Source: Roseburia hominis (GTDB lineage Bacteria > Bacillota > Clostridia > Lachnospirales > Lachnospiraceae). From it: 64,000 bases of DNA. Below, in pieces: positions 1-64,000 of the stretch. Under the pieces are notes generated by a model. That model saw only the letters and a program-made list of their open reading frames with translations, did not search any database and had not been told where the DNA came from. The position numbers and the translations under genes were made by a program. Numbering within the stretch: the first letter of the stretch is position 1; every line of letters begins with the position of its first letter. The stretch lies in the NCBI RefSeq assembly GCF_021531695.1, contig NZ_JADYUI010000004.1, positions 1 through 64,000 of the forward strand, in the 5' to 3' direction.

Positions 1-193
1 CCAGAATACAGGTCTTATCGTCAATGTCTTCTCCCAGTATGATGGGATTTTCGATTACACACTCTTTTATCTCATCCATGCGCAAATCTAATAACGCGCA
101 TACCAGACCTCGTAACACCTTTTCATTGCTCTGCATGGCGGCACGGAACATGTAATCGTTCTTCAAACCATATCTTATTTTTTCTTCTTCCAA
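1..193 (-). CDS. Rpn family recombination-promoting nuclease/putative transposase, N-terminal part
   Basis: Partial gene running off the left edge; about 64 residues are visible. The reading frame gives a TTG start at 191-193 behind a good AGGAGG ribosome site, then a lysine/glutamate-rich start and the sequence LKNDYMFRAAMQ, followed by a helix ending in PIILGEDIDDKTCIL. That is the typical N-terminus of the PD-(D/E)XK Rpn/PDDEXK transposase family (Rpn proteins are DNA nucleases linked to RecA-independent recombination). The D of the DDK segment would be part of the nuclease core. The ribosome site lies inside the decayed rep fragment 175-522. The rest of the catalytic domain lies outside the window, so activity cannot be judged. 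Confidence 0.75.
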   Translation of the reverse strand, partial: MEEEKIRYGLKNDYMFRAAMQSNEKVLRGLVCALLDLRMDEIKECVIENPIILGEDIDDKTCIL

Positions 194-522
194 CTATTGT
201 CCTCCTGCTTTTCTATTTTTCTTATTTTGAAATAATTGGGGGAATCCCCGGCTGTGTAACAGAATATTTTCTGCTCACTCAGATATTTTTCCGGCAGAGA
301 AGAACTCTCTGCCGGGATTGTTTTAGGATAACATGCGAGCCTTTGTTTGTAAAGTGGACTTTCTTCAATTTTAGTTAGGTTCTTGCTATAAATATATCTA
401 TGCTTTCCTTTGGACATGGAAACTAATTCTTTGGTTATGTATTTAAAAAGAAAAGACCCAAACGATTTCTCATCTGAGTCTTTCTTTTTCACAATGCGGA
501 AGATGGGACTTGAAATATTCAT
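175..522 (-). pseudogene. Decayed C-terminal fragment of an HUH Rep protein
   Basis: A 115-residue open frame with no intact N-terminal domain. Its middle, FKYITKELVSMSKGKHRYIY, matches in pattern the C-terminal part of the intact Rep at 810-1739 (KYITKEMIITTKGKHRYL), including the YITK motif III region, but the nuclease HxH motif is missing. The first dozen codons are read through the left att repeat (493-514), so the apparent start is accidental. It is best read as the remnant of a related element that once occupied the same tRNA site. It could be translated, but no function can be assigned. Confidence 0.65.
493..514. repeat. attL, left 22-bp direct repeat of the tRNA-Leu end
   Basis: This 22-bp stretch is an exact copy of 4651-4672, which is the 3' end (acceptor and T-arm side) of the tRNA-Leu gene. 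Identity stops on both sides. With a tyrosine integrase gene just inside the right copy, it is the left junction of a site-specifically integrated element. Confidence 0.9.
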
Positions 523-655
523 TGTACAAAAAATACTGATAGAAAGGGCATTTCAGCACATCATTTTCAAAAGTAACAAAAAAGTAACAAAACCATCTCC
601 GCATTATTTTGAAGAAGCCGACAAATTGGGATTTGTCGCGCTTACAAACGGGAAT

Positions 656-736
656 TTATTTTTTCCTTTTTGTACCATAGTATATTGCTATTCCCGCACA
701 AATTATTGCTGCACCTATAGCTATCCATAATGCCAT
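656..736 (-). CDS. 26-residue single-span membrane peptide
   Basis: Too short for routine gene calling, but it has a strong ribosome site (AAAGGAGGAG about 8 bases upstream of the ATG) and a clean stop. The product is a short hydrophobic helix rich in A, I and G (residues 2-20) followed by a basic tail, KRKK, as in a tiny inner-membrane protein with a cytoplasmic C-terminus. It lies just downstream of rep on the same strand, probably in one transcript. Size and shape recall the small membrane proteins encoded near Rep genes of filamentous phages and small plasmids, but there is no sequence-level proof of such a role. Confidence 0.55.
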   Translation of the reverse strand: MALWIAIGAAIICAGIAIYYGTKRKK

Positions 737-809
737 TAGATTTTCTCCTCCTTTACAACTTCTTTTGTAAAGTTAATTATATCACGCCAAGCTATGAAAA
801 TATAGAAAA

Positions 810-1739
810 TTATTTTTTAACTTTGATATATGTAATTTCTTGCCCTGTTTCCTCGTTGGTGTATTTCTTTTGGTTGCATACTTTGGGATTTAGTTCAACG
901 GATTTCATAAAGTTTTCAACATCATCAAGCATGATGTTCTCCACTTCTGCGGTGTCAAGGTTTCTGCTACATAAATAGCGGTGCTTTCCTTTGGTGGTGA
1001 TAATCATTTCTTTTGTGATGTACTTGGTTATATAACTACTCACTTTCTGGGTGTCTTCAATTTTTGAAACCGTAGTAAATCCATATCTGAAAGTTTTGGA
1101 ATTGACATTAAAAATCTTTTTCCCGTTCTTTTTTATTCCACTATCTTCAAGTTTTAACTTATCGCAATTTGTACCGATACCATGAAAATGAATTCTCCCA
1201 GATTTGTGGAATTCTGGAACAAAGATATATTTAAAATCTGGGTTCTGGTCTTTTATATTTTTGAGAAATTGGTGTAATCGCTTATAGCATTTATCATAAT
1301 CAAAACTATCTACTTGCTTTGGATCAAATGTAATTGTGAAAAATAATCCATTGCTCCAATCATTTGAAAAAGCATAATTATAGATTTTTTGCTTTGTTCT
1401 GCTTAAAGATGACTGCTCGCTATGTTCCTTGCTTTCCTTTGTGCGCTCTTTCTTGGTTTCTTTATTGTACTCTACTCCGTCTATTTCTTCATATTCAACA
1501 TGGGCGGAAGTCCTTTTATTACCCGTTTGAAATGGTATCTTAAAAAGTCGATATTCTTCATGATTTAAATACTTTACATGCTTCATATTATAAAACTGCG
1601 GGGTTTCAAATATGGACTTAAATGCTCTGCCTTTGTAGTATCTCCAAGACGCTTCCTCTTTGGTAATCATTTGACTTAATGCCAACTCTTTTATTTTCTG
1701 TTCCTCTTTTTGTTTCTCTATTATCTCTAATAGTGTCAT
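810..1739 (-). CDS. Rolling-circle replication initiator (HUH endonuclease Rep)
   Basis: 309-residue protein with the three motifs of single-tyrosine-cluster Rep proteins: motif I GLFFTITFDP (about residue 130), motif II GRIHFHGIG with the metal-binding H-x-H (about 182), and motif III SSYITKYITKE with the candidate nicking tyrosines (about 235). It resembles the ORF2/G2P type of replication protein from small plasmids and filamentous phages. It should nick one strand at an origin and start rolling-circle replication of the excised element. The N-terminal 110 residues are highly charged and not recognised. The start chosen has a GGAAG-like ribosome site. A decayed paralogue lies at 175-522. 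Confidence 0.8.
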   Translation of the reverse strand: MTLLEIIEKQKEEQKIKELALSQMITKEEASWRYYKGRAFKSIFETPQFYNMKHVKYLNHEEYRLFKIPFQTGNKRTSAHVEYEEIDGVEYNKETKKERTKESKEHSEQSSLSRTKQKIYNYAFSNDWSNGLFFTITFDPKQVDSFDYDKCYKRLHQFLKNIKDQNPDFKYIFVPEFHKSGRIHFHGIGTNCDKLKLEDSGIKKNGKKIFNVNSKTFRYGFTTVSKIEDTQKVSSYITKYITKEMIITTKGKHRYLCSRNLDTAEVENIMLDDVENFMKSVELNPKVCNQKKYTNEETGQEITYIKVKK

Positions 1740-1900
1740 GTGCGTTCTTCCTTTCTTCTACTCCGCCAAAAATGTTGCCTATGTCAAGTAAGGCAACAAG
1801 GCTGTTTATTGGTTTCATTAGGAAATATGCAAGACCACTTAATCTTCAAATTGTGCCATATAGCCAAATTTCATATTTTTTATGAAGGGAGGGATTTTAC

Positions 1901-2071
1901 ATGAATGAAGATGATATGACATTAGACCAGATAATTGCATTTCATACTTTAATGTGTGAAGCACAAAAAATAATTGACAGTTGGGATACCGAGGACGATG
2001 CAGACCAATTGGGAGATGATTTTGAGAAGTACAACCGACAAACACCCAGTTACGATGATGATGAAAGATAA
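1901..2071 (+). CDS. Small acidic protein of the element (56 residues)
   Basis: ATG at 1901 follows a strong ribosome site (GAAGGGAGGG) and the frame ends at TAA 2069-2071, a few bases before the oriT hairpin. The product is strongly acidic (repeated D and E, ending in a DDDER tail) with no membrane segment or cysteine pair. It sits between the divergent rep gene and mobV, so an accessory or regulatory role in mobilization is possible, but I do not recognise a family. It reads in the same direction as mobV and may be co-transcribed with it. Confidence 0.6.
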   Translation: MNEDDMTLDQIIAFHTLMCEAQKIIDSWDTEDDADQLGDDFEKYNRQTPSYDDDER

Positions 2072-2075
2072 TTAG

Positions 2076-2151
2076 AGCCCCACCTTTGCAAAAGGTATAG
2101 GGGCTTAGACCTTTACAAGATTTAGAAGCATAGGCGGTCTTGTAAATGGTC
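2076..2151 (+). other. Candidate oriT of MobV type
   Basis: Two nested structures precede mobV. The first (2076-2105) is a hairpin with arms AGCCCC/GGGGCT and CCTTT/AAAGG and a TAT bulge on the 3' side, giving AAAGGTATAGGGGCTTA. This is the same architecture as the pMV158 oriT, where MobM nicks within TAGTG/TG. By analogy the nick would fall between 2102 and 2103. The second (2108-2120 with 2138-2151) is a longer inverted repeat built on TTTACAAGA/TCTTGTAAA. Position directly upstream of a MobV relaxase supports the call. Confidence 0.65.
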
Positions 2152-2171
2152 GCACAGAGAGGAGGAATTAT

Positions 2172-2915
2172 ATGGCTTTATTTTCTTTTCACTGCCAGAA
2201 CTACAAGTCTGGCGCATTAGTGGGCATTGATGGACACAATAGACGATTGCATAAGAACCATAAAAGCAACCCCGATATTGATAATGAACGCTCTGCCAAC
2301 AATATAGTATATGTAGCACCGAAAAAGAATTTGTATGCGGACTGCAAAGCAATTATAAAAGAAAAAGTAATAGACACAGGGCACAGGGTAAGAAAAGACA
2401 GTAATTGGATATGTGAATGTATCTTCTCATATCCCGAAGAACTACCGCCCGACAGAATGAATGACTATTTTGAACTAATCATTAAATACATGGGCGCAAG
2501 ACTTGGCAAAGACAATGTAATTGAAGCGGTGGCTCACTGCGACGAGGGTGGATTGAGCCATCTACATCTTGACATTTTGCTTATAACCCCAGAGGGTCGC
2601 TTATCTTCAAAAGCACTCATCACCAGGGAATTTATCCAATCTATACATGATAAACTTCCAATCGTTTTGCAAGCCCATGGTTTTGATGTAGAACGTGGCA
2701 CAGTTGGTCATGAGGGCGGACTATCTGCAAAAGAATATAAAAAGCAGATGGAAAGCGAAGCAAAAGAAATCAGCCACAAAATAGATGAGATGGTTGAAGA
2801 ACATAACCGCCTACTAGAAAATATTAAAAGGCTACGGGAAATAGCCCAACAACTAGAACTCGGCAACCTAGCCAAAGCACGAGATATAGTATGCCACCAT
2901 CAAAAGTCCAGATAA
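2172..2915 (+). CDS. MobV/Pre family relaxase (plasmid recombination enzyme)
   Basis: 247 residues, near the length of short MobV relaxases. Seen: an N-terminal region with the NPDIDNERSANN pattern (about residue 37; motif I of Pre/Mob), a middle SNWICECIFSYP strand, and the metal-site motif VAHCDEGGLSHLHLD (about 125) equivalent to the HxDExxPHxH signature, with serine in place of proline. A coiled-coil tail follows (about 195-240). It should nick oriT and lead transfer of the single strand through a helper conjugation system. Ribosome site GGAGG lies just before the ATG. Downstream there is a Rho-independent terminator. Confidence 0.85.
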   Translation: MALFSFHCQNYKSGALVGIDGHNRRLHKNHKSNPDIDNERSANNIVYVAPKKNLYADCKAIIKEKVIDTGHRVRKDSNWICECIFSYPEELPPDRMNDYFELIIKYMGARLGKDNVIEAVAHCDEGGLSHLHLDILLITPEGRLSSKALITREFIQSIHDKLPIVLQAHGFDVERGTVGHEGGLSAKEYKKQMESEAKEISHKIDEMVEEHNRLLENIKRLREIAQQLELGNLAKARDIVCHHQKSR

Positions 2916-2922
2916 ATCAATT

Positions 2923-2952
2923 AAGCAAGCACACAAAACGCTTGCTTTTTTT
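2923..2952 (+). terminator. Rho-independent terminator after mobV
   Basis: AAGCAAGC pairs with GCTTGCTT across a 9-base loop and is followed by a T run. The remaining 310 bases to the integrase start hold no recognisable gene; an alternating CG tract lies at about 3186-3193. Confidence 0.8.
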
Positions 2953-3265
2953 ATGTTCCAATACTGAAAAATTGATTTTTATTTTTGGTGCTTAAAATGT
3001 CAAGGAAAAAATGTAACAAAAATAAAAAAATATCTAATCTCAAAACACTGATTTTCTTTCTGTATAGCCCTTTCTTTTTCGTTTTTTATGAGTTCATTCT
3101 GCTTTTTTGTGCAATGTGCTGTTCTCAATTTTTGACCTCCAAAAATCAATTATCGAGCATGCTACGATAAGGCTGTAACAAGAACACGCGCGCGAGTTCA
3201 TAACTTCCAGATGCTTCCCAGAGTTGCAAACTGCAAGCGTTTGGCTTCCGAATAGGAGGTTATTT

Positions 3266-4585
3266 ATGAATTCAAATGAATGTAATATCGATGGTGTTAA
3301 ATGCACGAAAGAAGAGTTGCTAGAAGCAACAGAGAGAGCTATGATTAGTAAGAATGATGTGCTGAAAGAATTAGAACTTATGAGAAGAGAAAAAATTCTT
3401 TTAAAGCATACTGAAAAATACAAAATCTGGCTTGCTGACGATGGACGATGGAAAACCAAAATTCCAGACGGTAGCAAATACGGAAAGTTAGTAGCCAGAG
3501 CCACAAAAGAGAACCTTGAAAATTTCATAGTTGATTTTTATATCAAGTCTGAAAAAGAAGAAGTTCTAACAATGGAGCGAATTTATCCCAAATGGATTGA
3601 GTTTAAATACTTGTCCTCTGGAAAAGGAACAGCCAACAAAGCGCAATGGGTATGGGATACTTATTACAAAGGCAGTTCCATTGTTAAAGAGGAACTATCT
3701 AAATTAACAGTTGGAAAACTATCCCATTGGTTATTAAAGTTAGTTGATGACAAGAAACTTACCAAAAAGAAATACATGGAAGTGAAAGGCGTTATGAACC
3801 AACTTTTTGATTATTGTATTAGTGAGGATATTATCCAGATAAATTTGCCTCGGCAAATTCGCTTTCCATCTAAAAATATTTTTGCTGAAACGGAAAAGAA
3901 ACCAGAGGCTGAAGTAATTTATTCAGCAGAAACAAAAAGCGAAGTTATTAGCGAGGCGCTTGCACAATTTGAAAAGACAAGAAACACCGCTTATTTGGCT
4001 GTTTGTCTTAATTTCAATCTGGCTCTTCGTGTTGGAGAACTTGTTGCAATTCGTGAAAGTGACATCGAGAGCGATGTTATTCATATTGTGCGCGGTGAAG
4101 TCAAGGAATACGATAAAGATGCCCAAGGCAAAATTTATAGAAGTGGTTACAAAATTGTTCCACACACCAAAACAGACGCAGGCATTAGAACTCTTATTTT
4201 AACACCAGACGCCAAAAAATATATTAAAATGGCGATTGATGAAAACAAAGCCAACGGCTTAAAGGATGAAGATTATATCTTTGTTTCAAAAACGGGAGAA
4301 CGAATGCATGACTATGCTGTGAATAATGTACTCCGCAGATGTAACGGCGTAAGAAATGAAAAAGACCGCTTTATTATTTCTGGTAAGCCTAGCGGAAACC
4401 ATGCGATTAGAAAAACTTGTATCTCTGAACTGCATGACAGTCAATTATTACCAGATAGAATGATTTCCGATTTTGCTGGTCACAAGGATATATCAACCAC
4501 TCAAAAATATTATATTCACTCTGTTACTCCACTCACAGAAAAAGCGGATGTATTCGCCAAGGTTTTCGGGTCAAAGGCGATGTAA
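3266..4585 (+). CDS. int: Tyrosine recombinase/integrase of the element
   Basis: 439 residues from the ATG at 3266, which follows AGGAGG; a longer frame starting at 3224 lacks such a site. N-terminal arm-binding and core-binding domains are followed by the catalytic domain. Visible catalytic residues are R in ALRVGEL, H and R in NHAIRKT, H in GHKD and the nucleophile Y in TTQKYYIH. It should catalyse integration and excision between the 22-bp repeats at 493 and 4651. It lies immediately inside the right junction, 65 bases from the tRNA gene, the standard layout for tRNA-targeting elements. No excisionase gene was found. Confidence 0.9.
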   Translation: MNSNECNIDGVKCTKEELLEATERAMISKNDVLKELELMRREKILLKHTEKYKIWLADDGRWKTKIPDGSKYGKLVARATKENLENFIVDFYIKSEKEEVLTMERIYPKWIEFKYLSSGKGTANKAQWVWDTYYKGSSIVKEELSKLTVGKLSHWLLKLVDDKKLTKKKYMEVKGVMNQLFDYCISEDIIQINLPRQIRFPSKNIFAETEKKPEAEVIYSAETKSEVISEALAQFEKTRNTAYLAVCLNFNLALRVGELVAIRESDIESDVIHIVRGEVKEYDKDAQGKIYRSGYKIVPHTKTDAGIRTLILTPDAKKYIKMAIDENKANGLKDEDYIFVSKTGERMHDYAVNNVLRRCNGVRNEKDRFIISGKPSGNHAIRKTCISELHDSQLLPDRMISDFAGHKDISTTQKYYIHSVTPLTEKADVFAKVFGSKAM

Positions 4586-4610
4586 CAAAGTGTAACAAAA
4601 ATAGCAAAAG

Positions 4611-4641
4611 AAAAAAGCCTTGAAAATTCAAGGCTTTTTCT
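4611..4641. terminator. Bidirectional terminator between int and tRNA-Leu
   Basis: A-rich GCCTTGAA/TTCAAGGC hairpin with an A run on the left and a T run on the right, able to stop int (+) and the tRNA (-) transcripts. Confidence 0.8.
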
Positions 4642-4650
4642 TAAAAACGT

Positions 4651-4672
4651 AATGCGGAAGATGGGACTTGAA
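4651..4672. repeat. attR, right 22-bp direct repeat (tRNA-Leu 3' end)
   Basis: Exact copy of 493-514. Bases 4653-4672 are the 3' end of the tRNA-Leu gene, so integration leaves the tRNA intact. Confidence 0.9.
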
Positions 4673-4737
4673 CCCACACGATCGCAATGATCACAAGATC
4701 CTTAGTCTTGCTCGTCTGCCAGTTCCGACACTTCCGC
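4653..4737 (-). tRNA. tRNA-Leu (anticodon UAA)
   Basis: 85-nt class II tRNA. Acceptor arms GCGGAAG/CTTCCGC pair, the T-arm holds GGTTCAAGTCC, and the anticodon stem CAAGA/TCTTG encloses loop CTAAGGA with anticodon TAA. A long variable arm is present and the CCA end is not encoded. Its 3' end is the integration site of the mobile element. Confidence 0.95.
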
Positions 4738-4814
4738 ATATCGAATGTAGTGCCATGCGACTTTCATATAATATCAAATTGAACTGGTATTGTCAATGCC
4801 TTTTTTAAAATTTT

Positions 4815-5990
4815 TTATTGTGGCGGATTACACTTGGAACATGGCGTAAGTCCCATTGCTTTTGCATCTTCTAAAGACACTTCTGTATCACTTTCTTTTA
4901 AATAAGAGCAACCCGCACTATGATACTTTTTCCCCGTCTTTGTAATATGCACCATCACCTCTTCTGTTTCTGACTGCGTAGCATTTGCAGAAGACGTAAC
5001 CACATCCTGCTCTCCTGTACTTTCATTCGTATATTCCCTACTCTTTGTCTGCCCACTACCAGCTTCTCCCACCTGCCAGCTTTCTGACGGAGATTCCAGA
5101 AAAGTAAGTGTCTCTCCATCTGATTTTGCAACAATGGTTCCCTGTTCGTCAGTACGGAACACCTGTACCTTATTTGCCCTTAGCTTATTTAACGTTTCCG
5201 CATTCGGATGCCCATAGGAATTTCCGACACCGACACTAATTACTGCATACGTTGGATGAACCGCTGAGAGCATTGCATCAGAAGTAGACGTTTTACTGCC
5301 ATGATGTCCAATCTTGTATACATCTGCCAGAACAGGAATTCCGGTATTTAAAATATCATTTTCCTCCTGTTCTCCCGCATCCCCCTCAAAATAAAACCGG
5401 TTATTTCCATGTTCTAATAAAATTGCAATGGAATTATCGTTTGATTCTTCCACCAGTCTATCCGGTCCAAGAATCGTAAAACTTGCACTTCCAAGCATAT
5501 AACTATTTCCGACTACCGGCTGTGTTTTTTCATATCCTTTATAATCAAGTGCATCCAGCACGTCCCGATAAGTATTCGTATCTTTCTGCTCATCCGTCAA
5601 AAAAATCGTTTTACAGTCAAACTTCGTTAAGATAACATCCAGTCCACCGATATGATCCTCATCCGGATGCGTTCCGATCACATAATCCAGTGTCGTTACA
5701 TTCTGTTTATTCAAATACAACTGTACTGCTGTACCCTTACTGTTATCTCCGGCGTCAATTAGCATTGCGTGCCCGTCACAAAGAATTAATGTTGCATCTC
5801 CCTGCCCGACATCAAGATAATGTACCTCTAATTCTGATTGCACCTGCTGCATCGCTGTCGAAACATTACTTTGTTCCTGCGTTGTACCCGTATCAGCCTC
5901 TGCTACTGTGCCACAGGCAATGGCCGATAGTATGTAAAGAAGCCCCAGTAAAATCCCCACTTTATAAAATATTTTTCTTTTTTTTCTCAT
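4815..5990 (-). CDS. Secreted ComEC/Rec2-like metallo-beta-lactamase-fold hydrolase
   Basis: 391 residues. N-terminal basic segment and hydrophobic helix (about 8-27) look like a signal peptide or anchor; a cysteine follows in LSAIAC but the lipobox is weak. The MBL domain (about 53-290) shows LDVGQGDATLI, THPDEDHIGG (metal ligands), DNSIAILLEHG, FEGDAG and KIGHHGSKTS, the signature of the extracellular ComEC C-terminal type. A C-terminal module (about 345-391) has the spaced cysteines of YHSAGCSYL and CSKCNP, as in Ada-like zinc ribbons. It may degrade or process extracellular nucleic acid; substrate is inferred from the ComEC resemblance only. Confidence 0.8.
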   Translation of the reverse strand: MRKKRKIFYKVGILLGLLYILSAIACGTVAEADTGTTQEQSNVSTAMQQVQSELEVHYLDVGQGDATLILCDGHAMLIDAGDNSKGTAVQLYLNKQNVTTLDYVIGTHPDEDHIGGLDVILTKFDCKTIFLTDEQKDTNTYRDVLDALDYKGYEKTQPVVGNSYMLGSASFTILGPDRLVEESNDNSIAILLEHGNNRFYFEGDAGEQEENDILNTGIPVLADVYKIGHHGSKTSTSDAMLSAVHPTYAVISVGVGNSYGHPNAETLNKLRANKVQVFRTDEQGTIVAKSDGETLTFLESPSESWQVGEAGSGQTKSREYTNESTGEQDVVTSSANATQSETEEVMVHITKTGKKYHSAGCSYLKESDTEVSLEDAKAMGLTPCSKCNPPQ

Positions 5991-6124
5991 AACTTATCCC
6001 CTGTCTCCATGATTTCCACGTATCTTGTGCGCATTCTCACGCTATATCCATTCTATAATCAAACTATAGCACAAATCGAACTTATGTTCAAGCAGTCGTT
6101 CACAATCAAATTAAAATTCGCATC

Positions 6125-6153
6125 TTGACATTTCTACGAAAAAACGATAGAAT
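6125..6153 (+). promoter_or_regulatory. Sigma-70 type promoter for tRNA-Leu(CAG)
   Basis: TTGACA at 6125-6130, 17-base spacer, TAGAAT at 6148-6153, 19 bases upstream of the mature tRNA. Confidence 0.8.
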
Positions 6154-6171
6154 AGTCTTTGTCAGTTTTAT

Positions 6172-6255
6172 GCAGGAATGGCGGAATTGGCAGACGCGCA
6201 GGCTTCAGGTGCCTGTGGTAGCAATATCGTGTGGGTTCAAGTCCCATTTCCTGCA
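6172..6255 (+). tRNA. tRNA-Leu (anticodon CAG)
   Basis: 84-nt class II tRNA with acceptor GCAGGAA/TTCCTGC, anticodon stem CAGGC/GCCTG around TTCAGGT (anticodon CAG), variable arm and GGTTCAAGTCC T-arm. CCA is not encoded. An open frame reading across it is a shadow. Confidence 0.95.
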
Positions 6256-6293
6256 TTTCCCATAAATAAGAGATCGCTAAGATTTTTTATTTC

Positions 6294-6328
6294 AAAAAAC
6301 CGGAGAGTTTTTACTCTTCGGTTTTTTG
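6294..6328 (+). terminator. Terminator after tRNA-Leu(CAG)
   Basis: AACCG-AGAGT pairs with ACTCT-CGGTT, then a T6 run. Confidence 0.85.
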
Positions 6329-6411
6329 GTATCTGTAATCTTGCTCTGTTGATTGTATTCTTTTCTAAAATAGATTAAAATAAAGCTAAGAGAAGGAAAG
6401 GATGTGAGCTT

Positions 6412-6885
6412 ATGCAAAAAAAACAAAAATCCAAGTCGCAAACACAAATTACGTTAGACCTTGACATGACTTCTAATATTTCAAGAAAAATCCCGGATTC
6501 CATGGAAACCGATGAAGCTTTGGCTTATAATCAGAATAACCTCGCTGTAGAACGCACAGAATTTGCCAAAATCCGCACAGATCTGGCATTGACCAACTCA
6601 AGGCTTGCAATTGACAGAACCCATCTTTCCTATCTTCGAACCATCGTTTCTTTGATTGGTAGTGGTGCCACCCTTTATAAAGCATTGCCGCTCCTTGGTG
6701 TATCAGTCACTTTTACAACCATAATCTCCGGATTTTTACTGTTGTTCTCTATCTATTTTATCTATAAGGATGCAACGACTTATCCGAAAATGAAGCGAAA
6801 GCTGCATGACATGGAACAACAGACGAATGAACTTGCCCAAAAAACGGAAAGTCAGATTTTTCAATTTGATGATGAAATGGAGTAA
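6412..6885 (+). CDS. DUF202 family inner-membrane protein
   Basis: 157 residues. A hydrophilic N-terminus with heptad-like repeats of NLAVERTEFAKIRTDLAL leads into LAIDRTHLSYLRTIVSLIGSG, the conserved DUF202 pattern (R-T-x-L-S-x-x-R-T). Two membrane helices follow (about 82-122), then a charged tail. Family members resemble YidH of E. coli; molecular role is unknown. AAGGAAAGG ribosome site precedes the ATG. It stands alone between the tRNA and the convergent S8 peptidase gene. Confidence 0.8.
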   Translation: MQKKQKSKSQTQITLDLDMTSNISRKIPDSMETDEALAYNQNNLAVERTEFAKIRTDLALTNSRLAIDRTHLSYLRTIVSLIGSGATLYKALPLLGVSVTFTTIISGFLLLFSIYFIYKDATTYPKMKRKLHDMEQQTNELAQKTESQIFQFDDEME

Positions 6886-6925
6886 ATGCAAAAACAGTCA
6901 TTCCGGTAATGATTTACTATTATTT

Positions 6926-8740
6926 TTACAAAGATGGAATACTGTCCCGAAGGCACAAAACGCCCCATCCAAGCTCGGGATTCGGATAGTCGCGTATGGC
7001 AGGAATTCTTCTTGCACCGCTCATCAAATATGCTTTCACTTTTTCTCCATATAAGAAAATATCATTCCCATATAGAATACCCCACTGCATCAAAAGCGCC
7101 GCACTTCCTGTTACAAAAGGAGTTGCCATTGATGTTCCGCTTCTCGTTGCATATCCACCGCCCGGTGCCGGTGCAGTAATGTTCACTCCGGGTGCTGCAA
7201 TATCAGGTTTCACCTGATTGGTACTTCTCGTATAACCTCTGCCGGAAAATTGTGCAAGCCGGTCTGAAACCGCATCATAAGCACCGACCGATATACTTCG
7301 CCTTGCCGTAGACGGAATCGTAAGCGTTGTTTCTTCCGTCGGATATAAAAATCCGGTCTTCGGATTTCGCACCGCTTTTCCAGGAAACCATAAATTATAA
7401 TCTCCCTGCACGATTTTTCTCGGATATAATTCTATACTCCAGATTCCACTATCTACATAACTTGCGACCGGCAGAAAATCTAAATATATTTCCTGATAAA
7501 TACTAAAAGGACTTGGTTCTCCATAGTATGCCAAAATCCTTGTATTTCCTATCCGAAAACGTTCCGGTCCCTCGATTTGTTCCAAAGGTCCTGTACTATT
7601 TCCGGAAGGAGAAACAATGGAAATTGCAAATTCATCGACATAAGATTTCCAAAGCTGAATACTAAAACTTTGCTCATAGTCACTCACTGCAAACTCTATT
7701 TTTTTTGTCTCTTCTCTTCTTCTGTTCCCTTCCTGCACCACAAAGTTTCCTGAAGTATGCCCGCTTGCATCTCCTTCATTTCCGGTTCCGACTGCAATCA
7801 CCGCCCTGCCAACATTTGAAACCTCATTCATATAAGTTTCCAGTAAGGAATCCCCACTGTGTGAACCATAACTGTTTCCAAAACTTAAATTCACAGCAAT
7901 GGGACGTCCATACTCCAATGCTTTTTGCATCACATAATCAATTGCCAGCATAAGCTGTGTGGTTCTTGGGAAAGAATCCGGCACTGCATTCCCCAATTTT
8001 ACAATAATAAGCCCACTTTTTGGTGCAACCCCTGTATACTGTCCATTCGATGCCCTTCCATTTCCCGCGGCAATTCCTGCAACATGCGTTCCATGTCCTG
8101 ACGTATCACGGCTCGGACAAATCCGGTATTGCTCAGCCGGACTGGTTTCTTTTAATGCCTCATCAATTGTTTCTTTTGTGTATTCTGTTCCAATTTTATA
8201 GGAAAATGGTGCAGGTCCCGCCGAAATCGTCTGATCCCATAAATTCAAAATTCTTGTCGTTCCATCCTCATTTCGAAAATCCGGATGTGCATAATCAATA
8301 CCGCTGTCAATAACAGCAACCAGAATGCCTTCTCCGTCTAACTGCATCCCCTGTCTTAATCCATAACTGTAAAAAGAAGTGATGCAAGCCTCCCTTTTTG
8401 CCGCCTCTACTGCAAAATAGAGCCGTTTTGGTTTCTCAATAAAAGTAACCTCTTCAAAATCTGCGATTCTTCTTACTTCTGATTCCGGCACATATAAAAC
8501 AGCATATCCCCGCATCAGATAAATAATCGTTACTCCTTCGATCTGTTCCTCAATTTCTTTTAATGATCCCTCATATTTTACGATTAATTCCCACACCTTT
8601 TCTTCCGAATTAAAACCAACTTCAAGTTCTGCCGATTTGTCTCTTTCCGCCTGTGTCGCATCCAATGCCAGATTTAACAGATTTTCTATTTTGGGATTAT
8701 TTCTATTCTGCTCATTTTCCCTGAGTCTTGTCTCATCCAT
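6926..8740 (-). CDS. S8 (subtilisin-like) serine peptidase, Csp-like, no signal peptide
   Basis: 604 residues. The catalytic triad is intact: D in VAVIDSGIDYAHPDF (about 143), H in SGHGTHVAGIAAGNG (about 215) and S in RSGTSMATPFVTGSAAL (about 537). A long insertion between H and S holds a beta-rich domain, as in clostridial Csp-type subtilases. The N-terminus is hydrophilic with no export signal, so the enzyme is probably cytosolic, or placed in the spore or at the surface by another route. A paralogue of similar build lies at 35825-37522. Ribosome site GGAAAAGAA precedes the ATG. The substrate is not evident. Confidence 0.85.
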   Translation of the reverse strand: MDETRLRENEQNRNNPKIENLLNLALDATQAERDKSAELEVGFNSEEKVWELIVKYEGSLKEIEEQIEGVTIIYLMRGYAVLYVPESEVRRIADFEEVTFIEKPKRLYFAVEAAKREACITSFYSYGLRQGMQLDGEGILVAVIDSGIDYAHPDFRNEDGTTRILNLWDQTISAGPAPFSYKIGTEYTKETIDEALKETSPAEQYRICPSRDTSGHGTHVAGIAAGNGRASNGQYTGVAPKSGLIIVKLGNAVPDSFPRTTQLMLAIDYVMQKALEYGRPIAVNLSFGNSYGSHSGDSLLETYMNEVSNVGRAVIAVGTGNEGDASGHTSGNFVVQEGNRRREETKKIEFAVSDYEQSFSIQLWKSYVDEFAISIVSPSGNSTGPLEQIEGPERFRIGNTRILAYYGEPSPFSIYQEIYLDFLPVASYVDSGIWSIELYPRKIVQGDYNLWFPGKAVRNPKTGFLYPTEETTLTIPSTARRSISVGAYDAVSDRLAQFSGRGYTRSTNQVKPDIAAPGVNITAPAPGGGYATRSGTSMATPFVTGSAALLMQWGILYGNDIFLYGEKVKAYLMSGARRIPAIRDYPNPELGWGVLCLRDSIPSL

Positions 8741-8832
8741 TTTCTTTTCCCATTCATAGTTTTCTATAAACTATTCTGTTCCACAAAAAAAAGAACAACA
8801 GTCAATTCCTTTTCCTGTCATTCTTTTCTTTC

Positions 8833-9975
8833 TCACTCTCTACTCTCAATTACCCCATCATCACGAACCACTGCATTTACTGAGATGGATGTCAGATAAT
8901 CATAAAGGCTCTTTGCTTCTGTTTCCTCACAGGAGATGGTACGCGCTCCCTGCTCTTTTGCCGCAACAAAAGCATAAGTCACACTCCCATCTTCTCCAAT
9001 CACTGCCTTTAATGCCACCGTATTACCATCCTGTCCAAACAAAAAATTCCCAAGACTATAAAAAACCGGTTTTCCATTTATGTATTCTACACCTTGCAGA
9101 CAGTGTGAATGACTTCCGATTACAGCATCTGCACCTGCATCTATATACTGCGTAGCCAGTGTTTTCTGGTAACTTTCCGGATACTCTTTTCGCTCCAGTC
9201 CCCAATGCACAAATACGGTAAGATAATCACATTCTGCCCGTACCTTTTTTATTTCTTCCAGTAAAGCCGTTGGATCATAGGTGGAAAATACGCCGGGCGT
9301 AATACTTTCCACATTCCAGGAAGCAACCGGTAACACACGGGATGCGGCCAGAAATCCATATTTTTTCCCATTTACCTCAATAATCTGTGGCTCTTTTGCA
9401 CGTTCCGCACTTTCTCCTGCTCCGGCATACAAGATTCCCGCTTTGTCTAACGTCATAAAGGTATCGGAAAGTGCTTCTACGCCATAATCTAATACATGAT
9501 TATTCGCAAGTGAAACAATGTCCACTCCCATATCCTTAAACAGTGATACATAACGAGGATTCATTCGAAACGTAAACTGCTTGTCCTCCATCTTAACCCC
9601 ACGTTCACTGAATGGAAATTCCTCATTTACCATGACGATATCCGCATTTTTTAAGATGTCCTGCAGATCTTTTGATAAAACTCCATCCATTCCTCCGGCA
9701 TCATAATTTGCCGAAACACTATTTCCAATTAGGATATCTCCGGCAAACACCAGTGTTGTTTCTGATTTTACCGGGCTTTCCGTCTGTTGTGTCTCATCCG
9801 GCACTTCTTTTTTCTCTAAAGCAGTCTCTCCCTCGTTCTCTGTACTGACTTTCACGGTCTCATCCAAAACAGCATTTGACTTATTTTCTTTCACATTTTG
9901 ATATGCAGCAAAAAATACAAGCCCCAATAACAAAATCGAACTTACATACAAAACTCCTCGAAAAATCTTATTCAT
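8833..9975 (-). CDS. CapA family protein (PGA_cap metallophosphatase fold)
   Basis: 380 residues from the ATG at 9975, preferred over an in-frame GTG four codons earlier because AGGTGGAG is then well spaced. An N-terminal membrane anchor (about 5-23) and a low-complexity acidic linker precede the CapA domain (about 73-330) with VFAGDILIGNSV, MVNEEFPFSERG, SLANNHVLDYG, VHWGLERKEYP and IGSHSHCLQG. Family members act at the cell surface in capsule or poly-gamma-glutamate metabolism; here no pgs/cap genes are nearby, so the substrate is unknown. Confidence 0.85.
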   Translation of the reverse strand: MNKIFRGVLYVSSILLLGLVFFAAYQNVKENKSNAVLDETVKVSTENEGETALEKKEVPDETQQTESPVKSETTLVFAGDILIGNSVSANYDAGGMDGVLSKDLQDILKNADIVMVNEEFPFSERGVKMEDKQFTFRMNPRYVSLFKDMGVDIVSLANNHVLDYGVEALSDTFMTLDKAGILYAGAGESAERAKEPQIIEVNGKKYGFLAASRVLPVASWNVESITPGVFSTYDPTALLEEIKKVRAECDYLTVFVHWGLERKEYPESYQKTLATQYIDAGADAVIGSHSHCLQGVEYINGKPVFYSLGNFLFGQDGNTVALKAVIGEDGSVTYAFVAAKEQGARTISCEETEAKSLYDYLTSISVNAVVRDDGVIESRE

Positions 9976-10049
9976 TCTCTTCTCCACCTACTGATACAAG
10001 CATGTCTCCCTACATTTCTACAACTTAGAGGCAGGGACCGCCTGAATGC

Positions 10050-10688
10050 TTAAAGTACTGTTTTTACAACTTCCGGTAATTCCTCAAATGCTTTGATTTC
10101 CGGCACTTTCTCATCAATCGTTCCAAACCCGTATGCCGCATGAATAAATTTAATACCGGCTTCTTTACTGGAATCATAATCTCCCTGTATGTCTCCAACA
10201 TAAACAGCCTCTTTTATCTCATTTCGCTCTACTACAAGCTTTATGTTATCGCCCTTCTTTAAATCTGTATTTCCGTAACATTCCTTGTCCTTAATATACT
10301 GTCCCAGATGATAATAATCTAAGAAAGCTTCTATATAGCCTTTCTGGCAATTACTTACGATATACAAATCATACTCTTTTTGTAATTCCTGAAATGTCTT
10401 CTCAACATTCGGATACAGCTGCCCGCCATGTTCTTTTAAATATTGATTTTCATACCTGCCGCAAGCTTCCAGTATTTCCCCTCGTTTTTTCTTTTCTTCA
10501 TCCGGAAATAAAAGATCCGCAATAACATCCATCGTCTTTCCCATCACACGATACATGTCCTCTTTCGTAATCCGGACAGAAACCTCCGGATATTCTTTTT
10601 CCAGCACAACATTCCAGGACTCTGCCACCTGCTTAGCAGAATCCCAAAGCGTTCCATCCATATCAAAAATAATTCCTTTTTTCATCAT
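10050..10688 (-). CDS. HAD superfamily hydrolase (phosphoglycolate phosphatase-like)
   Basis: 212 residues. Motif I FDMDGTLWDS (nucleophile D at about 9), motif II IVSNCQK (about 114), motif III lysine in the GNTDLKKGDN region, and motif IV YVGDIQGDYDSSKEAG (about 165) are all present. A helical cap (about 20-85) is the type found in PGP/Gph and pyrophosphatase PpaX relatives. It should dephosphorylate a small phosphorylated metabolite in the cytosol; the substrate cannot be told from sequence. It stands as a single gene, divergent from the small membrane protein at 10807. Confidence 0.85.
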   Translation of the reverse strand: MMKKGIIFDMDGTLWDSAKQVAESWNVVLEKEYPEVSVRITKEDMYRVMGKTMDVIADLLFPDEEKKKRGEILEACGRYENQYLKEHGGQLYPNVEKTFQELQKEYDLYIVSNCQKGYIEAFLDYYHLGQYIKDKECYGNTDLKKGDNIKLVVERNEIKEAVYVGDIQGDYDSSKEAGIKFIHAAYGFGTIDEKVPEIKAFEELPEVVKTVL

Positions 10689-10806
10689 TTTTATCCTTCT
10701 TTATATTTTTTACACAATTTTAATTGAATTTTTAAAAATTTTCAACCCAAATCCCGGATAATAGTGTATAATGAGTTTTGTAATTCATTAAAAGAGGAGA
10801 ACTATT

Positions 10807-11049
10807 ATGAGTCAAGCAAAAGTAGACCGTTATAAACAAGAAAAATCAAACCGCAAGAAAATCATGAAAAAAGAAAAACGTCTTCTGTTTCTTGAAAAAC
10901 TTTGTGGTGTTTTACTTATCGCTGCACTGGTATTCTGGGCCGGTTATTCCATTTATAATTATGAGCCTGCTTCTGATTCTACCACGGAGACTACAACTAC
11001 TCCGGTAAATCTGGATGCTTTATATGATTATTATGGTACTTTACAATAA
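10807..11049 (+). CDS. Small single-span membrane protein of unknown function (80 residues)
   Basis: Very basic N-terminus (about 1-35, many K and R), one membrane helix (about 36-52, LCGVLLIAALVFWAGYSIY) and a Thr/Ser-rich external tail ending in DALYDYYGTLQ. AGAGGAG ribosome site precedes the ATG, and a TATAAT lies at 10767-10772. It is followed after 35 bases by the CNNM/CBS protein gene and may share its transcript. No family recognised. Confidence 0.7.
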   Translation: MSQAKVDRYKQEKSNRKKIMKKEKRLLFLEKLCGVLLIAALVFWAGYSIYNYEPASDSTTETTTTPVNLDALYDYYGTLQ

Positions 11050-11084
11050 CTTTTATTACTAACTATTTGAGAGGTGTTCATTTA

Positions 11085-12365
11085 TTGCAGACAACTGATA
11101 TTTTTCAATTGATTGTCCTTATTATTCTACTACTGTTATCCGGCTTCTTTTCATCTGCCGAAACAGCACTTACTACTTCAAACCGCATTCGCATGCGTAC
11201 CCTTGCAGAAGAGGGAGATAAGAGGGCTGTCCGGGTTTTAGCCATTACCGATGACTCATCTAAAATGCTTAGTGCCATTTTAATCGGAAATAATATTGTT
11301 AACCTTTCTGCATCTTCGCTGGCCACTTCCCTTACCTTAAAACTGTTTGGAAGTGTCGGTGTCGGAATTGCTACCGGAGTATTAACTTTACTGGTTCTTA
11401 TTTTCGGTGAAATTTCGCCAAAAACCATGGCAACGATAAATGCAGATAAGATAGCGTTATCCTATTCCGGTATTATACTTTTTCTAATGAAATTGCTTAC
11501 GCCGGTTATTTTTGTAGTCAACGCACTTTCCATGATGCTTTTAAAACTTCTTCATGTCGATCCGAATGCTGCCGCAAATCAGATGACAGAAAAAGAGCTT
11601 CGTACCATCGTAGATGTAGGACACGAGAATGGTATTATCGAATCCGAAGAACATGCCATCATCAATAACGTTTTTGATTTTAATGATGCACAGGCAAAAG
11701 AAATCATGGTTCCGCGTATTGATATGATTATGGCTGATATTAACAATTCCTACGAAGAACTATTGGAAATCTTCCGTAAAGACCAGTTTACCCGTATCCC
11801 GGTCTATGAAAACTCTACAGATAATGTCGTAGGTATTTTGAATATCAAGGATTTGCTTTTATTAGACAGCAAAGACAATTTTTCGATTCGCGACATTATG
11901 CGTGAGCCTTTTTATACCTATGAGCATAAAAACACGGCAGAATTGTTAAATGAAATGAAGCTCGCATCCACAAATATGGCTATTGTCCTGGATGAATACG
12001 GCACTACCGTAGGACTTATCACCTTAGAAGATCTGATTGAAGAAATCGTTGGTGAAATCCGGGATGAGTTTGAGGAGGATGAAGAAGAACTTACCAAGAT
12101 TAACGAACGGGAATATCTTTTGTCCGGTTCCATGAATTTAGAGGATTTATGTGAAACTCTCTCTCTTCCATTCTCTTCGGAAGACTACGATACCATCGGT
12201 GGTTATCTCATCGGATTATTAGAGCATTTTCCAAAAGAGGGAGAATCTTTTACTACAAAAGAAAATATTACATTACGTGTTCAGAAAATGGATAAAAACC
12301 GTATTGAAAAAATTCACATTATTCTCCCCGAACAAAAGGAAGAAACAGAAGAAGGTCAGGATTAA
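11085..12365 (+). CDS. Hemolysin C/CorC-like CNNM transporter-family protein (DUF21, CBS pair, CorC_HlyC)
   Basis: About 426 residues. The likely start is TTG at 11085, eight bases after GAGAGGTG; an in-frame TTG at 11067 lacks this spacing. Order of domains: DUF21 membrane domain with four helices (about 1-185, including SGFFSSAETALT), CBS pair (about 200-320, VPRIDMIMADI and IVLDEYGTTVGLITLEDLIEEIVGEI), then a CorC_HlyC domain (about 340-420). CNNM proteins are linked to magnesium export or divalent-ion balance. The gene ends in a terminator shared with the convergent pilus operon. Confidence 0.9.
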   Translation: MQTTDIFQLIVLIILLLLSGFFSSAETALTTSNRIRMRTLAEEGDKRAVRVLAITDDSSKMLSAILIGNNIVNLSASSLATSLTLKLFGSVGVGIATGVLTLLVLIFGEISPKTMATINADKIALSYSGIILFLMKLLTPVIFVVNALSMMLLKLLHVDPNAAANQMTEKELRTIVDVGHENGIIESEEHAIINNVFDFNDAQAKEIMVPRIDMIMADINNSYEELLEIFRKDQFTRIPVYENSTDNVVGILNIKDLLLLDSKDNFSIRDIMREPFYTYEHKNTAELLNEMKLASTNMAIVLDEYGTTVGLITLEDLIEEIVGEIRDEFEEDEEELTKINEREYLLSGSMNLEDLCETLSLPFSSEDYDTIGGYLIGLLEHFPKEGESFTTKENITLRVQKMDKNRIEKIHIILPEQKEETEEGQD

Positions 12366-12383
12366 TCCCGACCTTCTTCTTAT
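12349..12383. terminator. Bidirectional terminator
   Basis: GAAGAAGGTC pairs with GACCTTCTTC around GGATTAATCC; serves the CNNM gene (+) and the pilus-like operon (-). It includes the last codons of the CNNM gene. Confidence 0.75.
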
Positions 12384-12404
12384 ATTATCAGAAAGCTGAA
12401 ATTA

Positions 12405-13004
12405 TTATTTCCACTCACCATAATATACGATGTCTTCGCAAATCATCTGTGAGAAATCAGCCACGTAATCATTGGCATCTACCCATCCGGCAAACTCTTT
12501 TCCATCTACCTGTGGTGCTTTCGGCTCACTGATTTTTTCTCCCTCTGACACCACATAGCTTTTGTAACATCCATCGTTTTCTTTTTCATCTTCTCTGTCT
12601 AAATAAAATTTTACCGTATGATTTTCCTTCTTCGCATCACGCTTCTCTAAGATTGCAAATCTGCTGCTTTTTCTTTTTCCTTCTTTTCCATTTGGATATC
12701 GAAACGTTTCTACCACCTCAATTCCTAACAGTCCCTCATCTTGTCTTGCATTCCAGACTGAGACCTCAACCTTACTGTCTGCCTTTAGGGAAATTGCCAG
12801 TCGTTCCATAAAGCCTGCCAAAAATTCTTCTCTGCTTTCTCCATTTTCATTTGTTGCTTCTTCCCTGACCGTATTTTTCAACGCATTCGCAACATTTGTT
12901 GACAATTCTGTACTATGCACATGTTGTTTTAATAACACACAAACCATACAAAGACAGCAAACGCTGATTCCGATTGAGCTTATACTTAAAATAATATTTT
13001 TCAT
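12405..13004 (-). CDS. Pilus-operon protein with InlB-like C-terminal repeat
   Basis: 199 residues. An N-terminal hydrophobic helix (about 3-26, MKNIILSISSIGISVCCLCM) is followed by a helical region and a beta-rich part. The C-terminus (about 150-199) with YVVSEGEKISEPKAPQ and KEFAGWVDAND looks like a Listeria-Bacteroides (InlB B-type) repeat, found on surface proteins. Last gene of the Tad-like operon, 10 bases after the 166-residue protein stop. Probably an extracellular, membrane-anchored minor pilin or adhesin-like subunit. Role is inferred from context. Confidence 0.7.
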   Translation of the reverse strand: MKNIILSISSIGISVCCLCMVCVLLKQHVHSTELSTNVANALKNTVREEATNENGESREEFLAGFMERLAISLKADSKVEVSVWNARQDEGLLGIEVVETFRYPNGKEGKRKSSRFAILEKRDAKKENHTVKFYLDREDEKENDGCYKSYVVSEGEKISEPKAPQVDGKEFAGWVDANDYVADFSQMICEDIVYYGEWK

Positions 13005-13014
13005 TCTTTTCCTC

Positions 13015-13515
13015 TTATTCGTTCTGTCTGATTAGTAGCATTATTTCATAATATTTCTTTTTTCCCGCATCACTTTTTACCATAACAACCAGATGATATA
13101 CACCGGGCTCTTCAAAGCACAACACTCCCGGTTCCTTTTCTATTTCTTCAAGCGGCAGTATATTTCCCTGCGCATCCACAACTTTTTTCAAAAAGACGGG
13201 ATATGTTTTTCCGTTACAATCTTCTGCTTTAATCTCATCCTGCCAGACGATATTCTCATTTATCAAAATTTTCTTTGATGAGAATGTTTCTGTAAGCACA
13301 GGTTCCGGCTTTTCTGCCTCTATCTGCAGATTCTTATAATCACCATATAACCGATAGTCTGTTTCTTGTATCTCATCTGCCGTTTTTCTTGAAACTTCTT
13401 TTAAAATTCCGCCATTCTCTTCTGTCTGATCTTTTCCAAAGAATAACGCAAATAGTAATACTGCAATCAAACCCGCACGGATTCCCTGACCAAAATGTTT
13501 TAAAATCTGCTCCAT
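13015..13515 (-). CDS. Pilin-like membrane-anchored protein with beta-rich ectodomain (166 residues)
   Basis: Starts MEQILKHFGQGIRAG, the N-terminal motif shared by four other proteins of this operon, then a membrane helix (about 14-28). The remaining 135 residues are soluble and beta-rich, with Ig-like strands near the C-terminus (EPGVYHLVVMVKSD). It would display a folded domain outside the membrane. It starts 3 bases after the preceding small gene stop, so translation is probably coupled. No named family recognised. Confidence 0.7.
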   Translation of the reverse strand: MEQILKHFGQGIRAGLIAVLLFALFFGKDQTEENGGILKEVSRKTADEIQETDYRLYGDYKNLQIEAEKPEPVLTETFSSKKILINENIVWQDEIKAEDCNGKTYPVFLKKVVDAQGNILPLEEIEKEPGVLCFEEPGVYHLVVMVKSDAGKKKYYEIMLLIRQNE

Positions 13516-13518
13516 CTC

Positions 13519-13665
13519 TTATCCACAGACTCCCAAAAAGAAATCTGCCACCACTTCCCGGATTATTCCACCGGTTCGATAGGTTCCAACGAAAAAGCTC
13601 AGGAAAAACAGACTGCTTATGACTGCAAGAATACCACTTCCATGTTCTTTCAGTATTTCTTCCAT
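13519..13665 (-). CDS. Small pilin-like protein (48 residues)
   Basis: Missed by length cut-offs. ATG at 13665 follows AAAGGAGAC and the frame ends at 13519. Sequence begins MEEILKEHGSGILAV and continues as one hydrophobic helix to about residue 29, then a short tail ending in FFLGVCG. The start motif M-E-E-I-L with glycine at position 9 matches neighbours at 13679, 13015 and 16755. The very small size with a single helix suggests a Flp-like subunit. Confidence 0.65.
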   Translation of the reverse strand: MEEILKEHGSGILAVISSLFFLSFFVGTYRTGGIIREVVADFFLGVCG

Positions 13666-13678
13666 AATATTGTCTCCT

Positions 13679-13786
13679 TTACATAATAGTAAGCACATCC
13701 AGTATTTTTAATAACATTCCAAGCAGGCTGCTTCCAAAAAAGAGGTTTAAAAATGCTCCGCCGATTTCGTTTAATATCTGTTCCAT
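13679..13786 (-). CDS. Small pilin-like protein (35 residues)
   Basis: ATG at 13786 follows AAGGAGAAAAA; the stop TAA at 13679-13681 lies 13 bases before the next small gene start. It begins MEQILNEIGGAFLNLFFG and is nearly all hydrophobic, ending in DVLTIM. Same N-terminal motif as the other small proteins of this operon. No soluble domain. Interpreted as a minimal pilin or assembly peptide by context only. Confidence 0.6.
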   Translation of the reverse strand: MEQILNEIGGAFLNLFFGSSLLGMLLKILDVLTIM

Positions 13787-13803
13787 CTTTTTTCTCCTTA
13801 CCT

Positions 13804-14139
13804 TTATCCTGCAATTCCACGAAGCTGTTTTTTCTCTGCAATCCCAAGCAATGGTACCTGATAAGAATATTCCAAAAGTACTTCCGCTAATGTCATATCC
13901 CCATCTGCATCATAATAACAGGGCCGAATTTCTACTGTATATCCGGCTTCGCCTGCCTGAAGTGTACATGCTTCCATAACAGATTCATTAAAATTGCTGT
14001 TTTCGATTTCCGTAATGATGTCTGCTTTGTATTCCTCTGCCTGCGTTTTGGTATAAACACCAGCCACAATGCTGATACAGAGAAAAAACCCTAACAACAT
14101 TAATATGATATTGCTGAAAAATTCTATAATCTGTGCCAT
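13804..14139 (-). CDS. TadE/DUF4320-like pseudopilin
   Basis: 111 residues from the ATG at 14139, which has GAGGATAAC upstream; an in-frame start nine codons earlier lies inside the preceding gene. It begins MAQIIEFFSNIILML, a membrane helix (about 8-31) as in TadE/TadF pseudopilins, followed by a soluble domain with a cysteine pair (ACTLQ and RPCYY) that could form a disulfide, and LLEYSYQVPLLGI. The first segment also matches the M-x-Q-I-I motif of the operon. It begins 1 base after the F-protein stop. Confidence 0.7.
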   Translation of the reverse strand: MAQIIEFFSNIILMLLGFFLCISIVAGVYTKTQAEEYKADIITEIENSNFNESVMEACTLQAGEAGYTVEIRPCYYDADGDMTLAEVLLEYSYQVPLLGIAEKKQLRGIAG

Positions 14140-14140
14140 G

Positions 14141-15670
14141 TTATCCTCCGATCCGAAAGTTTCCAAGCATTGCTATCATGGTAACCATGCCAAATGTCAT
14201 ATCAATCGTCATCTTTACACATGCTGCTGCAATCGGATAAAAAAAGTTCGCACCCGCTTTCATTTTCACACGTTCTTCTTCCAGACGCTGTGCCTCACCA
14301 CGCATCTCATAAATACCTTCAATCATTCTTTTCATCTGCGTTTCGGCATCACCATTTCCCGTTTCTGACAGGGCATAAAGCATCTGCATACAGGAATTGA
14401 TTTCATGTACTTCAAATCTTTCAAAAAAGGCCGTATAACTTCTTACATCCTCAGGATTACTTTCAATTCTAAAAAGTAACAACTCTATTTCCGGTTTCAA
14501 TAATTCTTTTGCATTTTCATAAGATTTCTGCAACGAAACATATACATTATTATTTTGAAGCAAAAGTGACAGATCCATCAGCCATTCCGGAAACTCTATC
14601 ATAAGTTCCTTTTCCACAGACTCTTTTGCCAGCCGGTATCCGATTCGATCCTGAAAAAGCAAAAATATTGCTATACTAATGCAGACAATAGAAATCACTG
14701 CCTTTTGCAAAATGAAAAATGCAACTGCTGCTGCAAAAAACGGAATCGAAAAAAAGAGACTTTTTCTTCTTTCTGCTGTTTTATCATAATTCATGATTGT
14801 CTGATATCCTTCTATTGCCAGATTTTCCTGCCGCTTAAGTCCTTTTTGCATCCAGTCTGTCTCCTGTCCTCTCGAACTTTTATAAAATACCAACAGATTA
14901 AATATAATAAATATGGTAGAGGTAAGCTGAATCAGGCGATAGGAGAAAATATGAAATGTTTCTCCTGTCTGCACCAGATTTCCGGACCAATTCAATACAT
15001 ACAAAACTCCCACACAGAGCAAAGTGGAAAATAAGACACAAAAAACCGTTTCTATATGGCACTGTTTTTTCTTCGCCTGCAATGCATAACGCTCTTTCTG
15101 CCAATTACTGTTGTCAGAAAGAAGAAGAGAAACCGATGTTTCAAATTCTCCACCCCTTTCTTCGACATTTTGCATAAAATGGTTTACTGCCTTTATTTTT
15201 TCGCTCGGATATGCTTCTTCTATCATCATAAGAGCTTCCCGCAGCACACCCTGCTTTGATTTTGCAACACCGGCTTCAAGATGCGTCAGTGCCTGTTCTA
15301 AAACTTCATGCATGCTGCCCTCTTCTATCACCAAAAGACAATCTTTTAATGCCATATAAACTTTTTGATTTTTCAAAAAGGAATATAAAACCTGCTGCAC
15401 ATATTGCCCTGCATCAAAAAATCGCTTCTGTTCATACATTTTCCGATACATAGATAAAATTAAAAGAGGAAATACAAAAACTGCTGCTGCAATAATGACA
15501 AAAACAAAAATGGCAGGCAGTTGAAACAGCATGCCAAGTGCCACACTGCCCGCCAAAATAGAAATGATACAAAAAATATGTGTCTTTGCCGAATAATGAT
15601 AACCGTAAATATTAACTTCTTTTTGCAGGTATTTAGGACTGAGCAGCTTTAATAAGCGGATTTTTTCCAT
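14141..15670 (-). CDS. Tad-like inner-membrane platform protein (TadB/TadC or GspF type), double length
   Basis: 509 residues, about the sum of a TadB and a TadC. Membrane helices at about 33-50, 55-73, 210-228 and 238-260, again at about 305-345, and near the C-terminus. Cytosolic helical domains lie at about 80-205 and 350-480. This is the type II secretion F domain layout repeated. It should form the membrane platform driven by the CpaF-like ATPase, whose gene overlaps its start by 38 bases. The assignment rests on topology and context; sequence motifs in this family are weak. Confidence 0.7.
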   Translation of the reverse strand: MEKIRLLKLLSPKYLQKEVNIYGYHYSAKTHIFCIISILAGSVALGMLFQLPAIFVFVIIAAAVFVFPLLILSMYRKMYEQKRFFDAGQYVQQVLYSFLKNQKVYMALKDCLLVIEEGSMHEVLEQALTHLEAGVAKSKQGVLREALMMIEEAYPSEKIKAVNHFMQNVEERGGEFETSVSLLLSDNSNWQKERYALQAKKKQCHIETVFCVLFSTLLCVGVLYVLNWSGNLVQTGETFHIFSYRLIQLTSTIFIIFNLLVFYKSSRGQETDWMQKGLKRQENLAIEGYQTIMNYDKTAERRKSLFFSIPFFAAAVAFFILQKAVISIVCISIAIFLLFQDRIGYRLAKESVEKELMIEFPEWLMDLSLLLQNNNVYVSLQKSYENAKELLKPEIELLLFRIESNPEDVRSYTAFFERFEVHEINSCMQMLYALSETGNGDAETQMKRMIEGIYEMRGEAQRLEEERVKMKAGANFFYPIAAACVKMTIDMTFGMVTMIAMLGNFRIGG

Positions 15671-16742
15671 AAAAGCCCCCTTTCTCTTTTTCTAATCCCA
15701 CATTAACTTCTTCACATACAAACGGATTTTCAATTCCTGCCTGTTCGAACTGTTTTTTCATTTTTAGCGGAATTACATCAGAAATCACTTTTCCGGCTTC
15801 TACCATCGGATAAATTTTGTTTTCTCCATCCTCTCTTACAAAAAAGTACACCTGATCAATATAGCGAAACAGTGTTCCATCCGGTGTTTTCATACAACGA
15901 ATCAAAACTCCAAGATTCACAAACTGATAAATCCTGTTTTCCATATGTCTGATATCCTTTTCATCATGCATCATATTTAATAAACGTTCCGGCAATTCAC
16001 TTAAGTCTTTTACATGAATCGTTGAAAATCCATTCACCCCTGTACTCCATTGTTCCAACAAAAACGCTGCCTCTTTCGAACGTGCTTCCGACAACATAAT
16101 CCACTGTGGATTCTGCCGCAGGCAGGTCTTGATTGCATCCGTATAACTGAACCCATTGCCTACCCGCATCTCCACATAATCGCTCTTTGGATTAATGTCT
16201 CCATAATGAAGCTCTAACGAATCTTCGATGGTAATGACACGCTCATTTTTCGGAATAAACTGCATAAAAAACTTCGCACATTCGGTCTTTCCAACTCCCG
16301 GTGTTCCACCAAATACAAAATTCATTTTGGCTTTCACACAGTTTACCAGAAAACTTAAAACCGGTTTTTCTACAAAACCACTCGCAATTAAACTATTAAT
16401 CGTATGACGAAGAATCGGTGGTGATTTTCGAATACAGATACTGATTCCGGAAAGTGCTGCCGAAGCATGTACTATGCTGATACGAAGTTCTTTCGTATCA
16501 GCCTCTAACACCTTATTTGCCTGATTAAACGGACGATTCATACAATTGGCAATCGCCTGCGTAAACTGCACAATAAATCGTTCTTCAACCATAACATTCG
16601 CCCGGTAGCGCCCTTTTTTTAAATCGGTAATCCAGACATCTCTGCCATTATAATCAACATCTGTCACACTCTCTTCCCTCATATAAGGGTAAAATGGTCC
16701 AAAATGTTTTTCGTCAACGGAAAAGCTGATTGTTTCACTCAA
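15633..16742 (-). CDS. CpaF/TadA-like secretion ATPase
   Basis: 369 residues. N-terminal region about 1-120; the ATPase core has Walker A GGTPGVGKTE (about 146), the Asp box ITIEDSLELHYGD, a Walker B-like segment WIMLSEARSKEA and the His box FSTIHVKD. These are the marks of the VirB11/CpaF group rather than of PilB. It should energise assembly or secretion of the pilin-like subunits of this operon. Start MSETISF; upstream is the 56-residue pilin-like gene, downstream overlap with the F-protein gene indicates tight coupling. Confidence 0.85.
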   Translation of the reverse strand: MSETISFSVDEKHFGPFYPYMREESVTDVDYNGRDVWITDLKKGRYRANVMVEERFIVQFTQAIANCMNRPFNQANKVLEADTKELRISIVHASAALSGISICIRKSPPILRHTINSLIASGFVEKPVLSFLVNCVKAKMNFVFGGTPGVGKTECAKFFMQFIPKNERVITIEDSLELHYGDINPKSDYVEMRVGNGFSYTDAIKTCLRQNPQWIMLSEARSKEAAFLLEQWSTGVNGFSTIHVKDLSELPERLLNMMHDEKDIRHMENRIYQFVNLGVLIRCMKTPDGTLFRYIDQVYFFVREDGENKIYPMVEAGKVISDVIPLKMKKQFEQAGIENPFVCEEVNVGLEKEKGGFYGKNPLIKAAQS

Positions 16743-16754
16743 TATTTTTCCTCC

Positions 16755-16925
16755 TTATGACGGCATCTGCGCAGAAGCAGCTTCAAAAAATCCCGAAATA
16801 ATCTGATTGATTTCTGACGCTACCGTTCCGTCTGATGATAATACAGCCACTAAAATTCCAATCAATAAAATTCCTACTGCAAATGCTGCCATTGCCGGCG
16901 TAAAATGTTTAATAATCTGTTCCAA
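16755..16925 (-). CDS. Small pilin-like protein with TTG start (56 residues)
   Basis: TTG at 16923-16925, preceded by GGAGAAATAGGA, begins MEQIIKHFTPAMAAFAVG and continues as a hydrophobic helix to about residue 29, then a polar tail (SSDGTVASEINQIISGF). Size and layout (one helix, short soluble tail) resemble Flp pilins, but the usual glycine/glutamate processing site is not obvious. It is the most likely major pilin. It overlaps the upstream gene end by 17 bases. Confidence 0.65.
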   Translation of the reverse strand: MEQIIKHFTPAMAAFAVGILLIGILVAVLSSDGTVASEINQIISGFFEAASAQMPS

Positions 16926-17250
16926 ATCCTATTTCTCCTTTCTTAATAAGCAGGCACAGCTGATTCTTCATAAATTCAACTATGATAATTCGAACTTCCG
17001 GCATCAGACATGCCACAATTCCAACTGTTGCCAAAAACAGAACGCTTAAAAATGCAAACGCTCCAAACATACTACATAATGCAGAACCTTTTTTCCGATT
17101 CCGCTGTTTTGTTTTTTTCTTTAATAACTTCTGGTTCCAATAATTACCGGTCATTTTGTCCGCATGAGAACCATTTAAGTGCAAAAATCTACGCCGATAG
17201 CGCAACACACGCAAACGGTACAAAAATCCTCTGGTATTTTTTTGTAACAT
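16909..17250 (-). CDS. First gene of the pilus-like operon, single-span protein (113 residues)
   Basis: Strongly basic N-terminal half (about 1-55, many K and R) and one membrane helix (about 62-84, GAFAFLSVLFLATVGIVACL), then a short tail. GGAGAAATC precedes the ATG. It overlaps the downstream TTG-start gene. The basic half is cytosolic by the positive-inside rule. No known family; a role in the Tad-like system is inferred from operon position. Confidence 0.6.
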   Translation of the reverse strand: MLQKNTRGFLYRLRVLRYRRRFLHLNGSHADKMTGNYWNQKLLKKKTKQRNRKKGSALCSMFGAFAFLSVLFLATVGIVACLMPEVRIIIVEFMKNQLCLLIKKGEIGFGTDY

Positions 17251-17469
17251 GATTTCTCCAATCGAATGATTTGAAATGTGTTTTGATAAGATATTTTTGA
17301 ATTAAAAGATAAATAAGATAGTATCATCATACTACTTTTTTTCAGGATGTAAAGTAATTTCCTATAGTTTATATTTTTTTTAGATTTTAAATGATTTTTC
17401 ATTTAAAATATGTCATAATAATACAGGAGTTTTTTGTAAATATAAAATCAGGTCTATATGGAGGAGATT

Positions 17470-18342
17470 ATGAAAACTTTTGTTATTACGACCGACAACA
17501 CCAGTGACTTATCCAAAGAATACGTAGAAGAGCATCATATCGGCATGATGTCTTTGACTTATACCGTTGACGGAACTACATATTCCTATGATAATCCTTT
17601 ACCTTTAACAGATTTATACGAAAAAATGAGAAATGGTTCCGTTCCTACTACTTCTCAGGTAAATCCAACTGAGGCAAAACAGGTTTTCTCACAAATGCTT
17701 GAAAAATATGATTGTGACATTCTTCATATTTCTTTTTCTTCCGGTATGAGCGGCAGCTACAACAGTGCACGCATCGCTGCAGAAGAACTGGAAGATGAAG
17801 GAATTTCTCACAAGATTAAAATTGTTGATTCCTTAGGGGCTTCCGGTGGAATTGCTCTCATGATCCACCATGCTCTTAAATTCCAGGCGGAAGGGAAATC
17901 CATTGATGAAGTTTATGACTGGTTAGAGGAAAATAAACTTCATATTGTTCACACCTTAACGGTAGATGATTTAAATCACTTATATCGTGGCGGACGCCTT
18001 TCTAAAACTTCTGCCATCATTGGAAGCATTGTAAATGTAAAACCTCTCATCTATGTTAATGATGAAGGTGTTTTGATTCCAAACGGTAATGTACGCGGAA
18101 GAAAAAAAGCCCTGAATTCTCTTGTTGATTATATGGGAGATGTTTTAGGCTCTTATGCAGATAAAAATGAACTTATCTGCCTCAATCATGCAGACTGTGA
18201 AAAAGATGCCGAATATGTGGCAGCCCAGATTCGTGAACGTTATCATATGGAAAATATCAGAATTTCCATGATTGGTCCAATCATAGGCACACATGTTGGT
18301 CCGGGTGGTATGATTTTATGCTACTTCGGTGAACACCGCTAA
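17470..18342 (+). CDS. DegV family fatty-acid-binding protein (FakB-like)
   Basis: 290 residues from the ATG at 17470, which follows GGAGGAG; an earlier in-frame start lacks a site. Seen: KTFVITTDNTSDLS, PTTSQVNPTEAKQVF, ISFSSGMSGSYNSAR (the conserved SSGLSGTY-type loop), VDSLGASGG and YRGGRLSKTSA, all typical of DegV. DegV/FakB proteins carry a fatty acid and present it to the FakA kinase for phospholipid synthesis. No fakA gene is in the window. A more distant paralogue lies at 29973-30812. Confidence 0.9.
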   Translation: MKTFVITTDNTSDLSKEYVEEHHIGMMSLTYTVDGTTYSYDNPLPLTDLYEKMRNGSVPTTSQVNPTEAKQVFSQMLEKYDCDILHISFSSGMSGSYNSARIAAEELEDEGISHKIKIVDSLGASGGIALMIHHALKFQAEGKSIDEVYDWLEENKLHIVHTLTVDDLNHLYRGGRLSKTSAIIGSIVNVKPLIYVNDEGVLIPNGNVRGRKKALNSLVDYMGDVLGSYADKNELICLNHADCEKDAEYVAAQIRERYHMENIRISMIGPIIGTHVGPGGMILCYFGEHR

Positions 18343-18409
18343 TATGAAATAACAGTGTGCTTTACACAAAGTGCTTTTTATTGTATCGAAATTTTTCTAT
18401 ACAATTACT

Positions 18410-18446
18410 AAGAGGGATGATACCAACGTATAATCCCTCTTTTTTA
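18410..18446. terminator. Bidirectional terminator between degV and aspS
   Basis: AAGAGGGAT pairs with ATCCCTCTT, followed by a T run; placed between convergent genes. Confidence 0.8.
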
Positions 18447-18465
18447 ATCGTCTCTATTTGCTTTT

Positions 18466-20256
18466 CTAAGCTTCTTCTTTTGAAACTTCAATTCCAAGTT
18501 CTTCTAACTGCTTTTCTTCTACTACATCCGGTGCATTTGTCATAAGGCAGGATGCATCTTTGACCTTCGGAAATGCAATAACATCACGAATGGATTCCGC
18601 ATGTACCATATGCATAACAAGACGATCCAGACCATAAGCAAGACCTGCGTGTGGCGGTACTCCATACTGGAACGCATCTAACAGGAAGCCAAACTTCTCA
18701 TGTGCCTGTTCCTTGGAAATACCAAGCACTTCAAACATTTTCTCCTGAATATCATCCTGATGGATACGAACAGAACCTCCGCCAAGCTCCGTACCATTTA
18801 ACACAATATCATATGCCTTGGCACGAACTGCTCCCGGATCTGTATCGATTTTGTCCCAGTCTTCTTCCATTGGCATAGTAAATGGATGATGCATTGCCAT
18901 ATAGCGGTTTTCTTCATCTGACCACTCAAGCAATGGGAACTCCGTTACCCAGAGGAAATTGTACTGATTTTCATCTAACAAATCTAATTCTTTCGCAAGC
19001 TCTAAACGCAGTGCTCCAAGTACATTCCATACAATTTTGTTTCTGTCTGCCGCAAAGAACAATAAATCTCCCGGTTCGGCATCTAATGCTTTTACTAAAT
19101 TACTTAATTCTTCTTCTGTCATGAATTTTGCAAAAGAAGATTTATAAGTACCATCTTCATTAACGGATAAATAAGCGAGTCCCTTTGCACCATAACCTTT
19201 TGCGAACTCAACTAATTTATCAATTTTTTTACGTGGCATTGCTGCCTGACCCTTTGCATTGATTCCACGCACGGAACCGCCATTTTCCAATGCTCCGGTA
19301 AATACACCAAAACCACAATTTTTTACAATATCAGATACATCTTTTAATTCCATACCAAAGCGGGTATCCGGCTTATCGGAGCCAAAACGATCCATAGCTT
19401 CCTGCCACGGCATTCTTTGAATCGGAAGCGGAACATCTACGCCAATTGCTTCTTTAAAAATATATTTTAATAATCTTTCATTCACATCAATGACATCATC
19501 AATATCTACAAAGGATAATTCCATATCCGCCTGTGTAAATTCCGGCTGTCTGTCTGCACGCAAGTCCTCATCACGATAGCATCTTGCAATCTGGAAATAG
19601 CGATCATACCCTGACACCATAAGGAGCTGCTTAAATAACTGCGGTGACTGTGGCAATGCATAAAAAGAACCCGGATGCACACGGCTCGGCACCAGATAAT
19701 CCCTTGCACCTTCCGGTGTGGATTTGCAAAGTGTCGGCGTTTCGATTTCAATAAACCCTTCTTTTGCCATAAATTCACGAATCAAGTAAGTAACCTTACT
19801 TCTAAGCATAAGATTACGCTGAATATCCGGTCTTCTTAAATCTAAATAGCGATATTTTAAACGGATTTCATCTTTCGTCTGGCTGTTTTCCTCAATCTGA
19901 AATGGCGGTGTCAAAGATTCTGATAACACACGGATATCCGTTGCGATTACCTCAATATCTCCGGTCTTTAAAGATTCATTAACTGCTGCGGAACGTTTCT
20001 GCACCTTTCCTACAACTGCCACAACAAATTCACTTCGCAAATTTCCTGCTTTTTCAAATCCTTCTTTTCCAACACTGTCTTCATCAAATACAATCTGTAA
20101 GATACCAGAACGATCTCTTAAATCTATAAAAATCAAACTTCCTAAATTTCTTCTTTTCTGTACCCATCCCATGACAGTAACGGTCTGTCCAATATTCTGA
20201 TTGGAAACTTCCGTACATCTGTGGGAACGTTTCATGCCTTTCATTGACTCTGCCAT
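18466..20256 (-). CDS. aspS: Aspartyl-tRNA synthetase (bacterial type)
   Basis: 596 residues, normal bacterial length. N-terminal OB fold (VMGWVQKRRNLGSLIFIDLRD), class II motif 2 (CYRDEDLRADRQPEFTQADMELSF), a GAD insertion domain (about 280-420) and motif 3 (GLAYGLDRLVMHM) are present. It charges tRNA-Asp. Last gene of the rel / MBL / hemZ / hisS / aspS operon, 61 bases after hisS. The window also holds a second aspS-like gene (51251) beside gatCAB; this copy, with the canonical RQPEFTQ pattern, is likely the discriminating enzyme. Confidence 0.95.
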   Translation of the reverse strand: MAESMKGMKRSHRCTEVSNQNIGQTVTVMGWVQKRRNLGSLIFIDLRDRSGILQIVFDEDSVGKEGFEKAGNLRSEFVVAVVGKVQKRSAAVNESLKTGDIEVIATDIRVLSESLTPPFQIEENSQTKDEIRLKYRYLDLRRPDIQRNLMLRSKVTYLIREFMAKEGFIEIETPTLCKSTPEGARDYLVPSRVHPGSFYALPQSPQLFKQLLMVSGYDRYFQIARCYRDEDLRADRQPEFTQADMELSFVDIDDVIDVNERLLKYIFKEAIGVDVPLPIQRMPWQEAMDRFGSDKPDTRFGMELKDVSDIVKNCGFGVFTGALENGGSVRGINAKGQAAMPRKKIDKLVEFAKGYGAKGLAYLSVNEDGTYKSSFAKFMTEEELSNLVKALDAEPGDLLFFAADRNKIVWNVLGALRLELAKELDLLDENQYNFLWVTEFPLLEWSDEENRYMAMHHPFTMPMEEDWDKIDTDPGAVRAKAYDIVLNGTELGGGSVRIHQDDIQEKMFEVLGISKEQAHEKFGFLLDAFQYGVPPHAGLAYGLDRLVMHMVHAESIRDVIAFPKVKDASCLMTNAPDVVEEKQLEELGIEVSKEEA

Positions 20257-20288
20257 GAATTTTTCCTCCTAAATAAAATATATTTTAG

Positions 20289-20317
20289 TAACCGGATTCT
20301 GCAATCCGCTTCGCTAT
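20289..20317. repeat. Short dispersed repeat, copy next to hisS stop (partial)
   Basis: Contains the shared core GCAATCCGCTTCGCTA. Other copies at 23061, 32133 and 56866, each directly after a stop codon of a minus-strand gene. Confidence 0.5.
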
Positions 20318-21562
20318 CTATTTATAAAATTCTACAAACTCTGTGTATCCTTCTGCTGTCAGTTTTTCTTTCTGGAACTTTTTATTCTTATTCATGCGGG
20401 TGACCAGAATCTGCTTTCCATTGGAACGTTCCTTCTGTGCTTTCGTCATCACTTCACAAAGCTTATCATTCGGATATCCTTTTTCAATCAGATATGCTGT
20501 TTTCTCTGCCTGCGGTACCTTAAAGCCACTTTCCATCAAAAGCATGATAATTCGTTCAAATCCAATAGAAAATCCACATGCCGGCACATCCTGACCGGTA
20601 AATTTACCAATCATCTTATCATAACGTCCACCGCCGCCGCAACTTCCGCCGAACTCCGGCATTGCGATTTCAAAAATCGTTCCCGTATAATAGGACATTC
20701 CGCGAACCAGTGTCGGATCAAATACCAGCTTAAAGAAATCTCCTTTTGTCGCTTCTACTGCTTCAATAATCTCCTTAAAATTCTCTGTTACCTCTGCATC
20801 TAAAAATTCTCCCAAAGTATCGGAAAGATAGGAAACACCATTGTCTGCCTCTTCCACACCTTTGAATAATGCGAGGTATTTTTCGATATTTTCCTTTGCA
20901 AAGCCGGATTTTTCAAGTTCCTCTGCAACTCCATCCAATCCGATTTTATCCATTTTATCTAAAATAATGAATACCGTATCAAAATCTTCTTCATTGAACC
21001 CACTGTATGCTGCCATTGCTTTTAAGATTTTTCTTTCATTGATACGAATTTCAAAATTTTTAAAGCCAAGCTTTCCAAGCGTAGTTGTGGTAGCTAAAAT
21101 CAGCTCAATTTCCGCCAGATTGGAAGGCTCTCCCAAAATATCAATATCACACTGCGTAAACTGACGATAACGTCCTCTCTGCGGTCTATCTGCTCTCCAG
21201 ACGCTGCCAATCTGCAATGCCTTAAAAGGGGACGGAAGGCTGTTTGCATTATTGGAATAGAAACGGGAAAGCGGTACCGTTAAGTCATAACGCATACCAA
21301 AATCCACTAAATCCGCCTCCGTCTCGGCTGTATCTAAATTTAATTTCTCGCCTCTTTTTAATACTTTAAAAATCAATTTTTCATTTTCTCCACCCTGTTT
21401 ATTACTGAGATTGGCAATATTCTCCATACACGGCGTTTCGATTGGAGTGAAACCAAAGCTTCGATAGGTCTCTTTGATCACACCCGTGACATAATCCCGA
21501 ATCTGCATCTCCTCCGGCAGAATATCTTTCATTCCCGTAACAGGTTTCTTTACTAATGCCAT
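20318..21562 (-). CDS. hisS: Histidyl-tRNA synthetase
   Basis: 414 residues. Motif 1 region, motif 2 (SVWRADRPQRGRYRQFTQCDIDILG, about 120), histidine-binding loop (LVRGMSYYTGTIFEI), GGRYD and motif 3 (ACGFSIGFERIIML) are visible, with a C-terminal anticodon-binding domain (about 320-414). It charges tRNA-His. Its start overlaps the end of hemZ by 10 bases and aspS follows, the usual clostridial hisS-aspS pair. GAGGAAATTTC ribosome site. Confidence 0.95.
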   Translation of the reverse strand: MALVKKPVTGMKDILPEEMQIRDYVTGVIKETYRSFGFTPIETPCMENIANLSNKQGGENEKLIFKVLKRGEKLNLDTAETEADLVDFGMRYDLTVPLSRFYSNNANSLPSPFKALQIGSVWRADRPQRGRYRQFTQCDIDILGEPSNLAEIELILATTTTLGKLGFKNFEIRINERKILKAMAAYSGFNEEDFDTVFIILDKMDKIGLDGVAEELEKSGFAKENIEKYLALFKGVEEADNGVSYLSDTLGEFLDAEVTENFKEIIEAVEATKGDFFKLVFDPTLVRGMSYYTGTIFEIAMPEFGGSCGGGGRYDKMIGKFTGQDVPACGFSIGFERIIMLLMESGFKVPQAEKTAYLIEKGYPNDKLCEVMTKAQKERSNGKQILVTRMNKNKKFQKEKLTAEGYTEFVEFYK

Positions 21563-23022
21563 GAAATTTCCTCCATCTTTTTTATTTTTCTCACAATCAT
21601 CTCATCCACTCTGGTCAGATAATTGGTAATATCCTTAACATTTTCCACTCGCTCCATGCGATGCCCGTTTTCAAATACAAATTTCGTCGTGGCACCTGCA
21701 CCAAGTGCCATTATAGTCTGTTTTTCTTCCATAATCAAGACATTGTATACACCAGCCTTCCCAGGCTTTGCATAACCGACATTTTCAAAATTCCCCGCCA
21801 TATTTTTCTGACGGTACAAATAATAAGGCGTAAGTCCCATTTCTTCTGCCGCTTTTTGTGCAACATCAAGATGTTCCTGTGTATTCACCATTTTCAAATC
21901 TTTATAATCTTCCTTAAACATATTAAGACGTGCTGCACGCTTTAATGCCAGGGAATGCACCGTAATATTGTCAGGATTCAATACTTTCAATCGCTCAAAA
22001 GTCGCTTTTACATCCTCTATCGTTTCCTCCGGCAATCCCATAATAAGATCCATATTAATATTGTCAAATCCTATCTCTCTTGCCAGATAAAACGTCTCCT
22101 CTATCTGCTCTACCGTATGATGTCTTCCTAAAATATCCAGTGTCTTTTGTTTCATTGTCTGCGGATTTATGGATATTCTTGAAACATCATGCTGTTTTAG
22201 TACCATAAGCTTTTCTTTCGTGATACTGTCCGGTCTTCCTGCTTCCACTGTAAATTCTAGCAGATTGGAAAAATCAAAACTGCATTTTAATTTCCGGATC
22301 AGCCGGTCTAACTGCTCTGCGGTAAGCGTTGTCGGTGTTCCTCCGCCGATATAGATACTGTTTAACTTTTTATCCTTAAACTTCACTGCGGTAAAATCAA
22401 TTTCTTTTTCCAAAGCATCTAAGTAATCATCCACCCTGCTCTTCCACATGGATAACGGATAAGATGTAAAAGAACAATAAAGGCAGGTGCTTGGACAAAA
22501 TGGAATTCCAATATAAAGGCTGTATCCATTCTCATAATCAAGCTGATGCAAAAGTGAAAGCTCTCGTTTTGCAATCTCAATCGACAAATCAATTTTAGCA
22601 TCGGAACAATAATAGGTTTTTTCCATATACGCACGAATTTCTTCGTCACTTTTTCCTTCTTCCAAAAACTGCATCGGAATCTTAGTCGGCCGAATCCCGG
22701 TAAGCGTTCCCCACGGAAGCTCTTTTTTCGTATCCTCTGATAACATTTCATAAAGCATACGTTTCAGGCGATTCTTTATTTCCTTTCTGTCACAGCCTGA
22801 TATGGAAACCTCTTTCCCAAGATAAGGCTGTTCCCCTTTTGCATGGCAAAAATCCGCCTTTATCTTATCTTCTGTACTACAAACATCCATATGAACCAGA
22901 ACCGGCTCTTCAAATGTTTTTTCCTCTGCTGTTACAGAAACATCCTCTGTGGGATAAAATGATTTTACCAGGGAATGAATATCATATTCAAACCCTGGTT
23001 GATTTAATTTCACTGTAATCAT
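21553..23022 (-). CDS. hemZ: Coproporphyrinogen III oxidase-like radical SAM protein HemZ
   Basis: 489 residues. A N-terminal domain (about 1-150) precedes the radical SAM core with the 4Fe-4S cluster motif CPSTCLYCSF (about 177), then YIGGGTPTTL, FTVEAGRPDSI, ISINPQTM and MDLIMGLPEET. HemZ proteins belong to the oxygen-independent coproporphyrinogen dehydrogenase family; many gut Clostridia lack full heme synthesis, so the true substrate may differ. Operon member between the MBL hydrolase and hisS. Confidence 0.85.
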   Translation of the reverse strand: MITVKLNQPGFEYDIHSLVKSFYPTEDVSVTAEEKTFEEPVLVHMDVCSTEDKIKADFCHAKGEQPYLGKEVSISGCDRKEIKNRLKRMLYEMLSEDTKKELPWGTLTGIRPTKIPMQFLEEGKSDEEIRAYMEKTYYCSDAKIDLSIEIAKRELSLLHQLDYENGYSLYIGIPFCPSTCLYCSFTSYPLSMWKSRVDDYLDALEKEIDFTAVKFKDKKLNSIYIGGGTPTTLTAEQLDRLIRKLKCSFDFSNLLEFTVEAGRPDSITKEKLMVLKQHDVSRISINPQTMKQKTLDILGRHHTVEQIEETFYLAREIGFDNINMDLIMGLPEETIEDVKATFERLKVLNPDNITVHSLALKRAARLNMFKEDYKDLKMVNTQEHLDVAQKAAEEMGLTPYYLYRQKNMAGNFENVGYAKPGKAGVYNVLIMEEKQTIMALGAGATTKFVFENGHRMERVENVKDITNYLTRVDEMIVRKIKKMEEISWH

Positions 23023-23060
23023 ATAATTCTCTCTTCAAATTCTGATATCTAATCTAAGAA

Positions 23061-23097
23061 AAACGGACATTCGCAATCCGCTTCGCTACCTGAACGG
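23061..23097. repeat. Short dispersed repeat, copy after the MBL hydrolase stop
   Basis: Core GGACATTCGCAATCCGCTTC, followed by GCTACCTGAACGGTT. CGGA/TCCG can pair. Lies inside the operon between the MBL gene and hemZ. Confidence 0.6.
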
Positions 23098-23730
23098 TTA
23101 AAAATAAGGATTGTATGTCTTTTCCTGTTCGATTGTTGTTTCCATATCATGTCCCGGATATACTTTCACATAATCCGGCAATACCAACAGCTTGTCTTTC
23201 ACTGATCGTACCAGATCCGACATGCTTCCTTTCGGAAAATCCGTCCTTCCGATAGAACCACAGAATAAGGAATCACCGGAAAACACTACATTTTCTTTGA
23301 TAAAATAATAGCAGCAACCACCAACTGTATGTCCCGGTGTGTAAAGAACGCGAATCGAAAATCCTGCCAAATCAAGCATTTCTTCATCTTTTACAAAACA
23401 GTCTGCATGATATACAAGGCTTTTCCCACCCATAGAACCACTTAAGTTAAGTCTTGGATCTAAGAGAGTTTCTTTTTCTTTTTCATGTGCATAAACAGAA
23501 ATTCCAAAATGCTTTGCCACTTCCTCTGCTGCCGTTGCATGATCAAAATGACCATGTGTCAGTAGTACTGCTACCGGTTTCAAGCTCTCCTTTTCTACCA
23601 TTTCAATTAAATACTCTGCTCCATCGCCCGGATCAATAAGTAATACTTCTTTGGTCTCTGTATTGATTGCAAAATAACAATTTGTACAAACCGGTCCTAC
23701 CTGGTACTGATTTACTTTTAATTTTGACAT
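23098..23730 (-). CDS. Metallo-beta-lactamase-fold hydrolase (glyoxalase II-like)
   Basis: 210 residues. Metal-binding motif LTHGHFDHATA (about 58), further ligands in TPGHTVGGCCYY (about 132) and GDSLFCGSIGRTDFP, and C-terminal YPGHDMETTIEQE. This is the YcbL/GloB-like single-domain group; it may hydrolyse thioesters such as S-lactoyl-thiols. Located between rel and hemZ, as in many Clostridia. The ribosome site AGGAGC lies 12 bases after the rel stop. Confidence 0.85.
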   Translation of the reverse strand: MSKLKVNQYQVGPVCTNCYFAINTETKEVLLIDPGDGAEYLIEMVEKESLKPVAVLLTHGHFDHATAAEEVAKHFGISVYAHEKEKETLLDPRLNLSGSMGGKSLVYHADCFVKDEEMLDLAGFSIRVLYTPGHTVGGCCYYFIKENVVFSGDSLFCGSIGRTDFPKGSMSDLVRSVKDKLLVLPDYVKVYPGHDMETTIEQEKTYNPYF

Positions 23731-23741
23731 ATCTGCTCCTA

Positions 23742-26051
23742 TTAACCTGTGGTACGTTCAATATCAATTACACTTTCAATCTGACGCACCTTTTCTACAA
23801 CACTTTCCAGTTCCTGTTTTCCCTTAACACTAAATGAAACAGAAATCGTTGCGATTCCCTGTTTGCTTGTCTTGGAATTGATTGCATTGATACTGATTTC
23901 CCGTTCCGTAAATACCTTCGTAATATCAACAAGAAGCCCTTTTCTGTCATTACAGAAAATCTTAATCTCTGCAAGGTAAAGTCCCTTCGTCTCTCCTGCC
24001 GCATCCTGTTGCCATTCAGCATCAATCAGACGTACCTTGTCCATATCCGATAAATTAATGATATTGATACAATCGGTTCTATGAATGGAAACGCCACGAC
24101 CTCTCGTTACAAATCCTACGATTTCATCTCCCGGAACCGGACTGCAGCATTTCGAAAAATGCACAGCAACGTCATAAAGTCCTTTTACGATAATTCCACT
24201 CTTGGATTTTACCGGAGCTGCTTTTTCTTTATTCTCCGCGATGTTCTCCAAAACCTCTGCATCTGTCATCTGAATCGGATGGTCTTTATGATATTCCTCT
24301 AACATTTTGTTGATAATCTGACCTTCTTTTAATCCACCATGTCCTACGGACGCCAGGCAGGAGTTCCAGTCATGATAACCATATTTTCGCAAAATTTTAT
24401 TTTGATATTCCGGTTTATTAATATCAGAAAGATTAATGCCCTTCGCCTTACAATACTGTGCGAGCAATTCTTTTCCTTTTATAATATTTTCTTCTTTTAA
24501 TTCACTACGGAACCACTGGTTGATTTTATTCTTCGCCTGTGTACTCTTTACAATAGAAAGCCAGTCACGGCTCGGTCCCTTGGAATTTTGAGAGGTTAAT
24601 ATCTCGATTCTGTCACCATTTTGTATGACATAATCAATCGGTACCAGTTTCCCATTCACCTTCGCACCGACCATCTTATTTCCGACCGCAGAATGGATAC
24701 TGTATGCAAAATCTATCGGTGTCGAACCATTCGGCAGATTTTTTACATCACCGGTCGGTGTAAAGCAAAATACTGTGTCAGAGAATAAATCCAGATCACT
24801 CTTTAACAGACTCATGAACTCTTTATTATCTGACATATCGCGCTGCCATTCCAAAATCTGGCGTAACCAGCTTAACTTCTCTTCCTCCTGATTTTCTACA
24901 TTCTTACCATCAGAAGCTTCTTTATATTTCCAGTGGGCAGCAATACCATACTCTGCTGTCCTGTGCATTTCATAGGTTCTTATCTGTATCTCAAACGGCT
25001 GTCCTGTTGGTCCAATCAAGGTTGTATGCAAAGACTGATACATATTTGGCTTTGGCATCGCAATATAGTCCTTAAACCGCCCCGGTATCGGCTTATACAT
25101 CTCATGAATCACACCAAGTGCCGCATAGCAGTCTTTTACCGACTCTACAATAATACGGATGGCAAACAAATCGTAAATCTGATCAATTGTTTTGTTTTGA
25201 TTTTTCATCTTCTTATAGATACTAAAGAAATGCTTTGCCCTTCCGGCAATCTGTGCTTTAATGCCTGCAGCCTCAATGCTCTTTCGCACATCGGCAACCA
25301 GCTGCTGTATATATTCATCTCGCACACTTTTCCGAAGTGCTACTTTTTCCACTAAATCGTAATACGCTTCCGGCTCTAAATATTTTAAAGATAAATCGTC
25401 TAATTCAATTTTGATTTTGGAAATACCAAGACGCTGCGCAATCGGTGCATAGATATCCATTGTCTCACGCGCTTTTTCCTTTTGTTTTTCCGGTGTCATA
25501 TGCTTTAATGTCCGCATGTTATGCAACCGGTCTGCTAATTTAATCAAAATAACACGGATATCTTTTGCCATGGCGAGAAACATTTTTCGCAAATTTTCTG
25601 CCTGTATCTCAACCTTATCGGCATCATAAGATAACTGTCCAAGCTTTGTCACTCCATCTACGAGCAAAGCAACTTCATCACTGAACTCTGCTGCAATCTC
25701 CTCAACCGTCATTACCGTATCTTCTACCACATCATGAAGAAGCCCTGCAACGATTGTCTCCTTATCAAGTTCTAATTCCGCCAGGATAATGGCAACACAT
25801 AACGGATGAATAATATATGCTTCTCCCGACTTGCGTACCTGACCTTTGTGCGCCTCGTCTGCCACACGATATGCCTTCTCAATCAGTGAAATATCGTCGG
25901 AAGGATGATATTTCCGTACACTTGCAATCAGTTCTTTATAAAGACTCTCAGGACTTTCGAATTCCTTCATTGTTTTGATGTTTTCTGTTTTGGGAATTAC
26001 TTCATTTTCTAATTCTTCTAGTTCTTCTGTTGAAATATCAGCCATATCCAT
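23742..26051 (-). CDS. rel: (p)ppGpp synthetase/hydrolase, RelA/SpoT family
   Basis: About 769 residues. Domains in order: HD hydrolase (HDVVEDT, about 107), RelA_SpoT synthetase (about 230-360, including GRFKDYIAMPKPNMYQSLHT), TGS (about 410-470, FTPTGDVKNLPNGSTPIDFAY), helical and zinc-finger region (HFSKCCSPVPGDEIVG), and ACT (about 690-769). Long Rel enzymes both make and degrade the alarmone in response to uncharged tRNA on the ribosome. The start is uncertain: TTG, GTG and ATG follow each other at 26057-26049; the ATG is given here. First gene of the rel-hisS-aspS operon. Confidence 0.93.
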   Translation of the reverse strand: MDMADISTEELEELENEVIPKTENIKTMKEFESPESLYKELIASVRKYHPSDDISLIEKAYRVADEAHKGQVRKSGEAYIIHPLCVAIILAELELDKETIVAGLLHDVVEDTVMTVEEIAAEFSDEVALLVDGVTKLGQLSYDADKVEIQAENLRKMFLAMAKDIRVILIKLADRLHNMRTLKHMTPEKQKEKARETMDIYAPIAQRLGISKIKIELDDLSLKYLEPEAYYDLVEKVALRKSVRDEYIQQLVADVRKSIEAAGIKAQIAGRAKHFFSIYKKMKNQNKTIDQIYDLFAIRIIVESVKDCYAALGVIHEMYKPIPGRFKDYIAMPKPNMYQSLHTTLIGPTGQPFEIQIRTYEMHRTAEYGIAAHWKYKEASDGKNVENQEEEKLSWLRQILEWQRDMSDNKEFMSLLKSDLDLFSDTVFCFTPTGDVKNLPNGSTPIDFAYSIHSAVGNKMVGAKVNGKLVPIDYVIQNGDRIEILTSQNSKGPSRDWLSIVKSTQAKNKINQWFRSELKEENIIKGKELLAQYCKAKGINLSDINKPEYQNKILRKYGYHDWNSCLASVGHGGLKEGQIINKMLEEYHKDHPIQMTDAEVLENIAENKEKAAPVKSKSGIIVKGLYDVAVHFSKCCSPVPGDEIVGFVTRGRGVSIHRTDCINIINLSDMDKVRLIDAEWQQDAAGETKGLYLAEIKIFCNDRKGLLVDITKVFTEREISINAINSKTSKQGIATISVSFSVKGKQELESVVEKVRQIESVIDIERTTG

Positions 26052-26203
26052 CACCAACTTTGCCCATTTTCTATCATTTGTTCATTCTAGAGAATAATTA
26101 TAATAAATTTTTAATGAAAAAGCAATCATCTGCTTTCTTGCACGAAAAAAACTTTTTTATTATACTGTTCTTAGTCCGAATTATTCATCATGGAGGCATC
26201 ACT

Positions 26204-26569
26204 ATGACACCAACGATTTTATTTTACAATCTTGATAATGAAAAAGGAAGAAAAATCAAATTAATCTGTTTAAAATTAAAAATAAGAATCAAAAAAGCAG
26301 ATAAAAACGACTATTTCCAACCTATTGGTTCTCTTTTCGGCTTGATGGAACCATCCGAGAATGTAAGCTTCTCCGAAAACACTTTTTCTGATGAAATGCT
26401 TGTTATGAAAGATTTCAGTAACCAGCTCTTAGACCGATTCCTTTTGGAATTTAAAAAGAATCACATCGAACGCGTCGATTTAAAGGCTATTTTAACTCCC
26501 GACAACATCTCATGGAATTCTATTAAACTTCATGAAGAATTGGTAAAAGAACACGAAAGCATGAAATAG
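26204..26569 (+). CDS. DUF3783 family protein
   Basis: 121 residues from the ATG at 26204 (TGGAGG upstream). Begins TILFYNLDNEKGRKIK, then GLMEPSE in the middle and a C-terminal helix with LKAILTPDNISWNSIKLHEEL, the pattern of DUF3783, a small alpha/beta protein common in Lachnospiraceae. Function unknown; no transmembrane segment. It is divergent from rel and ends in a terminator shared with the epimerase gene. Confidence 0.8.
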   Translation: MTPTILFYNLDNEKGRKIKLICLKLKIRIKKADKNDYFQPIGSLFGLMEPSENVSFSENTFSDEMLVMKDFSNQLLDRFLLEFKKNHIERVDLKAILTPDNISWNSIKLHEELVKEHESMK

Positions 26570-26577
26570 TTCAGACA

Positions 26578-26613
26578 GACAAAAGCGGCATCATGTTGAT
26601 ACCGCTTTTTGTT
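26578..26613. terminator. Bidirectional terminator
   Basis: ACAAAAGCGG pairs with CCGCTTTTTGT through a short loop, between convergent genes. Confidence 0.85.
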
Positions 26614-26625
26614 CTACAATCACCC

Positions 26626-27507
26626 TTATTCTTCTGTAATTGTAATCTCATACTGTTTTTCAAAGGTTGCACCTGCACTTAAATGGTTTCCCCATTCTCT
26701 TTCGCTTAAGCTTCCGGAAAAATCAGCTCTGTCACATCTTCCATACCATGGCTCGATTGCAACAAACGGCGCATTTTTCTTTTCCGGAGACCAGACTCCA
26801 AATAGTGGTGCATCAAAATGTAACGTCACATAGGCTTTCCCCTGTGGATTCATAAGAGACATTTTATTGGTCTGATGGTTTTCTACAATATAAACTCCAT
26901 CATCGAAAAATCCTTCCGGAAATGTCATCTTTCCATCTGTTAAAGAAAGTTCCTGCGTTCCATCTAACATAAGTCCGTCACCATTAATACGGGAAGCTGT
27001 AACATTCTTATCTGTATAAAAATTCAATCCATAACCGGATTTGTCTTTCTCTCCTTTTAACGGACAATTAAACTCAGAATGTGCCCCAATTGAGAAATAC
27101 ATCTCTTTTGTGTCCTTATTTACAACTTTCCACATAACGCGAAGTGTACTCTGAATCAGGCGATATCCGATATGTAATTCGAATGCAAACGGATATTTTG
27201 CGTAAGTTTCCTCATCGGAAACCAAAAGAAACCAGATCTCATCTTCCTTTTGTTCTTTTACTGCAAACTCCATGTCTCTTGCAAATCCATGCTGTGGCAT
27301 TGGATATTTTTTTCCTTCATATAAATATTCCTGATTCTTCAAACTTCCGACAATCGGGAACAAAATCGGTGAAGTTCTTTTATAATAAGCCGGATCTCCA
27401 TACCACATATATTCTGTATTGGTACGATTGCTCTTCAGTGATTTTAACTCTGCCCCGAAAGACTCTATTTCTGCTGTTACTATTTCGTTTTTAATTGTAT
27501 AACGCAT
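26626..27507 (-). CDS. Aldose 1-epimerase family protein (LacX-like)
   Basis: 293 residues from the ATG at 27507 (GAGGAAAAGAGGG upstream). Seen: TAEIESFGAELKSLKS, EYMWYGDPAYYKRTSPILFPIVG, PQHGFARDMEF (catalytic H) and SIGAHSEFNCP (second H), and the C-terminal IEPWYGRCD. These mark the galactose-mutarotase-like fold. It should interconvert sugar anomers, but the LacX-type subgroup has no defined substrate. Single gene. Confidence 0.9.
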   Translation of the reverse strand: MRYTIKNEIVTAEIESFGAELKSLKSNRTNTEYMWYGDPAYYKRTSPILFPIVGSLKNQEYLYEGKKYPMPQHGFARDMEFAVKEQKEDEIWFLLVSDEETYAKYPFAFELHIGYRLIQSTLRVMWKVVNKDTKEMYFSIGAHSEFNCPLKGEKDKSGYGLNFYTDKNVTASRINGDGLMLDGTQELSLTDGKMTFPEGFFDDGVYIVENHQTNKMSLMNPQGKAYVTLHFDAPLFGVWSPEKKNAPFVAIEPWYGRCDRADFSGSLSEREWGNHLSAGATFEKQYEITITEE

Positions 27508-27591
27508 CTTTTCCCTCTTTTCCTCATTTTGTAATCTCAATCAGCTATGCTTATTTTATAACTTTTCCTATGAAAAACAAGACAGCAAAAT

Positions 27592-28026
27592 CTATTGTTC
27601 TACCTGTGCTTTTCCAAGTGCTTCTTTAATCGCGTTAATCAGCACGGTCGAGGTATACTGATTCTCTGTTCCATAATCGAGTCCCTCCAAGGATTGTTTA
27701 TCGTATATCTGCTGGGAAATGTTATCAAGTGCCGGCTGCATCAAAGGATACATTGTCGCAACACTTTCGTCCAGATTTACCAGAGAAATGGAATTGATTC
27801 TATTCTCATCCACCACAACCTCCACATCAATCGTATTATCATTAAACATAATAGAAGAAGTATATTTCCCCGGTGTATATTTCATGGTTTCTGTACTATT
27901 ATCTTTCTTTTCCTGTCCAAACATGAACACAAACAGGGAAATCAAAAGTACCGCCAATATCACAAAAACAATCGTATAAATCAGTTCTTTCATATGCAGG
28001 ACAACAATTTTCGTCTTCACACTCAT
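27592..28026 (-). CDS. Membrane-anchored FMN_bind-like protein
   Basis: 144 residues from the ATG at 28026 (GGGAGC upstream). One N-terminal membrane helix (about 15-36), then an external domain with YTPGKYTSSIMFNDNTIDVEVVV, ENRINSISLV and a C-terminal STVLINAIKEALGKA. The order of strands resembles the FMN_bind domain of Rnf/Nqr-type proteins, but the SGAT(S/T) flavinylation motif is replaced by a non-matching ENQYTS, so covalent flavin is unlikely. Function unknown. Confidence 0.6.
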   Translation of the reverse strand: MSVKTKIVVLHMKELIYTIVFVILAVLLISLFVFMFGQEKKDNSTETMKYTPGKYTSSIMFNDNTIDVEVVVDENRINSISLVNLDESVATMYPLMQPALDNISQQIYDKQSLEGLDYGTENQYTSTVLINAIKEALGKAQVEQ

Positions 28027-28081
28027 GGACGCTCCCATCTTTTTCTTTATTTTATCTTATGTGCGTTTTCCTTTTTGTATT

Positions 28082-28131
28082 CGAATATTTAAAAAAATTA
28101 TTTTTCCGAATATTTAAAAAAATTATTTTTC
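28082..28131. repeat. Perfect 25-bp tandem duplication upstream of the tRNA-Gly promoter
   Basis: Two identical AT-rich 25-base units (28082-28106 and 28107-28131), ending 3 bases before the TTGACA box. May act as an AT-rich upstream promoter element. Confidence 0.9.
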
Positions 28132-28134
28132 CTG

Positions 28135-28163
28135 TTGACAAAGTAAAAACAATATTGTATATT
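28135..28163 (+). promoter_or_regulatory. Promoter of tRNA-Gly
   Basis: TTGACA at 28135, 17-base spacer, TATATT at 28158-28163. Confidence 0.85.
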
Positions 28164-28188
28164 ATTACTTGTCGCTGACAAAGCGTAT

Positions 28189-28261
28189 GCGATAGTGGCG
28201 TAGTTGGTAACGCGCGACCTTGCCAAGGTCGAGACCGCGGGTTCGAGCCCCGTCTATCGCT
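28189..28261 (+). tRNA. tRNA-Gly (anticodon GCC)
   Basis: 73-nt tRNA with acceptor GCGATAG/CTATCGC, anticodon stem GACC/GGTC around TTGCCAA, T-arm GGTTCGAGCCC; CCA is not encoded. Confidence 0.95.
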
Positions 28262-28270
28262 CTTCTAGAT

Positions 28271-28316
28271 AGATGTCGTAACCCTTGATTTATCAGGGTT
28301 TGCGACATCTTTTTTG
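28271..28316 (+). terminator. Terminator after tRNA-Gly
   Basis: AGATGTCG..ACCCT pairs with AGGGT..GCGACATCT, then T6. Confidence 0.85.
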
Positions 28317-28357
28317 TTGCCCCAAAATGTTTCTGTTGGTTAATTCTTGTCCACTTT

Positions 28358-29833
28358 TTATTTCTTTTTCAACACTTTTTCCACTTCGTGAATCACGATT
28401 TCAAGGGCTTTGATTCTTGCGTATTTTTTATCATTTGATTCCAAAATATGCCACGGTGCATAGCTTGTATTGGTTTTCTTTAACATTTCATTGACTGCGT
28501 CTTCATACAGATCCCATTTTTCCCGGTTTCTCCAGTCTTCATCCGTAATCTTCCAACGTTTTTCCGGAACATGCTCTCTTTCGTTGAAACGCAAAAGCTG
28601 TGTATCTTTATCAATCTGAACCCAGAACTTTATAATTACTGCTCCCCAGTCAGAAAGCTCTTTCTCAAATTCATTAATCTCATTATAAGCTCTCTGCCAG
28701 TCATTCTCGCTGCAGAATCCTTCGAGTCTTTCTACCATAACCCTGCCATACCAGGTTCTGTCAAAAATAGCAATATGACCGGTTTTCGGCAATCTGTTCC
28801 AGAAACGCCACAAATAATGTCTTGCTTTTTCATGTGGTTCCGGACTTGCAATTGGATGTACCTCATATCCTCTCGGATCCAATGCCTCCGTAATTCGCTT
28901 GATGTTTCCGCCTTTTCCTGCCGCATCCCATCCTTCATATGCAATCACAACAGGAACCTTTCTTCTGTATAACTCGTTGTGCAGTTCCCGGAGTCTGCTT
29001 TGATATAAATCCAACTTCTCTTTATATTCCTCCTGCGAAATTTTTTTATCCAGAGAAATATCACAAAGACTTGGAATCGGCTCCAGCGGAAATGCGTTTT
29101 GCAATAACGGAACCGCAAGATTGCTATTCTTTAATGCAGTATCAATTCCACTGACCAGTATTTCAAGCACCTGTAACTCTGCCCATTTTTTGTGTTTTGC
29201 ATCAATCAGATACCATGGTGCCGTAGACTGGTTTGTATCGCATAAATACTGCTCATACACATCCACACACTTCTCATAATGTTTGTTTTGCCAGAGATCT
29301 CCCTCATTTACTCTGAAACGGGTATTCTTGTCTTCTTCCAAACGTTTCAAACGCTTTTCCTGCTCTTTTTTACTAATGGAAAAGAAAAATTTAAGTACCA
29401 GATAACCATTATCTGTAAGCTGACGTTCAAAACGCTTTACACTTTCAATGCGTCTTTTATAGCCGTTTTCATCCAAAGTTCCCTCCAAACGTTCCCTCGT
29501 CACTTCTTCCATCCAGCCGCCATCCAGAAACTTGAACTTTCCTCCTTCCGGAATTTCAACAAAATAACGATATAAAAACGGTTTGCGTTTTTCCTCTGCC
29601 GATGGTGCATTCATGGTCGTAACTTTAAAAAATCTTGGATCAATGTTTCTTATTACTTTTCCAATGGTACTGCCCTTTCCTGCTGCCCCAAAGCCTTCAA
29701 ACAACACCAATACCGGAAGGCGCTTTTCCTTTATTTTCATCTGTTTGGCGGATAATTTCTCTCTTGCTGCAAGCAAGCGCTCTTCCAATTCTTTCTCCGC
29801 CGGTTCTTGTGGTTTGTTCCAATCTTTTAACAA
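28358..29833 (-). CDS. pap: Polyphosphate:AMP phosphotransferase (two PPK2 domains)
   Basis: 491 residues, the length of the tandem-domain PPK2 class. Each half has a P-loop: LFEGFGAAGKGSTIGKVI (about 46) and AYEGWDAAGKGGNIKRIT (about 300), and matching lid segments (FFSISKKEQEKRL; FWVQIDKDTQLLRF). In class II PPK2 enzymes the first domain is mostly structural and the second catalytic, converting AMP to ADP with polyphosphate. Start is TTG behind GGGAGAGGG. Single gene with a terminator of its downstream neighbour nearby. Confidence 0.88.
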   Translation of the reverse strand: MLKDWNKPQEPAEKELEERLLAAREKLSAKQMKIKEKRLPVLVLFEGFGAAGKGSTIGKVIRNIDPRFFKVTTMNAPSAEEKRKPFLYRYFVEIPEGGKFKFLDGGWMEEVTRERLEGTLDENGYKRRIESVKRFERQLTDNGYLVLKFFFSISKKEQEKRLKRLEEDKNTRFRVNEGDLWQNKHYEKCVDVYEQYLCDTNQSTAPWYLIDAKHKKWAELQVLEILVSGIDTALKNSNLAVPLLQNAFPLEPIPSLCDISLDKKISQEEYKEKLDLYQSRLRELHNELYRRKVPVVIAYEGWDAAGKGGNIKRITEALDPRGYEVHPIASPEPHEKARHYLWRFWNRLPKTGHIAIFDRTWYGRVMVERLEGFCSENDWQRAYNEINEFEKELSDWGAVIIKFWVQIDKDTQLLRFNEREHVPEKRWKITDEDWRNREKWDLYEDAVNEMLKKTNTSYAPWHILESNDKKYARIKALEIVIHEVEKVLKKK

Positions 29834-29904
29834 TTACACCCTCTCCCTTCAGCTTTTTATCTATTTTCCCCAATTTTACACATTTATGATAACACTTTTC
29901 AACA

Positions 29905-29946
29905 AAAAAAGATATACAAAAATTCTCGTTTTTGTATATCTTTTCC
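29905..29946 (-). terminator. Hairpin terminator region between pap and the second degV
   Basis: AAAAGATATACAAAAA pairs with TTTTTGTATATC; A/T-rich flanks on both sides. It lies upstream of pap's start region, downstream of nothing on the + strand, and would end no gene but read-through from pap side; placement suggests an isolated transcriptional block before degV (29973-30812). Confidence 0.55.
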
Positions 29947-29972
29947 TATATCTTCTTATTTATTCTTTATCG

Positions 29973-30812
29973 CTAAATGGCTACAATAATTCCACCATCA
30001 TTTGCATACATCGTACTGACGCCTGCCGTATTCACAACAATGATATCTTTAAACTTTGCAAGTTTTTCCATCTTTTCTTTTACAAATGCTGCCCTCGCAG
30101 GACAATTACAATGAGAAATTGCAAGGATACGCTGCTCCGTATTTTTCGTGCGCTCTAATACATTTTGTACCAGCTTATCCAATGCCTTATTCATACCTCT
30201 TGCCTGCCCCAGCTGACAAATCATCCCCTCCGGTGTCGAACCCATTACCGGTTTAATACTTAAGGCACTGGCAACAACTGCCTTTAAATTACTTAATCTT
30301 CCATTCTTTCTAAGTGTCTCTAACGTCTCTAATACAAAATAAGTCGCCTGTTCTTTAATATATTGTTCCGTACCGGAAACCACCTCATCAAAATCTAATC
30401 CCGACTCTTCCAATTCCTGTACTTTAAGTCCGATTAAAGTCTCGCCGATGGATGCCGAACAAGAATCAAATACATAAACCTTCTTCTGCGGATGCTCCTC
30501 TAAATAAATATTTTTAGCAAGAACTGCGCTGTTATAAGAACCACTCAATTGGGAAGACAACGTGATTAAATAAATATGATCCACGTCCCCGAATGCCTCA
30601 ATGTAACTCTCCGGTGAAGGACATGCCGATTTCGGACAATTCTTACTTTCTTTTACTTTTTTCAAAAACTCTGCCTGATTAAACTTCTCATCATCAGCAA
30701 CACAGTAGTCATCTACCATGAGTTCTAAGGCTACATTGCAAAAATGTCCATCCTTTTTCATTGTTTCCGTAAGTTCTCCACAACTATCTATGATTATTCT
30801 ATATGCTGCCAT
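29973..30812 (-). CDS. DegV family fatty-acid-binding protein (second copy)
   Basis: 279 residues. RIIIDSCGELTETM at the N-terminus, CPKSACPSPESYIEAF, ITLSSQLSGSYNSAV (lipid-binding loop), VFDSCSASIGETL and RKNGRLSNLKAVVASALSIKP match DegV. It is clearly diverged from the copy at 17470, which fits the FakB1/FakB2 pattern of paralogues with different fatty-acid preference (inference). GAGGAAG ribosome site. A palindrome (30852-30880) lies just upstream. A hairpin with a T run on the minus strand follows the stop. Confidence 0.9.
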   Translation of the reverse strand: MAAYRIIIDSCGELTETMKKDGHFCNVALELMVDDYCVADDEKFNQAEFLKKVKESKNCPKSACPSPESYIEAFGDVDHIYLITLSSQLSGSYNSAVLAKNIYLEEHPQKKVYVFDSCSASIGETLIGLKVQELEESGLDFDEVVSGTEQYIKEQATYFVLETLETLRKNGRLSNLKAVVASALSIKPVMGSTPEGMICQLGQARGMNKALDKLVQNVLERTKNTEQRILAISHCNCPARAAFVKEKMEKLAKFKDIIVVNTAGVSTMYANDGGIIVAI

Positions 30813-30851
30813 TTCTTCCTCCTAAATCATGACCAGTCTTACACTCATCCG

Positions 30852-30880
30852 CATCATGTAGTTTTTATTACTACATGATA
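30852..30880. promoter_or_regulatory. Palindrome upstream of degV, candidate operator or terminator
   Basis: ATCATGTAGT pairs perfectly with ACTACATGAT across TTTTATT. It sits between the transglutaminase-like gene stop and the degV start, so it could be an operator or a weak terminator. Confidence 0.5.
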
Positions 30881-30930
30881 GTAGCACAAATACTTTCTTT
30901 TGAAAAGAGTTATTTTAAAAAAATTCGGAT

Positions 30931-32109
30931 TTATCGTTCGCCAAAATGAATGGTTAAAATATTTTGTTCCGGATTCTCCAGGTAATAATAGTTCTCTAAC
31001 CCGTTACAATATTTTCCAAGTCCCTGGTTTTTTATGAAATAGTCCTTAGCCTCCATATAGAGTGCTGCATCTGCAAATTTAAGTGATACCACAGAATTTC
31101 CGGATTCCCATGCGTTCCGATATAAGGCTCCCATCTCATCCGGATACCAGTCGGTATAGTAAAGTCCCTCTTTTACATAATAATTATCCAGATTCGCATC
31201 ACATTCCGGTAACGGAAAATCTGTCTCTATCCGATGTGTTTTCGTAAGCTCTGCCGTTGTGATGTTCAAATAGTCGTAATTTACGATTCCGTTAAGTTCT
31301 GCATTTCCATTTAAATATTTTGCATTGCCCCATGTCGTATCCATATAATAAGGTGCTCCATCCAAAACTGCCATATTCCATGCATGGGGCGTTCCATCTG
31401 TACTTCCGGTCACGATTACACAGGAAACTCCCAGTTGATTTAATAAATACTGTGTTGCACATGCATACCCCTGACATACCGTTCTTCCCTCGAGAAAAAC
31501 ACTCAGAATATTCTGATTATTTTCTGCTTCCGTATCGTATTCTATCTCTCTTGCAAGTAATTCATACACATATTTCGCTTTTGCATAGTCACTATCTGCC
31601 ATGGTAATCCCGCCAAGCATCTCTGCCGCCCTCTCATCGACCTGTGTCTGCATCGTCTCTCTTTCTTCCAAAGACATCGTATACTGTGGGGTAAACTCTA
31701 AGGCTGTCACGATATTAGCTATTTTATACTGTGTACAAACATAGCCTGATATCCAGAACAAACCACCATAGTCTGCATTTACCGCCTGATAGGCAACTTC
31801 TAATTCTCCATCATCCACAGTAGAGAGCATTATGCTTTCTTTTTGATTTAAAATCGCATAAAGAACTTCATCATAAATCTGTTTTTGTTCTTCTGTAAGA
31901 GCATCATATGCCAGCTTTCCTTCAGAAATGCAAGGAACTTTTTCGTCTTCTGCCTCTTTTTCCGTACTGATAAGTTCTATTTTTCGTTCTGCCTGTGTAA
32001 GCAAATTTTCTTTTACCTTATGAACATCCACTTTTGCACACGCACTCATCAAAAGCAAACTAACGATTAATAAAAAGATTTTTTTACATTTTCTATTCCT
32101 ATACGTCAT
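30931..32109 (-). CDS. Lipoprotein with transglutaminase-like cysteine peptidase domain
   Basis: 392 residues from the ATG at 32109 (TGGAGAAG upstream). Lipobox LMSAC at about 20-24 predicts a lipid-anchored surface protein. The transglutaminase core (about 170-275) has the catalytic C in GRTVCQGYACATQYLL, H in GTPHAWNMAVL and D in YYMDTTWGN. A C-terminal region of about 120 residues is not recognised. Such proteins are thought to act on peptide or wall substrates; the partner is unknown. Its stop lies 118 bases before degV. Confidence 0.85.
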   Translation of the reverse strand: MTYRNRKCKKIFLLIVSLLLMSACAKVDVHKVKENLLTQAERKIELISTEKEAEDEKVPCISEGKLAYDALTEEQKQIYDEVLYAILNQKESIMLSTVDDGELEVAYQAVNADYGGLFWISGYVCTQYKIANIVTALEFTPQYTMSLEERETMQTQVDERAAEMLGGITMADSDYAKAKYVYELLAREIEYDTEAENNQNILSVFLEGRTVCQGYACATQYLLNQLGVSCVIVTGSTDGTPHAWNMAVLDGAPYYMDTTWGNAKYLNGNAELNGIVNYDYLNITTAELTKTHRIETDFPLPECDANLDNYYVKEGLYYTDWYPDEMGALYRNAWESGNSVVSLKFADAALYMEAKDYFIKNQGLGKYCNGLENYYYLENPEQNILTIHFGER

Positions 32110-32132
32110 GGTTCTTCTCCATTTTGAAAATA

Positions 32133-32170
32133 AAGCGGACATTCGCAATCCACTTTACGACTTGGATAAT
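32133..32170. repeat. Short dispersed repeat, copy after the M18 peptidase stop
   Basis: Core AAGCGGACATTCGCAATCC, as at 23061; the 3' part differs (ACTTTACGACTTGG). Confidence 0.6.
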
Positions 32171-32173
32171 TAC

Positions 32174-33451
32174 TTACAACTCCATAAATCCCTTTACCAC
32201 TTTATATAATGCATTCATATCTTCTTTTCCCATCAATTCTCTTGCCGAATGCATTGCAAGAATGGGAACTCCAACATCGACTGTCTTAACCGGGAAAAGG
32301 CTGGATGCAATAGAACCTAACGTACTACCTCCCGGAATATCCGAACGATTGGCATATTTCTGATAAGGAATCTTTTTTGCTTTGCAAATCTGCTCCACAA
32401 TACCAATTGCCTCGCAATCCGTAACATAAGACTGGGAACATGCTTTTTTGATGCAAAATCCTTTGTTTAATACCGGTTTATTCGTAGGATCTGCCTTTTC
32501 CATCTGATTCGGATGCATGGCATGTGCAACATCTACGGATAAGAGCATACTATCATATTTTATGCGGCTTTGCTCTTCCATATCAATGTCCATACAAAAC
32601 AAAATCCGATTCACTAATTCCTGTAACATAAAAGAGCCGGCACCCTGTTTTGTTTTACTTCCAATTTCTTCATGATCAAAAAGTGCAATCAGATTCATGC
32701 CATCTGTTCTGTCTGCCTGTATGATTGCAGACACCAATGCCTGCGCACTGGTCAGATTATCGAGACGCGGAGACGATATAAATTCCTCTTTTGTTCCAAG
32801 TAATATTGGTTCTTCTGCACAATAAACATATAATTGAAAATCCAGAATGTCTGATTTCTTTACCTGTAATTCCTTCGCTAAAAACTCCATGAAATCTTCC
32901 GAACCTTCTTGTGCCATTCCAAACAATGGAAGCATATCAACCTGCTTATTTAATGCAACTCCTTTATTTACATCATGATTCATATGAATTGCCAGATTCG
33001 GTATCGTAAGAACCGGGCGTTTGATATCCAGAAAACGTATTCCCGGCTTATATACCTCCTTACTTTTAACGGAAACCCGACCGGCTACGCTAAGCGGGCG
33101 ATCCAACCAGGTATTTAGCATAAATCCGCCATACGCTTCTACATTTAAAGAAACATATTCGCCTTTTTTTAATTCAGGATTTGATTTAATGCAAAAACAC
33201 GGAAAATCCGTGTGTGCTGCTGCCATCCTGATATTTCCCATATTTTTCGTTGTTTTTGGCAATGTAAAAGCAAACAAGGTAGAATCATGATGGTTTACAT
33301 AATATTTTTCTCCCGGATTAAGCTTCCATTTATCTGAAAAATTAAGCTCTTGAAATCCGGCTTTTTGTAACTGCTCCTTACAATTTAATACAACATGAAA
33401 CGGAGATGTTCCGTTTTCTATTAATTTAAATAATGTTTCTATTTCTTTCAT
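32174..33451 (-). CDS. M18 family aminopeptidase
   Basis: 425 residues, normal for aminopeptidase I/aspartyl aminopeptidase. Metal ligands are visible in MAAAHTDFPCFCIK (H), SSPRLDNLTSAQAL (D), LFDHEEIGSKTKQGAGS (E/E), VDVAHAMHPN and the C-terminal VPILAMHSARELMGKED (H). It should trim N-terminal residues, often acidic or neutral, in the cytosol as a multimeric complex. GGAGGATTG ribosome site. Single gene; a candidate structured RNA lies upstream. Confidence 0.9.
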   Translation of the reverse strand: MKEIETLFKLIENGTSPFHVVLNCKEQLQKAGFQELNFSDKWKLNPGEKYYVNHHDSTLFAFTLPKTTKNMGNIRMAAAHTDFPCFCIKSNPELKKGEYVSLNVEAYGGFMLNTWLDRPLSVAGRVSVKSKEVYKPGIRFLDIKRPVLTIPNLAIHMNHDVNKGVALNKQVDMLPLFGMAQEGSEDFMEFLAKELQVKKSDILDFQLYVYCAEEPILLGTKEEFISSPRLDNLTSAQALVSAIIQADRTDGMNLIALFDHEEIGSKTKQGAGSFMLQELVNRILFCMDIDMEEQSRIKYDSMLLSVDVAHAMHPNQMEKADPTNKPVLNKGFCIKKACSQSYVTDCEAIGIVEQICKAKKIPYQKYANRSDIPGGSTLGSIASSLFPVKTVDVGVPILAMHSARELMGKEDMNALYKVVKGFMEL

Positions 33452-33562
33452 CGTGTCAATCCTCCTTTTCTATTTTACAATAATTTCGAAAATTTCGAAA
33501 CCTTTTCTCACACATTCTGATTTGCAGAAATAATACACAGGTATTTTTCAATGTTTACAAAT

Positions 33563-34145
33563 GTCATCTTGCATAAAATCATTTCATTCTTTGCTCCGAT
33601 GTTACGGACATAAGATTTTGTAAATGTTCTGAGAACATTATGAAAGTCGACCGCAACCGGCTGAAATTCACCATCCGGGCTTAAGTTCAGCCTTCCGTCA
33701 GCATCCGTGCTGCCGGATTGCTCGATATCGACAGAACATTAACGAAATCTAATGTCCTTCACCAGTCACAAAGACTGAAATGATTTTATACAAGATGACA
33801 AGCAACGCCTGAAAAATACTTTCCATTTCGCATCCTCAAAAAGAAATATCGTTTCGATTTGGACATGAGAAAATCAATGAAAAGTATATCCCTGCTTCTT
33901 TTGCTCACATGTCTTGCTGAAACAGTAGAAGAAAATGCGTCTGAAAAAAGACCTTCTAGTCTTTCGCTGTTTTTCTTAGAGTGAAAGCCGGGAAAGCAAT
34001 CATGCTGCGGACACATGTGTGAGCACAAGAACGTACAAAAATCCACTATCTGCAAGGCGAGTTGTGGGAGCAGCACTGTAATCGAAGCTTTTCCGGCGGA
34101 CTCTTAGAAAAACAAGGAAGACGGTCCAGGTCTTTTTTTCAGGCG
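33563..34145. ncRNA. Candidate large structured RNA (strand not resolved)
   Basis: No gene fits the 874 bases between the M18 and DUF5721 genes. Long-range complementarity is strong: 33563-33586 pairs with 33776-33799 (23 of 24); inside it GTCGA/TCGAC, CAACCGG/CCGGATTG, CTGAA/TTCAG and CAGCA/TGCTG form a branched domain. A second domain is closed by a perfect 11-bp helix (33806-33816 with 34135-34145) and holds GCTCAC..ATGT pairing 34013-34024 and local hairpins at 33845-33860 and 33947-33964. Size (about 580 nt) is like that of OLE, ROOL or GOLLD RNAs, but no class is recognised. A T7 run lies at 34133. Confidence 0.45.
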
Positions 34146-34249
34146 CATTTTTCTTCTGGTGTTTCTAAGAAACTTTCTACAAAAGAAGCAGTACATAATC
34201 TTAGTTCATCTAATGTATAAATCAGAATATGCAAAATCATTTGTTCCAA

Positions 34250-34278
34250 TTGCAAAGATCCAAAAAAAACGCTATAAT
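34250..34278 (+). promoter_or_regulatory. Promoter of the DUF5721 gene
   Basis: TTGCAA at 34250, 17-base spacer, TATAAT at 34273-34278, 47 bases before the start codon. Confidence 0.75.
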
Positions 34279-34325
34279 ACAGAAAAACTCTATTTACACT
34301 TAGGAGTACACATGGGAGATAATTT

Positions 34326-34832
34326 ATGATTTCATTACAAATTTTAGATGTCAAAGAGTTCATGCATCAGCTTTTAAAAACAGATCTTTTTGATCATTTT
34401 TTAATGTCTGAAGCTGTCATCACAAACTCTATCACCTATCATCTGGACGGACATCTTAACCCAGCCTTTTATTCAGAAGATGAATTAGACACTTTACAGA
34501 TAAACAATCTTACCTTCGCTCCTTTTTCTTTACTTCGCAATAACTGTTTCGAATTAATCAAAGGAAAACGTACCCCCTCATACTTTAAATTTGTATTTCT
34601 GTTATCACCGAAAAATTTAGAAAACACGCTTGCCAGAACGAAAAGTTCTTTTTCCGTGAATGATATTTCCGGTGTATATTTTAATCTGCATTATCAAAAT
34701 CGTATTTTAACTGCAACCACAGGTGTTTCTTATCGAAATTTTTCACTTGACCACTCGTTTGAAAATGAATGGGATTCTTACATCTGCCGCTTTTTAAAGC
34801 AGCACCAGATTGCTTATGAAATGCTTACATAA
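34326..34832 (+). CDS. DUF5721 family protein
   Basis: 168 residues. MISLQILDVKEFMHQLLKTDLFDHFLMSEA and YHLDGHLNPAFYSEDE at the N-terminus and YFKFVFLLSPKN in the middle are the pattern of a family common in Lachnospiraceae (annotated DUF5721). No membrane helix, no enzymatic motif. GGGAGA ribosome site and a good promoter precede it, so it is expressed alone. Function unknown. Confidence 0.75.
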   Translation: MISLQILDVKEFMHQLLKTDLFDHFLMSEAVITNSITYHLDGHLNPAFYSEDELDTLQINNLTFAPFSLLRNNCFELIKGKRTPSYFKFVFLLSPKNLENTLARTKSSFSVNDISGVYFNLHYQNRILTATTGVSYRNFSLDHSFENEWDSYICRFLKQHQIAYEMLT

Positions 34833-34943
34833 CTACATTTTTTACACGTTAAAGCACGAGAATTTTCTTTACTTTTCCAAGTGACTATGCTATGCTAATT
34901 TTGTGTCAGATGACATAAGTATTTATTTTTTGGAGGTACTAAA

Positions 34944-35141
34944 ATGAAGGGTACAGTTAAATGGTTTAACAATCAGAAAGGTTACGGATTCATCTCTGAT
35001 GAAGAAGGCAAAGATGTATTCGTACACTACTCAGGACTTAATATGGAAGGATTCAAATCCTTAGAAGAAGGCGCTGACGTTGAATTTGACGTTACAGAAG
35101 GCGCAAAAGGTCCTCAGGCTGTAAACGTAACAGTTTGCTAA
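34944..35141 (+). CDS. csp: Cold-shock protein (CspA family)
   Basis: 65 residues with RNP1 [11 protein letters not shown] and RNP2 [10 protein letters not shown], a single cold-shock domain. Binds single-stranded RNA/DNA and melts RNA structure. TGGAGG lies eight bases before the ATG. An AT-rich leader of about 100 bases follows the DUF5721 gene and may hold the usual cold-regulated 5' region; no clear element was resolved. A long hairpin terminator follows at 35249. Confidence 0.95.
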
Positions 35142-35248
35142 TTTAAAAAAATTTAATCAGCTAGTTTTTTTCAATGTACCTTTCTCTGTAATATAGAATT
35201 TCGGTTTTTTATTAAGATTAAGATATGGGGAACAAAAATGTGATTAAG

Positions 35249-35303
35249 AAAAAAGACGTTGCTGTTTTGGATTTGCCAAACAGCAAACGTCTTTTTTCTT
35301 TCT
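35249..35303. terminator. Bidirectional terminator between csp and lspA-like gene
   Basis: AAAGACGTT-GCTGTTTTGG pairs with CCAAACAGC-AACGTCTTT, ending in a T run. Confidence 0.85.
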
Positions 35304-35329
35304 AACACCGAATGCATGACATACACCAT

Positions 35330-35785
35330 CTATTTTCTCTTTCCCTGAAAAATCAAAAGCAGCAAGGCTCCGAGAAATATAAAGAAATCTGAGATGTTAA
35401 ACACAATGCTTCTTAATTTTTTGCATTTTGTTTCAAAACTGAAATAGTCTATTACATGATGTTTTTTGTAACGATCGTAAAGATTATTTAAGCCTCCGCC
35501 CAAAAGAAAGCTAAGTGCCGTCTTTGTTCCGTTATTTCCACGCTTTCCAATCAAAAACGCAAATGCACCGCCAATTACTGCAACCAGTGTTGTCTGTATT
35601 CCCTTTAATAAACCCGGCCGTTTCTGTAAAAAATTAAGTGCTGCTCCTTCGTTATAATACTTTTTTAAAATAATATGTCCCTTTAAAATCTTTTGTTCTT
35701 CACCAAGCGGTCTTTTCCTGTCTATATATCGCTTGATGCCATAATCCAAAAAGAAAATACCTGCCACAATACAAACAAATATCAT
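35330..35785 (-). CDS. Signal peptidase II (LspA) family protein
   Basis: 151 residues with four membrane helices. The two catalytic aspartates are in GGGLNNLYDRY (about 99, with the following VIDYF) and FNISDFFIF (about 132), the signature of lipoprotein signal peptidase. The N-terminal helix has DYGIKRYI and YYNEGAALNF, equivalent to the conserved N-G-A segment. It should cleave prolipoproteins at the lipobox Cys. It could be a second, specialised copy; no other lspA is in view. Confidence 0.85.
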   Translation of the reverse strand: MIFVCIVAGIFFLDYGIKRYIDRKRPLGEEQKILKGHIILKKYYNEGAALNFLQKRPGLLKGIQTTLVAVIGGAFAFLIGKRGNNGTKTALSFLLGGGLNNLYDRYKKHHVIDYFSFETKCKKLRSIVFNISDFFIFLGALLLLIFQGKRK

Positions 35786-35824
35786 CTGCTTTTCTCCGTT
35801 TCTTCTTTATAATAAACGTCTCAC

Positions 35825-37522
35825 TTACCGTATCCGCAATTTATTGAGCGATTCATAAACATCAAGTATTCCATATCCCCACTCCCGATTGGGATAGCGC
35901 CTGATGTTATCCTCACGTCTTGCTCCACGCAGAATATAATTTTTTATATCTGCTGTATTTACCATTGTATCATATTCCCGCATAACTGCCCACTCCAATA
36001 ATAACGCACTTCCTCCTGCGGCAATTGCTGCCGCAACACTGGTTCCCGTCATGCGAATATATTGATTCCGAAGTCCCGGACCATATACATTTACACCGGG
36101 TGCCACAAAGTCCGGCTTGACCTGCCCCGATATCGTATATCCCCTTCCGGAATCCAAAAACAGGCTTCCTGTCTGTGCATCATATGCACCGACTCCCATC
36201 GGAACTGCAGCGGTTGCCGGCACTGTAATTGTAACATCCGGATTCGAACGAAGGAAAAACACTTCTCCACTTAAGAAAGCCGGCAAAGGCAGCCACATGT
36301 GATATCTCCCATTTTCAATATTTTCATCCGCATATACAACAACATCCCATAATCCCTTTGTCGGCCGCTCAAATCGAAAAAACACCAGCCAGTCACCAGT
36401 AGTCACACCTACCGAGCGATAGTCTACACTAACAATTGTCTCTTCAAAAACAAACTGCTGCACCACACGGTTTCCCTGACGTACCGGAACCCTTGCAATC
36501 TGTTCTCCGGTTGGAGAAACAACCGCCACCGAATGCACCTCCGGAGCTTGGGCCCAAAGCTCCACCGTAAACCCTTTTACTGCATCCCCCACACTGATTT
36601 CTACCGTCTGTGACGTTTCATTTCCGTCAAATGTTCCATAAAAATGATGTCTACTGTTTGCTTCATTTCCGGCTGCTATTGCAACCACATGATTCCTTAT
36701 CACCGCAATACTGTTAAGATACAAGGATAATGGACCGGTGCCTCTGTGACTTCCCATATTGCTTCCAAGTCCGACACAAAGCACCAAGGGCTTATTCAAT
36801 TCCATAGACAACTGATTCAAATAGGAAATTGCTGCCATAACATCACCCTCACTATAAGCCTCCGCATCTTTTGGAATAAAATAAAAATCTCTTAAGTTTT
36901 GTTTTGCCGGCTTTAATTTTACCATTGCAATTTCTGCATAGGGTGCCGCTCCAATGAAATCATTTGCTATGTCTTCCGAACCCGCTGCCACCCCCGCAAG
37001 AAAAGTCCCGTGTCCATTTTCATCTACACTTGGCACGATATCATGTGGATTTTCAGAACGTAATGCCGTATCAATCTCTTCTTTCGTATATTCACTTCCA
37101 TATAAAAAACCTTCCGGTTTCCTTCCATTCCGTATCGTCTGATCCCAGATTCTTAAAATCCGGCTATTTGCTTCGCTACTTTGAAAAACAGGGTTTGTAT
37201 AGTCAATTCCGGTATCCAAAAAACCCAAAAGAATCCCTTCTCCTTTTAACGATAACGTTGGCTGATTCTGCACCTTAGTAATACCGCTACTGTCGAGTGC
37301 TGATTTGTCCATCAAAGAAAAGCATTGTGGAATTGCCGTGTACGTATAATCACTCACATTAAGCTCCGGCAACCCCTGCCTGTTATAATAACCAATCTCA
37401 TAATCTATGCTGATTTTCTGACGGCAGTCCGGCAACACAACCACCTTTTGCATATCTATGCTACTGTATGAAATAATCAAATCATAATAGTCTTCGGAAT
37501 ATATTACCTCTTCGCAATCCAT
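35825..37522 (-). CDS. S8 serine peptidase, Csp-like, second copy
   Basis: 565 residues from the ATG at 37522 (GGGAGG upstream). Triad: D in LLGFLDTGIDYTNPVF, H in ENGHGTFLAGVAAGSE and S in RMTGTSVAAAIAAGGSALL. Catalytic S is kept although the downstream GTSMATP motif is changed to GTSVAAA. Same layout as the protein at 6926: no signal peptide, long beta-rich insert. Paralogues of this type in Clostridia process spore proteins, but a spore role here is only an analogy. It lies directly downstream of the peptide cluster on the same strand. Confidence 0.85.
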   Translation of the reverse strand: MDCEEVIYSEDYYDLIISYSSIDMQKVVVLPDCRQKISIDYEIGYYNRQGLPELNVSDYTYTAIPQCFSLMDKSALDSSGITKVQNQPTLSLKGEGILLGFLDTGIDYTNPVFQSSEANSRILRIWDQTIRNGRKPEGFLYGSEYTKEEIDTALRSENPHDIVPSVDENGHGTFLAGVAAGSEDIANDFIGAAPYAEIAMVKLKPAKQNLRDFYFIPKDAEAYSEGDVMAAISYLNQLSMELNKPLVLCVGLGSNMGSHRGTGPLSLYLNSIAVIRNHVVAIAAGNEANSRHHFYGTFDGNETSQTVEISVGDAVKGFTVELWAQAPEVHSVAVVSPTGEQIARVPVRQGNRVVQQFVFEETIVSVDYRSVGVTTGDWLVFFRFERPTKGLWDVVVYADENIENGRYHMWLPLPAFLSGEVFFLRSNPDVTITVPATAAVPMGVGAYDAQTGSLFLDSGRGYTISGQVKPDFVAPGVNVYGPGLRNQYIRMTGTSVAAAIAAGGSALLLEWAVMREYDTMVNTADIKNYILRGARREDNIRRYPNREWGYGILDVYESLNKLRIR

Positions 37523-37602
37523 GCTTACCTCCCATCCTGACAAATCATATTGCCTTCATACCTAAGATATGCATACGACTACGCTTTGTTCTTTTTTCGA
37601 AA

Positions 37603-39186
37603 TTACGCCAACTTTATTACCTCATCAAAACGGTTCAGATATTCTTCGGATGTATCATGGGTAATTACAATAACAATTTTATCTTTTATCGCAAAAATCA
37701 TATTATAAATTGCTTCTGATGTATCCGGATCCAGATTGCTGGTTGGCTCATCAAAAATCAGCATATCATAATCACCAATCATAAATCTTGCAGTATCAAT
37801 TCTTTGCTTTTCCCCAAAAGAAACTTCACTTTTATTAGAGATGTCAATCTGTTTTTTCTTTAAGGTTTCATCTAATTTTAATGCATCACAAACCCCATTC
37901 AGCCGTTCTTCATAAGCATCTGTCCGATACAGAAGAATATTGTCTTTTACACTTCCGTCAACTAAAAATTCATTTCTCTGAATGAACGCAATCTTCTGAT
38001 AAATGCTCTCTGAACAGATTGTCCTGATATCCTGCCCATTAATATACACATTACCAAAATACGCATCATCCTTTACATACTTCATAAGTAACTTCGCCAA
38101 TGTCGATTTTCCTTTTCCCGACTCGCCAAGGATTGCATATTTTTTCCCCTGTTCAAACTGAACATGATAGTGGTCGAATATTTTTTTATCACCAAACTGC
38201 AGACTGATGTCTTTGAATTCCACCTGTCTGATTTTTTCTTCCAGACCAAGTCTTTGTTCTTCCTCCATCATCTGATTCACATCAATCTTATGTAAGATAT
38301 CATCTACCGTTCCCATTAAGTTCTTATCATTGACCAGATTCTGAAGTGGAGAAAATACTCCGTTTAAAAGCTGTACCGCGGCAATTAATAATCCAACCGT
38401 CAAATCTTTCTGCAGTACAAGCCAGATTCCTGCCGCCATACAAAAAAGCTGCGAAAGCATCCCAAACGACATTCCAAGATCCATTGCCGCAATCTTCGCA
38501 AAAAGATAGTTCTTTCTTGATTTTTCATAAACCGCATCTTTTTCATCTAATTTCCGGCAGAATCTCTTATTTAAGCCCAGTAACTTCACCTGCTCATATC
38601 CGCCCAGATAATTTTCCAAAATTCCAAGATACCTGCTGGTACTCGTAGAATAAGCAGATGTTTTTTTCGCCATAACCGCACCCGGCAACTGAGACAAAAC
38701 AATTGTAACAAATGATATTCCCACAAAAATAAGTCCAAGTTTCCAATGAATCATAAAAATAGACACCAGGCAGACTGTTGCCGAAAGAAAATTGCTTGCA
38801 ATATCACATTTGGGAACCAGGTAATTATCTACAAGCAAGTCCATATCTTTTGAAAACAAGCCGAGATAACTTCCATTACTCTGCTCCATAAAATCACTGA
38901 GCTCTTTTTGATACAATGCATGATATAATCTGCTTTTAATATAACGTATTGTCTTATTCACATATACGATTTCCGCATAATCAAAAAAGAATGTAAAAAC
39001 CAGCCATAAAACCAGCATTATCACACAACTGAGCAGACATTTTCCCAACGTATCATCCGACTTTGAAATCACGTCAATCACGTTTCCCAGGCAAAGCGAG
39101 AATCTTGACATAAAAAACGCCGCTACCGCACCAAATAAAACTGTCATAAAATAATAACCCAAGTATTTTCTTTCTGCTTCTTTCAT
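37603..39186 (-). CDS. ABC exporter (fused membrane and ATPase domains) of the peptide cluster
   Basis: 527 residues from the ATG at 39186; a first ATG at 39192 is too close to AGGAG. Six membrane helices (about 9-290), then the ATPase with Walker A GESGKGKST (about 355), a variant signature VSFGEKQR in place of LSGGQ, Walker B MLIFDEPTSNLD and H-loop ITHD. There is no C39 peptidase domain, so leader removal must be done by another enzyme, such as the M16 protein upstream. It would export the modified peptide. Same strand as the M16 gene, 78 bases downstream. Confidence 0.85.
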   Translation of the reverse strand: MKEAERKYLGYYFMTVLFGAVAAFFMSRFSLCLGNVIDVISKSDDTLGKCLLSCVIMLVLWLVFTFFFDYAEIVYVNKTIRYIKSRLYHALYQKELSDFMEQSNGSYLGLFSKDMDLLVDNYLVPKCDIASNFLSATVCLVSIFMIHWKLGLIFVGISFVTIVLSQLPGAVMAKKTSAYSTSTSRYLGILENYLGGYEQVKLLGLNKRFCRKLDEKDAVYEKSRKNYLFAKIAAMDLGMSFGMLSQLFCMAAGIWLVLQKDLTVGLLIAAVQLLNGVFSPLQNLVNDKNLMGTVDDILHKIDVNQMMEEEQRLGLEEKIRQVEFKDISLQFGDKKIFDHYHVQFEQGKKYAILGESGKGKSTLAKLLMKYVKDDAYFGNVYINGQDIRTICSESIYQKIAFIQRNEFLVDGSVKDNILLYRTDAYEERLNGVCDALKLDETLKKKQIDISNKSEVSFGEKQRIDTARFMIGDYDMLIFDEPTSNLDPDTSEAIYNMIFAIKDKIVIVITHDTSEEYLNRFDEVIKLA

Positions 39187-39264
39187 AATCATTATCTCCT
39201 TGTCATTATATAACAGAATAAATATCTATACAGCAAATAATTCGCATTATATGCATATGAATCA

Positions 39265-40485
39265 TCATGATTCATTGATAAATATACTGCTTTCCTTTAA
39301 ACCATCAAATGCCTTTTGTACTACAAATCGCATTCTTTTATAATCTATTGTTTCCAACCAATGTAGTATTTCAACATTTGTCGGTTGATTAAATAAATAA
39401 CTTTTTGATAGCTGAGAAACCGTTTCCAGCGGTTTATTTTCCTCTATTAACATTATTTCATTATATACTCTTTTTTTTGCTTTTAAAAATAATGAACTGT
39501 AATCATTTTTATTACTACAACAAAATTCCTTAAATATCATTTTAATTTCATTTACTACAAAATCACAATATTTTTTCAAAGTTTTAGTCCGCACTTTAAA
39601 CAGACAAATCGACTTATGAATTTCAGGATAAGAAATTACTTGATATACATAGTTCAATTCTTCTCGTAATTTTTTCATTAATATTGAATCCCCTAGTCCA
39701 GTTAACATTGTGTTAAATATCGCAATACATGGAATCAATTGTTCTAACGGGTACCAATTTAATTTATACGTAATTGAAATATCACTATAAGTATTACCAC
39801 TACCTTTTTCTTGATTAGTATATTTTAACACATTGAATTGGGGAAACGAACAATTATTAACGTCTAATATCAGATTTTTTTGACCTTTCGCTCTAATTAT
39901 ACCTAGTGGGTATGTACACTCATCTATTTCATCATAATCTATATTTCCAATTAAAGACATTACACATCTGTTATTTTCTAGCAAATTGTTTCTAAAATCA
40001 TTAACATCATCCAATGTTATATCTTCAACACTGTGCATATTTCCTAAGATATCATTTTCCCACAGAGAATCATTAAAAATCATCTTATTTTCTTTTAACC
40101 GAATATTTTTTTCTGTATTAATATATTGTTGAATCTCACATTGAACAATTTTCTTATTTCTTTCTAATTCCTCACTTTCAATATTTTTCAAATAGATATC
40201 ATCTATCAATCTTTTTAAAAATATTTTTTTCTGGCTAGATAAAAAATAGCCTGAAATATTCATATATTCACGAGCTGTTTCCCCACGAATATCCACTCCT
40301 TCTGTATCAAAAAAAATACTAAGATTATCATCCGCTTTCATACTTAACAACAAATGTTCTAAAAGATGTGTAATACCAACATTCGTTTCATTTTCTATAA
40401 CTGTTCCTCCCAAAAACATAATAGAAAAATATATATACTGGCATCCTGCATTTTTTTTTATAATTAGAGGAATGTTATTATTCAA
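39265..40485 (-). CDS. M16 family zinc peptidase of the peptide cluster
   Basis: 406 residues, two M16 halves. The inverted zinc motif HLLEH (about residue 42, in GITHLLEHLLLS) and the distal glutamate in IVQCEIQQY are intact, so it should be active. The second half (about 210-406) looks like the inactive partner domain. M16 peptidases act as leader peptidases or modifiers in several RiPP clusters (e.g. AlbF, PqqF). Start is TTG at 40485 behind GGGAGG, overlapping the ThiF gene stop by 8 bases. The sequence is visibly more AT-rich than its surroundings, a sign of transfer. Confidence 0.85.
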   Translation of the reverse strand: MNNNIPLIIKKNAGCQYIYFSIMFLGGTVIENETNVGITHLLEHLLLSMKADDNLSIFFDTEGVDIRGETAREYMNISGYFLSSQKKIFLKRLIDDIYLKNIESEELERNKKIVQCEIQQYINTEKNIRLKENKMIFNDSLWENDILGNMHSVEDITLDDVNDFRNNLLENNRCVMSLIGNIDYDEIDECTYPLGIIRAKGQKNLILDVNNCSFPQFNVLKYTNQEKGSGNTYSDISITYKLNWYPLEQLIPCIAIFNTMLTGLGDSILMKKLREELNYVYQVISYPEIHKSICLFKVRTKTLKKYCDFVVNEIKMIFKEFCCSNKNDYSSLFLKAKKRVYNEIMLIEENKPLETVSQLSKSYLFNQPTNVEILHWLETIDYKRMRFVVQKAFDGLKESSIFINES

Positions 40486-41602
40486 TTTTTAATACCTCCC
40501 ATATATCATCAACCGTATCTTGATTGTTTTCTCCACATGTCGGACAGTTAGATTCTTTTTTAAATTTAACAAATGCTTTCTCTTCAAATAAATCAAAACT
40601 AAATCGAAATAATTTATTCCATGGATTTTTCTCTATTCCACAATAAACGTCTAACCATTTTTTCGCAATCCAAGAACATAAAAGTGTAATATTGGGGTAA
40701 ATATTGGCTGTTATAAGCTTTTGTTTGTTATTCAAAAATAATCCTGCCAACTTTCTAAACTCTGCACTATCACACGATTTAAGAAGGCAATCCACACAAC
40801 CAGACACCGCAGGATTTACCATAAACATTTTTCCAGCACTTTTTTGGCTGAAGCAATATAAACTTGGTATTTTTAACTCCATGCATGCTTTATTAGTAAT
40901 TCTTTGTGCTACATATGGTGGTTCGTCCATTGCACAAAATACCCAATCTGAACCCTGCACCTCATTTTCCACATCCGCTACGCTATTCATTCGCTTATTA
41001 CTTACAGTAATAGTAATATAAGGATTCTTTCTTTTTAATGTTTGTTGAGTAATTTTTGTCTTCATCTGTCCAATATCATCCATTGTAAACAATACTTGCC
41101 TATTTACGTTATCACAATTAACAATATCTGGATCTACTAGGTGTAAGTTTCCTACCCCTAACTGACATAACTGTAATGCCAGATTTGCTCCTCCCCCACC
41201 ACATCCCAAAATAGTGATTTTAATATTTTGAAGCTTCTTGAAAAGTTCTACTCCACCTAATCCTTTGCTTGAATAGTATGTTATTACCGATTGAAAATAG
41301 TCCATTCGTCTGTCATAATGATATGAATCTGCCAATAATTCCAACAAATTTCTTTGTTCAAACTGTTTTATGAATGTATATGTTTTCTGCAAACTTATTC
41401 CATATTTTTGATTCATTTGCTTTGCAATTGCTTCAACGGTTTTTGTTCCATCTAAAAGTTCAATAAATTCAAGCCAAAATGATATATCACTCTTAATTTC
41501 AATAGTATCATCATCCTCAGCACCAATCCTCAGACAATCTTCCCTTAATTTATATACTATCCTATCCCGATTAAATAACGGATATTTTTTTACTTCTTCC
41601 AT
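40478..41602 (-). CDS. PqqD-fused ThiF/E1-like adenylyltransferase (RiPP modification enzyme)
   Basis: 374 residues. N-terminal about 90 residues read like a PqqD-type peptide-binding (RRE) domain (SFWLEFIELLDGTKTVEAIA). The E1-like domain has ITILGCGGGGANLALQL (about 129, nucleotide loop), HLVDPDIVNCDNVNRQ (D and R of the ATP site) and a four-cysteine zinc site from GCVDC (about 268) and CPTCG (about 357). No E1 catalytic cysteine is evident, as in MccB. By family it adenylates a peptide or a residue in it, which then reacts onwards. The peptide is presumably the 30-residue product at 41684. Confidence 0.85.
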   Translation of the reverse strand: MEEVKKYPLFNRDRIVYKLREDCLRIGAEDDDTIEIKSDISFWLEFIELLDGTKTVEAIAKQMNQKYGISLQKTYTFIKQFEQRNLLELLADSYHYDRRMDYFQSVITYYSSKGLGGVELFKKLQNIKITILGCGGGGANLALQLCQLGVGNLHLVDPDIVNCDNVNRQVLFTMDDIGQMKTKITQQTLKRKNPYITITVSNKRMNSVADVENEVQGSDWVFCAMDEPPYVAQRITNKACMELKIPSLYCFSQKSAGKMFMVNPAVSGCVDCLLKSCDSAEFRKLAGLFLNNKQKLITANIYPNITLLCSWIAKKWLDVYCGIEKNPWNKLFRFSFDLFEEKAFVKFKKESNCPTCGENNQDTVDDIWEVLKIE

Positions 41603-41683
41603 AATCTTTCCTCTTTTTATTTATAAAAAGAATACACCATATAGACATATTAAATCATGCCTACATGATGCATTCCATCACTA

Positions 41684-41776
41684 TTAGATAAAGTACCAGT
41701 TAATTTCTTTGTCATTTCTTACTTCTTCTAATTCAAGAGATATTTCTTCATCTTTACTAACATTATTATTTTCCAT
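41684..41776 (-). CDS. Candidate RiPP precursor peptide (30 residues)
   Basis: Too short for automatic calling. ATG at 41776 follows GGAAGGAGAAG; TAA ends at 41684, 81 bases before the PqqD-ThiF gene. The N-terminal part is acidic with helix-like repeats (MENNNVSKDEEISLELEE), as in leader regions bound by PqqD-type domains; the C-terminal part is short and aromatic (RNDKEINWYFI). There is no cysteine, and the last residue is isoleucine, not asparagine as in microcin C. Position, size and the acidic leader support precursor status; the modification is unknown. Confidence 0.7.
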   Translation of the reverse strand: MENNNVSKDEEISLELEEVRNDKEINWYFI

Positions 41777-41844
41777 AATATTTCTTCTCCTTCCTAATTT
41801 TATTTGGTCTATAGTCCATATCTATACCCTATAATAGTCTTACT

Positions 41845-41900
41845 AAAAAGTGTATGACGTTTTTTGAAAAACTTATTTCAAAAAACGTCATACACTTTTT
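41845..41900. promoter_or_regulatory. Perfect 25-bp inverted repeat between divergent peptide genes
   Basis: Arms 41845-41869 and 41876-41900 are exact reverse complements with a 6-base centre. The outer AAAAAGTGTATGACG/CGTCATACACTTTTT ends reach the promoters on both sides. It lies between the RiPP precursor (-) and the 46-residue peptide (+). It is most likely the operator of the HTH-TPR regulator. A bidirectional attenuator/terminator role is possible, since T-runs follow both arms. Confidence 0.65.
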
Positions 41901-41919
41901 TTAATCTGTTCTTTATAAT
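41891..41919 (+). promoter_or_regulatory. Putative promoter of the 46-residue peptide gene
   Basis: TATAAT at 41914-41919; a weak -35 (TACACT at 41891) lies within the right arm of the inverted repeat with a 17-base spacer. A divergent -10-like TATTAT lies at 41831-41836 on the minus strand. Confidence 0.5.
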
Positions 41920-41954
41920 GTGTTTTAACAAATTTTACAAAGGAGTATTTACTT

Positions 41955-42095
41955 ATGAATAAAAAATCATTTCAATCACTAGCAAAATACATTCTTATTA
42001 CAACACTTTTATTTACGCTAATTACCCCAACTGTCTATACATATGATAATGGCTTTCAAATAACATCTTATGAAAAAGATGAACTGGAAAACTAA
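41955..42095 (+). CDS. Candidate secreted signalling pro-peptide (46 residues)
   Basis: ATG at 41955 is preceded by AAAGGAG, TAA ends at 42095. Residues 1-11 carry lysines, 12-29 form a hydrophobic segment (YILITTLLFTLITPTVYT), and the last 17 residues are polar (DNGFQITSYEKDELEN). This is the shape of an exported pro-peptide of the Phr, PapR or SHP kind. Its stop overlaps the stop of the convergent HTH-TPR regulator by 4 bases, as in rgg-shp pairs. It could instead be an immunity or second structural peptide. Confidence 0.65.
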   Translation: MNKKSFQSLAKYILITTLLFTLITPTVYTYDNGFQITSYEKDELEN

Positions 42096-43897
42096 TATAA
42101 TTTCTCATAAAACTTCTGTTCATACGCCTGTTTCAATGTGTCAGCCAGTTTTTCATGATGATATAATACATTTAAATAATATGCATTTCTGAGATATCTT
42201 TTCTCCGTAATCTCCTGTTTTCTCTTTTCATAAATACAGGACATATTAGCAATAATCTTACCTGCCGTATCTCCCCTTTGACAACTTATTGCAAATTTCA
42301 GTCCCTCTAAAGCAACCGCCTCTGCTTCCTTAAGCTGGTCATTTTCCTCCAAATGGGCAGCACAATTCAAATAAAGCAAAATCATCGGCACTACATGATA
42401 TTTAAGGTCGGTACCGTTGCTCTTATATTTTTTCAGCACCTGCTGATAAATCTTGACGGATTCTCTTGTTTTCCCCATCTCATGTAAACGTCTCGCAATC
42501 TGATTTAGAATAAAAAATTCTGTCCGGAATGGCAACCGATAGATTCTTTCTGCCTCTTCTATTGGCGGCATCGTAAGACTGAGCAGACCCCATAACTGGT
42601 CAATTGCTTCCTCTTCTGACAGTTTATTCTGCATGATCTTATTGACAATTTCAGCACAACCGACAAACTGCCTGTTCAGAATACATGACAGATCTAACCC
42701 ATCTTTCATCTCGCAGAACACTTCCTCTGCATGCTTTACATCTCTCTTACCAATTAGCCGGTTATATTCCCTGACCTTCTCATAGATAGCGTAATGCTCA
42801 GATTCGATAAATCCATAATAATGCTCTCTTTCCACTCCTAACCGTTTCCACATCTGATAAAGCTTCTTTTTATTTGGATTCCTGCCGCTTTCTATCCTTG
42901 AAATGGTCTCCCACGCACAGACATCTTCACAGAGTTCCTCCTGTGTCACACCCTCTGCTTCTCTTAAATTTCTTAAAAACTGATTACTAATCACACACTC
43001 TCGTTGTGTATTACTTTTTAAAAACCGGATGATAGAAAATTCTGGAAACTTCATCCCTGCTGTTTCATACAGCATATGCATCGCTGCATGATATCTCCCA
43101 TATTCGTCCAATTCCGCTTTCCGGTTCAATTTTTTCATACATGCGATTTTTAATGAGATTAGCTCGTCCATCCAGTGCAATGCGCCATTTACCCGTAGAC
43201 ATTCCAAACCTTTTTCAACAAAATCATCGGCTCTCTCATATTCTTTTTGTTCATACAAAATCTGCCCGATGAGCCACGAGCACTGCGGATAAACCTTTAC
43301 TTTTGCCTCTTCATCCGTATAAGAATGATTCAGATACTGCATAACCTTTTTTGCTATGGCAAGTGCTTCCTGCCACTGACTGCATTCATATTTCAAATAA
43401 GCAATCAGATATAACAGACGGATTTCCTGATGAAAGAAGTAAATATCATTTTCTCTATATCCCATACACGTTATTTTTAAGGCTTCTTCTAATGCCTGTA
43501 ATGCCTGCTGTCTGTCCTGATTCTTCTGATAATTATTTAACGCCTGTACCTGCTTTATATATTGTTCATGAAGTGGTTTTCGACAATTGGCCTTCTTTTG
43601 GTATAACAAAATCAATCGGTCCACTTCCAGAAAATTTCCCTGTTCCAACCCATCTACAATATCTTCTCGTAATTGGAGCAGTTCATATTCCTCCTGCGTA
43701 ACTGCCAGTTCCAACTTATCGATACATTTTCCCAGTGTTTCAAACAGGGCTTCCAACGCCAGATATTCCACATCCTTCTCCCCAGACTCTAGTTTCGACA
43801 AATCTGACGGATTGATAATACCACGGGCTGTGTTTTGTATCGTCCGGGATGCGTCTTCTCTTAGTTCTTTTAACAAATATCCGACTGTATTTTTCAT
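42092..43897 (-). CDS. Duplicated HTH-TPR transcriptional regulator, RRNPP type
   Basis: 601 residues from the ATG at 43897 (AAGGAGGTA upstream). Two xre-type HTH segments are seen: one at about 1-65 (NPSDLSKLESGEKD) and one at about 320-372 (VTQEELCEDVCAWETISRIESGRNPNKK). Each is followed by helical TPR-like repeats (about 70-300 and 375-590). The protein thus looks like a tandem [HTH-TPR] duplication of a Rgg/PlcR-like receptor. It probably binds the 41845-41900 palindrome and responds to a peptide. A small acidic or cytosolic peptide ligand is inferred, not seen. Confidence 0.8.
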   Translation of the reverse strand: MKNTVGYLLKELREDASRTIQNTARGIINPSDLSKLESGEKDVEYLALEALFETLGKCIDKLELAVTQEEYELLQLREDIVDGLEQGNFLEVDRLILLYQKKANCRKPLHEQYIKQVQALNNYQKNQDRQQALQALEEALKITCMGYRENDIYFFHQEIRLLYLIAYLKYECSQWQEALAIAKKVMQYLNHSYTDEEAKVKVYPQCSWLIGQILYEQKEYERADDFVEKGLECLRVNGALHWMDELISLKIACMKKLNRKAELDEYGRYHAAMHMLYETAGMKFPEFSIIRFLKSNTQRECVISNQFLRNLREAEGVTQEELCEDVCAWETISRIESGRNPNKKKLYQMWKRLGVEREHYYGFIESEHYAIYEKVREYNRLIGKRDVKHAEEVFCEMKDGLDLSCILNRQFVGCAEIVNKIMQNKLSEEEAIDQLWGLLSLTMPPIEEAERIYRLPFRTEFFILNQIARRLHEMGKTRESVKIYQQVLKKYKSNGTDLKYHVVPMILLYLNCAAHLEENDQLKEAEAVALEGLKFAISCQRGDTAGKIIANMSCIYEKRKQEITEKRYLRNAYYLNVLYHHEKLADTLKQAYEQKFYEKLY

Positions 43898-43907
43898 AAG
43901 TACCTCC

Positions 43908-45503
43908 TTATTCCTCACAAATCACCAGTATATCACTTTCCCTAAGGCGTGTAGCACCATTTGGAATAATCACTTCTTCTTTCCTTTTTAACAAAAGCAC
44001 CAGATGATTCTTTCCAAGACGCATGGAGGCAATGGATTTTCCAATCAGATCACTGTCCTTTTCTATCTTCATTTCCGACAGGCAAAGTCCCAGATGTTCC
44101 TCCGGAGATAATGCACTTAACACTACCACATCTCCTGCCAGTAATTTTGTATCTCCGTTGGGAATCAGACGTTGTTCTCCCCGCAGTACCAATACAAGCA
44201 AAACATCCGGCAAAGAGGTAATATCCTTAATTTTCTGGTTTGCCCACGGATGTCCTTTTCGGATAACAATTTTGATGAAATCGATTGGCATTTCATCAGA
44301 ATAATCACTAAAGGTTTTCATTACATTTCCATCTTCATCAATCATATCCAGTTTTTTGGCAACTACCCCAAGAAGGCTTCCCTGTATGCTGATGGAAAAC
44401 AATACAATAAAAATAACCATATGAAAAATATCATTTTTCGTATAAGCAGGACTTACCATGGCCATAATTGCAAATACAACCGATGCCGCGCCACGAAGTC
44501 CGGACCAGGAAACTAAAAGTTTCTGATTCATCGGACAATGAAACGGTGTTAAAATTGCAAATACTGCTAATGGTCTTGCTACAAACGTCAAAAAAAGCGC
44601 AATTGCAAACGCATACGGCATAATCTTCGGCAATTGGGAAGGGAAACTCAAAAGTCCTAATAAGAAGAAAATCAGCATTTGCATCAATCCTGTAATTCCA
44701 TCAAAAAAATGAACCATTGATTTTTTATTATGTAAAGGTTTATTTCCTAATATAATACCTGCTATGTACACACTTAAATATCCATTTCCTCCTATCATAG
44801 AAGCAAATGCATAGGCCAAAAGTGCCATTCCAAAGACGAAAATCGTATCAAATCCGTCGTTCGTGGTCTTTACCTTCTTTAATACAAAATAAGTCAGACC
44901 TGCAGTCACGACTCCAACCAGCATACCAAATATCACCTGTGCAAAAATCATAAGAAGCAGTGCGCCACCACTCGCCTTTCCACTCATGATTGTTAAAATA
45001 ATAACAGTCAACATATAAGAACAAGGATCATTACTTCCGCTTTCTATCTCTAATAACGACGCCGTATTATACTTTAAACTAAGATGTTTGGAACGCAAAA
45101 TGGAAAATACGGATGCCGCATCGGTTGAACTTACCACTGCACCAATTAACATACTCTCCCAAAACGCAAAGTGTAAAATAAAATAACAAAACACCCCGGT
45201 TACCACCGCAGTAAGCACAACCCCAACCGTAGATAAAAGAACTGCTTTTCCGACGACTTGTTTTGCCTGTTTCCAGTTTGTTCCAAATCCTCCGTAAAAC
45301 ATAATAAATATGAGTGATATAGAACACACCTGTTCTGCTACCTCATAATTATCAAACGGAATTTTCAAAATACCATCCGTTCCAAATAGCATACCAAGCA
45401 AAATAAATGCCAAAAGCATCGGTACGCCGAGTTTATCAGACAAACGATTTAATACCAGACATAATAAAATCACTGCTGCTGCAAGCAAAACAAAACCTGT
45501 CAT
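43908..45503 (-). CDS. CPA1-type K+/H+ antiporter (NhaP2/CvrA-like)
   Basis: 531 residues. About 12 membrane helices (1-385) with LLGMLFGTDG and the ion-site segment AVVSSTDAASVFSILRS, then cytosolic TrkA-C type modules (about 400-531, VVIRKGHPWANQKIKDI; DLIGKSIASMRLGKN; LRESDILVICEE). It exchanges protons for monovalent cations at the inner membrane and is gated by the RCK-like tail. The stop is 10 bases upstream of the regulator start, so the two may be co-transcribed. GGAGGGAAG ribosome site. Confidence 0.88.
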   Translation of the reverse strand: MTGFVLLAAAVILLCLVLNRLSDKLGVPMLLAFILLGMLFGTDGILKIPFDNYEVAEQVCSISLIFIMFYGGFGTNWKQAKQVVGKAVLLSTVGVVLTAVVTGVFCYFILHFAFWESMLIGAVVSSTDAASVFSILRSKHLSLKYNTASLLEIESGSNDPCSYMLTVIILTIMSGKASGGALLLMIFAQVIFGMLVGVVTAGLTYFVLKKVKTTNDGFDTIFVFGMALLAYAFASMIGGNGYLSVYIAGIILGNKPLHNKKSMVHFFDGITGLMQMLIFFLLGLLSFPSQLPKIMPYAFAIALFLTFVARPLAVFAILTPFHCPMNQKLLVSWSGLRGAASVVFAIMAMVSPAYTKNDIFHMVIFIVLFSISIQGSLLGVVAKKLDMIDEDGNVMKTFSDYSDEMPIDFIKIVIRKGHPWANQKIKDITSLPDVLLVLVLRGEQRLIPNGDTKLLAGDVVVLSALSPEEHLGLCLSEMKIEKDSDLIGKSIASMRLGKNHLVLLLKRKEEVIIPNGATRLRESDILVICEE

Positions 45504-45546
45504 TTCATCTTCCCTCCTTTATTATATAGCATTGTCGCACAAAGTA

Positions 45547-45630
45547 CCTGTTCTTGTATAGGAAATTCTCTAAAATTTCCTATACAAGAACAGGCCGCAG
45601 GAAGTACGCGATGCCTCCTGCGGCCTTTAT
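45547..45630. terminator. Double hairpin terminator between clpX and antiporter upstream region
   Basis: First hairpin CCTGTTCTTGTATAGGAAAT paired with its complement; a second GGCCGCAGGA/TCCTGCGGCC hairpin followed by TTT on the + strand. On the minus strand the first is followed by a weaker T tract. Confidence 0.6.
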
Positions 45631-45646
45631 CATTCAAGACTTACTC

Positions 45647-47065
45647 TTATGCTTTTTGTTCCAATTCAGGGCATCCGCGCATCATAATAACCGGTCCACC
45701 CTTTTTTTCAATATAATCCTCTGTAATCAACACACTTCCGATATTATCATCTTTTGGAATCTCATACATAATATCTAACATGAATTCTTCAATAATAGCA
45801 CGAAGTGCTCTTGCTCCAACCTTTTTTTCTTTCGCTTTCTTTGCAATCGCATGTAATGCCGCATCCTCAAAATCAAGTTTTACTTCATCCAATGCCAGCA
45901 ATTTCTGATATTGTTTGATAATTGCATTCTTCGGCTCTGCCAAGATACGTACCAACATATCCTCCGTTAATGCATCTAAAGTAAATATAATCGGCAAACG
46001 ACCAATAAATTCCGGTATCATACCAAACTTCTTAATATCTTCAACCGTAACCTGATTAATTAAATTTTCTTCTTTATCATACTTATCCTTTAAATCTGCT
46101 TTAAATCCAATGGAAGCTTCTTTATTTAACCGTTCCTTAATAATTTCTTCCAGCCCCGGAAATGCTCCCCCACAAATAAAAAGAATATTTTTCGTATTTA
46201 CCATCGTCATCGGAACCATGGCATTCTTACTGCTGGCACCTACCGGAACCTCAACTTCGGCACCTTCTAAGAGTTTTAGCATCCCCTGCTGCACAGATTC
46301 CCCACTCACATCTCTTTGGTTGGTATTTTTCTTTTTGGCAATTTTATCAATCTCATCGATAAAAATAATCCCATGTTCTGCTTTTTCCACATCATTGTCT
46401 GCTGCCGCAAGAAGTTTTGAAACCACACTTTCAATATCATCACCAATATAACCTGCTTCCGTTAAAGAGGTCGCATCCGTAATCGCAAGCGGTACATCCA
46501 GAAGTCTTGCCAATGTCTTTACCAGATATGTCTTGCCGCATCCGGTCGGTCCAATCATAAGCATATTGGATTTTTCAATTTCAATATCATCCATTGTATC
46601 TGTCGCAACACGTTTGTAATGGTTATATACAGCTACAGAAATAACCTTTTTCGCATAATCCTGTCCTACCACATAGTCATCTAATTTTGCTTTTATTTTA
46701 TGTGGTGCAGGAATGGATTTGATATCTAAAACCGGCTTTTTCTCTTCTTTTGGTTTTTTCTTTTTCAGTTTCTGATTATTTGGCATAAAGCCCTGCATAT
46801 CACTCAGGTTAATCATACCGATATTTGGCATGCCGCCCATATTCATCATATCATTCATGCCAAATCCCGATGCATTCATTCCATCAAATGTCTTTTGCAT
46901 ACAATCATGACAGATACAGATATTATTAGGTATCTTTACCATCTTTCCTGCTACGCTTTCCGGGCGACGGCAAATATAGCAGATGTCTTCATATTCATCC
47001 TGATGCGATTCCTGTTTGGTATCCGTATTATTTATCAAATCATTATTTTTTTCATTCTCACTCAT
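45647..47065 (-). CDS. clpX: ATP-dependent Clp protease ATP-binding subunit ClpX
   Basis: 472 residues. N-terminal zinc-binding domain with CYICRRPES and CICHDCMQ (about 29-57), a longer-than-usual low-complexity linker rich in M, G and N (about 60-110), then the AAA+ domain: Walker A GPTGCGKTYLVKTLA (about 165), Walker B IIFIDEIDKIA, sensor and R in the RALRAIIEE region (about 430). It unfolds tagged proteins for ClpP, whose gene is not in the window. GGAGAACAAA ribosome site. Confidence 0.93.
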   Translation of the reverse strand: MSENEKNNDLINNTDTKQESHQDEYEDICYICRRPESVAGKMVKIPNNICICHDCMQKTFDGMNASGFGMNDMMNMGGMPNIGMINLSDMQGFMPNNQKLKKKKPKEEKKPVLDIKSIPAPHKIKAKLDDYVVGQDYAKKVISVAVYNHYKRVATDTMDDIEIEKSNMLMIGPTGCGKTYLVKTLARLLDVPLAITDATSLTEAGYIGDDIESVVSKLLAAADNDVEKAEHGIIFIDEIDKIAKKKNTNQRDVSGESVQQGMLKLLEGAEVEVPVGASSKNAMVPMTMVNTKNILFICGGAFPGLEEIIKERLNKEASIGFKADLKDKYDKEENLINQVTVEDIKKFGMIPEFIGRLPIIFTLDALTEDMLVRILAEPKNAIIKQYQKLLALDEVKLDFEDAALHAIAKKAKEKKVGARALRAIIEEFMLDIMYEIPKDDNIGSVLITEDYIEKKGGPVIMMRGCPELEQKA

Positions 47066-47195
47066 TTTGTTCTCCTTTATCTAAAGCACGTAAAATGCAT
47101 ATACCTTATCAAGATGACGACATTATAAGCGATACATCAAAGAATCTCAACCACCATACTTGATATTTTATACTTTTTTAATAGTTGTTCTAGCA

Positions 47196-47855
47196 TCAGC
47201 GTAGCATTGCAAACTCCGGCCAGTACTTAAATTCTGCTTTTCCCAGTAATTGATCCCTTTGCACATAAGAATATTGCATCGACTCGTCTTCCGTTGCAGC
47301 AATTCCTGCTTCTAACGCTTCATTTGCCCAAAATCTGGCATCTAATGAAACATTGCGGTTATCCCCTAACATAAGATAAGAGTCTTCCGGCACATGAAAT
47401 ACATATCCGTCATTTGCCACTGTCCATTCTTCTTTCAGATAATTTTCTTCTAATGGCTCTGTAGAACCATCTATGTATATTTTTCCATTTCGTATTTCAA
47501 CTGTTTCTCCCGGCATCCCAATAATTCTTTTTATAAATCCCTGACTTTCATCTACCGGATATTTAAACATTACTACGTCATAACGTTTTGGTTCTTCAAA
47601 CAAATACGCAAGCCGAAATCCAATCAGGCGGTCTCCGGGTTCTATCAGATTCTCCATCGAAGTAGACGGAACTTCAGAACTTACCACTACATATTTGCGA
47701 AGTACAAAAGTAAACGCAAATACGAAAATAAACATTTTTATCCAGCTGAAAATCTCTGAACGAATTTCCTGTTTCGTCCATTTATGAGATTCCTGCTCGG
47801 AATTCTCCTCATTTTCTTCAATCTGTTTTTCGGTATCAGTATTTTTTTCTCTCAT
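47196..47855 (-). CDS. lepB: Signal peptidase I
   Basis: 219 residues. A hydrophilic acidic N-terminus precedes a single membrane helix (about 35-52). The catalytic serine is in SEVPSTSMENLIEPGD (about 60), the lysine in MFKYPVDESQGFIKRIIGMPGE (about 105), and the C-terminal GDNRNVSLDAR is the box E. It removes signal peptides outside the membrane. The Gram-positive type with a single helix. It would serve the secreted proteins encoded in this window. Confidence 0.9.
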   Translation of the reverse strand: MREKNTDTEKQIEENEENSEQESHKWTKQEIRSEIFSWIKMFIFVFAFTFVLRKYVVVSSEVPSTSMENLIEPGDRLIGFRLAYLFEEPKRYDVVMFKYPVDESQGFIKRIIGMPGETVEIRNGKIYIDGSTEPLEENYLKEEWTVANDGYVFHVPEDSYLMLGDNRNVSLDARFWANEALEAGIAATEDESMQYSYVQRDQLLGKAEFKYWPEFAMLR

Positions 47856-47931
47856 AGAATAACTCCATTCCTACAAAACTTATATCTTTTCTTATTATCA
47901 CACAAAACATTGATTCTGTCTATCTAAGTTG

Positions 47932-47965
47932 AAAAGACAGGCAGCTAATACTGCCTGTCTTGTAC
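47932..47965 (-). terminator. Terminator of the gatCAB operon
   Basis: AAGACAGGCAG pairs with CTGCCTGTCTT around CTAATA, with T tracts. Confidence 0.8.
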
Positions 47966-47988
47966 TATAACAAAAATATGTGACTTAA

Positions 47989-49419
47989 TTATAACAATTC
48001 TTTTAATATTTTATTCACCATGCCAGGGTTTGCTTTTCCCTTCATTGCTTTCATCGTCTGACCCACTAAAAATCCAATGGCTTTTTCCTTACCATTCCGG
48101 TAATCTTCCACAGACTGCGGATTCTCTTTCATTACCTGTTCGATTGTTGCTCGAAGTGCTCCCTCATCATTGACTGTCTTAAGTCCTTTTTCTTCCACAT
48201 ACTGATTCGGATCAATGTCTTTTTTAAAGACTTCTTCAAACACTTCTTTTGCCACACTGCTGTTAATGGTTCCGGCTTCTGTAAGCTCGATCAGAGTTGC
48301 AAGATTTTTCGGAGAAAATGTAATATCTTCCGGCTCCATATCATTTTCTTTCAACAAACGCATCGTTTCTACCATAAGCCAGTTGGAAACTTTCTTCGGT
48401 TTGTTACAAAGTTTCGTCGTTGCCTCAAAAATATCTGCCAGTTTTTTATGCCCGGTAATAATTTTTGCATCATACTCCGGAATATCATACTCTTCTTTAT
48501 AACGAATCATTTTTTCTGTCTGTAATTCCGGCTGTCTGTCTTTAATTTCCTTTAGCCATTCATCTGAAATGACGATAGGAACTAAATCCGGTTCCGGAAA
48601 ATATCGATAATCCTGTGCATCTTCCTTAGAACGCATCGGATAAGACTCACCTTTGGTATCATCCCAACGCCTGGTCTCCTGAATAACCTTTTCTCCTGCT
48701 TCCAACAAATCAATCTGACGTTCTCTTTCACCTTCAATTGCTCTTGCAATCGCTTTAAAAGAGTTCAGATTTTTCATTTCTGTACGGGTTCCAAATTCTT
48801 TTGCCCCCACCTCACGAACTGACAAATTGACATCTGCGCGCATAGAGCCTTCATTTAATTTACAGTCAGATGCTCCTAAATATTGCACAATCATACGAAG
48901 CTTTTCAAGATAGGCGATGACTTCATCAGCAGAACGCATATCCGGTTCCGATACAATCTCAATCAATGGCACCCCGGAACGATTATAATCAACAACAGAA
49001 ACATCCTCCCACTCATCATGCACTAATTTTCCGGCATCTTCTTCCATATGAATCTCATGGATTCCGATGTTTTTCGTTCCAGCTTCTGTCTCAATCTCTA
49101 CTTTTCCATCCCGGCATATCGGAAGATATAACTGGGAAATCTGGTAGTTTTGTGGGTTATCCGGATAAAAATAATTTTTTCTGTCAAATTTGCAATACTG
49201 TGTAATGGTGCAATTGGTCGCAAGACCTACCGCTGCCGCATACTCTACTACCTGTTTATTCAAAACCGGTAAAGAACCCGGCATTCCGGTACAAACCGGA
49301 CAGGTATGTGTATTCGGTGCCCCTCCAAACTCTGTGGAACAGGAGCAGAAAATTTTGGTTTTGGTTGCAAGCTCTACATGCACTTCAAGTCCGATTACGG
49401 TTTCATATTCTTTTGCCAT
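47989..49419 (-). CDS. gatB: Asp-tRNA(Asn)/Glu-tRNA(Gln) amidotransferase subunit B
   Basis: 476 residues, standard length. GLEVHVELATKTKIFCSC (zinc cysteines), CPVCTGMPGSLPVLN, RKNYFYPDNPQNYQISQ and the C-terminal YqeY-like tail (IGFLVGQTMKAMKGKANPGMV) are all visible. It binds the misacylated tRNA and activates the acyl group with ATP. Third gene of the aspS-gatC-gatA-gatB operon, 16 bases after gatA. Confidence 0.95.
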   Translation of the reverse strand: MAKEYETVIGLEVHVELATKTKIFCSCSTEFGGAPNTHTCPVCTGMPGSLPVLNKQVVEYAAAVGLATNCTITQYCKFDRKNYFYPDNPQNYQISQLYLPICRDGKVEIETEAGTKNIGIHEIHMEEDAGKLVHDEWEDVSVVDYNRSGVPLIEIVSEPDMRSADEVIAYLEKLRMIVQYLGASDCKLNEGSMRADVNLSVREVGAKEFGTRTEMKNLNSFKAIARAIEGERERQIDLLEAGEKVIQETRRWDDTKGESYPMRSKEDAQDYRYFPEPDLVPIVISDEWLKEIKDRQPELQTEKMIRYKEEYDIPEYDAKIITGHKKLADIFEATTKLCNKPKKVSNWLMVETMRLLKENDMEPEDITFSPKNLATLIELTEAGTINSSVAKEVFEEVFKKDIDPNQYVEEKGLKTVNDEGALRATIEQVMKENPQSVEDYRNGKEKAIGFLVGQTMKAMKGKANPGMVNKILKELL

Positions 49420-49435
49420 TTTCTTCTCCTTTCTG

Positions 49436-50902
49436 TTATTTCACGTCAGATAACGGGCTGTGTTCATAGTTTCTTGTCTGCTCAAATGCATACGCTGCAC
49501 GGATAATATTTTTCTCTTTAAAGCAATCACCGATAAGCTGTAATCCAACCGGCAGACCATTTTTATCCTTTCCGCAGGGAAGACTGATTCCCGGTAAGCC
49601 GGCAAGATTTACAGAAATCGTATAAATATCACCAAGATACATCTTAATCGGATCACTTAAGGATTCTCCAAGCTTTGGTGCCGTTGTCGGTGCTGCCGGT
49701 CCTAAAATCACATCATACCGGGAAAAAGCATCATCAAACGCTTTCTTAATCAATGCCTTTGTACGCAATGCCTTTAAATAATAAGCATCATAATATCCGC
49801 TGCTTAATACGAAAGAACCTAACATAATACGTCTTTTTACCTCCGCTCCGAAACCTTCGGAACGGGTTTTCTTATACATATTATGCAAATCGTCATACTG
49901 TTCGGTACGATATCCGTATTTCACACCATCAAATCTTGCAAGATTTGAACTTGCTTCCGCACAGGCGATAACATAATATGCAGGAATTGCATACTCAACT
50001 AAACTAAGGTCGAATTCTTCTACAATGGCACCCTTTTCTTCTAATTTTTTTGCTGCCGCAAGAACCGCCTCTTTTACTTCGGAATCCAGACCTTCTCCAA
50101 AATAATCTTTTGGAATACCAATTTTCATTCCCTTTACATCATCCACAAGTGCAGATGTGAAATCGGTATCTTCTCTGTCGATTGAAGTAGAATCCTTCTT
50201 ATCATAGGAAGTAATTGCTTCTAAAATAGTTGCACAATCCGTAACATCTTTTGCAATCGGTCCAATCTGATCTAATGAAGAACCATACGCAATCAATCCA
50301 TAACGGGATACCGTTCCGTAGGTTGGCTTAATTCCGGTCACACCGCAAAAGGAACTCGGCTGACGAATAGAACCACCGGTATCAGAACCTAATGCATAAG
50401 AACATTCCTCTGCTGCTACAGCTGCACAGGAACCTCCGGAGGAACCTCCCGGAACATGTGCCTCATTCCACGGATTTTTCGTCGGTCCATAATAAGATGT
50501 CTCCGTCGTACTTCCCATGGCAAACTCATCCATATTGGTCTTTCCAAGAATAACTGCTCCTGCGTCCTCTAAGTTTTTTACTGCTTCTGCTGTGTAAGTC
50601 GGCTTAAAATTATATAAAATCTTAGAGGAACAGGTAGTAAGCATTCCTTCGGTACACATATTATCCTTAATTGCAACCGGAACTCCGGCAAGAGGGCCAG
50701 TCAATGTTCCGTCATCAATTAACTTCTGTACTTCTTCCGCTCTTTTTAACGCGCCTTCTCTGTCTATCGTAACAAAACTGTTTACGGTTCCTTCCTTCTT
50801 TTCAATCGCATCTAAGGCCTCGGTCACAGCTTCTTTTACCGTCACTTCTTTTGCTTTTATTTTCTTTCCAAGCTCTACGGCTGTTAAACTCATTAAGCTC
50901 AT
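49436..50902 (-). CDS. gatA: Asp-tRNA(Asn)/Glu-tRNA(Gln) amidotransferase subunit A
   Basis: 488 residues. Amidase signature with catalytic Lys in PVAIKDNMCTEG (about 80), PGGSSGGSCAAVAAE (Ser) and GSDTGGSIRQPSSFCGVTGIKP (Ser nucleophile). It releases ammonia from glutamine and channels it to GatB. Located 17 bases after gatC. Ribosome site GGAGGAAAT before the ATG. Confidence 0.95.
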   Translation of the reverse strand: MSLMSLTAVELGKKIKAKEVTVKEAVTEALDAIEKKEGTVNSFVTIDREGALKRAEEVQKLIDDGTLTGPLAGVPVAIKDNMCTEGMLTTCSSKILYNFKPTYTAEAVKNLEDAGAVILGKTNMDEFAMGSTTETSYYGPTKNPWNEAHVPGGSSGGSCAAVAAEECSYALGSDTGGSIRQPSSFCGVTGIKPTYGTVSRYGLIAYGSSLDQIGPIAKDVTDCATILEAITSYDKKDSTSIDREDTDFTSALVDDVKGMKIGIPKDYFGEGLDSEVKEAVLAAAKKLEEKGAIVEEFDLSLVEYAIPAYYVIACAEASSNLARFDGVKYGYRTEQYDDLHNMYKKTRSEGFGAEVKRRIMLGSFVLSSGYYDAYYLKALRTKALIKKAFDDAFSRYDVILGPAAPTTAPKLGESLSDPIKMYLGDIYTISVNLAGLPGISLPCGKDKNGLPVGLQLIGDCFKEKNIIRAAYAFEQTRNYEHSPLSDVK

Positions 50903-50919
50903 TTTATTTCCTCCCGTTC

Positions 50920-51213
50920 TTATCCGATTGTCTTAGGAACTTTAAATCCACCATCTTTTTCTTCCGGTGCATTCCTAAGCGTCTCCTCACTTCCGTCTCC
51001 GTTTGTCACAACATCTTCACGGAATACATTCTGAACCGGGAAAACATGAGACATCGGCTCAATTCCCGCTGTATCTAATTCATTTAATTTATCGATATAG
51101 TCAAGCATTTCGCCCATATCTTTTTTGGCACGTTCTTTCTCTTCTTCATTTAATTCAAGTTTTGCAAGAATACCGACATATTCAATGGTTTCATCGCTTA
51201 TTATATTTGCCAT
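50920..51213 (-). CDS. gatC: Asp-tRNA(Asn)/Glu-tRNA(Gln) amidotransferase subunit C
   Basis: 97 residues. [31 protein letters not shown] and [20 protein letters not shown] are the typical GatC segments that wrap around GatA and GatB. Structural subunit with no catalysis of its own. It follows the AspRS gene by 37 bases and precedes gatA, giving the operon order aspS-gatC-gatA-gatB. GGAGGGAATC ribosome site. Confidence 0.93.
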
Positions 51214-51250
51214 CTGATTCCCTCCTGCTCCTTATTTTTAGTTTACATAA

Positions 51251-52996
51251 CTAATCACGTACTTTAATGTGTACTTCACGAAGCTGCTTTTCCGTTACTT
51301 CATTTGGCGCTCCACACATCAAATCTTCTGCGTTTCCATTCATTGGGTAAGCAATGACCTCACGGATATTATCCTCATTGCGAAGCAGCATAATCATACG
51401 ATCTACACCAGGTGCCATACCTGCATGTGGCGGAGCTCCAAACTGGAATGCATTGTATAACGCTCCGAATTTTGTCTTTAATACTTCTTCATCATAACCT
51501 GCAATTTCAAATGCTTTTACCATAATCTGCATATCATGGTTTCTGACCGCACCGGAAGACAATTCCACACCATTGCAGACAATATCATACTGATATGCAA
51601 GAATATCTAACGGATCTTTTGTATTTAATGCTTCTAAGCCGCCCTGTGGCATTGAAAATGGATTGTGCGTAAATCCAATCTTCTTGGTTTCCGGATCTCT
51701 TTCAAACATCGGGAAATCATTGACATAGCAAAAACGATAGGCATTCTTTTCAAGCAAATCCAGCTTTTCTCCAAGCTCGTTACGAATCATTCCTGCAAAA
51801 TAGGCTGCTCGTTCTTCCTTATCTGCCATAAAGAAAATCGTATCTCCTACGGAAAGCCCTGCCAAAGTACGGAATTCTTCTTTCAAATCATCCGGAATGA
51901 ATTTATCGATTGGTCCCTTATAAGAACCATCCTCTAAAACTTCAAGATAACCAAGCCCTCCCATTCCGATTCCTGTCGCGAATTTTAACAGCTTTTCATG
52001 GAAACCTTTTGACATATCTGCGTGCACTTTAATCGCACGAACTGTTTTTCCGATAAATGGCTTAAACGTACATTTCTGGAAGAAATCTGTCACATCAATA
52101 ATACGAAGCGGATTTCGAAGATCCGGTTTATCAGAACCAAATTCAAGCATTGCCTGCTTGTAACTGATAATCGGATATGGTGCTTTTGTCACGGTATAAC
52201 CTTCCGGCGCAAATTTTTCAAATGTTGCAGAAAGCACTTCTTCTCCTACTTTAAATACATCTTCCTGGGTTGCAAAACTCATCTCAAAATCCAACTGATA
52301 AAATTCACCCGGAGAACGATCTGCTCTTGCATCCTCATCACGAAAACACGGAGCAATCTGGAAATATTTATCAAATCCGGAAACCATAAGAAGCTGCTTG
52401 TACTGCTGTGGTGCCTGCGGAAGTGCATAGAACTTTCCTTTATATTTTCTGGATGGAACAATATAGTCTCTTGCACCTTCCGGTGAAGATGCACAAAGAA
52501 TCGGTGTCTGTATCTCCAAAAATCCCATTTCTGTCATTTTCTGACGAAGAAAAGAAATCACATTGGAACGGAAAACGATATTGTCTTTTACCTTTTGATT
52601 TCGAAGATCCAAATAACGGTATTTTAATCTGACATCCTCTCTGATTTCCTTACTGGTCTGAATTTCAAAAGGAAGTGCACTGTAAACCTCTCCCAATACC
52701 GTTACCTGATGTGCCTCAAGTTCGATTGTTCCGGTTGGAATCTTAGGATTATAGGTATCTTCATCTCTCTTTTCAATCAGTCCTTCAATCGAAACCGCCT
52801 GCTCTTTACGGATTCCCTTAAGCAGTTCCCCATCTCTTATGACAATCTGCATAACCGCATACATATCACGCAAATCAATAAAAGATACACCACCATGATC
52901 TCTGATATTCTCTACCCAGCCTGCAACCTTTATTTCTTTCCCGATATCATTTTCACTTACCTGATTTAATGTCACATCTCTGTAAATATTGCCCAT
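51251..52996 (-). CDS. aspS2: Second aspartyl-tRNA synthetase, probably non-discriminating
   Basis: 581 residues from the ATG at 52996 (AGGAGAGAAA upstream); a longer frame reading upstream has no site. OB fold VAGWVENIRDHGGVSFIDLRD, motif 2 PCFRDEDARADRSPGEFYQLDFEMSF and motif 3 GMAPGVDRMIMLL are present. In motif 2 the SPGEFYQ pattern departs from the RQPEFTQ of the copy at 18466. It heads an operon with gatCAB under a T-box leader, so it probably charges tRNA-Asn with aspartate for GatCAB to amidate. Substrate range is inferred from context. Confidence 0.85.
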   Translation of the reverse strand: MGNIYRDVTLNQVSENDIGKEIKVAGWVENIRDHGGVSFIDLRDMYAVMQIVIRDGELLKGIRKEQAVSIEGLIEKRDEDTYNPKIPTGTIELEAHQVTVLGEVYSALPFEIQTSKEIREDVRLKYRYLDLRNQKVKDNIVFRSNVISFLRQKMTEMGFLEIQTPILCASSPEGARDYIVPSRKYKGKFYALPQAPQQYKQLLMVSGFDKYFQIAPCFRDEDARADRSPGEFYQLDFEMSFATQEDVFKVGEEVLSATFEKFAPEGYTVTKAPYPIISYKQAMLEFGSDKPDLRNPLRIIDVTDFFQKCTFKPFIGKTVRAIKVHADMSKGFHEKLLKFATGIGMGGLGYLEVLEDGSYKGPIDKFIPDDLKEEFRTLAGLSVGDTIFFMADKEERAAYFAGMIRNELGEKLDLLEKNAYRFCYVNDFPMFERDPETKKIGFTHNPFSMPQGGLEALNTKDPLDILAYQYDIVCNGVELSSGAVRNHDMQIMVKAFEIAGYDEEVLKTKFGALYNAFQFGAPPHAGMAPGVDRMIMLLRNEDNIREVIAYPMNGNAEDLMCGAPNEVTEKQLREVHIKVRD

Positions 52997-53084
52997 TTTT
53001 TCTCTCCTTTTTCTTAAAAACAAAAGTGTGCTGCGCATTCCGCAAGCGCTTTTTGTTATAGTTGGAATTTTTTCAAAATTTCCC

Positions 53085-53420
53085 ATACAACAAAAACCCC
53101 GAAATACATCTACGATGTATTTCGGGGCGAATCTTCATCATCCGCGGTACCACCCGCATTAAAAAAGCTCTGCTTTTTTCTCTCATTTACTTAACGCGTA
53201 TCACGGATATACCTACGACTCTCCTCGTTCATCTAATAATATAAAAGAATAAAAATAAGAAAGTTTTCAATATATCAGCTCCGGAGTGTTCCCACTAGAT
53301 TCTCTTTCAAACAGCGCTCTCAGTCGGTGACGCCGTATTCCTGTTGACCTCTGAATATAGGAGTCTCTTTCACAGCCTTTTCTTGTTGTTTCATATCCTA
53401 TCACATATTTTTTTGCTTTG
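53085..53420 (-). promoter_or_regulatory. T-box leader of the aspS2-gatCAB operon
   Basis: The minus strand has the T-box consensus GGGTGGTACCGCGG (53142-53155), an antiterminator/terminator choice ending in CCCCGAAATACATC/GATGTATTTCGGGG and a T run, and an upstream stem I region with GGAACACTCCGGAGC. The best specifier codon is AAC (53288-53290), which would sense uncharged tRNA-Asn; GAC is less well placed. TATAAA-type boxes lie near 53430-53460. Confidence 0.85.
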
Positions 53421-53502
53421 CAAGAATTTTTTATACATTCTTTATACATTTTTTATACAATGATTGAAAAACAAATATGAGATTGCTATAATGGAAATGG
53501 AT

Positions 53503-53702
53503 ACCGAATTATTCACAGCCACCACACAGACAAGCCACAGACCAGCTACGCCAGCGTATCTGTCGCTGCTTCGCAGCTTTTGTCTGAGGCTGTGTGGTGG
53601 GTGAATTCTATTCACCCACCAAGTGAAATCTGTAATTCGGCTTACAAGCAAGCTTGACGCACGAATTACAGATTTCACTTGGTTGCTATGAATAATTCGG
53701 GT
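53503..53702. repeat. 200-bp MITE-like repeat, copy 1
   Basis: Ends are inverted repeats (ACCGAATTATTCACAGC and GCTATGAATAATTCGGGT). Two internal hairpins: CCACACAG..CTGTGTGG and CCAAGTGAAATC..GATTTCACTTGG. Over 90 percent like 61701-61900 by eye. Encodes no protein; open frames across it are shadows. Lies between the T-box promoter and asnA. Confidence 0.85.
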
Positions 53703-53739
53703 AAATTTTAGAATCAAATACTGAATCGAGGAAAAGACA

Positions 53740-54750
53740 ATGGAACAATTAATGATACCCAAAGATTACCATGCCAGTTTAAATCTGCATGATACACAGG
53801 TTGCAATCAAAACCGTCAAAGATTTTTTTCAAACACTATTAGCTACCCGTTTAAATCTTTGCCGCGTTTCCGCACCTTTATTTGTCGATCCGCTTTCCGG
53901 ATTAAATGATGATTTAAATGGTGTAGAACGTCCGGTTTCTTTCGGAATCAAGGAACAAAATGAAAAAGAAGCACAGGTAGTTCACTCTCTTGCAAAATGG
54001 AAACGTTACGCTTTAGGCAAATATGGATTTCCGGTTGGCGAAGGTCTCTATACCGATATGAATGCCATTCGCCGTGATGAGGATACCGACAATATTCATT
54101 CCATTTTTGTAGATCAGTGGGACTGGGAAAAAGTAATCCGTAAGGAAGACCGAAACGAAGCTTATTTTAAAGAAACCGTAAAAACAGTTTACCAGGTATT
54201 GCGGAAAACCGAAAAATATATGGCTATCCAATATGATTACATACATGAGATTCTTCCGAAAGATATCTTTTTTATTACCACTCAGGAATTAGAGGATATG
54301 TTCCCTGAATACACACCGGCCGAGCGTGAGTACTACATCACCAAAACCAAAGGTGCCGTATGTATCATGAAAATCGGCGACACCTTAGAATCCGGCGAAA
54401 AGCATGACGGTCGTGCACCGGATTATGATGACTGGTCTTTAAATGGTGATATTTTGGTTTATTATCCACTTTTGGATATTGCCCTCGAGATTTCTTCCAT
54501 GGGTATCCGCGTAGATAAGAAAGCTTTGCTGTCACAGCTTGACAAAGCAGGCTGTCCGGAAAAAGCAAAACTGCCGTTCCAGAAGGCTATTATTGAAGAG
54601 AAAATTCCATATACGATCGGTGGCGGAATTGGCCAGTCCCGTATCTGTATGTTCTTTTTACGAAAGGCTCATATCGGAGAAGTACAAAGCTCCCTCTGGA
54701 AACCGGATGATGTAAAGCAGCTTGAAAAAGCAGGGATTCCATTGTTATAA
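53740..54750 (+). CDS. asnA: Aspartate-ammonia ligase (asparagine synthetase A)
   Basis: 336 residues, standard AsnA length. Class II synthetase-like fold: TQVAIKTVKDFFQTLL at the N-terminus, SAPLFVDPLSGLNDDLNGVERPV, VHSLAKWKRYALGKYGF, TDMNAIRRDED and GGGIGQSRICMFFLRK. It makes asparagine from aspartate and ammonia with ATP. It is divergent from the aspS2-gatCAB operon, so two routes to Asn and Asn-tRNA sit side by side. A GAGGAAA ribosome site is present; a MITE-like repeat fills the upstream region. Confidence 0.95.
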   Translation: MEQLMIPKDYHASLNLHDTQVAIKTVKDFFQTLLATRLNLCRVSAPLFVDPLSGLNDDLNGVERPVSFGIKEQNEKEAQVVHSLAKWKRYALGKYGFPVGEGLYTDMNAIRRDEDTDNIHSIFVDQWDWEKVIRKEDRNEAYFKETVKTVYQVLRKTEKYMAIQYDYIHEILPKDIFFITTQELEDMFPEYTPAEREYYITKTKGAVCIMKIGDTLESGEKHDGRAPDYDDWSLNGDILVYYPLLDIALEISSMGIRVDKKALLSQLDKAGCPEKAKLPFQKAIIEEKIPYTIGGGIGQSRICMFFLRKAHIGEVQSSLWKPDDVKQLEKAGIPLL

Positions 54751-54766
54751 CTATAAAAATATGCAT

Positions 54767-54816
54767 AAAAAACCTCCAATCACCGAATTTTAAACTCCGG
54801 CTTTTGGAGGTTTTTC
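54767..54816. terminator. Bidirectional terminator between asnA and dapB
   Basis: AAAAACCTCCAA pairs with TTGGAGGTTTTT. Confidence 0.8.
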
Positions 54817-54835
54817 ATCTCATTTTTCCAATTTA

Positions 54836-55609
54836 TTACTGTGCCTGATTCTTCGCTGCAATCACATCACGCATATCATACATACCTGCCGGTTTTCCTG
54901 CCAGAAACTTTGCTGCTTCTACCGCACCTTTTCCAAATAATCTTCTGGAATATGCCGTATGCTTAATTTCAATTACTTCATCCGCGCCGGCAAATATGAT
55001 CTCATGCTCTCCCACAATACTTCCGCCACGTACTGCGGAAATTCCCATTTCCTTTTTCTCTCTTTTTTTTCTTTCCTGTGAACGATCATAAACATATTCA
55101 TAGGAATTTTCCATTGCTTCATTCATGCTGTCTGCCAATGCAAGTGCCGTACCACTCGGTGCATCCAGCTTTTGGTTATGATGTTTCTCTACAATCTCTA
55201 CATCAAATCCTGCCGGTGCAAGCAACTGTACAATTTGGGGTAAAATATCCAAAAGCATATTAATGCCAAGAGACATATTTGCAGATTTTAATACTGCCAC
55301 CTTTTCGCCTGCTTTTTTCACGTTTTCTAACTGTTCCTCGGAAAGTCCGGTACTGCAAAGCACCACCGGAAGATTTCTTTTGATGCAACAGTCAAGCAAT
55401 CCATCTACTGCTTTCGCATTTGAAAAATCAATTACAACATCTGCTTCTACATCACAATCCTCAATAGATGCAAATACCGGATAATCATTTGCAACTCCAT
55501 CATAGGTATCTACTCCGGCCACAATCGAAACATCTTCTTCCTCTTTTATTAAATCAGTAATAAAACGTCCCATTTTTCCATTGCATCCATGCATAATCAC
55601 TCTTGTCAT
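54836..55609 (-). CDS. dapB: 4-hydroxy-tetrahydrodipicolinate reductase
   Basis: 257 residues from the ATG at 55609 (AAGGTGG upstream); a GTG start three codons earlier is possible. NAD(P)H-binding HGCNGKMGRF at the start, VIDFSNAKAVDGLL, VLCSTGLSEEQLE and the active-site segment VEKHHNQKLDAPSGTALALAD are present. Second step of lysine/DAP synthesis after DapA, whose gene ends 50 bases before. With DapL at 61908 it gives the short aminotransferase route. Confidence 0.95.
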   Translation of the reverse strand: MTRVIMHGCNGKMGRFITDLIKEEEDVSIVAGVDTYDGVANDYPVFASIEDCDVEADVVIDFSNAKAVDGLLDCCIKRNLPVVLCSTGLSEEQLENVKKAGEKVAVLKSANMSLGINMLLDILPQIVQLLAPAGFDVEIVEKHHNQKLDAPSGTALALADSMNEAMENSYEYVYDRSQERKKREKKEMGISAVRGGSIVGEHEIIFAGADEVIEIKHTAYSRRLFGKGAVEAAKFLAGKPAGMYDMRDVIAAKNQAQ

Positions 55610-55667
55610 TTTATCCACCTTATACTTTCTGTTCTTCTTTTTGTTTTATCGTTTATTTTCTTCTTTA

Positions 55668-56558
55668 TTATGCTAACGGTAAACCATAGTTTTTCATTAC
55701 TTCTTTTAATTTCGCGGCATTTTCTTCACTCATCTCACAAAGCGGTGCACGAAGACTTCCCACATTCATGCCCATAAAATTCATCGCTTTCTTAACCGGA
55801 ATCGGATTCACTTCACTAAACAATGCATCTACAAGCGGCAGACCTTCCCGTTGTAATTCCATTGCTGTTTTTGTATCTCCGTTCAAATAACTCATTACCA
55901 TATCATGGACTTTTTGCGGAGCTACGTTTGACCATACAGAAATCACACCGATTGCCCCAATTGACAAAAGTGGAACAACAAGGCCATCTTCGCCGGAATA
56001 TAATTCCAGTTTCCCGTCTGTCAAATACATCGTCTTAGATGCCTGTGCCACATTTCCGGTTGCTTCTTTTAATCCCACAATATTTTCTTTCTTTTTAAAT
56101 AACTCTGCCGTTGTTTCCGGAAGCATATTACAGCCGGTTCTTCCCGGTACATTATACATAATAATAGGTGTCTTTACTGCATCTGCAATCTGACTGTAAT
56201 GAGTAATTAATCCCTGTTGTGTTGCCTTATTATAATAAGGCGTTACCACTAAGAGTCCATCAACTCCAGCTTCTTCTGCCTCTTTTGACAACTGCACTGC
56301 CGTCCTTGTACAGTTAGAACCGGTTCCTGCAACGACCGGAATTCTGTGCTTCGTAAATTTAACTGCTGCACGAATAACATCCGCATGCTCTTCCATGGTA
56401 AGCGTGGAGCCTTCTCCTGTCGTTCCTGCAATTACAATACAATCTGTTCCATGATCAATCTGATACTCAATGATTTCCTCTAACTTCTCATAATTGACAT
56501 CCAGATTTTCCTTCATAGGTGTGACAATTGCGACACCCGCACCTTTAAAAATAGCCAT
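55668..56558 (-). CDS. dapA: 4-hydroxy-tetrahydrodipicolinate synthase
   Basis: 296 residues. IVIAGTTGEGSTLT (substrate loop), the catalytic tyrosine in VVTPYYNKATQQGLI, NVPGRTG, and the Schiff-base lysine in NIVGLKEATGN (about 163) are all visible. It condenses pyruvate with aspartate semialdehyde, the committed step of lysine/DAP synthesis. Regulated by the lysine riboswitch directly upstream. GGAGGAAA ribosome site; first gene of the dapA-dapB pair. Confidence 0.95.
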   Translation of the reverse strand: MAIFKGAGVAIVTPMKENLDVNYEKLEEIIEYQIDHGTDCIVIAGTTGEGSTLTMEEHADVIRAAVKFTKHRIPVVAGTGSNCTRTAVQLSKEAEEAGVDGLLVVTPYYNKATQQGLITHYSQIADAVKTPIIMYNVPGRTGCNMLPETTAELFKKKENIVGLKEATGNVAQASKTMYLTDGKLELYSGEDGLVVPLLSIGAIGVISVWSNVAPQKVHDMVMSYLNGDTKTAMELQREGLPLVDALFSEVNPIPVKKAMNFMGMNVGSLRAPLCEMSEENAAKLKEVMKNYGLPLA

Positions 56559-56625
56559 TCCATTTTCCTCCTATGCATAATATATGAATTATTATAATTT
56601 TTGTGTTGTAAGAAATTTCCGATAC

Positions 56626-56852
56626 AAGAAAAACCGATCCACCAGGGACCGGTTCAAAGATTACAAATTTGTTTATCAAAATCTTTGATAGCTCCCCATC
56701 CATCTCTAGATGACAGTCAGATAGTTCTTCACTACCTGCCCAAGGTATATGGCTACAGAACCATACCCTTTCGGCGTGTTCTCCTTTTACCTGCCCTCAC
56801 CTATGTCTGCCACATCAGACAGGCTACTGATAAAACACGCAACCTCTATCTC
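56626..56852 (-). promoter_or_regulatory. Lysine riboswitch (L-box) with terminator
   Basis: Minus strand shows GATAGAGGTTGCG, the CAGTA and GCCGAAAGG core, TTGGGCAGG, TGACTGTCA and TGGGGAGCTATC, the lysine-aptamer landmarks. An AACCGGTCCC/GGATCGGTT hairpin with T5 follows, ending about 70 bases before dapA. Lysine binding should stop dapA transcription. Confidence 0.9.
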
Positions 56853-56865
56853 ACAACCTGATCGT

Positions 56866-56901
56866 AAAGCAGACATTCACAATCCGCTTCACTACTTGTT
56901 C
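56866..56901. repeat. Short dispersed repeat, variant copy
   Basis: Core AAGCAGACATTCACAATCC, then GCTTCACTACTTG, a close variant of the copies at 23061 and 32133. Located just after the corrinoid adenosyltransferase stop and upstream of the riboswitch. Confidence 0.5.
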
Positions 56902-56971
56902 ATGAACCGCTGCCACTTTGTAGCTTGAACGGTTCAACTAAATTTCACTATAACACTGATATTTCAGCCTG

Positions 56972-57469
56972 TCAACCATTGCACTTTTCTGCAACAATAT
57001 TATAAATCTCATCCGCCAGCGGACGAATCGCATCATCTAACACACGACCGGTAAAGATAAGTTCTACCTCATCTTCCTTCGCCTGTACCAGATTTTTAAG
57101 ATCCTCTACAGATACAATCTGATTATCCACAAGCCCCAATACTTCGTCCAGAATAAGCATATCACACTCACCGGTCACAAGTACTTTCTTGGCAAAATTC
57201 AATCCATTTTTCATGTTAATCTTTTCTTCTTCCTGTTCCTCTGCGGATAATTCATCATAATATCCTTCCGCACGCTCAAAACAGAAAAATTTAAGTTCCG
57301 GTTCCAGACGATTACAATACTTTTTTATATCGTCCTCTCCCTTTCCCTTCAGAAACTGAACCACATAAACACTCTTTCCTTTGCCTGCCGTACGTAATGC
57401 ATTTCCTAACGCAGCATTCGTCTTTCCTCTGCCTGCACCATAATAAATCTGAACATGTCCTGTACTCAA
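56972..57469 (-). CDS. Corrinoid adenosyltransferase (CobO/BtuR type)
   Basis: 166 residues from TTG at 57469, which follows AGAGGAGGAC; a 25-codon longer frame lacks a site. P-loop GAGRGKTNAALGNALRT (about 10), VVQFLKGKGEDDI, DMLILDEVLGL (Walker B-like) and ELIFTGRVLDDAI match the CobA/BtuR family. It adenosylates cob(I)alamin or its precursor for coenzyme B12. No other cobalamin genes are near, so a salvage role is likely. Confidence 0.88.
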   Translation of the reverse strand: MSTGHVQIYYGAGRGKTNAALGNALRTAGKGKSVYVVQFLKGKGEDDIKKYCNRLEPELKFFCFERAEGYYDELSAEEQEEEKINMKNGLNFAKKVLVTGECDMLILDEVLGLVDNQIVSVEDLKNLVQAKEDEVELIFTGRVLDDAIRPLADEIYNIVAEKCNG

Positions 57470-57615
57470 TTTTGTCCTCCTCTGATGATACATACAAAAA
57501 AGCCTAAGTATTTTTTCCAGATTGTTTAAACGATACCACACCATTACAAAAAATGCAACTTTTTATTCCAGTATTGTATGCTTATTCTTCCACAACATTG
57601 ATTATGGCTGAATTG

Positions 57616-58251
57616 TCACTCTAAAACATCAATTTTACTGACAGATACTTCATATGCCATACGCTTTTCTGTCTCTTCCTCACCAATCTTTTTTATGTAT
57701 TCCCTGCTCTGGATTCTGCCATAAATTTCCACATGTGCACCAATTTCAAATCCGGAAGCAAATCTTGCATTTCTTCCCCAGCAAATGCACGGAATATAGT
57801 CTGATTTTCCGTAAGAACGATTTACTGCAATCAACAAATCTGCAATTTCTCTTCCGAGCGGTGTTTTCCGGTAGACTGGATTTTTGCAGATATAACCATC
57901 CAGAAAAATCTGATTACTCTTCTCTTGTAGTTCTTCCATATCATTTTCTTCCACAAAAGAAAGTTCTCTTACGAACACCGACAAAACCAGTCTGTTTTTC
58001 TTTTCCTCATGACGATTATAGGAGCGAAACTGCCCCGTCACATAGATTTTCTGTCCAATATAATTTTGTTTTGTGTCAATTAAACGTTCCGAAACCATAA
58101 GCGGAATATAATCCATGAAATTACTGAGACGGTTCACCGCAATTTCTACCATATAGAATCCCTCTCCATACACTTCGTGACTGAATGTGAAATCCGATAC
58201 GATTTCTCCCAACATTGTTACCTGATTATTTTCAAAAATTTTATCTGCCAT
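57616..58251 (-). CDS. SSB-like protein with two OB folds
   Basis: 211 residues from the ATG at 58251 (AAGGGAG upstream); an in-frame extension to 58350 is not supported. First half (about 8-90) has GEIVSDFTFSHEVYGEGFYMVEIAVNRLSN and QKIYVTGQFRSYNR; second half (about 108-205) has LDGYICKNPVYRKTPLGREIADLLIAVNRSYGKSDYIPCICWGRNARFA, an SSB-type OB fold. There is no acidic C-terminal tail (it ends in IDVLE), so it cannot recruit SSB partners in the usual way. Possibly a DNA- or RNA-binding paralogue of SSB. Confidence 0.75.
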   Translation of the reverse strand: MADKIFENNQVTMLGEIVSDFTFSHEVYGEGFYMVEIAVNRLSNFMDYIPLMVSERLIDTKQNYIGQKIYVTGQFRSYNRHEEKKNRLVLSVFVRELSFVEENDMEELQEKSNQIFLDGYICKNPVYRKTPLGREIADLLIAVNRSYGKSDYIPCICWGRNARFASGFEIGAHVEIYGRIQSREYIKKIGEEETEKRMAYEVSVSKIDVLE

Positions 58252-58506
58252 GAATATTTCTCCCTTCCTCGCGCCCGGTATTTTTCCCATACCCGCCGGC
58301 AATGTACATCGATGGCATATCGATTTGTATCCTGGTATATATTTATGCACTCTTTCTTTTAATTAGAACCTGCATTTTGCATTTTCCCCTCTTTCCCTCC
58401 TTTGAATGTTTATTAACTTATCATTGTATTCTCACAAAATCTGCCCCAATTTGTCGATAACACAATATTTTAAGGAAATCTATTGCGTATTGCGGAAATT
58501 GTGATA

Positions 58507-58616
58507 AAATATAAAGGTCGGTCATTTCTTGACCTTACTTTTGAACTGTAGAACCATGTCGCCAATGCGACCCGCCGCAGGCGGTGAATCCCACAAATTG
58601 GGATTCTTTCTTATAA
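58507..58616 (+). promoter_or_regulatory. Structured leader of typA
   Basis: Three short hairpins in order: AAGGTC..GACCTT (58510-58531), CCGCC..GGCGG (58570-58584), and GAATCCCA/TGGGATTC (58586-58606) followed by TTTCTT, as in a weak terminator. It may attenuate typA transcription. The promoter is probably TTGCGT near 58490 with TAAAAT near 58505. Confidence 0.4.
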
Positions 58617-58636
58617 TAGAAATGAGGTATACATTT

Positions 58637-60472
58637 ATGAAAATGAAACGCGAAGACATTCGCAATATCGCAATCATTGCACACGTTGACCACGGAAAAA
58701 CCACACTGGTAGACCAGCTGTTACGGCAAAGTGGTGTTTTCCGTGAGAATCAGGAAGTTCAGGAACGTGTCATGGATTCCAATGACATTGAACGTGAAAG
58801 AGGTATTACTATTCTTTCCAAAAACACGGCCGTATCCTACAAAGGTACTAAAATCAATATCATTGATACCCCGGGGCATGCTGACTTTGGTGGAGAAGTA
58901 GAACGTGTCCTTAAAATGGTAAATGGTGTCGTTTTAGTTGTAGATGCATTTGAGGGTGTTATGCCTCAGACAAAATTCGTTCTTATGAAAGCGCTTGCCT
59001 TAAATCTTCCGGTTATTGTATGTTTAAATAAAATTGACAGACCGGAAGCAAGACCTACTGAAGTTGTTGACGAAGTTTTAGAATTATTTATGGATTTAGA
59101 TGCTTCCGATGAACAGTTAGAATGTCCATTCCTTTATGCTTCTGCCAGAAATGGTTACGCCATGAAGGATTTGAATGATGAACCAAAAGATATGGTTCCT
59201 TTATTTGAAACCATTTTAAATTATATTCCTGCTCCGGAAGGTGACCCAGATGCCAACACACAGGTGTTAATCAGTACCATCGATTACAATGAATATTTAG
59301 GACGTATCGGTGTCGGCAAAGTAGACAATGGCTGCTTAAAAGTAAATCAGGAAGCTGTTGTTGTAAACCATCATGATCCGGACAAAAAAACACGTGTCCG
59401 TATCAGCAAGCTTTATGAATACGAAGGCTTGGAAAAAGTAGAAGTAAACGAAGCTCAAATTGGCTCTATTGTTGCCATTTCCGGTATCGCAGACATCAAG
59501 ATTGGTGACACTATCTGCTCTCCGGAAGATCCGGTTGCAATTCCGTTCCAGAAGATTTCAGAGCCTACGATTTCCATGAACTTTATCGTAAATGACTCTC
59601 CGCTTGCCGGTCAGGAAGGTAAATTTGTAACTTCCCGTCATTTAAGAGACCGTTTGTTCCAGGAATTAAATACCGATGTCTCTTTACGCGTAGAAGAAAC
59701 AGACAGCCCTGACAGTTACAAAGTTTCCGGACGTGGTGAACTTCATTTATCCGTTCTTATTGAAAATATGCGTCGTGAAGGCTATGAATTTGCCGTAAGT
59801 AAAGCAGAAGTTCTCTATAAAACGGATGAAAAAGGTAAGAAACTGGAGCCTATGGAAATTGCTTATGTTGACGTTCCGGATGACTTTACCGGTGCCGTCA
59901 TCCAGAAATTAAGCCAGAGAAAAGGTGAATTGCAGAACATGGGACCTATCAGTGGTGGCTACACCCGTATCCAGTTCCGTATTCCTTCCCGTGGATTAAT
60001 TGGTTATCGTGGCGAGTTTATGACAGACACCAAGGGAAATGGTATCATTAATACGATTTTCGATGGCTATGATTCTTATAAAGGTGATATTGAATATCGT
60101 CCGACCGGTTCTCTGATTGCTTTCGAAACCGGTGAATCCGTAACCTATGGTCTGTTCTCTGCGCAGGATCGCGGTACTTTATTTATCGGACCTGGTGAAA
60201 AGGTATATGGTGGAATGGTCATTGGACAAAGTTCCCGTGCCGAAGATATTGAAATCAACGTCTGCAAGAAGAAACATTTAACAAATACACGTTCTTCTTC
60301 TGCAGATGAGGCTTTAACTCTGGTTCCACCTAAGATTTTAAGTTTGGAGCAGGCAATTGATTTTATTGATACAGATGAGCTTTTAGAGATTACTCCGGAA
60401 CATCTTCGTATCCGTAAAAGGATCTTAGATCCTACTCTCCGTAAGAGAGCAAGCTTTAAGAAAAATTCATAA
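58637..60472 (+). CDS. typA: Translational GTPase TypA/BipA
   Basis: 611 residues from the ATG at 58637 (ATGAGGT upstream). G1 [11 protein letters not shown]2 in RERGITI, G3 [16 protein letters not shown]4 NKID and G5 SAR are intact, followed by domain II (about 205-290), the EF-G-like domains and the TypA-specific C-terminal domain (about 480-611). It binds the ribosome under stress and in the cold. A single gene with a structured leader. Downstream the convergent M23 gene has no clear terminator in between. Confidence 0.95.
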
Positions 60473-60550
60473 ATCTGTTTTCTCAGTATAAAAAAAGATA
60501 TCCGAAAAAGCAATAGAGTTTCTATTTTCTTTCGAATTTTTAGAATTATT

Positions 60551-61612
60551 TTAGAAATTAGAATTTCCGGGCTTTTTCGGATTTTTTGTCTTCGCAGGCA
60601 TTTCTTTCATATCAAAACACCGCTCCCATTCCTTGGTTCCCTCTACTTTTCGCACCTCTGAGCGATTTTTACTCAAAAATTTTGTCAGTTCATAACAGTT
60701 GATCCAGATTTCATTATTTCCGTCTTTTTGCGATTCATCAAAAATTAACTGTAATCCAAAATGTAAATGTACTTCATCGATATTATTGGTATTTTCCGTT
60801 GTACTATATCCCGTGTGCCCCATATAGCCAATCACATCACCCGCCATCACCTTACTTCCAACTTTTAAATTCTTCTGATACGGATAATTTTGTCTTAAAT
60901 GTGCATAATAATAGTATCTTTTTTTATCATAACTGCGGATTCCAATTCGCCAGCCACCATACTGATTCCAGCCCAACGCCTCTATATAACCGGATTCTGT
61001 TGCAATCACAGGCGTCCCTATCTGCCCCATCATGTCATGTCCTAAATGTTCTCTTTTAAACCCATAACTTCTTGACACTCCAAAATCATCATAATCCCGA
61101 TACTCAAATCCTTTTGCAATTGGCGAAAATGCCTTTAAACCATACTTTTTTTCATATGAGACAGAACCATCCTTTTTTTGTGTTTCGATTTTATATTCCC
61201 CTACAAATCCATTCAGCACTGCCCCATATGCCTCTTTATAATATGGATAATATTTTAACTCCTTTGCCTGTTTTTCCAAATCGAATTTTCCTGCTACCAT
61301 CTGCTTTGCACAATTTTCCATATCACTTACTGCCTTGTCATCAAACGTACCTCCTGTTTTCGCCGCCTCATACGCCAACAACGTAATCCAATTAATATGT
61401 GGCTTTTTCCCATAGGTTTTCACATCCCAATCATATGCTTTATTCAACGCCTCACTGGAAACATTAAAATCTACCCATTTAATATAATCTCCCTGCATTG
61501 TCGGAACCGTCCTTTTATACATATAATTTCTTCCGGCAAAAACTCCAAGAACAATAATGGTTATAATAATTTCTACCCAAATTCCTATCTGAATTTTCTG
61601 TAACTTTCTCAT
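60551..61612 (-). CDS. Membrane-anchored M23 family metallopeptidase
   Basis: 353 residues. One N-terminal membrane helix (about 8-25), a helical lysozyme-like region of 150 residues (about 40-150), then the M23 (LytM) domain with metal ligands H and D in GFKREHLGHDMMG (about 191) and VHLHFGLQL (about 283), and HLRQNYPYQ between. It should cleave peptidoglycan cross-bridges outside the membrane. Zinc ligands are intact, so enzymatic activity is expected. A hairpin lies directly upstream. Confidence 0.88.
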   Translation of the reverse strand: MRKLQKIQIGIWVEIIITIIVLGVFAGRNYMYKRTVPTMQGDYIKWVDFNVSSEALNKAYDWDVKTYGKKPHINWITLLAYEAAKTGGTFDDKAVSDMENCAKQMVAGKFDLEKQAKELKYYPYYKEAYGAVLNGFVGEYKIETQKKDGSVSYEKKYGLKAFSPIAKGFEYRDYDDFGVSRSYGFKREHLGHDMMGQIGTPVIATESGYIEALGWNQYGGWRIGIRSYDKKRYYYYAHLRQNYPYQKNLKVGSKVMAGDVIGYMGHTGYSTTENTNNIDEVHLHFGLQLIFDESQKDGNNEIWINCYELTKFLSKNRSEVRKVEGTKEWERCFDMKEMPAKTKNPKKPGNSNF

Positions 61613-61619
61613 AAAACAA

Positions 61620-61670
61620 AAACACCTGTCTTTTGTCTTATTTCATGTATATGACAAAAAAACAGGTGTT
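61620..61670. promoter_or_regulatory. Hairpin upstream of the M23 gene
   Basis: AACACCTGT pairs with ACAGGTGTT over 32 bases, with inner pairing GTC..GAC. It may be a terminator after dapL or a regulatory hairpin. Confidence 0.5.
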
Positions 61671-61700
61671 ATGCAGTAAAAGAACCCTTACTGTTCTTAA

Positions 61701-61900
61701 ACCCGAATATTCACAGCCACCACACAACCAAGCCACAGACCAGCTACGCCAGCGTATCCGTCGCTGCTTCGCAACTTTTGTCTGAGGCTGTGTGGTAGGT
61801 GAATTCTATTCCCCCGCCAAGTGAAATCATAAATTCGGCTTACAAGCAAGCTTGACGCACGAATTACAGATTTCACTTGGCTACTGCGAATAATTCGGGT
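61701..61900. repeat. 200-bp MITE-like repeat, copy 2
   Basis: Same ends (ACCCGAATATTCACAGC, GCGAATAATTCGGGT) and internal hairpins as copy 1. TAA occurs on both outer flanks, a possible 3-bp target duplication. Located 7 bases after the dapL stop. Confidence 0.85.
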
Positions 61901-61907
61901 TAAACTA

Positions 61908-63122
61908 TTACAGTTTTTTAATACGCTCAATTGCAGCTACCGAATTTTCATAACTGCCGAATGCAGTCAGTCTGAAATATCCTTCTCCGCTTGGTCCGAA
62001 GCCACTTCCAGGAGTACCAACTACGTTCGCATTTTCCAATAAATAATCAAAGAAATCCCAGGACTTCATATTTTGCGGTGTCTTTAACCAGATATATGGT
62101 GAATTCACACCACCAAATACTTCATAACCGGCATCCTTTAATCCTTCTTTAATCAAAGCAGCATTTTTCATATAATTGCCTACCTGCTCTTTTACCTGTG
62201 CTTTTCCGGCATCAGAATAAACTGCTTCTCCGGCTCTTTGGATAATATAAGGTGCTCCGTTAAATTTCGTTCCGTGACGACGCGCCCACATATCATGTAA
62301 AGAAACGTCTCCGCATTTTAATTCTTTCGGAACTACCGTATAACCTAATCGAACTCCGGTAAATCCTGCATTTTTTGAAAAACTCTTTAACTCAATGGCA
62401 CAGGTCTTTGCCCCTTCACATTCATAGATAGAATGTGCAACATCAGACTCTGAAATATATGCTTCATAAGCAGCATCATAAATAATAACAGCTCCTACTT
62501 TATTTGCATAATTGACCCATTCCTGTAACTGGGATTTCTTAATTGTAGTTCCGGTCGGGTTGTTCGGTAAACATAGATATATCATATCCGGTGCTTCCTT
62601 CGGAAATTCCGGCACAAAATCATTTTCCTTTACACAAGGCATGTAAATCACATTGCTCCATGTCTGTGTATCCAGATTATAATCCCCACATCTGCCTGCC
62701 ATAACATTAGAATCCACATAAACCGGATATACCGGGTCACAGACTGCGATACGATTCTCAAGGCTGAAAATTTCCTGAATATTACCGGAATCACTTTTGG
62801 CTCCATCGGAAACAAAAATTTCGTCTGCAGCAATATCGCATCCTCTTGCTTCATAATCATTTTTTACAATCGCATTTCTCAAAAAATCATAGCCAAGATC
62901 CGGCGCATATCCACGAAATGTCTCAGCATTTGCCATTTCGTCTACTGCTTTATGCATTGCCTCAATAATAGCCGGAGCCAATGGCTGTGTTACATCACCA
63001 ATTCCCAGTGAAATAATATTTGCATCCGGATTTTTTTCAGAGAAAGCCTTTACTTTCTTTGCAATTGTGCTAAACAAATAGCTTCCCGGTAACTTTTGAT
63101 AATTTTCATTAATCTGATACAT
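61908..63122 (-). CDS. dapL: LL-diaminopimelate aminotransferase
   Basis: 404 residues, the usual DapL length. PLP aminotransferase fold; [13 protein letters not shown] and [11 protein letters not shown] at the N-terminus, [12 protein letters not shown] (about 190), the PLP lysine in [22 protein letters not shown] (about 250) and [11 protein letters not shown] fit. It converts tetrahydrodipicolinate directly to LL-DAP, bypassing DapC/D/E. Not linked to dapA-dapB here; a MITE copy and the M23 gene follow it. Confidence 0.95.
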
Positions 63123-63243
63123 GATTTAAATTACTCCTTTCAAAAACTTATTTGATAAAATCTTTTATTGCCTTTCTGTGTTTTATATGTCCTTTTAGTA
63201 TTCCTTATTGGTACTACTATTCTTTTCTATCTCGTAGTATATC

Positions 63244-63274
63244 AAAAAAGAAGTGCCTTGTAAAGCACTTCTTT
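63244..63274 (-). terminator. Terminator of the ANTAR regulator gene
   Basis: AAAGAAGTGC pairs with GCACTTCTTT around CTTGTAAA; T run on the minus strand. Confidence 0.8.
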
Positions 63275-63287
63275 GTGACATTCTTTC

Positions 63288-63839
63288 TTAGTAAACATTC
63301 ATCAGACTCAAAATCATCTGCGCTGTTTCTACCAGATCCGTTCCATTATTCATACTACGTTTTTGTAAATAACGATGTGCTTCTTCTTCTGACAGGTTAT
63401 TACGACTCATAAGCACAGATTTTGCCTCCAAAATGATACTCTTTTCTTCTTCTGACCGTTCCTTTGGCATGGCACGCTTTTTCTTTTTCCTGCGTGAAAT
63501 GGTATACTCCATCATCTCTACCGTCTGAATCAACTCATGAACCTTAAGCGGCATCGACAGACAGACAATATCCTGGATCGTCCTCTCATTGCAAACTGCA
63601 GGGGACGCTACTAAAAGCATCTGAAACTCCGGTGGTAAATATTCATATAATTCCTGATACATCATATCAATAAAATGATGACTGCAAATTATAATCCCAC
63701 CATCTAATGTATGAGAACTCTGCAATATCTGTGCCCCCGTCGTACATATATATGGAACATCATATCCACTTTTTATCAATATATTTCTAATATTCTTCGC
63801 ATTTTCCACTTTCGGGAACGCAACAATTACACTACTCAC
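63288..63839 (-). CDS. ANTAR-domain regulator (antitermination), next to glnA
   Basis: 183 residues from a GTG start at 63839. N-terminal receiver-like domain (about 1-115; IVAFPKVENAKNIRNIL) with a poorly kept phosphorylation site, then basic RRKKKKR, and the ANTAR helical bundle (about 125-180, EEEKSIILEAKSVLMSRNNLSEEEAHRYLQKRSMNN). ANTAR proteins bind paired RNA hairpins and let RNA polymerase pass terminators. In Clostridia such genes sit beside glnA and control it, which is the case here. Confidence 0.85.
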   Translation of the reverse strand: MSSVIVAFPKVENAKNIRNILIKSGYDVPYICTTGAQILQSSHTLDGGIIICSHHFIDMMYQELYEYLPPEFQMLLVASPAVCNERTIQDIVCLSMPLKVHELIQTVEMMEYTISRRKKKKRAMPKERSEEEKSIILEAKSVLMSRNNLSEEEAHRYLQKRSMNNGTDLVETAQMILSLMNVY

Positions 63840-63860
63840 TCGGCTTCACCCTTGCTAAAA

Positions 63861-64000
63861 TCAGATTTTATACAGATACTCTTCGATTTCCCATTCTGTA
63901 ACCTGTGCTCGATACGCTGTCCAATCTGCACTTTTGGCTTTTACATACTTGTCTGTAATGTGTTCCCCTAAAACTCCCCTGATAAATTCATCTTTCCGTA
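63861..64000 (-). CDS. glnA: Glutamine synthetase, C-terminal part
   Basis: Partial, 46 codons to a TGA at 63861-63863. The translation EHITDKYVKAKSADWTAYRAQVTEWEIEEYLYKI matches the C-terminus of bacterial glutamine synthetase I in order of residues. The rest lies beyond the right edge. It should make glutamine from glutamate and ammonia; no regulation can be seen in the window. Confidence 0.8.
   Translation of the reverse strand, partial: RKDEFIRGVLGEHITDKYVKAKSADWTAYRAQVTEWEIEEYLYKI

Follow-up and report, generated by a model that had tools for sequence, protein, structure and literature searches.

A predicted ind-type RiPP cluster and its candidate quorum switch in Roseburia hominis

The locus and its insertion

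The window, a stretch of 64,000 nucleotides from Roseburia hominis, carries the genes and features collected in Table 1. Four genes run on the reverse strand, from a precursor gene to an exporter gene; a small secreted-peptide gene points the other way and converges with a regulator gene, the two stops overlapping by 4 bp. An earlier note on this DNA had proposed, among other parts, a 30-residue precursor and a 46-residue secreted peptide facing the cluster, and all its parts were located where it put them; it overlooked the 56-bp palindrome that separates the peptide gene from the RiPP operon.

Table 1. Features of the block, with coordinates in the window and the evidence for each
Feature	Coordinates	Strand	Evidence or remark
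Inserted block, 6.4 kb	37544..43907		A congener lacks it between the same pair of flanking genes
ABC exporter	37603..39192	-	Pfam ABC_membrane + ABC_tran
IndP-like two-domain M16 zinc peptidase, predicted leader peptidase	39265..40485	-	Pfam M16 + M16_C
IndF-like PqqD/RRE-fused ThiF adenylyltransferase	40478..41602	-	Pfam ThiF, E 1.9e-38
IndA-like precursor, 30 aa, ending INWYFI	41684..41776	-	Directly upstream of ThiF; RBS present
Perfect palindrome, 25-bp arms, 6-bp loop; candidate operator	41845..41900		Fold z -7.5
46-aa secreted peptide, candidate pheromone precursor	41955..42095	+	RBS, hydrophobic signal segment
Tandem PlcR-like regulator (HTH-TPR twice in one chain)	42092..43918	-	Alternative ATG start at 43897

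In the congener, about 77 bp separate the protein matches to the flanking antiporter and S8 genes, and this empty site supports the transfer of the block that the earlier note had suggested. The regulator, the peptide, the palindrome and the RiPP genes occur together or are missing together, as a single block. The ThiF and M16 genes are indeed the more AT-rich, with a GC content of 32.2% and 26.5%, compared with 36.4% in the ABC gene, 39.2% in the regulator gene and 33-44% in seven measured neighbours.

Taken as a whole, the block is best explained as a transferred, self-contained ind-type RiPP unit that would carry its own quorum switch, an explanation we hold with considerable confidence. 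The earlier interpretation of the locus, in which a peptide pheromone controls the making of a modified peptide, is supported.

The tandem regulator and the convergent peptide

The control module is the newer part of the finding. The regulator is 608 amino acids long, and hhalign shows its N half to be homologous to its C half (99.8%, E 7.6e-29, 258 columns), which agrees with the duplication of an HTH-TPR unit noticed earlier. Its AF2 model has a pLDDT of 88 and a pTM of 0.88. PlcR is the best PDB match both by Foldseek (PlcR-PapR) and by sequence profile (E 3.2e-17), while VIA-align ranks PlcR level with unrelated TPR proteins. The protein thus combines HTH and TPR domains in a receptor fold predicted, from structure model and profile, to resemble PlcR, and it adjoins a candidate gene for a small secreted propeptide, as in the RRNPP family.

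Relatives of the tandem regulator occur in 28 of the 397 genomes of the window's family. At its length, the regulator falls outside the range of 250-500 aa that the RRNPP_detector survey, in the passages available, sets for receptors; tandem regulators would have been missed by that survey because of its upper limit of 500 aa. A literature search joining RRNPP with Lachnospiraceae found no paper, and among the matches listed by broader searches none was seen to report a tandem receptor.

A convergent secreted-peptide gene was found at 31 of 50 tandem-type regulator ORFs, and at one of 218 other genes, this sole positive control being a regulator fragment. The filter used returned no such peptide at the remaining 19 ORFs, three of which are N-terminal halves of split pairs. 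In three further genomes the same regulator-peptide module stands opposite radical-SAM RiPP-like operons. The pheromone control proposed in the earlier note has comparative support from the peptides and from the operator sites described below; the control itself is still something that we infer.

Two asparagines of PlcR have counterparts in the C half: the place of N159 holds Asn in 15 of 39 regulators and that of N201 in 22 of 39, the N-half counterparts of both being Asn in 0 of 39. An Asn at the second place is one that we take to fit a linear peptide ligand. This residue bears on an alternative in which the cluster is of ind type and the signal read by the regulator is the RiPP product instead of the 46-aa peptide. 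Receptors of the TPR kind take short hydrophobic peptides as ligands, the predicted product is such a peptide, and the operator candidate adjoins the RiPP operon. However, tandem regulators carry the convergent secreted peptide with or without a neighbouring RiPP, and the Asn would presumably go with a linear ligand: sensing of the RiPP product seems to us unlikely, and the 46-aa peptide is the preferred signal.

The window regulator shares with PlcR-PapR (RRNPP; PDB 2qfc/3u3w) the HTH and TPR receptor fold, an adjoining gene for a small secreted propeptide and a palindromic target, here the candidate operator. Unlike PlcR, it holds two receptor units in one chain of about 600 aa, with the N159- and N201-place Asn of its class confined to the C half; the peptide gene is convergent, often with overlapping stops, and the palindrome is much longer. 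The Rgg/SHP-controlled streptococcal RiPP operons, as the available parts of PMC12445099 and PMC13361665 describe them, likewise have a cytosolic TPR pheromone receptor adjoining a RiPP operon and a dedicated small peptide, but the window differs in receptor class and host group, and its propeptides have a longer, signal-peptide-like head.

The palindrome as a candidate operator

PlcR and its paired peptide act through a palindromic box. In the window, the 25-bp-arm palindrome is unique in the genome, and its half-site ATGACGTTT is common to several relatives. Across the genome of 3.1 Mb the operator pattern has only two sites, and these are at its two tandem regulators. Reversed control patterns also matched, once in this genome and three times in one of six others.

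Of the 31 peptide genes, 27 are preceded by an inverted repeat that beats all 30 shuffles; the four genes that fail include a RiPP-linked one (L115), and the repeat of another RiPP-linked locus (L175) is short and lacks the half-site. The motif ATGAC/ATGTCG is found in the left arm at only 13 of the 27 passing loci. Inverted repeats scoring at least 16 precede 19 of the 31 peptide genes, compared with 14 of 204 control genes.

On either strand the palindrome is scored as terminator-like, as would be expected if it were a bidirectional terminator and the peptide-regulator pair an unrelated neighbour. However, it lies between divergent genes, 54 bp ahead of the peptide start; the sequence of its outer half-site, and not just the hairpin, recurs in other genomes; and regulator, peptide, palindrome and RiPP genes come and go together. 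We thus consider a terminator very unlikely, and retain the palindrome as a candidate operator.

The RiPP genes and their predicted product

Judged from its sequence, the RiPP block is an ind-type cluster, with an IndA-like precursor, an IndF-like ThiF enzyme, an M16 peptidase and an ABC exporter. The precursor, encoded directly 5' of the ThiF gene, ends in NWYFI as does the published S. pneumoniae IndA, and is 52-58% identical to three streptococcal precursors over 19-21 aa (tblastn). The conserved short ORF on which the earlier note made its reading depend is there: a small ORF ending in NW[YN]F[IV] lies just upstream of ThiF in all eight streptococcal loci (ThiF relatives of 41-53% identity, by piece), and an ORF of 20-22 aa does so in 15 of 17 more distant relatives.

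The PqqD-fused ThiF protein with a four-cysteine site, as first described, stands up well: it is 47-48% identical to three intact streptococcal homologues, and the cysteines C269, C272, C353 and C356 are invariant in six of six sequences, the window's included, although the PqqD match itself, at E 0.005, is below the Pfam cut-off. All five residues mutated in the published IndF are kept, Q169, K181, Y230, K258 and T298 of the window being equivalent to Q167, K179, Y228, K256 and T298 of IndF. The place of K256 is Lys in eight of eight streptococcal ind loci and Arg in all 16 readable ones of the 17 more distant ThiF loci; L085, a Streptococcus ThiF relative outside the ind group (of 13), likewise has Lys.

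The active site of the peptidase is intact, as had been claimed: H40, E43 and H44 of the HLLEH motif, together with E117, are invariant in five of five sequences, of which the window's is 30-34% identical to the other four. The exporter, in which Pfam finds no peptidase domain, again in accord with the earlier reading, is 36-39% identical to the exporter of seven streptococcal loci and 43-44%, over two pieces, to that of the eighth.

Single-protein scans of genome contigs and viral contigs detected no relative; an ind-only profile likewise found none in the viral contigs, and phage records gave none. Two plasmid records held only relatives of 28-29% identity.

Other known types fit less well. 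The microcin C type is rejected because the precursor ends in Ile, not Asn, a misfit already pointed out, and pantocin is rejected on the precursor ending. The enterofaecin-type (WWIII) clusters (PMC12250964) resemble the window in having an RRE-ThiF protein with a precursor of 20-21 aa just upstream, but they have WWI-type endings and Arg at the K256 place, and this type is rejected too, on the precursor ending and on Lys at residue 258. In the two examined closely, L036 and L037, what follows is a gene for a membrane protein with an HExxH motif, not one for an M16 peptidase; a Pfam scan of this protein in one of them gave no match. A text search of the literature for four WWI-type precursor strings yielded no paper, and none of five precursors compared with NCBIfam has a model there. 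That the ThiF would make another C-terminal product (an enterofaecin-like imide, an amidation, a thiolactone or a nucleotide adduct) is slighter still in probability than a terminator, for although related ThiF enzymes carry out such reactions and the enterofaecin-like homologues are about 30% identical to the window enzyme, the precursor ends in NWYFI, lacks Cys and a C-terminal Asn, and is paired with an enzyme of the Lys kind.

The product type, which the earlier note held to be unpredictable, can now be proposed: precursor and enzyme match the characterised IndA/IndF pair. Work on S. pneumoniae IndF (Org Lett 2025, PMC12150305) demonstrated in vitro an amide between the Trp indole nitrogen and the C-terminal Ile, and from it we infer the same ring in the window product, predicted to be a short peptide.

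In the preferred ind-type reading, the 46-aa propeptide would be secreted, trimmed outside and re-imported to bind the TPR groove of the tandem regulator, which, given the conserved layout, may act at the palindrome to control the propeptide gene as well as the divergent RiPP operon. The PqqD/RRE domain would bind the precursor; ThiF would adenylate the carboxylate of the C-terminal Ile, and the Trp of NWYFI would attack it through its indole nitrogen, closing a WYFI indolylamide ring. The M16 peptidase would then remove the leader, probably leaving DKEINWYFI, and the ABC protein would export the product. As to its effect on other cells, growth inhibition of relatives is a guess.

The review PMC12250964 calls the NWYFI precursor group exclusive to lactobacilli; the window's case, in contrast, falls in Clostridia. 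It is rather probable that the tandem PlcR-like proteins of this family form a separate class of pheromone receptors: single-chain asymmetric dimers whose C-terminal half reads the peptide, whose N-terminal half is degenerate and whose propeptide gene lies tail-to-tail. They would act at long palindromes that often have ATGAC(G/T)TTT half-sites, as portable switches that govern RiPP operons whose chemistries are unrelated, among them that of the first ind-type macrocycle outside lactic acid bacteria, first so far as this review and searches for the ind-type enzyme in the window's family, in Streptococcus and by pattern scans can show.

A cluster that seemed unclassifiable is thus given an exact, testable predicted product and mass, and a macrocycle class known from streptococci would extend to Clostridia. 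One clostridial family gains a set of candidate peptide signalling systems that the published survey, with its 500-aa limit as given in the passages available, could not list. The tail-to-tail arrangement of the peptide genes and the recurrence of palindromes allow receptors, signals and target sites to be proposed from sequence, and peptide communication and RiPP induction in such bacteria become directly testable.

The S. pneumoniae ind cluster (PMC12150305) shares with the window the NWYFI ending, an RRE-ThiF protein with the same probed residues, the M16 peptidase and the ABC exporter. The window differs in its clostridial host, in the leader of its precursor and in its gene order, the exporter gene being last here and first in the streptococcal ind loci read. 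It differs also in its control gene: to the tandem PlcR-like regulator with its own peptide corresponds, in three of the eight streptococcal loci, an Rgg-like gene next to that of the peptidase, in two cases a short one; of the remaining five loci, three end early at contig ends.

For the cyclic DKEINWYFI the calculated [M+H]+ is 1209.594, and a cut one residue earlier, leaving NDKEINWYFI, would give 1323.637. The precursor at locus L087 reproduces published masses: the modified core agrees within 0.0004 m/z, and the other three masses are off by about 0.5 m/z, as expected of a first-isotope reading.

Relationship of the cluster to ind loci

The RiPP operon of the window is transcribed away from a palindrome, on the other side of which lie the genes of a secreted peptide and of a regulator (see table). 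In Streptococcus pneumoniae, NMR showed that IndF couples a Trp indole nitrogen to the C-terminal Ile of the precursor IndA; the M16 peptidase IndP, assayed as the S. equi protein, then releases a nine-residue core (PMC12150305). The last five residues of the window's precursor are exactly NWYFI.

Features of the window's locus, and of three other loci with a RiPP-like operon
Feature	Position	Content
RiPP operon	leftward from 41776	in order: 30-aa precursor, PqqD-ThiF protein, M16 peptidase, ABC exporter
Secreted peptide, 46 aa	+ strand	faces RiPP operon
Regulator, 608 aa		faces RiPP operon; stop codon shares 4 bp with that of the 46-aa peptide gene
Perfect palindrome	41845-41900	25-bp arms; between the two divergent units
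L115		44-aa Cys-containing precursor-like ORF; PqqD-radical SAM protein (PqqD below cut-off); ABC exporter
L161	2883-4700(+) (radical SAM protein)	SPASM just below cut-off; 43-aa CGLGCGG ORF; ABC-like ORF (by eye)
L175		radical SAM gene in two ORFs; 80-aa Cys-rich ORF

Among the matches listed for the 397 genomes of the window's family, only two ThiF relatives beyond the window are near full length, at 30% identity. A three-sequence profile yields 17 loci, distributed over Firmicutes and Actinobacteria; two are in genomes already found by the family search. Among 247 Streptococcus genomes, ThiF relatives reach E <= 1e-22 in 18, and eight of the 18 have one that is 41-53% identical, in one piece or two. 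The earlier note had proposed to look for a conserved small ORF upstream of homologous ThiF genes, and there is one at 15 of the 17 profile loci and at all eight streptococcal loci. In the profile loci it has 20-22 residues and lies directly upstream, as in MKNITVRRAVKVDATAWWIVF; 14 endings are WWI-type and one, from Streptococcus thoraltensis, is SWVIV. No such ORF is listed in L053, nor in L047, where just 165 bases precede the match. The review PMC12250964 identifies WWI-type precursors as enterofaecin. The ThiF-linked short ORFs of L054 and L083, which end in SWVIV and LWVVF, are possibly additional product groups.

The eight streptococcal precursors end in NW[YN]F[IV], six found by pattern search and two (NWNFI) by inspection. 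The exporter is present at all eight loci and the M16 gene at seven; at the eighth, the IndF gene reaches the contig end. Removing the first four residues of the L087 precursor, as in PMC12150305, reproduces the published mass of the modified core; the other three published m/z values are about 0.5 above monoisotopic, consistent with a first-isotope reading. In the L087 enzyme, residues Q167, K179, Y228, K256 and T298 agree with the letters given in that paper. The window conserves the whole set, and its M16 protein retains H40, E43, H44 and E117. The K256 place holds Lys at the eight streptococcal ind loci, and Arg at all 16 readable profile loci of the 17. In 13 other Streptococcus relatives it holds Arg in eight, another residue in four, and Lys in one, L085, which has no Tyr at the Y228 place. 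On these precursor, enzyme-residue, mass and M16 tests, the window's cluster is filed as ind-type, with a predicted product linkage.

IndF is split across frames in four of the eight streptococcal genomes (L089, L091, L092, L093), which suggests frequent loss of the pathway. In genomes G302 and G047, enterofaecin-type clusters (L036, L037) encode the 21-aa precursor MKNITVRRAVKVDATAWWIVF, a membrane protein with an HExxH motif, a TetR-like regulator and two ABC systems, and adjoin relaxase-like genes; the TetR, ABC and relaxase assignments were made by eye. Tandem PlcR-like regulators are present in the two genomes as well.

The tandem regulator and its convergent peptide

An hhalign comparison shows that the two halves of the regulator are homologous (99.8%, E 7.6e-29). 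Its AlphaFold2 model, built on 10 sequences (pLDDT 88, pTM 0.88), has PlcR bound to PapR as its best PDB matches in Foldseek, and the regulator profile finds PlcR over the C-terminal half (E 3.2e-17). VIA-align gives PlcR a Z of 17.8 (rmsd 2.4 over 214 residues), a score that unrelated TPR proteins tie: function is thus not settled by fold alone. PlcR residues N159 and N201, which have a peptide-contact role, align in the C half with Asn in 15 and 22, respectively, of 39 full-length regulators; in the N half, the two corresponding positions never hold Asn in these 39 and are mostly Leu. This alignment suggests that only one half would read a peptide. At L192, L193 and L194, two adjacent single HTH-TPR genes replace the fused gene, with a convergent peptide after the second, possibly an unfused ancestor or a split form.

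A 10-regulator profile has matches at E <= 1e-45 in 28 of the 397 family genomes, the window's included; in a class-wide sample of 391 it finds two, the window's own and another of the same family. This family includes Acetivibrio ethanolgignens and a Falcatimonas strain, both of class Clostridia according to NCBI. Our survey covers 49 regions with 51 regulator ORFs of at least 200 aa, one being left out near a contig end. Of the remaining 50 regulators, 31 are accompanied by a convergent ORF that is 30-80 aa long and has both an RBS and a signal-like segment. The same holds for 1 of the 218 other genes of these regions (Fisher p 2e-26), and this sole control gene is a regulator fragment. In 14 of the 31 pairs, peptide and regulator are separated by a gap of -4 bp.

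A literature search for RRNPP together with Lachnospiraceae, the family of the window in GTDB, gave no paper; the RRNPP_detector survey, which limits receptors to 250-500 aa, does not name Lachnospiraceae, in its available text, among the families with its 196 RRNPP-linked gene clusters. In streptococci, there are RiPP operons under the control of Rgg/SHP systems (PMC12445099). An Rgg-like gene adjoins three of the eight streptococcal ind loci; the association of TPR pheromone receptors with ind clusters thus seems to have arisen repeatedly.

Candidate operators and facing operons

The window's palindrome has a folding z-score of -7.5 and is single-copy in its genome. For 27 of the 31 peptide genes, the upstream DNA contains an inverted repeat, sometimes short, that beats all 30 mononucleotide shuffles; the left arm includes ATGAC or ATGTCG in 13 of these 27. 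Scores of at least 16 occur at 19 of 31 peptide genes versus 14 of 204 control genes, which may include genes across the same candidate operators. The pattern ATGACNTTTY-N6-36-RAAANGTCAT has two sites in the whole 3.1-Mb host genome, both beside the peptide genes of its two tandem regulators; a reversed control has one. In six other regulator-bearing genomes, a looser pattern has one site each in four, three at the regulator and the fourth at a contig end, and its reversed control three, all in one genome. A near-perfect operator-like palindrome at a contig end (L114, G246:C190:5399-5438) lies near ABC-like genes and a small, weakly DUF2712-like protein; the regulator of G246 is on a different contig.

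For 25 of the 31 loci the sequence extends 2 kb or more past the peptide gene, and in four of these the first divergent operon is RiPP-like: the window, L115, L161 and L175. Among the last three, only L161 combines a strong palindrome with the half-site: the L115 repeat fails the shuffle test, and that of L175 is short, without the half-site. The L161 radical SAM protein is a putative unusual RiPP maturase; it has a weak N-terminal JAB-like stretch (E 0.0067, below cut-off). Elsewhere, the first genes resemble secreted proteins, ABC systems and housekeeping genes (by eye, some scanned with Pfam).

Probable transfer of the block

In the congener G122, protein matches of the flanking antiporter and S8 protease (78% and 73% identity) lie about 77 bp apart; segment 37544-43907 was therefore gained here or lost there, in one piece. 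The earlier note had taken the AT-richness of the ThiF and M16 genes to suggest transfer, and this reading is supported: their GC contents are 32% and 27%, that of the precursor gene is 24%, and these low values favour gain over loss. With 39% and 36% GC, the regulator and exporter genes are close to the background; a composite block is therefore possible. The flanking S8 protease (35825-37543 of the window) is a relative of the germination proteins CspBA/CspC, which it matches in NCBIfam at E 7e-101, short of the cut-offs of these models.
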